Shown piece after piece: positions 1 through 28,075 of a stretch of 28,075 nt of DNA. The position numbers were made by a program, and so were the translations under genes. The stretch covers positions 1-28,075 of the IMG/VR virus record IMGVR_UViG_3300025652_000395; one strand, given 5' to 3'. The DNA comes from a virus. The notes beneath the pieces were generated by a model. That model saw nothing but the letters and a program-made list of their open reading frames with translations, did no database searches and was not told the DNA's origin. How positions within the stretch are numbered: the first letter of the stretch is position 1; each line of letters opens with the position of its first letter.

Positions 1-69
1 TCCAGTTTGAATGCCGCTAGAGATATGGAAGTTGAAGGTTTTGACATTTTAGAAAATACTTCAAAATAA
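1..69 (+). CDS. C-terminal end of an unidentified protein (5' truncated by window)
   Basis: An open frame enters from the left edge in frame 1 and ends at TAA 67-69, giving 22 residues ending in ENTSK. It is acidic near the end. Too little is present to name it. The next promoter begins two bases after the stop, as is usual in this window, which supports a real gene end here rather than a chance frame. Confidence 0.6.
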   Translation, partial: SSLNAARDMEVEGFDILENTSK

Positions 70-70
70 A

Positions 71-102
71 TTAGGATATATCAAATAATACTTATATATT
101 TG
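71..102 (+). promoter_or_regulatory. Bacteroidota-type promoter
   Basis: -33 box TTAG (71-74), 20-base spacer, -7 box TATATTTG (95-102). The leader TATAGAATTTAAAAACCAATA follows, of a type found many times in the window. Drives the gene at 129. Confidence 0.85.
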
Positions 103-128
103 TATAGAATTTAAAAACCAATAGAGCT

Positions 129-455
129 ATGAGCAAGTTAATGAAGAATCAAAAAGGAGAGTATAATTACCAATTCAATTGGATGGATGAGGATGGGATG
201 TATACAGGGTTTAATGATGTGTGGGCATCGAATATGAAGGAAGCTCGAAAGAGAGCGAAGTTGATGGAGAGCAAAGCTCGTTGGTCGCTGTATGATGAGG
301 AATTGAAAAGATATATTGAAGTTCCTAAAGAAGTGAAGGGACAGGGACATTGTTTCAGGAATAAGGGTATGTATATTGACCCTAAGAGTTTCAAGAAGGC
401 TACTTATGAGATGAGTAGCGCTATGGACAGAATTGCTAATATGATAACTTGTTAA
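129..455 (+). CDS. Hypothetical phage protein, 108 aa
   Basis: A basic, soluble protein with no signal peptide or membrane segment. The N-terminal half has an aromatic-rich stretch (YNYQFNWMDEDGMY, about residues 12-25) followed by a basic helix (KEARKRAKLMESKARW, about 37-52). This pattern resembles small conserved proteins of Bacteroidota phages, but I do not know a function. The start is set by the promoter at 71-102 and its AACCAATA leader. It is first in a probable operon with the two tiny genes at 459 and 604. Confidence 0.8.
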   Translation: MSKLMKNQKGEYNYQFNWMDEDGMYTGFNDVWASNMKEARKRAKLMESKARWSLYDEELKRYIEVPKEVKGQGHCFRNKGMYIDPKSFKKATYEMSSAMDRIANMITC

Positions 456-458
456 ATT

Positions 459-599
459 ATGATACCAAAATTAAAACACATGACCGTTGTAATCGAAGAA
501 TTAAAGGCGGCAAACGAAAAACTTAAACAGGAGAATAAAGAGCTGCAAGAGCGAATCAATGAGCTGGAGTTAAACTCTTTTCAAGATTTAGGAAGATAA
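459..599 (+). CDS. Small coiled-coil protein, 46 aa
   Basis: Begins 3 bases after the stop of the previous gene, with no promoter of its own, so it is probably co-translated. Residues about 10-40 form one charged amphipathic helix rich in E, K and L (EELKAANEKLKQENKELQER), with leucines spaced as in a leucine zipper. This suggests homo- or hetero-dimerisation. No DNA-binding basic region is obvious. The function is unknown; it could partner with the protein encoded at 129. Confidence 0.65.
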   Translation: MIPKLKHMTVVIEELKAANEKLKQENKELQERINELELNSFQDLGR

Positions 600-603
600 T
601 ATT

Positions 604-714
604 ATGGAAGAACCAGAAAGTGATTACATGAGTGAAGGTAGTTTAAAAGTATTATTAGTAATAGTAGGTGGTTTAGCATTATTATTATTAATTGGATTAT
701 TATCTTCAAATTAA
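604..714 (+). CDS. Single-pass membrane micropeptide, 36 aa
   Basis: Begins 4 bases after the preceding stop. An acidic N-terminus (MEEPESDYMSEGS) is followed by a hydrophobic segment, residues about 14-34, made almost only of L, V, I, G and A, ending in SSN. It should be an inner-membrane peptide with a short acidic tail. It ends just before the -33 box of the next promoter. Lysis- or exclusion-related roles are possible for such peptides, but nothing in the sequence decides this. Confidence 0.6.
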   Translation: MEEPESDYMSEGSLKVLLVIVGGLALLLLIGLLSSN

Positions 715-746
715 TTTGCACAATTCAAATATTACTTGTATATTTG
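715..746 (+). promoter_or_regulatory. Bacteroidota-type promoter
   Basis: TTTG (715-718), 20 bases, TATATTTG (739-746). The -33 box begins one base after the stop of the upstream micropeptide. Drives the gene at 776. Confidence 0.85.
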
Positions 747-775
747 TAAAATATTAATCAATAACACACAAAATT

Positions 776-1183
776 ATGGGATGCTTTAGTTTTATATGTA
801 AAAAGTCAAAAGAGGCTGTATTGTCATCATCATTTGGTGGGGATAGAGTTCACCTGTTCCTATTAAAGAATGGAAAGGTAATCGAAAAAATGTATGGTAA
901 TTACGATTCTTACGGTAGAGTATTTTCTGCTGTTAAAGAAGATGATGATACGTCATTATGTGAAACAACATCTTTCAAGTGGAATTTACCTTGGAGTAAA
1001 GTTTGTGATTTGATGTTTAACCCTGACCCAAGCAATGGTATTGCCGCTGTATTGGATGAATATTTTGACGGTGAAATTCCAACTGAACGAAGTGATGACG
1101 ACCCAAATCAAGGTTGGGGTAACGATGAAGATGAACCACATAATGACAAGACGGTTGAAGAACCATATCATAAAATATATTAA
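776..1183 (+). CDS. Hypothetical acidic-tailed protein, 135 aa
   Basis: The N-terminal part (about 1-95) looks globular, with β-like stretches (DRVHLFLLKNGKVIEKMYG). The last 35 residues are strongly acidic and low in complexity (PTERSDDDPNQGWGNDEDEP), probably disordered. The start follows promoter 715-746 and a leader containing AATCAATAACAC. The gene at 1187 follows by 3 bases, so the two form an operon. No known family recognised. Confidence 0.75.
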   Translation: MGCFSFICKKSKEAVLSSSFGGDRVHLFLLKNGKVIEKMYGNYDSYGRVFSAVKEDDDTSLCETTSFKWNLPWSKVCDLMFNPDPSNGIAAVLDEYFDGEIPTERSDDDPNQGWGNDEDEPHNDKTVEEPYHKIY

Positions 1184-1186
1184 ATA

Positions 1187-1552
1187 ATGGATATTATAGA
1201 AAAATTAAAGGAACAGCGCAAAGCCCTGAAGTTAGCGACAGCGGCAGAATTCAGTAGGCTGTTAAGTAAACAACACAGGTTTGATTTTGTTGATGAGAAG
1301 ACTTGGGATGATGCTGAACAGGAAGAAGATTATGAGTTATTAGAAATCTTATCTGAAGACTGTGCTACAATACAGGTAACAGGAAGCATGAAAGATTATT
1401 ATGCGAAGCTGTTATGCGTTGATAGCAAAGGTGGTTGTTATATTGCACAGGAAGAAGATTTATATATGCAAAACTGGATACCATTCAATAATGTACATGG
1501 AAGTTATTATGAAATAGAAGTATTAGAAGAAATGACAAAAAAGTTAAAATAA
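1187..1552 (+). CDS. Hypothetical protein, 121 aa
   Basis: Second gene of the 776 operon, 3 bases downstream. The N-terminus is a basic helix (MDIIEKLKEQRKALKLA); residues 40-60 are very acidic; the C-terminal half contains β-like segments around LLCVDSKGGCYIAQEED. Soluble, no signal peptide. The paired Cys residues near 79 and 86 are too far apart to call a zinc site. Function unknown. Confidence 0.75.
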   Translation: MDIIEKLKEQRKALKLATAAEFSRLLSKQHRFDFVDEKTWDDAEQEEDYELLEILSEDCATIQVTGSMKDYYAKLLCVDSKGGCYIAQEEDLYMQNWIPFNNVHGSYYEIEVLEEMTKKLK

Positions 1553-1553
1553 A

Positions 1554-1585
1554 CTTGCACAGGTAAAATATTACTTGTATATTCG
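1554..1585 (+). promoter_or_regulatory. Bacteroidota-type promoter (variant -7)
   Basis: CTTG (1554-1557), 20 bases, TATATTCG (1578-1585). The -7 box has C in place of the third T of TTTG, so it may be weaker. The leader AATCAATAAAACACAAAAC precedes the ATG at 1615. Confidence 0.75.
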
Positions 1586-1614
1586 CAGTATATTAATCAA
1601 TAAAACACAAAACA

Positions 1615-2004
1615 ATGGGAAGGTATTACAGTGGAGACATCGAAGGCAAATTCTGGTTTGCCGTACAGAACAGCAACGCAGCCGATAGATTTGGGAATAA
1701 TGGTAGTCAACCGAGTTACATTGCGTATTACTACGATGAGGACGATTTAGAAGGAATTGAAAAAGAAATTGAAGCAATCGAAGAAGTTTTAGGAGATGTG
1801 AAAGATTTATTTGATAAATTCTTTGAAGCAAATAATGGTTATAATGACCAGATGTTACAGGATTTCTTTCAAACAAACGGTAAAATGTTTACTGAAGGAG
1901 AGATTAGTCGGTATTTGTCAGAGTATGCTGATTTGGGCTTGGGAGTCAAAATAAGAGATTGTATCAAAGAAACAGGTAGCTGTAGTTTTGATGCAGAATA
2001 TTAA
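1615..2004 (+). CDS. Conserved phage protein of the MGRYYSGDIEGKFWFAVQ type, 129 aa
   Basis: The N-terminus MGRYYSGDIEGKFWFAVQ matches a recurring small protein of phages and phage-like islands that I recall but whose function is not known. The middle (about 45-75) is an acidic helix (DLEGIEKEIEAIEEVLGD) likely to form a coiled coil. The C-terminus holds GSCSFDAEY. It is monocistronic, with its own promoter at 1554-1585 and another promoter right behind it. Confidence 0.8.
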   Translation: MGRYYSGDIEGKFWFAVQNSNAADRFGNNGSQPSYIAYYYDEDDLEGIEKEIEAIEEVLGDVKDLFDKFFEANNGYNDQMLQDFFQTNGKMFTEGEISRYLSEYADLGLGVKIRDCIKETGSCSFDAEY

Positions 2005-2010
2005 ATTAAA

Positions 2011-2049
2011 TTTGCATATGTCAGAGATAACTTGTATCTTTGACATATG
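2011..2049 (+). promoter_or_regulatory. Promoter framed by an 8-bp inverted repeat (possible operator)
   Basis: TTTG (2011-2014), 20 bases, TATCTTTG (2035-2042). CATATGTC (2015-2022) directly follows the -33 box, and its inverse GACATATG (2042-2049) directly follows the -7 box, so the spacer is flanked by a perfect inverted repeat. Related CATATG repeats occur at other promoters here. Drives the gene at 2073. Confidence 0.75.
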
Positions 2050-2072
2050 TTTAACCAATAAAACACAAAACA

Positions 2073-2390
2073 ATGAGAGACTTTTATATTGCGCCATGTG
2101 GCAAAGTAAATTTAGAGACAGGTAAATTCGCATACGGAGACATTTATGATTTCTGGGGAGAAGATACAACCTATGAGCTGTATCGAGTTCAGGGAACTGG
2201 GAGATTAAGAGTTGTTGCGACAGCGGGTATGAAGCCATTATGCCCAATAGGTGAAAGTCGAGTGTTTAGACACGACCAGACAGGCAAGGAAGTTTTTAGA
2301 GGTAAAGTAATTGAGACAGCTTCAAGCAATGCCGGGTTGAAAAGTTTTATGAAGCATCAAAAAGTAATTGCAATAGCAACGTATAAATAA
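2073..2390 (+). CDS. Hypothetical protein, 105 aa
   Basis: A mainly β-rich small protein: MRDFYIAPCGKVN, then repeated short strands around YELYRVQGTGRLRVVATAG, and a basic C-terminal third. No signal peptide, metal motif or membrane segment. Start fixed by the promoter and the TTTAACCAATAAAACAC leader. The gene at 2397 follows by 6 bases, so the two are likely co-transcribed. Not recognised. Confidence 0.75.
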   Translation: MRDFYIAPCGKVNLETGKFAYGDIYDFWGEDTTYELYRVQGTGRLRVVATAGMKPLCPIGESRVFRHDQTGKEVFRGKVIETASSNAGLKSFMKHQKVIAIATYK

Positions 2391-2396
2391 AACAGT

Positions 2397-2615
2397 ATGA
2401 AATATCAAGTAGAATATTTTGAGACCAGAGAAGCTGTAATTGGTGGTTATCCTGATGATACAGAAGAATGGGATGATGATTATGATGAGCAAGACTTAAT
2501 TGAAACGACTCGTCAATGGTGTGGTCGGGGATATGGTATTGCTGCGGCAATATTCAAGAACGGTAAACTATTATGGGCAAGTGATAAATGGCACTCTATT
2601 TTAGATGAATTATAA
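2397..2615 (+). CDS. Hypothetical acidic protein, 72 aa
   Basis: Second gene after 2073. Contains an acidic run (DDTEEWDDDYDEQDLIE, about 20-36) followed by a small α/β-like unit (RGYGIAAAIFKNGKLLWASD). The motif 'aaiFknGkLlW' looks like a two-strand hairpin. Soluble, unknown function. Its stop is followed by the duplicated promoter sequence at 2631. Confidence 0.75.
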   Translation: MKYQVEYFETREAVIGGYPDDTEEWDDDYDEQDLIETTRQWCGRGYGIAAAIFKNGKLLWASDKWHSILDEL

Positions 2616-2630
2616 AATAAATCAAAAAAG

Positions 2631-2663
2631 ATTAGGATAGTAGAAATATTATCCTTATCTTTG
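2631..2663 (+). promoter_or_regulatory. Promoter with spacer inverted repeat
   Basis: -33 TTAG about 2632-2635, -7 TATCTTTG (2656-2663). The spacer holds GGATAGTA...TATTATCC, an imperfect inverted repeat. The surrounding sequence (from AAATAAATCAAAAAAGATT) is repeated almost exactly upstream of the non-coding RNA at 3298. Confidence 0.8.
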
Positions 2664-2694
2664 TAGTGTTATTAACCAATAAAAAATATATCAC

Positions 2695-3249
2695 ATGGGA
2701 TTAGATATGTATCTTAACAAAAAAACTTATGTAAAGAATTGGGACCACAATGGTCCTAAAGAACAACACAAAATCACCGTAAAGAAAGGTGGTAAAACTT
2801 TAAAGCAGATTAAACCTGAACGTATTTCTTATATCATTGAGGAAGTTGGGTATTGGCGTAAAGCTAATCATATACACCAATGGTTTGTACAAAATTGTGC
2901 AAATGGTGTTGATAACTGTCAGGAAACTTGGGTGAACCCTGAAAAGTTAAAAGAGCTTAGAGATATTTCTCAAACGATTATAGATTATTTTGATAAGTCT
3001 GAAACAGGAGTTGAAAGAATTAAGGCAACATTTGGAGATGATTTTGATGAGATGAAGTATGACATTGATGAAAAGATATTATCAGAGTTATTGCCAACAG
3101 CAAGTGGTTTCTTTTTTGGTGGAACAGCTTACGACCATTGGTACTATCAAAATACCAAAGCTACCATTAAAATAATTGATGATGCATTTGAAGGTATTGA
3201 AGGTATTGAAGATTATGGAACTAATTTCTTTTATGAAGCAAGTTGGTAA
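2695..3249 (+). CDS. Conserved phage protein of the MGLDMYL type, 184 aa
   Basis: The N-terminus MGLDMYLNKKTYVKNW and the block EVGYWRKANHIHQWFVQNC (about 50-68) are hallmarks of a protein found in many unrelated phages; its biochemical role is not known to me. A GGTAYDHWYY block lies about 142-151, before a conserved C-terminal helix. Soluble, full-looking length. It is alone in its unit. Its stop is followed by a promoter duplicated from its own, which drives the large RNA. Confidence 0.85.
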   Translation: MGLDMYLNKKTYVKNWDHNGPKEQHKITVKKGGKTLKQIKPERISYIIEEVGYWRKANHIHQWFVQNCANGVDNCQETWVNPEKLKELRDISQTIIDYFDKSETGVERIKATFGDDFDEMKYDIDEKILSELLPTASGFFFGGTAYDHWYYQNTKATIKIIDDAFEGIEGIEDYGTNFFYEASW

Positions 3250-3265
3250 AATAAATCAAAAAAGA

Positions 3266-3297
3266 TTTGGATAATAGAAATATTATCCTTATCTTTG
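3266..3297 (+). promoter_or_regulatory. Promoter of the large RNA, with perfect spacer hairpin
   Basis: TTTG (3266-3269), 20 bases, TATCTTTG (3290-3297). GGATAATA (3269-3276) and TATTATCC (3281-3288) form a perfect 8-bp inverted repeat with a 4-base loop filling the spacer. It is a near copy of the promoter at 2631-2663, suggesting co-regulation by a protein binding the repeat. Confidence 0.8.
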
Positions 3298-3727
3298 TAG
3301 TAACAAAACAACAGGCATTAGCTTAGTAGGGAAACTGGTATTAGAGTGGTGGGGACCCGGGGAGCGATAGCGGAGCAGTAGGAAGATAAAGGACTGGTTA
3401 ATAAAGAACGATGAATAACTCTAATAAAAACATCTCAGTACCTATTAACTGGAAATTCATGACAATGCTGTATGTAGCATATTTGAAATTATAAGTTCAA
3501 TATGTGAATGGTAGTTCAACACTATCATGCCTGACAATTTAGGTAGCAACCACCTTAACCAAAGTGTTGCCGCATGAGCCATCATTCGATAGTTGGCGTG
3601 GTCTTATGGTGAGACCCTTCAGGTGCTCGTACTTTTAAGCTAGAGGCCTGTTGAAGGAGGACGTATTTCGCATGTAGACTAAGTGAGAGTCTTCCCGGTC
3701 TATATCGTTAAGACTCTCACTTTTTTT
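3298..3727 (+). ncRNA. Large structured non-coding RNA, about 425 nt, family not recognised
   Basis: No convincing reading frame, a dedicated promoter, and a strong terminator at the end. Pairings visible by eye: TATTAGAGT (3339-3347) with ACTCTAATA (3418-3426), 9 bp; CTGGTTAATA (3394-3403) with TATTAACTGG (3443-3452), which crosses the first and so would be a pseudoknot; a three-way junction with ATTCA/TGAAT (3455/3505), hairpin ATGCT/AGCAT (3465/3476) and hairpin CATATTTGAA/TTCAATATG; GGTAGT/ACTATC (3510-3526); CATGC/GCATG (3526/3572); GGTCT/AGACC near 3600; CCTTCA/TGAAGG around 3616-3657. I checked by eye for tmRNA, RNase P, group I/II intron and 6S hallmarks and saw none. Large phage RNAs such as ROOL or GOLLD are the closest concept, but I cannot assign it. 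Confidence 0.75.
3683..3727 (+). terminator. Intrinsic terminator of the large RNA
   Basis: Perfect 11-bp stem GTGAGAGTCTT (3683-3693) / AAGACTCTCAC (3710-3720) with a 16-base loop, followed by seven T. Confidence 0.95.
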
Positions 3728-3746
3728 AAATAAACCTGGTAATTTA

Positions 3747-3778
3747 TTTGCACAACTAAAAAATTACCTTTACATTTG
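3747..3778 (+). promoter_or_regulatory. Bacteroidota-type promoter
   Basis: TTTG (3747-3750), 20 bases, TACATTTG (3771-3778), then the GCATATGTTTAACCAATAAAA leader shared with 2073 and 5126. Drives the GP88-like gene at 3808. Confidence 0.85.
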
Positions 3779-3807
3779 CATATGTTTAACCAATAAAACA
3801 ATATAAA

Positions 3808-4629
3808 ATGAATTACAAAGCACCAAAAAATTTATTATCGACAAAGAATTCTAAAACCATTAAAGGTGAAAAAATGGGGTATACTACATACATTATGTAT
3901 TTGGCACCACATAAACAGAATTCTAAAGGGGTCAACTTATGTTCACATGCAAGTGAGGGTTGCGCTAAGGCGTGTCTCTTCAATTCAGGGGCTGCAAGAT
4001 TCAACCAAGTGCAAAGAGGTAAGATTAATAAAACTGAATACTTTCTAGCTGATAGAAAAGGGTTTATGCTACAGTTGTTTAATGAGCTTACCCGTATTGA
4101 AAGAATGCACAATGCAGTAGTAGGTGACGAACAAATAGGGCGTACAGGTAAAGTAGTTAGATACAAAAAGTTTGCAGTACGTTTGAATGGAACAGCGGAT
4201 ATCCCGTTTGAAAATATCAAAATTAAAGATAACAAAAATATCTTTGAATTATTTCCAAACGTACAATTTTATGATTATACCAAAAATCATAAAAGATTCG
4301 AAAATAAAGTGATTGCGCCTAACTATCATTTAACTTTTAGTAGAAGTGAAACAAACGATGCAATTAGTTTAGATATCCTAAATAGGGGCTATAATGTAGC
4401 TTATGTATTTGGAGTTAAAAAAGAACAAGACTTGCCAAGCGAATACAACGGGTTTAAGGTTGTTAATGGTGACGAAAGCGATTTACGATTCCTAGATGAA
4501 GAAAACGTCATTGTAGGGCTTAAATACAAGCTTATGACAGGCAAAGGTACAGCGGGTAAAAATAAAGATAACGTTGAAAACAACGATTTCTTAATCGATG
4601 TTTCGAAAGAAACACTAGTAACCGCTTAA
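3808..4629 (+). CDS. GP88-like phage protein, 273 aa
   Basis: Resembles the 'gene product 88' family first described in mycobacteriophages and spread through phages and plasmids. Signature seen: N-terminal NSKTIKGEKMGYTTYIMYLAPH, then the Cys/His cluster LCSHASEGCAKACLF with C45, H47, C52 and C56, then a segment around ARFNQVQRGKINKTEYF. Residues 130-230 contain β-strands, LNGTADIPFE and an NVQFYDYTKNHKRF block typical of the family. The molecular role is unknown; the cysteine cluster suggests a metal site. Own promoter and own terminator, so it is a single-gene unit immediately downstream of the large RNA. Confidence 0.8.
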   Translation: MNYKAPKNLLSTKNSKTIKGEKMGYTTYIMYLAPHKQNSKGVNLCSHASEGCAKACLFNSGAARFNQVQRGKINKTEYFLADRKGFMLQLFNELTRIERMHNAVVGDEQIGRTGKVVRYKKFAVRLNGTADIPFENIKIKDNKNIFELFPNVQFYDYTKNHKRFENKVIAPNYHLTFSRSETNDAISLDILNRGYNVAYVFGVKKEQDLPSEYNGFKVVNGDESDLRFLDEENVIVGLKYKLMTGKGTAGKNKDNVENNDFLIDVSKETLVTA

Positions 4630-4673
4630 ATACTACGGATTGGTCCACCATAACGGACTTATTGGTTAATGTT

Positions 4674-4703
4674 AGGATAGGGGTTGTGCCCTATCCTTTT
4701 TTT
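4674..4703 (+). terminator. Intrinsic terminator
   Basis: Perfect 9-bp stem AGGATAGGG (4674-4682) / CCCTATCCT (4689-4697) with a 6-base loop and a seven-T tract. Ends the 3808 transcript. Confidence 0.92.
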
Positions 4704-4717
4704 ATTTCCAGGTTTTA

Positions 4718-4749
4718 TTTGGTAGTCTCAAATATTTCCTGTACATTTG
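4718..4749 (+). promoter_or_regulatory. Bacteroidota-type promoter
   Basis: TTTG (4718-4721), 20 bases, TACATTTG (4742-4749). Leader TCTCAACATTAAACAATAAGAT precedes the ATG at 4772. Confidence 0.85.
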
Positions 4750-4771
4750 TCTCAACATTAAACAATAAGAT

Positions 4772-5053
4772 ATGCACGCAGATTTTAAAGTAACAACATG
4801 GGAACGAGTTTACTTCCCAGATGACATGAAACAGGAGGACCAAGATGAGGCACTTCGTAAGATTAAAGAAGATATTATTACAACATCAAATGATTTGATT
4901 GAAGAAATTGTTCAATTAGACTTACACGCTGAATGTGAGACCTTATATGAAGTTGAAGAGCAGTTAACCGTTGAAGAGAATGGCGGCTGTCCGACAATTG
5001 AAGTATTTAGTGAACGTGCTGAAGTAATACCAATTCTAACCAATGCAAATTAA
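4772..5053 (+). CDS. Hypothetical acidic protein, 93 aa
   Basis: Predominantly helical and acidic in the middle (QEDQDEALRKIKEDIITTSN, about 21-40), with a C-terminal β-like part ending in VIPILTNAN. Contains a short ENGGCPTIEVF stretch. No recognised domain. Monocistronic, with a promoter on each side. The name-free assignment reflects lack of recognition, not doubt that it is coding. Confidence 0.75.
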   Translation: MHADFKVTTWERVYFPDDMKQEDQDEALRKIKEDIITTSNDLIEEIVQLDLHAECETLYEVEEQLTVEENGGCPTIEVFSERAEVIPILTNAN

Positions 5054-5064
5054 TTACGATTTAA

Positions 5065-5096
5065 TTAGGATATATCAAATATTTCTTTTATATTTG
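5065..5096 (+). promoter_or_regulatory. Bacteroidota-type promoter
   Basis: TTAG (5065-5068), 20 bases, TATATTTG (5089-5096), leader GCATATGTTTAACCAATAACAC. Drives the gene at 5126. Confidence 0.85.
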
Positions 5097-5125
5097 CATA
5101 TGTTTAACCAATAACACATAAAATA

Positions 5126-5659
5126 ATGGGTCAGTATTACAAAGCAGCAATTTTAAAGAAAAACAAGATGACAGTTAAATCGTGGATGTATACACACGAT
5201 TACGACAACGGGCTTAAATTAATGGAACACTCATACATTGGTAACAACTTTGTTGATACGTTTGAGAATCAACTTATTTCTAACCCGCAACGTGTGGTTT
5301 GGGGTGGTGATTATGCCGATGAGTGTAAGAACCGTAAATCCAACATCTACGATAGATGTAAGGATTCAATTAAAATCGGACCACGAGATGTTAAAGTGGA
5401 CCACGAGACATACAGATTTATTGTGAATCATAGCAAAAAATTATTTGTTGACAAGATTTCAGTTCCTGAAATTGCTCATTGGGAAGGAACAAGAATACAT
5501 CCGCTACCGTTATTGACTTGCGAGGGCAACGGCAGAGGTGGTGGAGATTTCAGGGGAGATGAGAAAAATATTGTTGGAAGTTGGGCAAGAGACCTAATTT
5601 CAATCGAGGCAGAATTGCCTAAGGATTATAAACAATTGAAGTTCAACCTGAAAGAATAG
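5126..5659 (+). CDS. Conserved phage protein of the MGQYYK...GLKLMEHSYIGN type, 177 aa
   Basis: The start MGQYYKAAILKKN and the block NGLKLMEHSYIGNNFV (about 30-45) recur in proteins of many phages, followed by a conserved VVWGGDYADE block (about 58-67). The C-terminal LLTCEGNGRGGGDFRG block is glycine-rich. No catalytic motif I can name. Soluble. Monocistronic; its transcript runs into the hairpin at 5690. Confidence 0.85.
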   Translation: MGQYYKAAILKKNKMTVKSWMYTHDYDNGLKLMEHSYIGNNFVDTFENQLISNPQRVVWGGDYADECKNRKSNIYDRCKDSIKIGPRDVKVDHETYRFIVNHSKKLFVDKISVPEIAHWEGTRIHPLPLLTCEGNGRGGGDFRGDEKNIVGSWARDLISIEAELPKDYKQLKFNLKE

Positions 5660-5689
5660 TATTGATTTGGGGGAATCGATAATTAGGGT

Positions 5690-5727
5690 AAATAACTTGG
5701 TCATTAATTTGGTCAGGTTATTTTTTT
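5690..5727 (+). terminator. Terminator hairpin that also contains the next promoter's -33 box
   Basis: AAATAAC (5690-5696) pairs with GTTATTT (5717-5723), followed by a run of T. The loop contains TTTG (5708-5711), which is the -33 box of the promoter for 5744. Very similar in sequence to the hairpin at 8938-8972 read on the minus strand. Confidence 0.75.
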
Positions 5728-5739
5728 ATTGTATCTTTA
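5708..5739 (+). promoter_or_regulatory. Promoter nested in terminator; leaderless start
   Basis: TTTG (5708-5711), 20 bases, TATCTTTA (5732-5739), then only CAGT before the ATG at 5744. Confidence 0.8.
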
Positions 5740-5743
5740 CAGT

Positions 5744-6118
5744 ATGAAAGAATATAAAATTAAATGGGAGATTGAGCTAGAGGCTGAGTCCCCAGAGGCT
5801 GCCGCTAAATTAGCATTGGAGATGATTCAATCAAAATATTCAGATGCTAAGGTATTTGAAGTGGACGGTGAATTCATTGATGTAGTTGAAGTTCAGGACA
5901 GGGAGCTATGGATTAAAATAGCTACTGATATAGTTGGTGATATCCCGCTAAATTTTAGCCGTGGTGTAAAAACATTGGAGTTTGAAGATGACAAGTGGAC
6001 GGTAACCGTAATTAAAGATAAAGCTTACTTTGATATGGAAATAGTGGAGAGCTTTGAGCAAGCCCGTGGTGAATTGAGAGGTCATTATTTTATCTTAGAT
6101 TATAAACAACACAAATAA
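5744..6118 (+). CDS. Hypothetical protein, 124 aa, probably leaderless mRNA
   Basis: I chose MKEYKIKW at 5744 over the in-frame ATG at 5729, because the -7 box (5732-5739) lies downstream of 5729. The first 25 residues (YKIKWEIELEAESPEAAAKLALEMIQ) are β-strand then helix, as in small 'phage-type' domains where a strand is followed by an ESPEAAAKLA helix. The remainder is β-rich, with WTVTVIKDKAYFDMEIVESF. Soluble. Function unknown. Confidence 0.75.
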   Translation: MKEYKIKWEIELEAESPEAAAKLALEMIQSKYSDAKVFEVDGEFIDVVEVQDRELWIKIATDIVGDIPLNFSRGVKTLEFEDDKWTVTVIKDKAYFDMEIVESFEQARGELRGHYFILDYKQHK

Positions 6119-6150
6119 TTTGGATTTGTCGATTATTTGTAGTATCTTTG
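6119..6150 (+). promoter_or_regulatory. Promoter giving a leaderless start
   Basis: TTTG (6119-6122) begins one base after the upstream stop codon; 20 bases; TATCTTTG (6143-6150); then TTAG and the ATG at 6155. Confidence 0.85.
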
Positions 6151-6154
6151 TTAG

Positions 6155-6745
6155 ATGCGAAAACTAATCATAGGACTTTTATTAGTCACAGGGGCGTTGA
6201 ACGCCAACAATTTAAAACAAATTAGTCACATCCTGAAGTATGTGGAGACGGAATATAATCCAGATGCTACAGGAGATGGCGGCATGAGCTGGGGAATTCT
6301 CCAGATTCAATTGAATGCTATTAAAGATGTGAACCGTAAGTACGGGACGACATATACACATCAGGATGCATTTGATGAGAATTGTGCTGAAGAGATATTC
6401 GAGCTGTACATTGAAATGTGGACAGAACATCTCGAAAAGAAAGAAGGTAGAGCTGCAACTGAAGAAGACGTGGTTAGAATCTGGAACGGTGGTCCAAGAG
6501 GCTGGAAAAGAAGCGGCACGCTGGATTACCTGAAGAAATACAGGAAGTATAAAAAGAAACATACGATGAACAAAAGAAAAGTACTGGTTAACGGCAAGAT
6601 GGGACTGGTAACAGCGACATACACTCACACCTGTGATATCTTTATGTTCAAGACCAGAACCGTGATGACTAGTGTATCCAGAAGATATATCACGTTACTT
6701 CCCAAGGAGGTGAAAGGTGACCCTAATCAATTAGCACTGTTATGA
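6155..6745 (+). CDS. Secreted lytic transglycosylase-like (lysozyme-fold) protein, 196 aa
   Basis: Residues 1-17 look like a signal peptide: MRK, then a hydrophobic core, ending GALNAN. The domain that follows has the pattern of soluble lytic transglycosylases: Y29-V-E31 with E31 as the probable catalytic glutamate, then GDGGMSWGILQIQ (about 40-53), and near the end of the domain WNGGPRGWKRSGTLDYLKKY (about 111-130). The expected role is cleavage of peptidoglycan between MurNAc and GlcNAc in the periplasm. The last 60 residues are basic and unlike the family. Leaderless start. Stop overlaps the next ATG by four bases (ATGA). It could alternatively be a scaffold without catalysis. Confidence 0.75.
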   Translation: MRKLIIGLLLVTGALNANNLKQISHILKYVETEYNPDATGDGGMSWGILQIQLNAIKDVNRKYGTTYTHQDAFDENCAEEIFELYIEMWTEHLEKKEGRAATEEDVVRIWNGGPRGWKRSGTLDYLKKYRKYKKKHTMNKRKVLVNGKMGLVTATYTHTCDIFMFKTRTVMTSVSRRYITLLPKEVKGDPNQLALL

Positions 6746-6954
6746 AGAAGAGGTACCTAAATAAGGAATCCGCCTCCTACAAATTTAAATGGGAGGTCCT
6801 GACGCTACCCGGGAACAGCGAGCTGAGTCTAGAGGGGCGTAAGAAGCTTTGGGAAGTATACCTGTATCACTTAGGAGCTAGCGGGCTGATAAGCAAGAGT
6901 AGCGCTAAAAGCTGGGTTTATCCAGATAAGCTTCTCAAAGAGAAAAAAAAATAG
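6742..6954 (+). CDS. Hypothetical basic protein, 70 aa
   Basis: Starts in an ATGA overlap with the transglycosylase-like gene, so it is translationally coupled to it. A strongly basic protein with SYKFKWEVLTLPGNSELSLEGRKKLWEVYLYH and a lysine-rich end (KLLKEKKK). No membrane segment, so not a holin. Unknown; the coupling suggests a shared task with the upstream gene. Confidence 0.7.
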   Translation: MKKRYLNKESASYKFKWEVLTLPGNSELSLEGRKKLWEVYLYHLGASGLISKSSAKSWVYPDKLLKEKKK

Positions 6955-6980
6955 TATATTTGTAATTTAAAACGTAATAG

Positions 6981-7178
6981 ATGTATAAACCTCGAACATG
7001 TAATGAAATCAATCAGTTTAGAATTGAAACACTGCTTAAGAAAGTACGTAAAGGAACGATGAGTAAACAGGAGGCGGCAAGTGAGCTCAATGAGCGCTTT
7101 AAAAGGCTGCAAAAAGAAAACATTGGAATGTATGATGAGATGTATCCAAAGTATATAAATTTATTTAAAACACTATAA
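6981..7178 (+). CDS. Hypothetical helical protein, 65 aa
   Basis: Preceded by a -7 box TATATTTG about 6955-6962 and the leader AATTTAAAACGTAATAG, but the matching -33 lies inside the end of gene 6742. Highly charged and helical (KQEAASELNERFKRLQKENI, about 35-54); probably a small coiled coil. The gene at 7182 follows by 3 bases. Not recognised. Confidence 0.7.
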   Translation: MYKPRTCNEINQFRIETLLKKVRKGTMSKQEAASELNERFKRLQKENIGMYDEMYPKYINLFKTL

Positions 7179-7181
7179 CAT

Positions 7182-7643
7182 ATGGGAATGAACAAATACG
7201 TGCACATAGGTCCTTATTTATTAATACCTAAGCTGCAAAAATCAGTAACCAGAACTATCCGGGTTGACGCATCCGGGAGGGAAGTAAAAGGTGGTCATAA
7301 ATTTGACCCGGTAACAGGTGAAGCCTACAAACAAGTATCAGTTACTGAAGATAAAATCAACAGGCCTCGTAGCTGGGGAGATGACGAACAATTTGAAGCT
7401 ATGGGACTGGAAGAAGATGCGTTCTTTCAGGGTGAAGGATGTGAAACCAATACACACTCAATCTTTTTAGCTAATGAACACGTATTCACTAACGATGATG
7501 AGGAACCAACTTCAATGCTGGGGCTGGATATAGAAGATGAGATGCTTAAATTTATGACTACTCATAAGAAGTATATTGATTATTATACTGAAGTATACGG
7601 ACCAGTAATCGTTGATTACGGTGTAGTTCCTTACTGGAGCTAA
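7182..7643 (+). CDS. Hypothetical protein, 153 aa
   Basis: Last gene of the plus block. MGMNKYVHIGPYLLIP suggests a short N-terminal strand; 'VDASGREVKGGHKFDPVTGEAY' is a linker-like region; residues 60-125 are acidic. The start could equally be the second ATG at 7188. Soluble; no known family. The stop is followed by the palindrome at 7647, a GC-rich hairpin and a bidirectional terminator. Confidence 0.75.
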   Translation: MGMNKYVHIGPYLLIPKLQKSVTRTIRVDASGREVKGGHKFDPVTGEAYKQVSVTEDKINRPRSWGDDEQFEAMGLEEDAFFQGEGCETNTHSIFLANEHVFTNDDEEPTSMLGLDIEDEMLKFMTTHKKYIDYYTEVYGPVIVDYGVVPYWS

Positions 7644-7646
7644 CTG

Positions 7647-7662
7647 GTACACATTTGTGTAC
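7647..7662 (+). repeat. Palindrome GTACACATTTGTGTAC, copy 1 of 4
   Basis: 7-bp arms with a 2-base centre, four bases after the stop of gene 7182. Related copies at 8238, 9703 and 10343. Confidence 0.7.
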
Positions 7663-7663
7663 A

Positions 7664-7686
7664 GCCCGGGTCCAAAACATCCGGGC
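7664..7686 (+). other. GC-rich hairpin in a convergent intergenic gap
   Basis: GCCCGG and CCGGGC form 6 bp around an 11-base loop. It has no T-tract on either strand, so it is not itself a terminator. It lies between the palindrome and the terminator at 7693. Confidence 0.5.
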
Positions 7687-7692
7687 ATAAAA

Positions 7693-7715
7693 AAAGCCTC
7701 TTAAAAAGAGGCTTT
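7693..7715. terminator. Bidirectional terminator between the plus and minus gene blocks
   Basis: AAAGCCTCTT (7693-7702) / AAGAGGCTTT (7706-7715), 10 bp with a 3-base loop, A-run on the left and T-run on the right. Serves the convergent genes ending at 7643 and 7737. Confidence 0.92.
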
Positions 7716-7736
7716 ATTGGTTTAGGAGAAAAACTA

Positions 7737-7979
7737 TTATCTAAGAACGGGCATTGTTAAATCCTTTCCTGAAGGAGATTGACCGAACATTGCACCACCA
7801 TCATTTCCTTCATCATCTTGTGAAGGGAAGATTAAAGTACCATCGGTAAACTCAATTACAACACATCTGCTGTACCATCCCATAGCTTCTGCTTCCGCTT
7901 TGGTCATGTAACGTGCTTTTCTTACTGTTTTTCCTTTTAATGCTTTGTTGGCTTCTTTAGCCCAATACTCATCTGACAT
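7737..7979 (-). CDS. Conserved small phage protein, 80 aa
   Basis: The order 'EYWAKEANKALKGKTVRKARYMT..EAEAMGW' then 'VVIEFTDGTLIFPSQDDEGNDGGAMF' recurs in short proteins of many phages; function unknown. α-helix first, then a two-strand β unit with a conserved QDDEGNDGGA turn. Start set by the leader GCATATGTTTAACCATAAAATATAAAAC and a promoter with -7 TACATTTG just upstream (complement of about 8008-8015). Confidence 0.8.
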   Translation of the reverse strand: MSDEYWAKEANKALKGKTVRKARYMTKAEAEAMGWYSRCVVIEFTDGTLIFPSQDDEGNDGGAMFGQSPSGKDLTMPVLR

Positions 7980-8021
7980 AGTTTTATATTTTATGGTTAA
8001 ACATATGCAAATGTATAAGTA

Positions 8022-8222
8022 TTATTTGATATATGCAACTTTATTATGTTTTTTTTCTAAACACTCATCACAAATAACATCAAAGGTATCCGGGTCTCCA
8101 GCATCATTCATCTCCATGTGGTCCTCATAACCTTCGCATTTACAGCACTGGTCAAATAACTGGCTGTTAGGATTAGCAGCAATCATCTCATCGATTTGCT
8201 GGGCTGTTAATTTCTTTCCCAT
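8022..8222 (-). CDS. Small zinc-ribbon-like protein, 66 aa
   Basis: Start chosen at MGKKLTAQQ (8222). An earlier in-frame ATG at 8243 would put its codons inside the palindrome at 8238. Contains CCKC near residues 26-29 and CDEC near 52-55, four cysteines suited to one zinc ion. The N-terminal helix 'LTAQQIDEMIAANPN' is typical of small adaptor-like phage proteins. Follows gene 8257 in the same direction with 34 bases between, and probably shares its transcript. Confidence 0.7.
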   Translation of the reverse strand: MGKKLTAQQIDEMIAANPNSQLFDQCCKCEGYEDHMEMNDAGDPDTFDVICDECLEKKHNKVAYIK

Positions 8223-8237
8223 CTTATAAAGTATTAC

Positions 8238-8253
8238 GTACACTTTTGTGTAC
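8238..8253 (-). repeat. Palindrome GTACACTTTTGTGTAC, copy 2 of 4
   Basis: Lies between the stop of gene 8257 and the start of gene 8022. Arms of 6 bp (GTACAC/GTGTAC). Confidence 0.7.
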
Positions 8254-8256
8254 TGG

Positions 8257-8613
8257 TTAAACGAATCCTAATGATTTGCTTGGTACACAATGTTCTGAAG
8301 CAATATATTTCTCATCGCTTTCAGTTGCTTTCCCATCGAAATGCTGTGCGGCAAAGTCTCTGGATATTGAATCCTTATAACCTTTAACCAATGTTTTAGC
8401 TAAATCGTGTGTTGCTTGGTTTCTGGCATCTCTACCATAATCAGGCTGTGCACAATTTTCAACAACAGCCATCATTGTTCTCATCATAGATTGCTGTAAT
8501 GTTCTGTGCTGTCTGTTGAATCCTTTTATGAATTCTTCATGCTCATGGCTGTTTGAACCATTAACAAAGTCGCTGAATGCTTCAGCAAGCTCTAATCCCG
8601 TTAGTCTACTCAT
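8257..8613 (-). CDS. Conserved phage protein, 118 aa
   Basis: Helical protein. N-terminus 'SRLTGLELAEAFSDFV' and the block 'FNRQHRTLQQSMMRTMMAVVE' (about 32-52) are like small proteins I recall from several phages, function unknown. C-terminal part 'KATESDEKYIASEHCVPSKSLGFV'. Soluble. It follows gene 8618 by four bases, so genes 8806-8618, 8613-8257 and 8222-8022 form one operon read leftwards. Confidence 0.75.
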   Translation of the reverse strand: MSRLTGLELAEAFSDFVNGSNSHEHEEFIKGFNRQHRTLQQSMMRTMMAVVENCAQPDYGRDARNQATHDLAKTLVKGYKDSISRDFAAQHFDGKATESDEKYIASEHCVPSKSLGFV

Positions 8614-8617
8614 AATA

Positions 8618-8806
8618 TTAACAATTTAAGTTTAATTCATTCTCTCTTTGGTTTAGCATATCACAAATATAATGTGCTTCCATATTGAATCTACTACCAA
8701 TAGGCGCAATATAAACAATCCACTTTGGTTTGTTCGGGTTCGTGCTGATGTTTTTCTCAACTACATCAGGAGACATATATCGTTCTTGTACTCTGTAATA
8801 TTCCAT
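8618..8806 (-). CDS. Hypothetical protein, 62 aa, probably leaderless mRNA
   Basis: Start MEYYRVQERY at 8806 is four bases after the -7 box TATATTTG (complement of 8811-8818). A longer reading from 8863 would run through the promoter and is rejected. Contains 'PKWIVYIAPIGSRFNMEAHYICDMLNQRENE', like short phage proteins of unknown role. First gene of the operon 8806 to 8022. Confidence 0.75.
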   Translation of the reverse strand: MEYYRVQERYMSPDVVEKNISTNPNKPKWIVYIAPIGSRFNMEAHYICDMLNQRENELNLNC

Positions 8807-8810
8807 AGGA

Positions 8811-8842
8811 CAAATATATAAGTAATAAATGATATATGCAAG
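8811..8842 (-). promoter_or_regulatory. Promoter giving a leaderless start
   Basis: Minus strand: CTTG-type -33 (complement of about 8839-8842), 20-base spacer, TATATTTG (8818 down to 8811), then TCCT and the ATG at 8806. Confidence 0.75.
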
Positions 8843-8867
8843 AAAAACTTTAAAAACTTTCAACCTT

Positions 8868-8916
8868 AAATATGGCGTAGGGTGGAGTCTACTCTTCTGA
8901 TGTCTCAGCCCCTTTA
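8868..8916 (-). ncRNA. Small RNA family, copy 1 of 3
   Basis: Minus strand, just after a -7 box TATCTTTG (complement of 8923-8930). Starts GGGGCTGAGACATCAG, with hairpin CTGA/TCAG, then GAAGAGTAG, then CTCCACCCTACGCCATATTT. GTAG pairs with CTAC in the second half. No reading frame of note. Two further copies lie at 12546-12609 and 15376-15431, in the same strand and same position relative to the upstream terminator. Confidence 0.7.
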
Positions 8917-8937
8917 CTATAACAAAGATACAAGAAA

Positions 8938-8972
8938 AAAATAACCTGACCTAATTAAAGCCAAGTTATTTT
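8938..8972 (-). terminator. Terminator with nested promoter, cassette 1
   Basis: Ends gene 8987. Stem AAAATAAC/GTTATTTT plus T-run. The loop carries TTAG (complement of 8951-8954), the -33 box of the promoter whose -7 box is TATCTTTG (complement of 8923-8930), with exactly 20 bases between. Confidence 0.8.
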
Positions 8973-8986
8973 AAATAAATTAATTG

Positions 8987-9205
8987 TTAATCCCCTGTTA
9001 ATCCAGCGCTTCGTCTTTCTAATCTAGTTTCAAGTTCAGAATTGGCCGCTTCATCTTCAGCCTCGGTACTTAATCCCAGTTCACGTTTAATTAACATGTT
9101 TAAGGTCATAGTCAGGTCATCAACCTCACCAGCTTCAAGCCCAGGGATTGCTTCCTGATAAGCCTCTAAAATTGGGTTTACAATTTCTTTCAATGTTTTA
9201 CTCAT
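8987..9205 (-). CDS. Hypothetical helical protein, 72 aa
   Basis: Start MSKTLKEIVNP at 9205, chosen because an earlier ATG at 9232 overlaps the promoter (TTTG complement of 9258-9261; TACATTTG complement of 9230-9237). Acidic and helical: 'AYQEAIPGLEAGEVDDLTMTLNMLIKREL', ending 'ELETRLERRSAGLTGD'. No known domain. Divergently arranged with the plus-strand gene at 9358. Confidence 0.75.
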   Translation of the reverse strand: MSKTLKEIVNPILEAYQEAIPGLEAGEVDDLTMTLNMLIKRELGLSTEAEDEAANSELETRLERRSAGLTGD

Positions 9206-9229
9206 AATATCTATGTTTAAAGTTAGATA

Positions 9230-9261
9230 CAAATGTACAAGTAATATTTGAATAAAACAAA
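9230..9261 (-). promoter_or_regulatory. Bacteroidota-type promoter
   Basis: Minus strand TTTG, 20 bases, TACATTTG. Drives gene 8987-9205. Confidence 0.85.
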
Positions 9262-9301
9262 TTTATTTTAATGTTAATATTATGCTAAAGCAGCAGAATC
9301 A

Positions 9302-9333
9302 TTTGTGAGATATAAAACAATGTATTATATTTG
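9302..9333 (+). promoter_or_regulatory. Bacteroidota-type promoter (divergent)
   Basis: TTTG (9302-9305), 20 bases, TATATTTG (9326-9333). Drives the lone plus-strand gene of this region at 9358. Confidence 0.85.
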
Positions 9334-9357
9334 CTGTATAATTTAAAACAATATATT

Positions 9358-9702
9358 ATGAGCTTTAGAAATTTATCATTATTTAGTTTTACCATCAGCA
9401 AAGATGACAACCATCAGGACCAAGACCTGATTGAGATGTGGCACAATTTAGACAGCGACTACGACCCGGACAGCGAGAACTGGCGTGTTGATGATGACCT
9501 GGAGGAACTGGGCTATGAATCCCAGGCCCAGAAAGAAATCAAACAAATTGATTGGGCCGGGGAAAATTATGACGATGAGACAAAGATTTGTACAATCTTA
9601 GGGATGATTTCAGATGGTCATGGGGATTATTCGGAACAGTTCCAGTATGAGATAAGCGAAGGAGATGGAGCTTACGCTGTAGCTGTGGCGTTCCTGACTT
9701 AG
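9358..9702 (+). CDS. Hypothetical acidic protein, 114 aa
   Basis: Start MSFRNLSLFSF at 9358, after the leader CTGTATAATTTAAAACAATATATT; an earlier ATG at 9331 overlaps the -7 box. Very acidic (WHNLDSDYDPDSENWRVDDD, about 28-47). C-terminal half 'GMISDGHGDYSEQFQYEISEGDGAYAVAVAFLT'. An acidic DNA-mimic-like composition is possible but unproven. It is the only plus-strand gene right of 7643 and is isolated by a divergent promoter and a bidirectional terminator. Confidence 0.75.
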   Translation: MSFRNLSLFSFTISKDDNHQDQDLIEMWHNLDSDYDPDSENWRVDDDLEELGYESQAQKEIKQIDWAGENYDDETKICTILGMISDGHGDYSEQFQYEISEGDGAYAVAVAFLT

Positions 9703-9716
9703 ACACATTTGTGTAC
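9703..9716 (+). repeat. Palindrome ACACATTTGTGTAC, copy 3 of 4
   Basis: Directly after the TAG stop of gene 9358, the same placement as copy 1 behind gene 7182. Confidence 0.7.
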
Positions 9717-9731
9717 AGGACCACGCATTAA

Positions 9732-9761
9732 AAAACCCAGAGCTGGAAAACTCTGGGTTTT
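9732..9761. terminator. Bidirectional terminator
   Basis: AAAACCCAGAG (9732-9742) / CTCTGGGTTTT (9751-9761), 11 bp with an 8-base loop. Ends gene 9358 on the plus strand and can stop minus-strand transcripts arriving from the RNA at 9811. Confidence 0.92.
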
Positions 9762-9810
9762 AATTAAAAAATACTAATTATGAATAAAAACAAAAATTGA
9801 ATGCTATTTT

Positions 9811-9988
9811 AAAAAGAAGCAGCAGCTTTGTTTATCTCACCCATATTCTAAAAAACCATACCCTCTGGCTTCAGGTTATATTAGAATGTTGCCGCTGTCG
9901 TTTTCCTTTCGGTGCTGACTATTTGTGACCGCTGGTATAGATTTAAGGCTTTACCACTTCTATGTAGCCACTGCTGCTTCTTTATTTG
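9811..9988 (-). ncRNA. Structured non-coding RNA, about 175 nt, closed by a 12-bp stem
   Basis: Minus strand. 5' AAGAAGCAGCAG (complement of 9971-9982) pairs perfectly with 3' CTGCTGCTTCTT (complement of 9814-9825), which runs into a T-tract and so doubles as the terminator. Inside: TGG/CCA with ATAGA/TCTAT, then CGGT/ACCG, then ATTCTAA/TTAGAAT with AACC/GGTT, suggesting a multi-branched fold rather than the single rod of 6S RNA. The promoter is directly upstream. No frame of note. Family not recognised. Confidence 0.75.
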
Positions 9989-9992
9989 ATTA

Positions 9993-10024
9993 CAAATATA
10001 TGACATTTTTTTGACATACACAAG
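9993..10024 (-). promoter_or_regulatory. Promoter of the 9811-9988 RNA
   Basis: Minus-strand CTTG-type -33 near complement of 10020-10024, -7 TATATTTG (complement of 9993-10000). Confidence 0.7.
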
Positions 10025-10050
10025 TTTTTTTTAACTTTTTTTTAAAAATA

Positions 10051-10107
10051 AATGGGAGCTGCTGGCGGTAGTAGCGCATTAAGTGAATCCTTGTACTCAC
10101 TCCCATT
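10051..10107 (-). other. Long 3' stem-loop downstream of gene 10113
   Basis: Minus strand AATGGGAG (complement of 10100-10107) pairs with CTCCCATT (complement of 10051-10058), enclosing about 41 bases with an inner GTGA/TCAC hairpin, followed by ATTTTT. It may be a terminator or an RNA-processing or stabilising element. A perfect 12-base palindrome TTACCTAGGTAA (10109-10120) overlaps the stop codon of gene 10113. Confidence 0.55.
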
Positions 10108-10112
10108 CTTAC

Positions 10113-10337
10113 CTAGGTAAAATTATCATTATAAACTTTTCCGATTTCAATTTCTTCGGTCCTTCCACCCCAATCTTCAAAGGCTGATTTGAATGTTGAC
10201 TGTGAAGGTAATTGTTTCTTCCACTCGTAAAACTTTGCTTTCAAAGCTCTTAGAGCCGCTTCTTCTGTTACATCCAAAACCGTTAGACCGTATCCAAAGA
10301 TTTCAGGTATTGTCGCTATCCAAATTCTTTTTTCCAT
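10113..10337 (-). CDS. Hypothetical protein, 74 aa
   Basis: Start MEKRIWIATIPEIFG at 10337. The longer reading from 10403 would translate the terminator/promoter and is rejected. 'WIATIPEIFGYGLTVLDVTEEAALRALKAKFYEWKK' looks like a β-strand plus helix unit, as in HicB-like or related small folds, but the match is too weak to claim. A palindrome (copy 4) lies in its 24-base leader. Confidence 0.75.
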   Translation of the reverse strand: MEKRIWIATIPEIFGYGLTVLDVTEEAALRALKAKFYEWKKQLPSQSTFKSAFEDWGGRTEEIEIGKVYNDNFT

Positions 10338-10342
10338 ATGCT

Positions 10343-10356
10343 GTACACTTTTGTGT
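10343..10356 (-). repeat. Palindrome GTACACTTTTGTGT, copy 4 of 4
   Basis: In the 5' leader of gene 10113-10337, between the -7 box and the ATG. A protein bound here could block transcription or translation of that gene. Confidence 0.65.
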
Positions 10357-10360
10357 CTGA

Positions 10361-10409
10361 CAAAGATACAAGAAAAGATTGGAACTACCAAAGATAATTC
10401 CAATCTTTT
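10361..10409 (-). terminator. Terminator of gene 10411 with nested promoter of gene 10113
   Basis: Minus strand AAAAGATTGGAA / TTCCAATCTTTT, perfect 12-bp stem (complement of 10398-10409 and 10373-10384). The loop holds TTTG (complement of 10389-10392), then 20 bases, then TATCTTTG (complement of 10361-10368). One sequence ends one gene and starts the next. Confidence 0.85.
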
Positions 10410-10410
10410 T

Positions 10411-10800
10411 TTAGTTTGTTAAAAAACCTCTTTTAACATAGTCTTTACCACACTTATACTTTGCACCCGTTATTACATTTTCAATTTTGCAAGGGTTCTT
10501 AGGTGCTTTGGTATTAAAACCTACAAGTTTAAGGCGTTCACCTCTAACTGTAAATTCTCTATTGTAATCAGAAGGTTCAAAACCATATCTATCACAAATG
10601 CTATCAAATTTAATTTGACCTACATCTTTACCGTTAACAGTTTCATTGTTGACTGTTAAACGACTTGTAAAGTGAGTTCCATCGGGATGGTAGGTAATAC
10701 TACCAATAGAAGCTTTGATGTTATGCTTCGCTTCCAACGCTTGCATAGCCTCTTTAAAATCTTTTCTAAACTCTTTAAAATCAGTATTTAAAATATCCAT
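10411..10800 (-). CDS. Hypothetical protein, 129 aa
   Basis: Begins MDILNTDFKEFRKDFKEAMQ (helix), followed by a β-like core 'ASIGSITYHPDGTHFTSRLTVNNETV' and a basic C-terminus with two Cys (KNPCKIENVITGAKYKCGKDYVKRG). Resembles small phage proteins of unknown function carrying 'FTVRGERLKLVGFNTKAPKNP'. Promoter TATATTTG and the TTTAACCAATAAAT leader lie directly upstream (10801-10850). Confidence 0.8.
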   Translation of the reverse strand: MDILNTDFKEFRKDFKEAMQALEAKHNIKASIGSITYHPDGTHFTSRLTVNNETVNGKDVGQIKFDSICDRYGFEPSDYNREFTVRGERLKLVGFNTKAPKNPCKIENVITGAKYKCGKDYVKRGFLTN

Positions 10801-10874
10801 ATAAATTATTTATTGGTTAAACATATGCAAATATATAAGTAATATTTGACATACACAAGAAAAAAATGCACAAA

Positions 10875-11309
10875 TTAAATATTTGCGCATACTGGTCCAA
10901 GACCTCTTTGGATGCTTACAGCGTCTGTAAGCTCACGTCCACAACATAAACAGCTTCCCGTATGCATTACATCAACATTATTGTCAAGCCACTCAAAAGC
11001 TCTCTTTTCAACCCATAGCAATACAAATGCTATTACCTTAGAAGTAGGCGTTTCAACAACACCACCTTTTCTATAAATTTTACCATTAAAGTAACTACCT
11101 AAATATTTAAAATCTAAATATCTAGTTTCAACACTTACGTGAGTGTACCATTTACCTTTGAATTCAGCTCTTCTAATTTGAAAAGTGAAGTCCTTACCAC
11201 TCTTTAAAGATTTGATAGTAAAATTGGACCCGTTGTTATTTTTCTCACGTTTTACAACGTTGTAAAGAGCTTCAGATGAAATTTTAACTTGGTTGGCTTC
11301 AGTAGTCAT
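10875..11309 (-). CDS. DUF6011-like zinc-binding protein, 144 aa
   Basis: The C-terminus has the characteristic pattern 'GSCLCCGRELTDAVSIQRGLGPVC' (about residues 117-140): a C-x2-C pair, then SIxxGxGPxC supplying a further Cys. This block defines small zinc modules in phage and actinobacterial proteins (DUF6011). The N-terminal 100 residues have β-strands (DFTFQIRRAEFKGKWYTHVSVE). Biochemical role unknown; probably a metal-stabilised nucleic-acid or protein-binding module. Confidence 0.75.
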   Translation of the reverse strand: MTTEANQVKISSEALYNVVKREKNNNGSNFTIKSLKSGKDFTFQIRRAEFKGKWYTHVSVETRYLDFKYLGSYFNGKIYRKGGVVETPTSKVIAFVLLWVEKRAFEWLDNNVDVMHTGSCLCCGRELTDAVSIQRGLGPVCANI

Positions 11310-11360
11310 AATCTTTGGTTTTAAATTCTATTCAAAGATAAGGGTAATATATGATATAAC

Positions 11361-11384
11361 CTAATATATTTTAAATATTATATC
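11361..11384. repeat. 24-base AT repeat, copy A
   Basis: CTAATATATTTTAAATATTATATC, identical at 12490-12513. This copy ends with the -33 box of the promoter for gene 10875. Confidence 0.6.
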
Positions 11385-11420
11385 CAATATTATTTTTAGA
11401 AGATATAAGACATTAACTAT

Positions 11421-11448
11421 TATAAGTTATATTAGTAGATAACTTATA
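11421..11448. repeat. 10-bp inverted repeat in an AT-rich gap
   Basis: TATAAGTTAT / ATAACTTATA with an 8-base centre, in the 240-base gap between genes 10875 and 11550. No T-tract; could be an operator or small hairpin. The rest of this gap holds a promoter (about 11325-11365), the AT repeat and the terminator at 11506. Confidence 0.5.
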
Positions 11449-11505
11449 CATAAAAGTCCAGTAGAAGCTCTTAAAATAGCTCGTAGCTATATGTATAGGG
11501 CAAAA

Positions 11506-11533
11506 AAAAAGCTATCATTTAAGATAGCTTTTT
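11506..11533 (-). terminator. Intrinsic terminator of gene 11550
   Basis: AAAAAGCTATC / GATAGCTTTTT, about 11-13 bp with a 6-base loop; on the minus strand it is followed by a T-run. Confidence 0.9.
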
Positions 11534-11549
11534 AATTTAAGATGCTTTT

Positions 11550-12413
11550 TTAGAAAGCATCAAAGTAACTTAATTTCTTACTTGAACGTTCAATTTGCAC
11601 TTCATTAGATGCAGTTGATTTTGAAATTTCAACTCGTCTGCTAAGGTAGTTAGTAACACTTGCATAAACGGTGTACATTGAAGCCTTAAGACCTAATTCA
11701 GCGTTATACTCTAATTCAGTATTAAACGCTTTTTTAAGTTCGTTATAACGGTCAATAGACTTAATTTCATTAGGGTTGATAGCTAATAATTTTCTAAACT
11801 CGTCAAAACTCATATCAGTTTTATGACCTCTTGGCATTTCTTGCTCATAAAACCATTTGTTAAGGTTAAACATAATTTCGGTTTGAGTCAATTCTTGACC
11901 GTCTAATAAAATATCACGTTGCTCAACTTGCTCTAACAATGATACAAAACCTTCAATAGATTTTTGCATCAAAACTAAACTATCTTTATAGTCTATTGTA
12001 TGTGGAATTTTGATATAAGCATCTTTGTGCATTAGTTTTGATTGAACCATACCATTAGTACAAATCAAACGTACTTGTTTGATAGCTAAATAACCTTTAC
12101 CACCACCATTATTAGGTACGGTAATAATAAGATTGTAAGTACTTTCACCTACTTTACTTGGTTTGTTACCAAAAGATACGTTTAAGCCAATAGACTCACC
12201 GTTTCTATGGTTAAAAGTAGTAACGTTGTAACCTTTGTCTAAAAATGCTTGACCTAATGTACTAACATCAGCAGTTTTAACAATATGGTAACTACCTTTA
12301 GGACAAACAACGTTTTTGCCCTCTAAGCCAAAAACTTGTCTAAAGTTAGATTTTGAACCGTCTTGGTTAAATAATTCTGCTTCTTGGTACTCAAATGTAA
12401 ATAAATTTTCCAT
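11550..12413 (-). CDS. DUF932-like phage/plasmid protein, 287 aa
   Basis: Resembles the DUF932 family of phage and plasmid proteins. N-terminal half has 'YHIVKTADVSTLGQAFLDKGYNV' and a β-rich core; the family hallmark 'VRLICTNGMV' lies about 109-118. The C-terminal half is helical (EGFVSLLEQVEQRDILLDG; 'ASMYTVYASVTNYLSRRVE'). Molecular function not established. Among the largest genes here, with its own promoter (TATATTTG near 12453-12460 complement) and a terminator. Confidence 0.8.
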   Translation of the reverse strand: MENLFTFEYQEAELFNQDGSKSNFRQVFGLEGKNVVCPKGSYHIVKTADVSTLGQAFLDKGYNVTTFNHRNGESIGLNVSFGNKPSKVGESTYNLIITVPNNGGGKGYLAIKQVRLICTNGMVQSKLMHKDAYIKIPHTIDYKDSLVLMQKSIEGFVSLLEQVEQRDILLDGQELTQTEIMFNLNKWFYEQEMPRGHKTDMSFDEFRKLLAINPNEIKSIDRYNELKKAFNTELEYNAELGLKASMYTVYASVTNYLSRRVEISKSTASNEVQIERSSKKLSYFDAF

Positions 12414-12489
12414 AATATTGGTTTTTAGTGTTATTATTGTTATTTCTTATGCAAATATACGAGTAATAAATGGAATAAAAAAATAAAAT

Positions 12490-12513
12490 CTAATATATTT
12501 TAAATATTATATC
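12490..12513. repeat. 24-base AT repeat, copy B
   Basis: Identical to 11361-11384; lies just upstream of the promoter of gene 11550. The pair brackets that gene. Confidence 0.6.
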
Positions 12514-12545
12514 AAAAAAGTTATTTTTATAGGTAAAATACTAAA

Positions 12546-12609
12546 AAAAAATATGGCGTAGGGTGGAGACCACTCTTCCCGTTGTTGGTGTTACACTCGG
12601 CCCGTCTTC
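12546..12609 (-). ncRNA. Small RNA family, copy 2 of 3
   Basis: Minus strand after -7 box TATCTTTG (complement of 12615-12622). Contains GGGCCGAGTGTAACAC...CGG (hairpin CCG/CGG with inner GTGT/ACAC), GAAGAGTGG, then CTCCACCCTACGCCATATTT, ending in a run of T, which makes termination here most plausible of the three. GTGG pairs with CTAC through a G-T pair where the other copies have GTAG/CTAC. Confidence 0.75.
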
Positions 12610-12630
12610 CACTACAAAGATACAAGAAAA

Positions 12631-12663
12631 AAATAACCCGACCTAATAAAAGCCGGGTTATTT
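12631..12663 (-). terminator. Terminator with nested promoter, cassette 2
   Basis: AAATAACCCG / CGGGTTATTT, 10 bp. The loop carries TTAG (complement of 12643-12646), with 20 bases to the -7 box at complement 12615-12622. Ends gene 12677 and starts the small RNA. Confidence 0.85.
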
Positions 12664-12676
12664 TTAAAAGTTTTTT

Positions 12677-12916
12677 TTAGTCCATTCTTCCGTAGTCTGT
12701 TGAAATTCTACTTTCATCAATTCCGTTTGCAATCATAATACCTCTCAGGATAGCGTAAACAAAGCCACAAGTACTGGAACCTTGAGCGGGTTGAGAAACA
12801 ACTCTCTTCCCGTCTAATTTAAGCTCGTAGCCCATAACGCAGGACCCGTGGTCACCATAAGCTCTTGTCACTTCACTTGAGATACTTTTTAATTTGTTTT
12901 GTAATTCGGTAGTCAT
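12677..12916 (-). CDS. Hypothetical protein, 79 aa
   Basis: Helical N-terminus (MTTELQNKLKSISSEVTRAYG), then 'CVMGYELKLDGKRVVSQPAQGSSTCGFVYAILRGIMIANGI'. The central part is β-strand then helix, like small phage proteins of unknown role. Promoter: TTAG (complement of 12968-12971), 20 bases, TATCTTTG (complement of 12940-12947), leader TATAGAATTTAAAAACCAATATT. Confidence 0.78.
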   Translation of the reverse strand: MTTELQNKLKSISSEVTRAYGDHGSCVMGYELKLDGKRVVSQPAQGSSTCGFVYAILRGIMIANGIDESRISTDYGRMD

Positions 12917-12939
12917 AATATTGGTTTTTAAATTCTATA

Positions 12940-12971
12940 CAAAGATATATGTTTAATATGATATATCCTAA
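12940..12971 (-). promoter_or_regulatory. Representative repeated promoter; -33 contains the upstream stop codon
   Basis: TTAGGATATATCATATTAAA..., 20 bases, TATCTTTG. The TAG of the -33 box is the stop codon of gene 12968-13096. Exact or near-exact copies stand at 15690, 17180, 17594, 18320, 20153, 21507, 25049, 26286, 27109 and 27610. Confidence 0.85.
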
Positions 12972-13096
12972 TATCCACCCGTAAAAGTTATTAATATTCC
13001 ACCATTCTTTTCTTCAGATTCAAATGTAACTCCACTGGAAATAAGTCCTGATAGCATTTCAGTAAACGATTCGTGGCTTAAAAATAATGTTTTCAT
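12968..13096 (-). CDS. Hypothetical small protein, 42 aa
   Basis: Start at 13096 has the standard leader (AATTTAAAAACCAATAGAT) and a -7 box just upstream. Reads MKTLFLSHESFTEMLSGLIS..., ending ITFTGGY; a helix followed by a short strand pair. Its TAG forms part of the next promoter. No family recognised, but the promoter and leader support a real gene. Confidence 0.7.
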   Translation of the reverse strand: MKTLFLSHESFTEMLSGLISSGVTFESEEKNGGILITFTGGY

Positions 13097-13152
13097 ATCT
13101 ATTGGTTTTTAAATTCTTTGCTAAGATATATGTTTTATTTTATATACGCAAG

Positions 13153-13181
13153 AAAAAAAGGGTTAACTTTCGCTAACCCTT
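13153..13181 (-). terminator. Intrinsic terminator of gene 13204
   Basis: Minus strand AGGGTTA / TAACCCT stem with GCGAAAGT loop, then seven T followed at once by the CTTG of the next promoter. Confidence 0.9.
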
Positions 13182-13203
13182 ACTACTATACAAAAACCAA
13201 CAA

Positions 13204-14175
13204 TTATCTAATTCTTTTAATTAGTACAAATAGCATTGCACTTGTATCGTGATATGGTTCAAATTCCACTATTTCATAGTTATTATAACACATAGCTAAA
13301 AATTTAAGGTAAATTCCGTCTTTTGTGTGTGGTTGGATATTCAAACCAAATTTAGCGATATTAGTATCATTTGAAAGCGTTTTAGCAAAATCACAACCCT
13401 TTTCATCTCTCAATGAAAAAGTAAAGCCTACAAGTCCCCCTACTTCAACTAAATTGTTATAAATGATGTATCTAACTTCATTTTCAAGCGTTGTAAAAGT
13501 AGAACACCAATCTGCAAACATATGCGAATAATTATCACTTGTTCTATTCAAAATAACTTCATTTGAAAGACAATTTGAAATTGAATGTACCTTAATTTTT
13601 TTACTAACAATAGTATTCAACATTTCATTGAAAATGTTAGGGTTTTTCTCGTTATATTCAACTACATCATACTCGAATTTATTATCCATTTCAACATTTA
13701 GTTGTAATTCAAATAAACACTCACTACTTGGCAATGAAAAGAATTTACCTGTTTTTTTAATACCATATTTTATAAGGTGCGAAATATATAAATCTCTAAT
13801 TCTTGCTTTTTCACTACCTTTAAAATTAGTTGCATTAATAACAACCTCTTTTTTAGGTTTTTTAGGTGCTTTTGGTATATCGTTATTATCAATAACGTTT
13901 ACAATTTTAGATGCAATTACGTTAGCATTAATAGAATTGATAGCAGTACCTTTAATAAACTTTTTTAACGTTGGTGTATCAACTCCTAATTGTCTTGCTA
14001 CTTCAACTTGTGCAATGTTTTTAGATGCTACTAATCTACCTAATTTTGCTCTTTGTAAGTTTACACTTGTTTTAGTAGATGCAAAATCAGCAGTAGGTAA
14101 CTTTACAAAATCAGTTCTTTTTAAGTTAGGCGTTTCGATTAACTTTACTCTTAATTTGCTTTTTAGTGTTTTCAT
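13204..14175 (-). CDS. Helix-turn-helix protein with possible degenerate methyltransferase-like C-terminal domain, 323 aa
   Basis: Residues about 54-77 (AQVEVARQLGVDTPTLKKFI) read as a helix-turn-helix. A basic proline/lysine linker (PKAPKKPKKE, 101-110) follows. Residues 145-260 have the order 'FFSLPSSECLFELQL...VVEYNEKNPN...DWCSTFTTLENEV...GGLVGFTFSLRD', which resembles the layout of class I methyltransferase-like phage/plasmid proteins (a strand ending in an E-Y-N pair, then a D-x-C motif-IV-like turn), but no clear SAM glycine motif is present. So the DNA-binding part is reasonably supported and the second domain is inference. Own promoter at complement 14205-14236. Confidence 0.65.
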   Translation of the reverse strand: MKTLKSKLRVKLIETPNLKRTDFVKLPTADFASTKTSVNLQRAKLGRLVASKNIAQVEVARQLGVDTPTLKKFIKGTAINSINANVIASKIVNVIDNNDIPKAPKKPKKEVVINATNFKGSEKARIRDLYISHLIKYGIKKTGKFFSLPSSECLFELQLNVEMDNKFEYDVVEYNEKNPNIFNEMLNTIVSKKIKVHSISNCLSNEVILNRTSDNYSHMFADWCSTFTTLENEVRYIIYNNLVEVGGLVGFTFSLRDEKGCDFAKTLSNDTNIAKFGLNIQPHTKDGIYLKFLAMCYNNYEIVEFEPYHDTSAMLFVLIKRIR

Positions 14176-14204
14176 GATTTGTGTGTTATTGGTTATTGTT
14201 GATA

Positions 14205-14236
14205 CAAATATATAAGTTTAATATGATATATCCTAA
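14205..14236 (-). promoter_or_regulatory. Bacteroidota-type promoter
   Basis: TTAG (complement of 14233-14236, containing the stop of gene 14233), 20 bases, TATATTTG (complement of 14205-14212). Drives the helix-turn-helix gene. Confidence 0.85.
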
Positions 14237-14973
14237 TATTTGTTTGAAATTCTTAATAAATGCTCTAATTCTTTTTGTAAATCTTTCTCATTTTCAGTAA
14301 ACCCACCACCTTGTCTTACTTTTCTTTCTATATATGGTTTAATAAGTTTGTGGTTATACTTTTCATTACGCATTACTCTAACAATAGCACGTCTGCAAAA
14401 TGCTTTGGTTGGTAATAAGCCTTTTAAGTCCATTATTTGTTCAACAATGGTATCAGATTCATTTTCGTTTGGAAAACTCATAGAACCACTTCTAAATGCT
14501 TTCATATCACTTGCACCGTTATATATCATAACTAAAGGTGTGATTTGTATTTTTGTATTCTTAAATACTTCTTGAAGTTTAATATACTCTCTAATTTTCA
14601 TTTTAGACCAAACATCTAAAAATTGATTTGTGCCCCAAGCTTTTGAACTATTATTAACATCTGCTATATATTGTGCTAACTCTAATTCAGTTTTAATATC
14701 AACTATCTCAAATTTAAACTCAATACCTAATAGTTTACAAGCCTCAAATCTATGTTGTCCGTCTAATATATAAAGCTTTTCAATACCGTCTATAATAGCC
14801 GTTCTAATAACTATTATAGCACCTCTGAACCCTCTAACTTTCATTGATGATGCTAACTTATTAACGTGGTTTTTGTCTACTGGACGATTAAAATCAAAGA
14901 AGTTAAATTGTGAATAATCTTTAGTTGAAAAAAATGATACTACTGAAAATGCTAATTTTTTTAATGTTTCCAT
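14233..14973 (-). CDS. ParB-like (ParB/Srx fold) protein, 246 aa
   Basis: The signature 'LYILDGQHRFEACKLLGIEFKFEIVD' (68-92) with D71-G72-Q73-H74-R75 is the conserved box of the ParB N-terminal domain, preceded by 'RPVDKNHVNKLASSMKVRGFRGAIIV' (30-55), its usual strand-helix lead-in. After it comes a helical region. There is no clear ParB helix-turn-helix, so a partition role is doubtful; phage proteins of this type may be nucleases or NTP-binding regulators. Ends within the next promoter's -33 box. Lies directly upstream of the helix-turn-helix gene on the same strand but has a separate promoter. Confidence 0.75.
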   Translation of the reverse strand: METLKKLAFSVVSFFSTKDYSQFNFFDFNRPVDKNHVNKLASSMKVRGFRGAIIVIRTAIIDGIEKLYILDGQHRFEACKLLGIEFKFEIVDIKTELELAQYIADVNNSSKAWGTNQFLDVWSKMKIREYIKLQEVFKNTKIQITPLVMIYNGASDMKAFRSGSMSFPNENESDTIVEQIMDLKGLLPTKAFCRRAIVRVMRNEKYNHKLIKPYIERKVRQGGGFTENEKDLQKELEHLLRISNKY

Positions 14974-15036
14974 AATATTGGTTTTTGTGTTATTGGTTAA
15001 TGTTGGTACAAATGTAAATGTAATAAATGATATATC

Positions 15037-15255
15037 CTAGTTAATATTATATTTTTTTGCAAAATAATTAACTACATCAGGAATATACTTTTTGTAATAA
15101 GGTTGGTTATCCATACACCAAGCTTTTAATTCAGCTTTTGTGTTAAGGATTAACCTATGACTTGCGCCACATTGTATCATATCTAAGATAGGTTCTAAAT
15201 CGTCAATGAAGTCTTGAACAGTCCAACCCTCCCAAATGTGTTTTTGTAAATTCAT
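15037..15255 (-). CDS. Hypothetical protein, 72 aa
   Basis: Tryptophan-rich N-terminus (MNLQKHIWEGWTVQDFIDDLEP) and helical body (MIQCGASHRLILNTKAELKAW), ending PDVVNYFAKKYNIN. This kind of sequence recurs in short phage proteins whose function is unknown. Leader AATTTAAAACCAATAATT and promoter with TATATTTG lie directly upstream. Confidence 0.8.
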   Translation of the reverse strand: MNLQKHIWEGWTVQDFIDDLEPILDMIQCGASHRLILNTKAELKAWCMDNQPYYKKYIPDVVNYFAKKYNIN

Positions 15256-15375
15256 AATTATTGGTTTTAAATTCTATACAAATATAAAAGTAATATTTGG
15301 ATAAAACAAATAAAATACCTGGGAAAATGAATATTTTAATATCCTAATTTTTTAACATTTAATTTCAGATTATTT

Positions 15376-15431
15376 AAATATGGCGTAGGTTGGAGTCTAC
15401 TCTTCCGATATGTTCCATCAGGCCCTTTTGA
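15376..15431 (-). ncRNA. Small RNA family, copy 3 of 3
   Basis: Minus strand after -7 box TATCTTTG (complement of 15437-15444). GGGCCTGATGGAACATATCGG (hairpin CC..GAT/ATC..GG), GAAGAGTAG, then CTCCAACCTACGCCATATTT. One base differs from the other copies in the 3' block (CCAACC for CCACCC). Confidence 0.7.
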
Positions 15432-15450
15432 TATATCAAAGATAAGGGGA

Positions 15451-15487
15451 AAAAATAACCCGTGCAACTTTTACCCGGGTTATTTTT
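15451..15487 (-). terminator. Terminator with nested promoter, cassette 3
   Basis: AAAAATAACCCG / CGGGTTATTTTT, 12 bp with a 13-base loop holding GTTG (complement of 15465-15468) as -33; 20 bases to TATCTTTG. Ends gene 15497. Confidence 0.85.
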
Positions 15488-15496
15488 AAAAGTTTT

Positions 15497-15667
15497 TTAC
15501 ATTAGATGCTCTGGCATCTCGTAGTCTTCTTCTTCTATCTCGCTACACGAGATTAAAGTGCCGCCACTAAAATTTTTGATAGCTTGTTCTTTTGACTGGT
15601 CTTCAGTGTGAATCCATTCTTTACTACTTCTGTTTGTTGGCACAAAGATAATTTCAAAGTATTTCAT
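15497..15667 (-). CDS. Hypothetical small protein, 56 aa
   Basis: Start MKYFEIIFVPTNRSS at 15667 follows the AATTTAAAACCTTAATT leader; a longer reading from 15751 would cross the promoter and is rejected. β-strand, helix (DQSKEQAIKNFSGG), strand (TLISCSEIEEED), similar in design to other tiny phage β-α-β proteins. Function unknown. Confidence 0.75.
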   Translation of the reverse strand: MKYFEIIFVPTNRSSKEWIHTEDQSKEQAIKNFSGGTLISCSEIEEEDYEMPEHLM

Positions 15668-15726
15668 AATTAAGGTTTTAAATTCTATACAAAGATATAT
15701 ATTTAATATGATATATCCTAATTTAT

Positions 15727-16050
15727 TTATAAAATTTCTATATCGTCCCAAAAAGAATAACTTGCAAATGTACCTAAGAAATTATTTTTATCATCAAAGG
15801 TATCAGCAATAATTGCCCCATCAATTTCAAATTTGAATTGTATCATTCGCTTATCTTTAAGCGTAAGCCATACATACTCAGCATTGTGTTCAATGCCCGT
15901 AATATCTTCAGGTATATCATATTCCCGTTCACCTGGACCGTACTCATCACCTTCAGGATTGAACCCAACTACGATAGTGTTATCGTAGTTGATGTCCATA
16001 TACCATTCCCCGTCAAAGCCCTTATACTTTATTTCTCTTCTAACACTCAT
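15727..16050 (-). CDS. Hypothetical β-rich protein, 107 aa
   Basis: Start MSVRREIKYKGFDG at 16050 lies inside the last codons of gene 16040 (11-base overlap). An ATG at 16077 is possible but would overlap much more. Sequence 'YMDINYDNTIVVGFNPEGDE' followed by 'EYVWLTLKDKRMIQFKFEIDG' indicates a small β-barrel or sandwich. Acidic. Unknown function; translationally coupled to gene 16040. Confidence 0.75.
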   Translation of the reverse strand: MSVRREIKYKGFDGEWYMDINYDNTIVVGFNPEGDEYGPGEREYDIPEDITGIEHNAEYVWLTLKDKRMIQFKFEIDGAIIADTFDDKNNFLGTFASYSFWDDIEIL

Positions 16051-16327
16051 CGTCCATTCCATTAAGTTCAACGTCACTCCAAAATCTAACTGAATTTTGA
16101 AATGTCCCTTTGGTTCCCTTCTTCAAGTCATCTCTTGAAGGTACTGAGCCACCGTATGCGTTAGCTTTACTAGTTTTTGGTAGCATACATGCACCTGATA
16201 CTAAAGTAGCGTCACAATCTCTCCCTACGCTTCCTTCTAATGTCCAAGCGTGACCGTTATTGATTAGAGCTTGATAGTTATCGAACCCGTATTCTTTTTG
16301 TAATGATTTAATTCTTTGAAAATTCAT
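16040..16327 (-). CDS. Conserved phage protein, 95 aa
   Basis: Start MNFQRIKSLQKEYGFDNYQ at 16327 after leader TTGAAACAAAAACCTAAAGAT. The combination 'GHAWTLEGSVGRDC', 'LVSGACMLPK' and 'VPSRDDLKKGTKGTFQNSVRFW' recurs in small proteins of many phages; I recall no function. Three cysteines, no metal pattern. Coupled to gene 15727. Confidence 0.8.
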   Translation of the reverse strand: MNFQRIKSLQKEYGFDNYQALINNGHAWTLEGSVGRDCDATLVSGACMLPKTSKANAYGGSVPSRDDLKKGTKGTFQNSVRFWSDVELNGMDDEC

Positions 16328-16381
16328 ATCTTTAGGTTTTTGTTTCAACAAAGATATAGGTTTTATATGATATATCCTAAT

Positions 16382-16645
16382 TTATTGCCAACCTTGTTTA
16401 ACAATTGTAGGTTTACCATTCTCTAGCTTCCATACTTCAAACCATTCACCCCATTGTCCCCTACGTGAACGATAAACGCTTACGCCATCGTCATCAATAC
16501 ATTCGTTCAAAAGATTTTTCATATCTTTTTTAAGGTCTCTATACGTCTTATAAAAACGATACTCATACCTACCACCACCGTTTCTACGGTTACGGTACTC
16601 GTGCAATGAGTGTGCAGTCATCAAATGTGCTTGTGGTGTTATCAT
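16382..16645 (-). CDS. Hypothetical basic, tyrosine/arginine-rich protein, 87 aa
   Basis: N-terminal 'HSLHEYRNRRNGGGRYEYRFYKTYRDL' is highly basic and aromatic, suggestive of RNA or DNA contact. The rest is 'GVSVYRSRRGQWGEWFEVWKLENGKPTI', a β-hairpin with conserved Trp. Its ATG overlaps the stop of the 27-residue gene upstream by one base (TAATG). Function unknown. Confidence 0.75.
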   Translation of the reverse strand: MITPQAHLMTAHSLHEYRNRRNGGGRYEYRFYKTYRDLKKDMKNLLNECIDDDGVSVYRSRRGQWGEWFEVWKLENGKPTIVKQGWQ

Positions 16646-16728
16646 TATATCATATCTTTAATAATGAAATACATAGAAATAAAAAAAGCTAAGATAATTG
16701 CGATTTTAAGAATTGTCATTTTTTTCAT
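16645..16728 (-). CDS. Membrane micropeptide, 27 aa
   Basis: Reads MKKMTILKIAIILAFFISMYFIIKDMI: positive start then one hydrophobic segment. The leader AACAAAAACCAATATT is of the window's standard type, and the TAATG overlap with gene 16382 indicates coupled translation. A leader peptide or a small membrane regulator are both possible. Confidence 0.6.
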   Translation of the reverse strand: MKKMTILKIAIILAFFISMYFIIKDMI

Positions 16729-16787
16729 AATATTGGTTTTTGTTGAAACAAAGATACGTCAAATAAATGACGTATCCTAATATTTAA

Positions 16788-17159
16788 TTAAATTTCTTTT
16801 CTATACTCAACATCATTGTAACCGTCATTGATGAATTGGTTAGCTAAATTTTCAGCCTCTTGTTCAGTCAGGTAAAAGTCATTCACTTCACCACCACCTA
16901 CCCAAACACTCCATTGACTATCATTTGTCAATTTTTCAGGTTTGATGTTTTCAATCTTTAATAAAACTAAATCTTCATCACCTGAAATTGTAATATCACC
17001 AACAAATTCAGTTACTTTACAACTATGTGGTTCGTTCAATTCAAAGTCAGGTAGGTTTAAGTTTCTTTCTACCCAAGCTCTAATTTGCTCATTAGATGCG
17101 TCATTCTCAAAAAATAAATTAACGTCTTGAATTCCTAAGTCTGTTACTAATCTTCTCAT
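16788..17159 (-). CDS. Hypothetical acidic protein, 123 aa
   Basis: Acidic, with 'LFFENDASNEQIRAWVERNL' helix, then β-rich 'VTEFVGDITISGDEDLVLLKIENI', then 'WSVWVGGGEVNDFYLTEQEAENLANQFINDGYNDVE'. The last block (a strand, a turn, and a helix LTEQEAENLAN) resembles small phage domains with T-x-x-E-A-x-x-x-A helices. Function unknown. Own promoter and terminator. Confidence 0.78.
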   Translation of the reverse strand: MRRLVTDLGIQDVNLFFENDASNEQIRAWVERNLNLPDFELNEPHSCKVTEFVGDITISGDEDLVLLKIENIKPEKLTNDSQWSVWVGGGEVNDFYLTEQEAENLANQFINDGYNDVEYRKEI

Positions 17160-17213
17160 AATATTGGTTTTTGTTACAACAAAGATATATGTTTAATATG
17201 ATATATCCAAGAA

Positions 17214-17243
17214 AAAAAGCCTAAAATTTCTAATAGGCTTTTT
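17214..17243 (-). terminator. Intrinsic terminator of gene 17282
   Basis: AAAAAGCCTA / TAGGCTTTTT, 10 bp, then T-run and directly the CTTG of the next promoter. Confidence 0.9.
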
Positions 17244-17281
17244 AACAATCTAGGGTTTAAGTTCCTCCCTCAACTTACATT

Positions 17282-17569
17282 TTATCGACCACTATAGCCC
17301 GTAGACATTGCAGCTCTTTTAATTTCTACTTCCAATTCTTCAATAACAAATGATTGAATTTGGTCTATTGTGTATTCAACCTCAAACTTTTGACCTTTAG
17401 CTTCAAATTGAACAAGGTAGAAACCTTTATTTCTAATTACATTTATTTTTGTAACTTCATACGCTTCATTAAAATATTCAGCATCTTCTAAGGTTTTAAC
17501 AACCATTTTCTTAATGTAGTTATAAAACTTATCAGTAGTTTGTTTACTTTGTAGTGTTATTGTGTTCAT
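17282..17569 (-). CDS. Hypothetical protein, 95 aa
   Basis: Helical N-terminus (TTDKFYNYIKKMVVKTLEDA) then a β-hairpin 'YEVTKINVIRNKGFYLVQFEAKGQKFEVEY' and a C-terminal helix (IQSFVIEELEVEIKRAAMS). Looks like a compact α/β phage protein; no family recognised. Standard promoter and TATAGAATTTAAAACCAATAGA leader. Confidence 0.78.
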   Translation of the reverse strand: MNTITLQSKQTTDKFYNYIKKMVVKTLEDAEYFNEAYEVTKINVIRNKGFYLVQFEAKGQKFEVEYTIDQIQSFVIEELEVEIKRAAMSTGYSGR

Positions 17570-17624
17570 CTCTATTGGTTTTAAATTCTATACAAAGATA
17601 ATAATAATATATGATATATCCTAA

Positions 17625-17834
17625 TTAATTTCCAGTATCTTTTAATATTTCATTTATTTTATCCTTAGTCATACCCATAACATCAGTCCAACCATATATT
17701 ATAATGTCATCGTAAATCTCATCACCTGAAATTCTTATACCCTCTTCAAGGTTTGTCCCGTCAATATCAAATATAGCATACTTAACTTTAACAGTTCCAG
17801 CTCTTGTATTTTTAAAAGTTTTTTCTATTGCCAT
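17625..17834 (-). CDS. Hypothetical protein, 69 aa
   Basis: Starts in a TAATG overlap with gene 17834-18292. 'VKYAIFDIDGTNLEEGIRISGDEIYDDIIIYGW' is β-rich. The FDIDGT string looks like a HAD-phosphatase motif, but the protein is too short and lacks the other HAD motifs, so I do not call it one. Ends right at the next promoter. Confidence 0.75.
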   Translation of the reverse strand: MAIEKTFKNTRAGTVKVKYAIFDIDGTNLEEGIRISGDEIYDDIIIYGWTDVMGMTKDKINEILKDTGN

Positions 17835-18292
17835 TATCTTTCAGTATTATGTAATATTGTTTCATATTCGGCTTCACTCATAAGCCCGTTGAAATATCTA
17901 ATCTTAGCTTCTAAGATAGGCATTAACCATTCAACGTCTTCTTCTACTAATTGTTTCTCCCCGTCTAATAAATCTAATACGATAGGTTGTAATTGATGTA
18001 TCCAATCGCCTTTAGCCCGTTTGTCCGTCAGACATTGCTTTGTTTTCCCGTCTCTAGTAATGCTTGTAATAACAAATTCGGGAAATTCGTCATCGTGTTG
18101 GTAATAGCCCGTATAACTCAATACGCCTCCACCGTCAATATCAAAACTATCCGATTCGGGAATATCCTGATATGACCATATATCATAATACCCGTCAGGT
18201 GTTTCTAAATGTTCTTCTTGTAAATCTAACAACCCTAAGTCGCTTGCTTCTTCTGCTAATTGTCCGATAAAATACTCTCCGTTTGCACTCAT
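17834..18292 (-). CDS. Hypothetical acidic protein, 152 aa
   Basis: β-rich first half with 'GYYDIWSYQDIPESDSFDIDGGGVLSYTGYYQHDDEFPEFVITSITRDGKT', second half helical (QPIVLDLLDGEKQLVEEDVEWLMPILEAKIRYF). Strongly acidic. It looks like a phage protein of unknown role. First gene of a two-gene unit with 17625. Confidence 0.78.
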   Translation of the reverse strand: MSANGEYFIGQLAEEASDLGLLDLQEEHLETPDGYYDIWSYQDIPESDSFDIDGGGVLSYTGYYQHDDEFPEFVITSITRDGKTKQCLTDKRAKGDWIHQLQPIVLDLLDGEKQLVEEDVEWLMPILEAKIRYFNGLMSEAEYETILHNTER

Positions 18293-18348
18293 AATAACAT
18301 TTTCTTTTTATATTCTTAGCAAAGATATATGTTTAATATGATATATCC

Positions 18349-18382
18349 AAAAAAAAAGGGAACTATCTATTAAATAGTTCCC
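18349..18382 (-). terminator. Intrinsic terminator of gene 18417
   Basis: GGGAACTAT / ATAGTTCCC, 9-bp stem, followed on the minus strand by a T-run. Confidence 0.9.
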
Positions 18383-18416
18383 CAAAAATTGAATGAATAA
18401 AAGAAAAATGTATGTT

Positions 18417-18755
18417 TTAACAAGAAGCCATACCAAAGAAATAGAATACTCCAATTCCTTTTCGACCTTTATAACCTCGTCTGTTTTTTATGCGTGTTGC
18501 AACTGCACCCGTAATTTCAACACAAACGCATTCACGTTTATCTGTTTCGTCAAGTACTTTGTCTTCCCACTTGTCAAATGCTTTTGTCCCATAACGTGGA
18601 TTGTCTCTACGCATACTAAAGCCATCTGTGGTTGAAATTGTCCCATTGTAAGGGTCGTGCCCATCTTCATATTCTGCGTCTTCTACTGCGTCATGGTAAG
18701 CGTCTCTCGCTTTACCTTTAATTACTACTAAATTTGAAAAATTACAAGCTCCCAT
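18417..18755 (-). CDS. Conserved phage protein of the MGACNF type, 112 aa
   Basis: The start MGACNFSNLVVIKGKARDAYHDAVEDAEYEDGHDPYNGTIST carries the hallmarks 'AxxDAVEDAxYEDGHDPYNGTI' of a small protein present in many phages, function unknown. A basic stretch 'RIKNRRGYKGRKGIG' precedes the end 'VFYFFGMASC'. The promoter upstream has GCATATGTC...GGCATATG flanking the -35 to -7 region, like the gene at 2073. Confidence 0.85.
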   Translation of the reverse strand: MGACNFSNLVVIKGKARDAYHDAVEDAEYEDGHDPYNGTISTTDGFSMRRDNPRYGTKAFDKWEDKVLDETDKRECVCVEITGAVATRIKNRRGYKGRKGIGVFYFFGMASC

Positions 18756-18785
18756 TGTTTTGTGTTTTTATTGGTTAAACATATG

Positions 18786-18825
18786 CCAAAGATAAATGAT
18801 ATATTTGACATATGCAAATTTATTT
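18786..18825 (-). promoter_or_regulatory. Promoter with flanking CATATG inverted repeat
   Basis: Minus strand TTTGCATATGTC ... TATCTTTGGCATATG, the same design as 2011-2049. Drives gene 18417-18755. Confidence 0.7.
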
Positions 18826-18826
18826 T

Positions 18827-19315
18827 TTAATCATTTGGTTCGGTGTCATCAACTTCCTCGTTGATATTCCACACTCCGACTGCTCTAATATGACCCTCCG
18901 AGATGTTATTATCGTAACAAGTTTTGGCAATCAAATCATTAAACCACTCTTTTGGTATCTTGCCATTGCCTTTTATTGTTGCACGTTTTTTTCTCTTTTC
19001 AGCCAAGATAAATTCAACAACTTCTTCAACCAACGTTGCGCTTTGTTTTCCAGTTCTTGACTTTCTTTCCTCAAAGCGTTTGAATTCTACAAGGTTTGCC
19101 TCAAAAGATGCGCCTTGCTCGAAGTTATCATCGACCCAATCAATGACTGTCATCAATGGCAACTCTGTTTCTGTCTCATCGAGTGCATAGTCAAGGAAAC
19201 GTTCTCGTTCTAACGCTTCTTCTTCTAATTTCATCATTTCTTCTTCTTCTTGTTTCAACGCTTCTTCATGTTGTATCATAATTTCTTCGTCTGTGTATAT
19301 TTTTTCGTCTGACAT
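18827..19315 (-). CDS. Hypothetical glutamate-rich coiled-coil protein, 162 aa
   Basis: Residues about 8-40 are one acidic helix (DEEIMIQHEEALKQEEEEMM), very likely a coiled coil. The centre carries basic 'RKKRATIKGNGKIPKEW' and the end is 'SEGHIRAVGVWNINEEVDDTEPND'. No catalytic motif seen. Soluble; function unknown, perhaps a scaffold. Single-gene unit. Confidence 0.75.
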   Translation of the reverse strand: MSDEKIYTDEEIMIQHEEALKQEEEEMMKLEEEALERERFLDYALDETETELPLMTVIDWVDDNFEQGASFEANLVEFKRFEERKSRTGKQSATLVEEVVEFILAEKRKKRATIKGNGKIPKEWFNDLIAKTCYDNNISEGHIRAVGVWNINEEVDDTEPND

Positions 19316-19365
19316 AATTTATGTTTTAATGTTTGTTCAAAGGTATAAGTTTAATTTGGATATTC

Positions 19366-19653
19366 CTATTTATGTTGAATAAAATCTGTTTTGTCTTGAT
19401 AATCATATAAACTAAATAAGCACATATACGTATCTGATATACTATTAAATACTTCAACTGATATATCCACACGGCTACCCTCTTTTGCAATAGCTTTGTA
19501 TTCGCTATTTAACACTTCACAACGCTTTTTTATCTTAGCGACTGTCATTGGTTTGCTTTCTTCCTTGAAGTTCGCAACTGGATTGCCATTTGGTGTTACG
19601 TATAACCTACCTTGAGCATCCTGAATATGTATTCTAAATATTAATGTTTCCAT
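19366..19653 (-). CDS. Hypothetical protein, 95 aa, probably leaderless mRNA
   Basis: The ATG at 19653 is four bases after TATCTTTG (complement of 19658-19665), with no room for a leader. Sequence 'LIFRIHIQDAQGRLYVTPNGNPVANF' is β-rich, followed by a helix 'MTVAKIKKRCEVLNSEYKAIAKEG' and a strand pair. Same β-β-α-β order is common in small phage proteins. Function unknown. Confidence 0.78.
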   Translation of the reverse strand: METLIFRIHIQDAQGRLYVTPNGNPVANFKEESKPMTVAKIKKRCEVLNSEYKAIAKEGSRVDISVEVFNSISDTYMCLFSLYDYQDKTDFIQHK

Positions 19654-19685
19654 ACATCAAAGATAATATATTAAATTGGATATTC

Positions 19686-19847
19686 CTAATCTTTTGTCGG
19701 TAAAAGTAAAGAACTATCTAATAAAATTAAATTTTTGTACTTCTCCATCACTTTTAATTTTTGAAGTCCTGCTTTAGATAACTTGCCTAAACTCTTTATA
19801 TATCTGTAATGTTCTATATCTTTTTTAAAATCTTCTTTTGTTACCAT
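19686..19847 (-). CDS. Hypothetical small basic protein, 53 aa
   Basis: Starts MVTKEDFKKDIEHYRYIK at 19847 and ends LLLPTKD with TAG inside the promoter of gene 19366. Basic and helical (KAGLQKLKVMEKYKN). No promoter of its own is clear; 43 bases separate it from gene 19890, so it is probably its second cistron. Not recognised. Confidence 0.65.
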   Translation of the reverse strand: MVTKEDFKKDIEHYRYIKSLGKLSKAGLQKLKVMEKYKNLILLDSSLLLPTKD

Positions 19848-19889
19848 TATATTTGTTTTTGTATTTAAGTTAACCCAATGTTATTCGTG

Positions 19890-20126
19890 TTAGTTACCGT
19901 ATTTTAATAGGTTAGCTTTATTCTGCACTAATTCAGCAATCTTACTTAATGGTGATATAATCTTACCCTCTGAATTCATTAATACAGGGTATGCTGGAAA
20001 ATTACTAAAAGACCTATCAAGTATCGTGTACGTATTTACTTTTACCTTATACCCGAATATTTGTTGTAGGTAGTTAGGGGTTATCGTTTCAGTTACTTTG
20101 TTTTCGTTAATTTCTACTGTGGTCAT
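19890..20126 (-). CDS. Hypothetical protein, 78 aa
   Basis: 'TETITPNYLQQIFGYKVKVNTYTILDRSFSNFPAYPVLMNSEGKIISPLSKIAELVQ' suggests strands followed by a helix. No domain recognised. Starts after TATAGAATTTAAAACCAATAACT and a promoter of the repeated class (20153). Confidence 0.75.
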   Translation of the reverse strand: MTTVEINENKVTETITPNYLQQIFGYKVKVNTYTILDRSFSNFPAYPVLMNSEGKIISPLSKIAELVQNKANLLKYGN

Positions 20127-20181
20127 AGTTATTGGTTTTAAATTCTATACAAAGATATATGTTTAATATGATATATCCAAG

Positions 20182-20217
20182 AAAAAAAGGAACTATTTCG
20201 TAAAATAGTCCCCTTTC
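20182..20217 (-). terminator. Intrinsic terminator of gene 20245
   Basis: ACTATTT / AAATAGT core stem with flanking GG/CC and AAA/TTT pairs, then T-run and CTTG of the next promoter. Confidence 0.85.
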
Positions 20218-20244
20218 CAGAATTAACCAAAACCAATAGTTAAA

Positions 20245-20538
20245 TTATAAATGTGTTTTGTAACCACAATCCAAGCATTCAATATATTGTTTGCCTCCTT
20301 GTGTTACTGATGCTGATTCAGGTGGTAGTAACATCCACCGTGTATGTTTTTCTAATTTTTCGTGCCCGTATTCTTCCGTTTCTTTAGGGCAATTGGGACA
20401 TTCTGCATTCCCTAAACGTTCTTCCATTGTAGGAAAATACTTTCCATTATCCCTTGTCACTAAATGTGGGAAAGCTATCTCTAATGCCTCCCTATCATTT
20501 TTAAGTGGTACTAATACTGATTTAAAAAACTTTGCCAT
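20245..20538 (-). CDS. Zinc-ribbon-like protein, 97 aa
   Basis: CPNC near residues 47-50 and CLDC near 88-91 make a four-cysteine zinc site; between them 'HEKLEKHTRWMLLPPESASVTQGGKQYIE'. Short zinc-ribbon proteins of this type are common in phages and often bind nucleic acid or polymerase, but no specific role can be read here. Two bases after the stop of gene 20541. Confidence 0.75.
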   Translation of the reverse strand: MAKFFKSVLVPLKNDREALEIAFPHLVTRDNGKYFPTMEERLGNAECPNCPKETEEYGHEKLEKHTRWMLLPPESASVTQGGKQYIECLDCGYKTHL

Positions 20539-20540
20539 AA

Positions 20541-20744
20541 TTAATTACATTGAGTTAACCAAAATTCCGTTTTTGCTTCGTTTATTAAATCTTGAATAAC
20601 AAATTCAAGACTTCTACCGTCATTCATTGCCATTTCGTCATCAAACCATAATAATACATTATCCACTATTTCGGGTGCAACAATTATTTCTAAATCGTTT
20701 GCTACCTTCATTACATCTGCCTCTTTTATATATGTTGTTTTCAT
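20541..20744 (-). CDS. Hypothetical helical protein, 67 aa
   Basis: 'EADVMKVANDLEIIVAPEIVDNVLLWFDDEMAMNDGRSLEFVIQDLINEAKTEFWL' is all helical and acidic, typical of small phage proteins with a 'x-VxxLI-x-EA' pattern. First gene of the unit with 20245; leader ATTTAAAAACCAATATT. Confidence 0.75.
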   Translation of the reverse strand: MKTTYIKEADVMKVANDLEIIVAPEIVDNVLLWFDDEMAMNDGRSLEFVIQDLINEAKTEFWLTQCN

Positions 20745-20800
20745 AATATTGGTTTTTAAATTCTATACAAAGATACAATTAATATTTTACATATACAAAT

Positions 20801-21022
20801 TTATTCTGCTCTATATAAAAAATTAGCAATTTCATGCCTAATAATTTCCCAACCACCAGCAGTATTTGCTTGATTACATAATAACTTAGCCTCGTGTATA
20901 ATATGATTAGTATTAATTGACGTTTGAGTTAACCTATCTGTCCCACGAACAACCCTACTTGCTCGTTTACGGTTCGCTATTTTAAATAGTCTTTGTTGCT
21001 GATTTTCGTAATAACTATCCAT
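20801..21022 (-). CDS. Hypothetical protein, 73 aa
   Basis: Start MDSYYENQQQRLFKIANRK at 21022, after AAAAACCAATAAA. A longer reading from 21118 covers the promoter and a structured leader and is rejected. Basic N-terminus (RKRASRVVRG), then 'NTNHIIHEAKLLCNQANTAGGWEIIRHEIANFLY'. Function unknown. Its leader carries a 63-base insertion with closing stem (see 21040). Confidence 0.75.
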   Translation of the reverse strand: MDSYYENQQQRLFKIANRKRASRVVRGTDRLTQTSINTNHIIHEAKLLCNQANTAGGWEIIRHEIANFLYRAE

Positions 21023-21039
21023 TTTATTGGTTTTTAAAA

Positions 21040-21102
21040 AAATTAAGGTAGTAACGCCATGTCTAGTCGGACTGCTATATCTTTCAATGTTCCTCTTAAT
21101 TT
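21040..21102 (-). promoter_or_regulatory. Structured 5' leader element of gene 20801
   Basis: Compared with the usual TATAGAATTTAAAACCAATA leader, this one is interrupted by about 50 bases framed by an 8-bp stem AAATTAAG / CTTAATTT (complement of 21095-21102 and 21040-21047). The insert contains GTCCGACTAGAC and GGAAC/GTTAC. It could be a cis-regulatory RNA or a small insertion. Confidence 0.55.
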
Positions 21103-21146
21103 CTATACAAATATACAATTAATATTTGGACTGTGCAAGAAAAAGT

Positions 21147-21479
21147 TTAATAACTTCTTACACTTTCAATAGCTTCTGTACCACTATTGATATATTCTAA
21201 TATTTTATTCCACTCCCCGTCTAACGCCCACCAACGAAAATCATCAGTAGTTGGTTGCATTGGTTTTCTTAATCCAAATTGGTAGTTGCTCATTGAGTTA
21301 CCCATTCCACTTGGCAACACTGCCCACACACTCCAAAAATCACCTTTCTTTAAGAATGTAATAGTTGAGCGGTTATCACACATACAAGATACCATTTTAA
21401 ATGATACTCGTTTTGGGTTATCCACTATTTTAAGTGCTGGTGGATTAAATCTTAATTTTCTGTAAATTGAATCGCTCAT
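21147..21479 (-). CDS. Hypothetical protein, 110 aa
   Basis: 'VSFKMVSCMCDNRSTITFLKKGDFWSVWAVLPSGMGNSMSNYQFGLRKP' is β-rich, with C-x-C, and ends in a helix 'WNKILEYINSGTEAIESVRSY'. Has no signal peptide. Not recognised. Leader TAGAATTTAAAACCAATAAC and the repeated promoter at 21507. Confidence 0.78.
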   Translation of the reverse strand: MSDSIYRKLRFNPPALKIVDNPKRVSFKMVSCMCDNRSTITFLKKGDFWSVWAVLPSGMGNSMSNYQFGLRKPMQPTTDDFRWWALDGEWNKILEYINSGTEAIESVRSY

Positions 21480-21530
21480 TGTTATTGGTTTTAAATTCTA
21501 TTCAAAGATATGTGTTTAATATGATATATC

Positions 21531-21917
21531 CTAATATAACTGATTATTTTTATATTTAAATCTTCTAACGTGTTGAACTTTAGGTTTTACCTGACTTATA
21601 TAATTAGGGTTTTCCCTTGATGACTTTTCATATTTGATATTGAACTTCTTTGTAATAATCTTATAAACTACATCATACGAAATACCCGTTACCTTTGCAA
21701 TAGATTTCCAAGTCAAGTAGCCTACGCAAGCACGTACCATAGCTTCAGTTTCTTCAACTGATTTACACTTTTTCTTATACTCATTGATAGGCTCAATATT
21801 TATATCGTACTTCAATAATGTATGATAAACTTTGTTGTATGATATATCAAGCATCTTTGCAATTGATATTGGTGTTACGTGCTGATAGCAAGTTAATATT
21901 TGTTGGTCTAATTCCAT
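21531..21917 (-). CDS. Double helix-turn-helix DNA-binding protein, 128 aa
   Basis: Two helix-turn-helix units: 'ISIAKMLDISYNKVYHTLLKYDI' (about 17-39) and 'KSIAKVTGISYDVVYKIITKKFNI' (about 71-94). They are similar to each other (SIAK..xISY..VY), showing an internal duplication. The C-terminal 25 residues are basic (KPKVQHVRRFKYKNN). Such an architecture fits a sequence-specific regulator of phage promoters or a recombinase-like adaptor; no catalytic residues are present. Own promoter and stop in the next -33 box. Confidence 0.75.
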   Translation of the reverse strand: MELDQQILTCYQHVTPISIAKMLDISYNKVYHTLLKYDINIEPINEYKKKCKSVEETEAMVRACVGYLTWKSIAKVTGISYDVVYKIITKKFNIKYEKSSRENPNYISQVKPKVQHVRRFKYKNNQLY

Positions 21918-21970
21918 AATGTTTTATTGGTTATTAATACAGCAAAGATAAAACAATTATTTAGTTATTC

Positions 21971-22189
21971 CTAATTTAATGTGAAAAAAGAATAATCCTT
22001 TATGAATTCATCCCATTGCTCCCACAAGTATCTCTCTTTTTGATAGAACTCATTCTTTGGTTCAGGTCGCCACACCACAGGATTCAATTTAAAATTCCAT
22101 GAGATGTAAAAACTTGACATCAAAAGCATAATGATTAATTCAACTATAAACTTCACTATCTTTCCGATTAATCTAAATATGTATTTCAT
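21971..22189 (-). CDS. Small membrane protein, 72 aa, probably leaderless mRNA
   Basis: N-terminal 'RLIGKIVKFIVELIIMLLMSSFYISW' (about 6-31) is a hydrophobic, positively started segment (one transmembrane helix). The rest, 'RPEPKNEFYQKERYLWEQWDEFIKDYSFF', is soluble. The ATG at 22189 stands four bases after TATATTTG with CAGT between. Function unknown. Confidence 0.75.
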   Translation of the reverse strand: MKYIFRLIGKIVKFIVELIIMLLMSSFYISWNFKLNPVVWRPEPKNEFYQKERYLWEQWDEFIKDYSFFTLN

Positions 22190-22216
22190 ACTGCAAATAT
22201 AAAAGAATATATTGGA

Positions 22217-23095
22217 TTACGCAAGCATTCCTGATAAAATATGTTCAATTACATCAACCGTCCACCCGTTTCCCAGCATATTATATCGTTGCCCGTCTGA
22301 TACTCCTGAAGTATATCCGTCAGGGACATTCTGCAATCGCTCATATTCTACGGGCATTAGCTTTCTACATCTCCCGTCCTGAAATACTTTCTTTTGTTGT
22401 GAGCCTCCTGAAACCTTTGTTAGTGTCCCACACTTCCCGTTAAGATTATATACTCTTTTTAATATATCGTGCCCGTTGATATGTAACGTTGCCTGAACTT
22501 TGGCATCGTCCCCGTTATATGTGAACGGGACATCATACCAGTACTTTGCGGGTACTTTTTCTGCGGGCTCTACTATATCCCGTAATACTACACCCCTATC
22601 TTCAGGTAATTCAGGTATTGGAATATTGGTCCAATATAGACGGTCACGGTCTTGAGCTGAAAACAGATTACTATTTATTCTAACGGGTTCAACGCCCAAC
22701 GCATAAGAAATCATATTCTTATTCACGGTGGTCATTCCGCCCACATTCTCCAGCAAAAAGTATTTTGGTTGAAGCTCTTGCTTCAATCTCAAGAACTCAT
22801 AAAAGAGTTTAGACTTTTCCCCGGCTAATCCCTGATTGTGTTTGATGTTGTTGATGACACTCATCGATAAATTCTGGCAAGGACTGCCGCCAACCAGTAA
22901 ATCAGTTGGCTTTAAATCTTCACCCCGGATATTTAGAATGTCCCCAAGCTGAATAACTCCGGGATAGTTTTTGTCGTTGATGAGGTTGGCGTACTTATCT
23001 ATTTCACTAGAATACCCCGTATCAACTATGATACCGAGCTTTTCAAGTGCAATCCATATGCAACCCATTCCGTTAAATGTTGATGTTACTACCAT
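22217..23095 (-). CDS. DNA (cytosine-5-)-methyltransferase, 292 aa
   Basis: Transfers methyl from S-adenosylmethionine to C5 of cytosine in a specific DNA site. Motif I is 'TSTFNGMGCIWIALEKLG' (residues 4-21, variant F-x-G-x-G); motif IV 'GGSPCQNLS' with catalytic C73; motif VI 'ENV' (E116); motif VIII 'QDRDRLYW' (148-155); motif X-like 'MLGNGWTVDVIEHIL' at the end. Target region about 170-240. Length is short but complete for a phage enzyme. No restriction partner is adjacent, so self-protection or host mimicry is likely (inference). Last gene of the unit 23417-23223-23098-22217. Confidence 0.92.
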   Translation of the reverse strand: MVVTSTFNGMGCIWIALEKLGIIVDTGYSSEIDKYANLINDKNYPGVIQLGDILNIRGEDLKPTDLLVGGSPCQNLSMSVINNIKHNQGLAGEKSKLFYEFLRLKQELQPKYFLLENVGGMTTVNKNMISYALGVEPVRINSNLFSAQDRDRLYWTNIPIPELPEDRGVVLRDIVEPAEKVPAKYWYDVPFTYNGDDAKVQATLHINGHDILKRVYNLNGKCGTLTKVSGGSQQKKVFQDGRCRKLMPVEYERLQNVPDGYTSGVSDGQRYNMLGNGWTVDVIEHILSGMLA

Positions 23096-23097
23096 AT

Positions 23098-23223
23098 TTA
23101 CTTAAATACTCTTAGCAATAATTTTCTAAGGTATACTTTTTTTCTTTGTTCGGCTTTTAGTTTCTCCTTTTCGTCATCTATTTCAATGACCCCAAGGATT
23201 GTCTTAACTTTTCTAATTGCCAT
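23098..23223 (-). CDS. Small basic helical protein, 41 aa
   Basis: Starts in a TAATG overlap with gene 23223 (one base) and ends two bases before the methyltransferase ATG. It reads MAIRKVKTILGVIEIDDEKE then a basic helix 'KLKAEQRKKVYLRKLLLRVFK'. The tight packing argues for translation and perhaps a role with the methyltransferase. No family recognised. Confidence 0.65.
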   Translation of the reverse strand: MAIRKVKTILGVIEIDDEKEKLKAEQRKKVYLRKLLLRVFK

Positions 23224-23417
23224 TAGTCTCTTATTAAGGTTTGTGAGTACTCTGTTTGGTATCTATGTTGCGTTCCCGCTCTTTCCACTGACATATGAGT
23301 AGTAATTACTTGATGTGAGCCAACGGGTTTCCAACCTATTTGTGCCAAATCTCTTACTTTCTTGGCAAGTCCACTTGCTGAACTTGATGTTACAATATCA
23401 TATTTCTCGTTTTCCAT
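23223..23417 (-). CDS. DUF1737-like small protein, 64 aa, probably leaderless mRNA
   Basis: 'YDIVTSSSASGLAKKVRDLAQIGWKPVGSHQV' (6-37) fits the short DUF1737-type fold: strand, serine-rich turn, helix ending GWxPVGxHQV. Function unknown. Start at 23417 is four bases after TATCTTTG (complement of 23422-23429). First gene of the methyltransferase unit. Confidence 0.78.
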   Translation of the reverse strand: MENEKYDIVTSSSASGLAKKVRDLAQIGWKPVGSHQVITTHMSVERAGTQHRYQTEYSQTLIRD

Positions 23418-23421
23418 ACTA

Positions 23422-23453
23422 CAAAGATACTACAAATAAATGAATAAACCTAA
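23422..23453 (-). promoter_or_regulatory. Promoter of the methyltransferase operon
   Basis: TTAG (complement of 23450-23453, including the stop codon of gene 23450), 20 bases, TATCTTTG; then TAGT and ATG. Confidence 0.85.
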
Positions 23454-23695
23454 TAAAACTCTTCAATTGTTTCATCATCTCCTTTTGTTAGCGTTAAACC
23501 CTTGAAAGTTATATCTCTTCTATTTTCATCAACACCTAAGATATGTCCCATTATATACATATTATAACCAATCATAGGCTTCAACCCTGAGATGAATATC
23601 AACGCTAGTGCTATTGAATTGAATGTGGCTATATCATAATAACCACCACCATGCTCATCTCCTACGTCTGCTTTTACTTTGAATTCATTTTTCAT
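23450..23695 (-). CDS. Hypothetical protein, 81 aa
   Basis: 'DVGDEHGGGYYDIATFNSIALALIFISG' and 'MYIMGHILGVDENRRDITFKGLTLTKGDDETIEEFY'. The central segment (about 28-42) is hydrophobic but too short and polar around it for a confident membrane helix. Stop lies in the next -33 box. Unknown. Confidence 0.75.
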   Translation of the reverse strand: MKNEFKVKADVGDEHGGGYYDIATFNSIALALIFISGLKPMIGYNMYIMGHILGVDENRRDITFKGLTLTKGDDETIEEFY

Positions 23696-23746
23696 TGTTA
23701 TTGGTTTTAAGTTCTATGCAAATATAGAACAATATTTTGATATATC

Positions 23747-23962
23747 CTAATTTTTTAACGCTAATCTACGTTGTAAGCTTGACACTTGAACGTTGAAACG
23801 ATGTTGACCCGCTTCATTCCAATACGCAACCAACCCATAAAATTCGTCCCTGGCTTCAGCCTCATACTCATCTGGTGCAAGTTGTTTAACAAGGTCTAAC
23901 AACGTATTAAAATCTTCTTTGCTTATGTAATAAAATGAAATTCCTTCTCCGTACTTGTGCAT
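23747..23962 (-). CDS. Hypothetical protein, 71 aa
   Basis: 'SFYYISKEDFNTLLDLVKQLAPDEYEAEARDEFYGLVAYWNEAGQHRFNVQVSSLQRRLALKN': strand, then two helices. Acidic middle and basic end. No domain recognised. Leader TATAACCAAAAACCAAAGAG departs from the standard AACCAAT. Confidence 0.72.
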   Translation of the reverse strand: MHKYGEGISFYYISKEDFNTLLDLVKQLAPDEYEAEARDEFYGLVAYWNEAGQHRFNVQVSSLQRRLALKN

Positions 23963-24032
23963 CTCTTTGGTTTTTGGTTATACAAATATGCAACAAATAA
24001 ATGGAAGTACCAAACAATACTTCCAATTTCTT

Positions 24033-24260
24033 TTATTTATTTTTAGACACTACAAATTCCGACCATCTCCCACCAAAACATTGGTAGTCCCCAGGCTTTA
24101 TTGCCTCCAGGACCGCCTCAAGCTCTTCTTCTGAATACTTCTCCGAGAACTCATCAAAGTATATCAACTCTTCAACAGCCTCGCTTAAATCAATCCCGTA
24201 GTGGTTCCCGTACTTACTTGGAATACCATCTGAGTTCGGGCAAATATTAAATGTGCTCAT
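24033..24260 (-). CDS. Hypothetical acidic protein, 75 aa
   Basis: Starts two bases after the stop of gene 24263, so it is its second cistron. 'GIPSKYGNHYGIDLSEAVEELIYFDEFSEKYSEEELEAVLEAI' is a mixed then helical acidic region, ending 'CFGGRWSEFVVSKNK'. No motif recognised. Confidence 0.75.
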   Translation of the reverse strand: MSTFNICPNSDGIPSKYGNHYGIDLSEAVEELIYFDEFSEKYSEEELEAVLEAIKPGDYQCFGGRWSEFVVSKNK

Positions 24261-24262
24261 AT

Positions 24263-25027
24263 CTAATTGTTTAATTTTTTAGCTAAACGCTTATAACCAT
24301 CTTTTTGATACGCATCAATCCAAACTAATCTCCTTTCAGTTCTACCAACACCGCAAGCACGCAACCCAAAGTGACCTTGAACTCCAAACCCTTTAGTTCT
24401 AATGATAGTTGTAAACCAAGTAGAATCAATTACCGTAATATCATGATTATATTCGTTTAAATGTTTTTCTTTATTCAATATACCTTTACGAGTTTTATCT
24501 CGATTAACTATTAATGTTTCAAGGGGTGCATACTTTTTAAAGATTACATATGTAATTAATGAACTAATTACCATACGAGAATCAATAGTATTAACATTAA
24601 TTAAACTTGTACTAGCTTTAACAGATTGGTGGTCTAAGTTCAATCCATCAATAAACCCATTGTGATATGATGCTAATATATTATCTCCCGCTAATTGATA
24701 TATCTCAAATGCTATTTTACCATCATTACACGTTAAATCATATACCAATGTAACACCATTCCTATATAAAAATACGCCACCACCTGAAATATCAGTTCTT
24801 AATAGTTCCTCCATTTTAGAACCTAAGTTAAATTTATCAGAACTAATGTATTTCGATACGCTTTCAGCGAAATAAGAAACACTCTCATTAGCTATGATAT
24901 TATTAATTCTTTTACTAACCATTAATACCTCATCATTTGATGCTGAAACATTACCCATCTCGTATTTAGGTAGCCCACCATTTTTAATTGTTTTAAGGAT
25001 TGGGAATTTAGCTTGTGTGAATTTCAT
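24263..25027 (-). CDS. Phage protein with C-terminal GHFGLRACGVGRTERR motif, 254 aa
   Basis: Residues 1-200 are mixed α/β (ISGGGVFLYRNGVTLVYDL; 'MVISSLITYVIFKKYAPLE'). The end has 'GFGVQGHFGLRACGVGRTERRLVWID' (about 213-238). A 'GHFR/GHWR ... GxGRxxRxxIWI' ending recurs in phage proteins of unknown function that I recall. No catalytic site can be named. Gene 25556 also carries a GHFR block but is otherwise different. Confidence 0.75.
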   Translation of the reverse strand: MKFTQAKFPILKTIKNGGLPKYEMGNVSASNDEVLMVSKRINNIIANESVSYFAESVSKYISSDKFNLGSKMEELLRTDISGGGVFLYRNGVTLVYDLTCNDGKIAFEIYQLAGDNILASYHNGFIDGLNLDHQSVKASTSLINVNTIDSRMVISSLITYVIFKKYAPLETLIVNRDKTRKGILNKEKHLNEYNHDITVIDSTWFTTIIRTKGFGVQGHFGLRACGVGRTERRLVWIDAYQKDGYKRLAKKLNN

Positions 25028-25079
25028 AATATTGGTTTTTGTTTCAACAAAGATATGTGTTTAATATGATATATCCAAA

Positions 25080-25111
25080 TAAAAAAGGGTTTATCTTTCG
25101 ACAAACCCCCT
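25080..25111 (-). terminator. Intrinsic terminator of gene 25130
   Basis: GGGTTT / AAACCC stem with ATCTTTCGAC in the loop, then T-run on the minus strand. Confidence 0.85.
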
Positions 25112-25129
25112 TTCCTATCTAAAAACCAA

Positions 25130-25522
25130 CTAACTTATTTTTTCTAATACTGTTCTCGCTTCTAATAGGTGTCGCTTAAGTATTCTATTTTCATACTGTA
25201 ATCTTTGTGTAGCTTTGCTTAAGTTACTTTTAGCTCTTTTAAGTATCTCTAATTCCACTTCAAGTGGCATCGAGTATAATCTACCGTCTCTTTCGTAATA
25301 AGCCGTTATAGAGTATCTCTGTGTCTTTTCATCTTTTACAATCTTTTTGTTTCTATTCCATTTTTGAAAATTAACGCTATAATATCCTCTAAACTCATTT
25401 TTGTTCTCATCAAAATACTTCTCGTTTGTTCCGTTTAACGTAACAACTATATATTTGATAATCTCTTTACGTCTTGGGTTATTTTCTTTGATGAAGTTTG
25501 CTATTTTTTCTGCTCGTGTCAT
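25130..25522 (-). CDS. Hypothetical basic coiled-coil protein, 130 aa
   Basis: Start MTRAEKIANFIKENN at 25522, following AACAAAAACCAATAACT. 'RREIIKYIVVTLNGTNEKYFDENKNEF' and 'SVNFQKWNRNKKIVKDEKTQRYSITAYYERD' are β-like; the C-terminal half is a long basic/leucine helix 'LEILKRAKSNLSKATQRLQYENRILKRHLLEARTVLEKI'. Likely nucleic-acid or self-binding. Function unknown. Confidence 0.78.
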   Translation of the reverse strand: MTRAEKIANFIKENNPRRKEIIKYIVVTLNGTNEKYFDENKNEFRGYYSVNFQKWNRNKKIVKDEKTQRYSITAYYERDGRLYSMPLEVELEILKRAKSNLSKATQRLQYENRILKRHLLEARTVLEKIS

Positions 25523-25555
25523 AGTTATTGGTTTTTGTTTCAACAAAGATATATG

Positions 25556-26263
25556 TTATATATCATATATCCTAAACCTTTGTGCTTTTTTTTCACTTTT
25601 AAATATATTTCTAAGTTGAGCACGTTCATTTAAATTAACTTCACCATTACCAATATTAGTATGAAAGCTCTCATATTGGTTGCCCGTATCTAACGTATAT
25701 TCCCATCTATGCCATTTGGTTGAAACTACTAATTTCTGCTTAAAAAAATCTTTATTATATTTGAATAGTGTAACGCTTTGAACGTCTCTAAGTCTACTAC
25801 TTGTTACTTTTGGTTCATAGTTCGTATTAAACCAAAAGTTATTGATATAATCTCTTGTATTTCTATTAACCATATAAGCCGTAAAATCCCATCTAAAATG
25901 ACCCTGAACAAACCCTAAATCAACAATAACCGTATCATCAGAGAACCCACCCTCTTTATTCAATTTCCATTTAGATACGCTACATTCCCTAACAATTTGA
26001 TTATAGTCACCTCTAAGTTGAGCACCTTTGTTATACTTGCCATTATACTTGCTACCATCAGCCCAACGCTTTATGTTGCCTTTGATAATACTTTGAAGCA
26101 TTCCCGTAAGAGATGATGGGCTACCTATGTGGAATATCATATGCTCCATTTTATCAGCTAATGAAGCTATTATATTTGGTTGGTCGCCATCATAAGATAT
26201 TACAAAATTATGTAATTTATCTAAGATATTTTTCTTGTAGTTTACAATGTTATCTAATGTCAT
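25556..26263 (-). CDS. Phage protein with GFVQGHFRWDF block, 235 aa
   Basis: Helical N-terminus (NILDKLHNFVISYDGDQPNIIASLADKMEH), then 'SSLTGMLQSIIKGNIKRW', then 'VIVDLGFVQGHFRWDFTAYMVN' (about 118-139). The rest is β-rich and aromatic. Not recognised. Its last codons (FRIYDI) are read through the -33 box and spacer of the promoter of gene 25130. Confidence 0.75.
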   Translation of the reverse strand: MTLDNIVNYKKNILDKLHNFVISYDGDQPNIIASLADKMEHMIFHIGSPSSLTGMLQSIIKGNIKRWADGSKYNGKYNKGAQLRGDYNQIVRECSVSKWKLNKEGGFSDDTVIVDLGFVQGHFRWDFTAYMVNRNTRDYINNFWFNTNYEPKVTSSRLRDVQSVTLFKYNKDFFKQKLVVSTKWHRWEYTLDTGNQYESFHTNIGNGEVNLNERAQLRNIFKSEKKAQRFRIYDI

Positions 26264-26317
26264 AGTTATTGGTTTTTGTTACAACAAAGATATATGTTTA
26301 ATATGATATATCCTAAT

Positions 26318-26635
26318 TTATTCTTCTAAACTTTCTAAAATGTCTATAAGAGTTTCAATTTTCTCTTGGTCAATCAATCTCGAATATGTATGCCCCGACA
26401 ATTTTATATGTCTATCACTTACAAACTCAACTGCGTGAGCTAATCCAGTTGCAAGCATTGGCGGCTCAAAGCGAAATACGCCACCCTCAACAAACTTTAA
26501 CTCGTATCTAATGCTACGTATCACTTTTGACTTTAAGCTCTTTAGAGCTCTTGTATGTTTCTTATGGTCTGCCTTTACACTCATCTTTGGTGTTCGTTTT
26601 CTTTTAGTGGTTAATATTTTAGATGTCTTATACAT
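26318..26635 (-). CDS. Hypothetical basic protein, 105 aa
   Basis: Start at MYKTSKIL (26635) overlaps the stop of gene 26628 by 8 bases; ATGs at 26647 and 26674 are further alternatives. A basic N-terminus (TKRKRTPKMSVKADHKKHTRALKSLKSKV) precedes 'YELKFVEGGVFRFEPPMLATGLAHAVEFVS'. Could bind nucleic acid. Third gene of the unit 27082-26831-26635. Confidence 0.72.
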   Translation of the reverse strand: MYKTSKILTTKRKRTPKMSVKADHKKHTRALKSLKSKVIRSIRYELKFVEGGVFRFEPPMLATGLAHAVEFVSDRHIKLSGHTYSRLIDQEKIETLIDILESLEE

Positions 26636-26831
26636 TTGCCCAAGCATTAAAAAGTCGTTCAGTCCAATTCTCAACTCGTTTAGGTTCTACACCCGCTCTA
26701 AGTTTTCTTATACCCTCATCAAACGTTGCATTCCTAAAGGGTGAATTATCTCTTTTACCGTCTTTGTAAGTAGCGATAAGGAAACGCTTATGCGCTTCCT
26801 TATCATACTTTTTAAAATCGAATAGTCCCAT
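26628..26831 (-). CDS. Hypothetical basic protein, 67 aa
   Basis: Begins in a TAATG overlap with gene 26831-27082. 'MGLFDFKKYDKEAHKRFLIATYKDGKRDNSPFRNATFDEGIRKLRAGV' is basic with a central helix. No domain recognised. Confidence 0.73.
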   Translation of the reverse strand: MGLFDFKKYDKEAHKRFLIATYKDGKRDNSPFRNATFDEGIRKLRAGVEPKRVENWTERLFNAWANV

Positions 26832-27082
26832 TAGTCTAATAATGTGTAATATTCGTTAGGATACAATTTTCTGAATAAGGTTAAACCCTTATTTAAATCG
26901 TCCCACCTTGACTCTTGCTCTGCTTCCTTAACGTATTTGTACAACTTTGCACCTCGTTCATCTAATACTTCGATACCTCCACTATATGGATTGGTAACTC
27001 GATATTTTGAACCGTCATTTTTAAGGTTTAAGCTATCGATTAGCTTCTCATCTCTTTTACATAATTTTACTGCTTTTGCCAT
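26831..27082 (-). CDS. Hypothetical protein, 83 aa
   Basis: 'VKLCKRDEKLIDSLNLKNDGSKYRVTNPYSGGIEVLDERGAKLYKYVKEAEQ' reads as a helix, β-turn strands and a helix, reminiscent of small phage proteins built around a 'NPYSGGIEVLDE' turn whose function is unknown. First gene of a three-gene unit; promoter 27109. Confidence 0.77.
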   Translation of the reverse strand: MAKAVKLCKRDEKLIDSLNLKNDGSKYRVTNPYSGGIEVLDERGAKLYKYVKEAEQESRWDDLNKGLTLFRKLYPNEYYTLLD

Positions 27083-27133
27083 TGTATTGGTTTTTAAATT
27101 CTATTCAAAGATATGTGTTTAATGTGATATATC

Positions 27134-27355
27134 CTAATTATCTTTAAGATATTTTATATTTCTTACATTCTCGTGTGATGCATCTATTATCTTTAAAACT
27201 TCTTCATAAGTTTCTTTCACTTTCTTCCCTCCATTGTTAGTCCAACCTAAAACGATAGCATTGCCATCGCTGGCCTTAGTTACTTGTAGTAATAAATCTA
27301 CATTGCCAATGAATTTTGTATTATCCGGTGCCGTTAATTCTATAAAATGTGCCAT
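27134..27355 (-). CDS. Hypothetical protein, 73 aa
   Basis: Start MAHFIELTAPDNTKFIGNVDLLLQV at 27355 chosen because the earlier ATG at 27412 overlaps gene 27360 far more. β-rich with 'NAIVLGWTNNGGKKVKETYEEVLKII'; resembles small phage proteins of unknown role. Second gene after 27360. Confidence 0.75.
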   Translation of the reverse strand: MAHFIELTAPDNTKFIGNVDLLLQVTKASDGNAIVLGWTNNGGKKVKETYEEVLKIIDASHENVRNIKYLKDN

Positions 27356-27359
27356 AGTG

Positions 27360-27587
27360 TTATTGGTTATAAGTTTTAATATAATCATACACATTCTTAA
27401 GTGGTAAATCATTAAAAAGATTCATACATATAATTCCCTCGTTAGTTATTACAATGTAGTCCCCACAAGTAGAGTGTGTGTTATTTAGAAATAATTCAAT
27501 TCTAATTTGGTCGTGTTCGTCAATTACGTTATAGTTAACGTTTTCTTTGTTAAGAAAATTGATTACTGTTGTGATTTGTTCTAACAT
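27360..27587 (-). CDS. Hypothetical protein, 75 aa
   Basis: 'NVNYNVIDEHDQIRIELFLNNTHSTCGDYIVITNEGIICMNLFNDLPLKNVYDYI': β-strand repeats ending in a helix. Start at 27587 follows AACAAAAACCAATAGT. Contains two cysteines, no metal motif. Function unknown. Confidence 0.75.
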   Translation of the reverse strand: MLEQITTVINFLNKENVNYNVIDEHDQIRIELFLNNTHSTCGDYIVITNEGIICMNLFNDLPLKNVYDYIKTYNQ

Positions 27588-27635
27588 ACTATTGGTTTTT
27601 GTTTCAACAAAGATATATGTTTAATGTGATATATC

Positions 27636-28075
27636 CTAATTTATTTTACGATACTTTATTTTACCTTCACAAAATACACAAGTTGCGCCACCCCACCAAG
27701 CCGTAAGTGATTCAGGAACGTATGGCATTAATTGAGTTTCCCCACAATCCTCACAATATATTTCATATATCAAACTATCTTTATGCCATTTAAGTTCTAC
27801 CTTAGAACTTGCAATACCTCCAAGTTGTATGCATATATCTTTCCAAATATTACCGTGGTCGCTTTGCCCTCTTGTTTCTACATCAATAGCGTGTGCCATT
27901 TCGTGTAAGATAATTCGTCTCCAAAAGTCTAAATTCTCATCAGCACGTTCCAATATAAACTTAGATAAATAAATTACTTTATTATCACTTCTACATTGCC
28001 CAGGAGCAGTATATTCCGCATTCCATTCAAAAGTCCAACCTAATCTAGCTAAATTAAAACTTTGTGGTTTAGATT
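27636..28075 (-). CDS. SprT-like zinc metallopeptidase (5' end outside window)
   Basis: The frame is open to the right edge (first whole codon at 28073). It reads SKPQSFNLARLGWTFEWN, then 'CRSDNKVIYLSKFILE', then 'LHEMAHAIDVETRGQSDHGNIW': the H-E-x-x-H zinc/catalytic motif with a third His 13 residues later, the pattern of SprT/Spartan-type peptidases. The C-terminal 'YCEDC...TCVFC' is the zinc ribbon usual in this family. SprT-like proteins cut proteins bound or cross-linked to DNA; in phage the role is unproven. The start is not visible; an internal TTG at 27953 could be mistaken for it. Confidence 0.88.
   Translation of the reverse strand, partial: SKPQSFNLARLGWTFEWNAEYTAPGQCRSDNKVIYLSKFILERADENLDFWRRIILHEMAHAIDVETRGQSDHGNIWKDICIQLGGIASSKVELKWHKDSLIYEIYCEDCGETQLMPYVPESLTAWWGGATCVFCEGKIKYRKIN

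Follow-up and report, generated by a model that had tools for sequence, protein, structure and literature searches.

Phage morons are autonomous units that consist of a promoter, a gene and a terminator. Non-coding RNAs of Bacteroidota phages are, to our knowledge, poorly catalogued. The ROOL and GOLLD RNAs are encoded by phages and prophages, often near tRNA islands, and many GOLLD RNAs are longer than 800 nt (PMC12286853). The RNA unit examined here lies in a virus record of 28,075 bases (the window, meaning the whole stretch of DNA analysed). It resembles ROOL and GOLLD as a phage-encoded, stand-alone RNA of unknown function, but differs from them in being shorter (~420 nt), in matching no Rfam family and in having no supported multi-helix architecture or pseudoknot; the window also carries no tRNA gene, a weak point of difference given that the record is a fragment. 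With tmRNA and RNase P RNA the unit shares a length of 350-450 nt and ends that are predicted to pair together, but it has no Rfam or ARAGORN match, and its body folds at chance level whereas controls from these two families mostly lie far lower. It is like a moron in having its own promoter and terminator, and it lies between two genes whose homologues are neighbours in a relative, L049, but it probably encodes no protein.

The original prediction had described the region as a large structured RNA reminiscent of ROOL and GOLLD. That likeness was not sustained, with no Rfam match, a fold and pseudoknot at chance level and no tRNA in the window. The transcription unit, as read from its sequence, is convincing, and an elaborate structure is only proposed. 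Most likely, the region represents an orphan, independently transcribed phage ncRNA whose structure is predicted only. The features discussed below are collected in Table 1.

Table 1. Positions in the window of the RNA unit, its neighbours and its predicted elements
Feature	Position	Strand	Remarks
MGLDMYL gene	2695-3249	+	Upstream of RNA unit
Sister promoter copy	2616-2666	+	Ahead of MGLDMYL gene
Interval, order of elements	3250-3807	+	Promoter 3266-3297, body, terminator 3681-3727, GP88 promoter 3747-3778
Promoter block of RNA unit	3250-3300	+	49 of 51 bases identical to 2616-2666
Bacteroidota-type promoter, TTTG-N20-TATCTTTG	3266-3297	+	Supported by consensus count in window
Predicted non-coding transcript	3303-3722	+	Start inferred from -7 box; end is terminator stem; no ORF
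P1, putative end-closing helix, 17 bp	3309-3316/3646-3653 and 3318-3326/3635-3643	+	Overlooked in original prediction
P1 arms	5' arm 3309-3326; 3' arm 3635-3653	+	
Crossing helices of original prediction	3339-3452	+	Present, at chance level
27-codon ORF, MNNSNKNISVPINWKFMTMLYVAYLKL	3411-3494	+	Begins much like two ORFs, one in L035 and one in L135
Predicted run of short hairpins	3508-3528, 3528-3545, 3546-3570, 3578-3597, 3600-3616	+	
Intrinsic terminator	3681-3727	+	13-bp stem 3681-3693/3710-3722; T run 3721-3727
Separate promoter of GP88 gene	3747-3778	+	
GP88 gene	3808-4629	+	Downstream of RNA unit; PF17338, E 8e-41

The gene-free interval, the promoter consensus and its copy, the terminator and the separation from the GP88 promoter can all be read directly from the sequence. 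Counting only ORFs of 45 codons or more, this interval is the largest gene-free gap in the 28-kb record. Between promoter and terminator lies a body of ~380 bases, and a stretch of ~420 bases lacks a convincing ORF; this stretch probably gives rise to an independent non-coding RNA in a Bacteroidota phage. The GC content of the body is 42%, as compared to 33% for the genome overall, 19-20% for the promoter stretch and the stretch after the terminator, and 22-27% for three other gene-free gaps, and the RNA unit has GC-rich ends around an AT-rich middle. A long gene-free interval bearing inverted repeats could also be a DNA-level element, such as a replication origin or a recombination or packaging site, but the region is GC-rich relative to the genome and has a promoter at one end and a terminator at the other, both on the same strand, and we regard this explanation as very improbable.

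The original prediction placed a promoter directly upstream of the RNA region, and the site found there, which has a good -33 box, bears this out. Promoter sites of the form TTTG-N17-21-TANNTTTG occur 17 times in the window versus 1.8 expected, most of them with a spacer of 20 nt, and the TANNTTTG box alone occurs 101 times versus 44 expected. Also confirmed was the claim that this promoter almost duplicates the one ahead of the MGLDMYL gene; no third copy of the block was found in the window. The body behind the promoter shows no likeness to the MGLDMYL gene, the promoter alone being alike, and therefore the promoter, not the gene, would have been copied or recombined. An origin of the RNA unit as a decayed MGLDMYL duplicate is thereby rejected. 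In each copy, the spacer that separates the -33 box from the -7 box holds an inverted repeat, of 7 bp in the RNA promoter (GGATAAT-N6-ATTATCC, 3269-3288) and of 5 bp in the MGLDMYL promoter (2635-2654), and this repeat could be an operator. Co-induction or co-regulation of the RNA unit and MGLDMYL is thus a reasonable reading of the shared promoter sequence. The GP88 promoter is situated behind the terminator of the RNA unit.

At the other end, the terminator stem has a pair probability of 0.98 and the local fold a z of -7.3. A terminator closing the region had been predicted and is present, with a longer stem than the 11 bp then claimed. It is absent from the list of a simple terminator scanner, a loop of more than 8 bases being the probable reason. 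The RNA unit hence has a promoter and a terminator of its own. No terminator is seen in the sequence between the MGLDMYL stop codon and position 3298, and therefore the MGLDMYL mRNA should extend to 3722; the RNA region may double as the 3' end of that mRNA. In the same vein, the stretch could be transcribed but functionless, a chance or decayed segment that lies between a duplicated promoter and a terminator and is of use chiefly for terminating the MGLDMYL mRNA. The expected read-through, a fold at chance level and the finding of conservation nowhere would fit this, but the region has a GC content above that of other non-coding DNA, a promoter of its own with a good -33 box and the P1 helix. 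Phage genomes seldom keep 420 useless bases, which also counts against a functionless stretch, and we consider it a doubtful explanation, albeit one to be taken seriously.

The absence of a convincing gene, as originally predicted, was upheld. The longest ORF inside the RNA region has 27 aa on the + strand and 42 aa on the - strand, and stops are abundant in all six frames. Frame translations, with stops read as X, had no match in PHROG, Pfam or a tblastn search of the fetched loci, and one 38-aa stretch had none in phages, plasmids and 296 genomes. A + frame that looked like a protein-coding remnant (NKTTGISLVGKLVLEWWGPGER*RSSRKIKDWLIKNDE) matched nothing. By ORF length, stop density, and family and tblastn searches, there is consequently no coding signal, which supports a non-coding RNA unit.

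The 27-aa ORF, whose C-terminal half is hydrophobic, bears on this result. When the region is compared as a whole at the DNA level, its best matches include the start-codon regions of ORFs at L035:4082 (MNNSKEI..., 98 aa) and L135:1514 (MNNSNKE..., 71 aa), both in the same register as the 27-aa ORF, and with this likeness of start context the small ORF may be translated. The region might then be a short mRNA for a 27-aa peptide with long UTRs as the remainder, or perhaps a dual-function RNA. Against this, an ORF of 27 codons is expected by chance and has no PHROG, Pfam or tblastn match, the L035 and L135 matches stop after few codons, similar A-rich matches also occur inside genes (L038) or off gene starts (L089), and ~300 more non-coding bases would be left unexplained. 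We judge the small-peptide mRNA to be improbable. Directly behind P1, at 3654-3677 of the window, is an AAGGAGG sequence with an ATG-TAG 11 bases further on. Bacteroidota seldom have strong Shine-Dalgarno sequences (PMC9976891). Recruitment of ribosomes by the AAGGAGG at 3654 was rejected as a special feature; its pairing energy of -12.4 kcal/mol ranks 131st among 28,056 positions and is not exceptional.

The whole RNA unit folds at -113.7 kcal/mol (z -1.5), but the body without the terminator has an MFE z of -0.03 to -0.11, the level of shuffled sequence. As size-matched controls, 27 RNAs of Bacteroidota (15 tmRNAs and 12 RNase P RNAs) were folded; their z ranged from -0.2 to -4.7, mostly clearly below the RNA body. 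For windows of this phage the range was 0.7 to -5.5, and fold z is therefore neither fully sensitive nor fully specific. The many complementary segments noted originally are a chance yield, as the ranked helix energies without the terminator equal those of shuffles. The two helices of the proposed crossing pair (3339-3347/3418-3426 and 3394-3403/3443-3452) do exist, but not as a pseudoknot above chance: comparable crossing helices (one of 9 bp or more, the other of 10 bp or more, inside 120 nt) turn up in 42 of 400 shuffles (10%) and in 41 of 222 genome windows of the same size (18%), and the pseudoknot is therefore without statistical support. Nor did the three-way junction proposed at 3455-3509 hold up, its pair probabilities being just weak to moderate (0.3-0.7). 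The run of short hairpins at 3508-3616 has mean pair probabilities of 0.74-0.90.

The helix P1 begins about six bases past the inferred transcript start. Its two segments have pair probabilities of 1.0 and 0.86, and its duplex energy of -26.4 kcal/mol is matched by 1.6% of shuffles (p=0.016) and 0.5% of genome windows of the same size, evidence that is suggestive only because the test was picked after the fold was seen. P1 stands out modestly and would pair both ends of the RNA. Apart from the terminator and possibly P1, the fold of the RNA is no better than chance.

A search of Rfam returned no family, ROOL and GOLLD included, either at gathering score or in a region-restricted search to E 10. 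Under permissive settings, the terminator hairpin weakly matched ctRNA_pGA1, at 23.7 bits versus a gathering score of 45, and the only other hit was a snoRNA match attributed to chance. The Rfam covariance models of RNase P RNA and group I/II introns had no match, ARAGORN found no tmRNA or tRNA anywhere in the 28-kb window (a fragment), and no tmRNA tRNA-like domain or tag ORF was recognised by model in the RNA unit. The unit's stand-alone position in a phage, its tmRNA-like size, the predicted end-closing helix and the GC-rich ends around an AT-rich middle would fit a diverged relative of one of the known large RNAs (ROOL, GOLLD, tmRNA, RNase P, group I/II introns), but given the negative Rfam and ARAGORN results this is the least probable of the explanations weighed here. 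By the available tests, the RNA unit is outside these families.

No homologue was found in 27 related viral records searched over their full length or in ~1,180 genomes from Bacteroidota groups (samples that overlap slightly), and blastn of the region, whole and in parts, against 50,697 phage records and 72,556 plasmids gave chance matches only; such absence is not proof of uniqueness, because the records nearest the window may be left out of the collections. Exact and degenerate patterns scanned in IMG/VR gave either no match or three matches in unrelated sequence. The best sequence matches in the related viral records and the Bacteroidota genomes were A/T-rich (L091) or on coding sequence (L035, L135).

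Homologues of both flanking genes are present in just three fetched loci and are neighbours only in L049, where those of MGLDMYL (46% identity) and GP88 (54%) adjoin at a distance of ~90 bp, the RNA being absent from the gap. On this single comparison, the RNA unit may be a discrete module that is either present or absent as a whole, through insertion here or loss there. In other related loci, an ORF-free stretch (L007:4605-4915, also in L008) with a Bacteroidota-like promoter (TATATTTG) lies ~1.1-1.4 kb upstream of a GP88 relative and has an end-to-end fold, yet one no better than shuffles (z -0.2 to -0.8). In a related phage, a sequence of ~54 bp (AATCGCAATGCTCGTATTTTTGAAGTGCATACATTCACTAACGGTACAC) is repeated once in tandem, almost unchanged, where no gene is present (L004:10425-10610). 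In a 110-kb related phage record (G002; L035:8-2795), 15 tRNA-like genes form an array; one of them is called Pyl (cta) and another has an odd anticodon. In the window itself, gene orientation flips from + to - (convergent) at 7640-7740, and the GC skew changes along with it.

On balance, we favor the reading that the interval holds an "RNA moron", a non-coding unit transcribed autonomously, whose RNA would pair at its ends and act in trans. In the sequence of events that we infer, host RNA polymerase would start at ~3303 from the near copy of the MGLDMYL promoter and give a transcript of ~420 nt ending at the 3681-3722 terminator, the ends of which would probably pair via P1 into an end-closed domain. 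This RNA would act in trans and at the same stage of infection as MGLDMYL. The preferred guess for its role is that of a protein-binding RNA, a scaffold or a decoy rather than an antisense RNA, because its complementarity to phage gene starts is not above chance; an antisense RNA to the phage's own gene starts was rejected, with complementarity no better than in shuffles. Counting against a non-coding RNA unit are the body fold z of ~0 and the lack of a homologue for covariation.

That the RNA represents a new class, a stand-alone, end-closed structured Bacteroidota-phage RNA that is co-induced with MGLDMYL via a palindromic-operator promoter and is unrelated to ROOL and GOLLD, appears unlikely at present. 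The RNA unit is presently a singleton, and its value is that of a plausible orphan lead, not a new class. As a promoter-RNA-terminator unit that shares its promoter with one protein gene, it offers a concrete, testable candidate.

Follow-up and report, generated by a model that had tools for sequence, protein, structure and literature searches.

Candidate small RNAs with covarying hairpins and a nearly invariant core occur in multiple copies in phages of presumed Bacteroidota hosts

The put RNA of phage HK022 is an antiterminator that acts in cis on the very transcript it starts. The anti-sRNAs of EHEC prophages are Hfq-dependent, base-pairing and enterobacterial, with few per genome as far as is known, and the herpesvirus HSURs, viral decoy RNAs, are eukaryotic and different in sequence from the phage family described here. 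Like put RNA, this family places two hairpins directly after a phage promoter and occurs in more than one copy per genome, but it is not oriented toward genes and has an invariant core. Like the EHEC prophage anti-sRNAs (PMC4104026), its members are predicted to be short phage RNAs that are transcribed on their own and presumably target molecules of the host; they differ in reaching up to 10 diversified copies, in belonging to Bacteroidota phages, and in that no conserved complementary target was found. As an analogy only, they share with HSURs the arrangement of several small viral RNAs that carry one recognition element on a variable scaffold.

Three copies lie on the minus strand of the window, that is, the whole stretch of 28,075 nucleotides analysed. 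From 5' to 3', a member of the family consists of a promoter, an optional hairpin (P0), GGG, a variable hairpin (P2), the nearly invariant core GRGUAGACUCC and often a U-rich end. The features of the three copies are as follows.

8868-8917, minus strand: candidate small RNA copy 1, with a short leader, GGG, P2, core GAGTAGACTCC (8894-8884) and ACCCTACGCCATATTT
8908-8905 (CTGA) with 8900-8897 (TCAG), minus strand: P2 hairpin of copy 1
8923-8930, minus strand: promoter -7 element TATCTTTG of copy 1, read from the sequence
8938-8972, minus strand: intrinsic-terminator-like hairpin directly upstream of the copy 1 promoter, from a hairpin scan
12546-12609, minus strand: candidate small RNA copy 2, with GGGC, P2 (CCG/CGG with GTG/CAC, minus strand), core variant GAGTGGTCTCC (12575-12565) and ACCCTACGCCATATTTTTTTTT
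12615-12622, minus strand: promoter -7 element TATCTTTG of copy 2, read from the sequence
12629-12665, minus strand: intrinsic-terminator-like hairpin upstream of the copy 2 promoter, from a hairpin scan
15376-15431, minus strand: candidate small RNA copy 3, with GGGC, P2 (CTGAT/ATCGG), core GAGTAGACTCC (15402-15392) and AACCTACGCCATATTT
15437-15444, minus strand: promoter -7 element TATCTTTG of copy 3, read from the sequence
15450-15488, minus strand: terminator-like hairpin AAATAACCCGGG...CGGGTTATTT upstream of the copy 3 promoter, found by eye

The original prediction of three dispersed minus-strand copies with common blocks is borne out. The block AAATATGGCGTAGGGTGGAG is exact at 8868-8887 and 12549-12568 and carries one change at 15376-15395, the single differing base foreseen for copy 3; 0.02 matches are expected by chance at up to 3 mismatches, and three matches were reached in 0 of 100 shuffles. 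On the minus strand, each copy runs through GGGC (GGGGC in copy 1), a hairpin, GAAGAGT(A/G)G and CTCCA(A/C)CCTACGCCATATTT. As had been claimed, the arms of the first hairpin, listed above as P2, differ between copies with the pairing kept, GTAG/CTAC becomes GTGG/CTAC, and all three copies share one setting, namely a hairpin terminator, then the TATCTTTG promoter, then the copy. TATCTTTG is the -7 element of Bacteroidota promoters (TAnnTTTG). The terminator-like hairpin before copy 2 holds TTAGG, at the -33 position, within its loop, and that before copy 3 was read by eye because its loop is longer than the hairpin scan allows. ARAGORN found no tRNA or tmRNA at the copies. Copy 3 folds into three helices (-10.4 kcal/mol), and thermodynamic stability is unremarkable (z of -0.6, +1.1 and -0.9 for copies 1, 2 and 3); given that the copies are not exceptionally stable, structural support comes from covariation and conservation rather than from stability. 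Individual TTTG/TAnnTTTG promoters serve many small genes across the window (1-28075), which also encodes a C5 cytosine methylase (22217-23095), DUF932 (11550-12413), GP88 (3808-4629) and a SprT-like protein (27636-27953); a protein-based search for relatives of the DUF932 neighbour gave no result.

Outside the window, strict patterns with a GCC end gave one viral contig (L004) and no genome; GCC proved specific to a lineage, which made these patterns too narrow. BLAST with the L004 copy led to Tenacibaculum phage Larrie (L005), which has copies at 16964+, 18813+, 19445+ and 17028-. In Cellulophaga phage phiST, cores lie at 1566 and 76473, with a GAGTGGACTCC variant at L138:4310. A looser search with the 16-mer AGRGTAGACTCCANCC yielded at least 118 stretches; among the matches listed, about two thirds are family members by inspection, in AT-rich contigs, and the same promoter precedes most of them. 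The 12-mer core AGRGTAGACTCC had 93 matches in 27 virus records scanned whole, against 0 for the reversed pattern. Copy number reaches 10 per record, clustered in about 26 kb, and records G005, G010, G014 and G020 have 9-10 copies each. Among the matches listed, relatives occur in roughly 60 unrelated virus contigs (about 63 groups); member contigs range from fragments of about 4 kb to over 300 kb, and the distribution is patchy even within close relatives of Larrie.

A covariance model (R1) built from 64 members recognizes copy 1, which was outside the training set, at 47.5 bits (E 2.3e-9), copy 2 at 38.9 bits (E 4.4e-7) and copy 3 at 49.7 bits (E 6.2e-10). The covariance-model search proposed with the original prediction yields many homologues, and duplication of a terminator and promoter alone does not explain the copies, because both differ between lineages and conservation reaches far past them. 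The family is nearly absent from host genomes: R1 had no match in 295 Bacteroidia genomes, in a search without a positive control whose empty answer is therefore weak, and 84,980 bacterial and archaeal genomes gave two matches only (L127 and L128). The sole convincing member in a bacterial assembly is that of L127, at 3653-3709 on the minus strand (JAUIIX010000044.1, a MAG); this contig may come from a phage and have been binned into the MAG. The Fulvivirga match L128 has no clear P2 hairpin, looks coding and is probably due to chance. Plasmids held no real match to the family. Several divergent viral members retain only U(A/G)GACUCC of the core (L148 19766-19822; L059 2150 and 12395; L084 14123 and 6265; L131 12279; L132 522), so that the true family exceeds the coverage of R1. 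A marine T4-like group with AGRGTAGACTCCANCC was excluded as a different element, a leader before the structural-gene region. There (L013, L014, L015 at 937-973, L017, L022 and others), GGAGUC...GGGGGAGAGUAGACUCCAGCCCC stands directly before a start codon and comes after a TATAAATA late-type promoter, and the second downstream gene of L015 resembles, by eye, a T4 gp19-like tail tube protein; this element is probably an unrelated translational leader that has the 16-mer in common by chance.

The TAnnTTTG promoter, of the bipartite Bacteroidota housekeeping type with TTTG 20 nt upstream, is found in 66 of 104 members versus 5.5 in shuffles, all 66 on the same strand, and in 17 at the mirror position. 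In many members P0 follows, its first pair lying 5 nt after TTTG, at the expected transcription start, and its closing pairs covary (z 3.7-6.6); position 7 with position -3, for instance, is A-U in 19, U-A in 11, C-G in 10 and G-C in 3 (z 6.6). The window copies belong to a short-leader class without clear P0. Between P0 and P2 stands GGG, rarely GUG. The arms of P2 have many different sequences across members, with a closing pair (the nucleotide directly following GGG with the third one ahead of the core) that is Watson-Crick in 64/64 and 76/76 distinct members, comprising 38 C-G and 26 U-A among the 64. The covariation score of P2, core hairpin included, is 0.397 versus 0.206 +/- 0.016 in shuffled alignments, which ignore relatedness among members, and 0.07-0.22 in slid controls, which address it. 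To obtain a gap-free alignment, P2 was stripped of its apical loop, with arms and core untouched, and members were omitted if they lacked GGG at its usual position or had a very short P2. Covariation in both P2 and P0, together with the many homologues, strongly supports the claimed small-RNA family with compensatory changes, whereas the claimed constancy of the 3' block stands for its full 20 nt within the window's lineage but family-wide only for GRGUAGACUCC, tightest in U(A/G)GACUCC.

Within the core, GAG and CUC may pair with each other, since the variant GGG/CUC, seen as GGG/CTC in place of GAG/CTC in 11 of 64 members, retains a G-U pair. GUAG pairs with a downstream CUAC or CUGC in 92.6% of cells, and some members have no partner for it. 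The 3' end is variable, often AACCURCCUUAUAUUUU, and its position is uncertain because the U-run is only mildly enriched (52 of 104 members versus 36 in shuffles) and window copies 1 and 3 have no good U-run. Longer closing stems can be read in some members (UUCGGG/CCCGAA in Larrie 16964; GACGUG/CACGUC in L094 and L059; GGGAC/GUCCC in L050). The GGC/GCC closing stem suggested by the window copies is not general, as the nucleotide following GGG is paired instead to the 3' arm of P2. One phage group hints at pairing of GGG with CCU, or of GUG with CAC, a signal confounded by relatedness. One phage group (L094 10810 and 12168; L075 2133; L130 2728) has CACGU after the core, which could pair with an upstream ACGUG (L094, L130) or a downstream ACGUG, a switch-like alternative. 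A DNA element, such as an operator or recombination site that mimics an RNA, would accord with the dispersed copies and with GAGTAGACTC, an imperfect palindrome; we regard it as highly improbable, for P2 and P0 show compensatory covariation across variable loops, the GGG/CTC variant keeps the RNA G-U pair while breaking the DNA palindrome, and the promoter lies mostly on one side (66 versus 17).

By a mechanical ORF call, 92 of 104 members are intergenic, with the next downstream ORF sharing the strand of the member in 35 cases and lying on the other strand in 46. In the region of Larrie that holds the copies, annotated genes are all on the minus strand, and three of the four copies oppose every neighbouring gene. 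The members are thus not oriented toward genes, which argues for stand-alone RNAs rather than general leaders. These observations also render unlikely a cis-acting RNA, be it a put-like leader that lets transcription pass a terminator, a riboswitch, or an insulator or terminator between genes, even though the element comes directly after a promoter and after the terminator of the upstream gene, some members (L005 16964, L050 5820) end in a closing stem and U-run, and two hairpins beside a promoter recall put RNA; moreover, each downstream gene in the window has its own promoter, and a terminator would not need a constant core. Where ten copies share one genome, leader, P2 and 3' end differ, and the 11-nt core is common to all. 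Because flanks and stems differ around one core, most copies appear diversified rather than recently duplicated, with a few near-identical copies within contigs L031, L053 and L095. Facing members overlap at their 3' ends in two places (L005 16964+ and 17028-; L050 5820+ and 5879-), the Larrie pair placing a perfect 12-nt complement to the core no further than about 65 bases away.

As to what the core might recognize, the original prediction offered an antisense seed or a protein-binding site. In a base-pairing small RNA, the core UAGACUCC would be an antisense seed on a conserved host or phage RNA, leading to translation block or decay, with P0 and P2 merely stabilizing the molecule. A short invariant block in variable scaffolds is typical of sRNA seeds, and GUAGACUCC can form 9 contiguous pairs, one of them G-U, with GGAGUCUGC of 16S, the best rRNA match in two Bacteroidia genomes, in which the A/G at position 3 pairs with U either way. 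However, this match is not significant, being equalled by 7% (16S) to 15% (16S and 23S) of shuffled 9-mers, and the 16S stretch GGAGUCUGC is itself base-paired in the ribosome. In addition, no complementary k-mer was enriched in a target-like way in phage contigs, where an excess of TAGACTCC is at least partly due to divergent members, and the 11-nt complement GGAGTCTACTC is depleted in 119 Bacteroidia genomes (24 versus 67 for the reversed word, totals added from tables). The antisense part of the prediction thus finds no support; a seed of 7-8 nt on a host RNA may still operate, and a short-seed antisense RNA, doubtful as we consider it, ranks second after a protein or RNP partner. An RNA anti-CRISPR would mimic a CRISPR repeat of the host; by eye, no repeat-like sequence was recognized in the elements.

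A constant recognition element, variable hairpins and several copies per genome would also suit an RNA cofactor, guide or scaffold, of a phage-encoded protein. This appears quite improbable, since, within about 5-10 kb around each element, even the most frequent protein family is present in at most 10 of the 63 unrelated contig groups. Given that the core is constant across contigs without a widely common protein family, its partner should be conserved among the hosts, which are taken to be Bacteroidota on the basis of the promoter type and the two cultured phages. The searches yielded no conserved RNA partner, which makes a protein or RNP the best guess. On sequence evidence, there is about an even chance that the copies are genes for early trans-acting phage sRNAs that offer their core to a conserved host factor and act as its decoy or inhibitor. 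Under this proposal, the copies would encode a stand-alone, trans-acting phage RNA of about 50-90 nt that host RNA polymerase transcribes as infection begins, with no need of phage factors. Its stems would serve as a scaffold, free to drift provided that pairing holds, and its core would be the feature recognized by a factor conserved among Bacteroidota hosts, most probably an RNA-binding protein or RNP, which the RNA would titrate or inhibit during host takeover or counter-defence. Several diversified copies would raise the dose while avoiding long identical repeats that would recombine. More specifically, and only tentatively, GRGUAGACUCC could be the inhibitory element of a multi-copy early decoy directed at an RNA-binding protein, RNP or defence complex conserved in Bacteroidota, constituting a new class of takeover or counter-defence RNA.

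No Rfam 15 family reached the gathering threshold for the window elements or the other loci tested, the Larrie record leaves the elements without annotation, and a literature search by sequence and topic, with most subscription literature and preprints outside its scope, gave nothing relevant. Phage sRNAs are already known; to the extent tested, what is new is the family itself, together with the number of its copies and the group of its hosts. Little is known of small RNAs in Bacteroidota phages, and the family spans dozens of unrelated phages. The constancy of the core amid differing flanks and stems suggests that its partner is conserved in a major bacterial phylum. As two cultured phages carry the family (Larrie of Tenacibaculum and phiST of Cellulophaga), its expression, its partner and the need for it are directly testable, and so is what would apparently be a new phage-host interaction.
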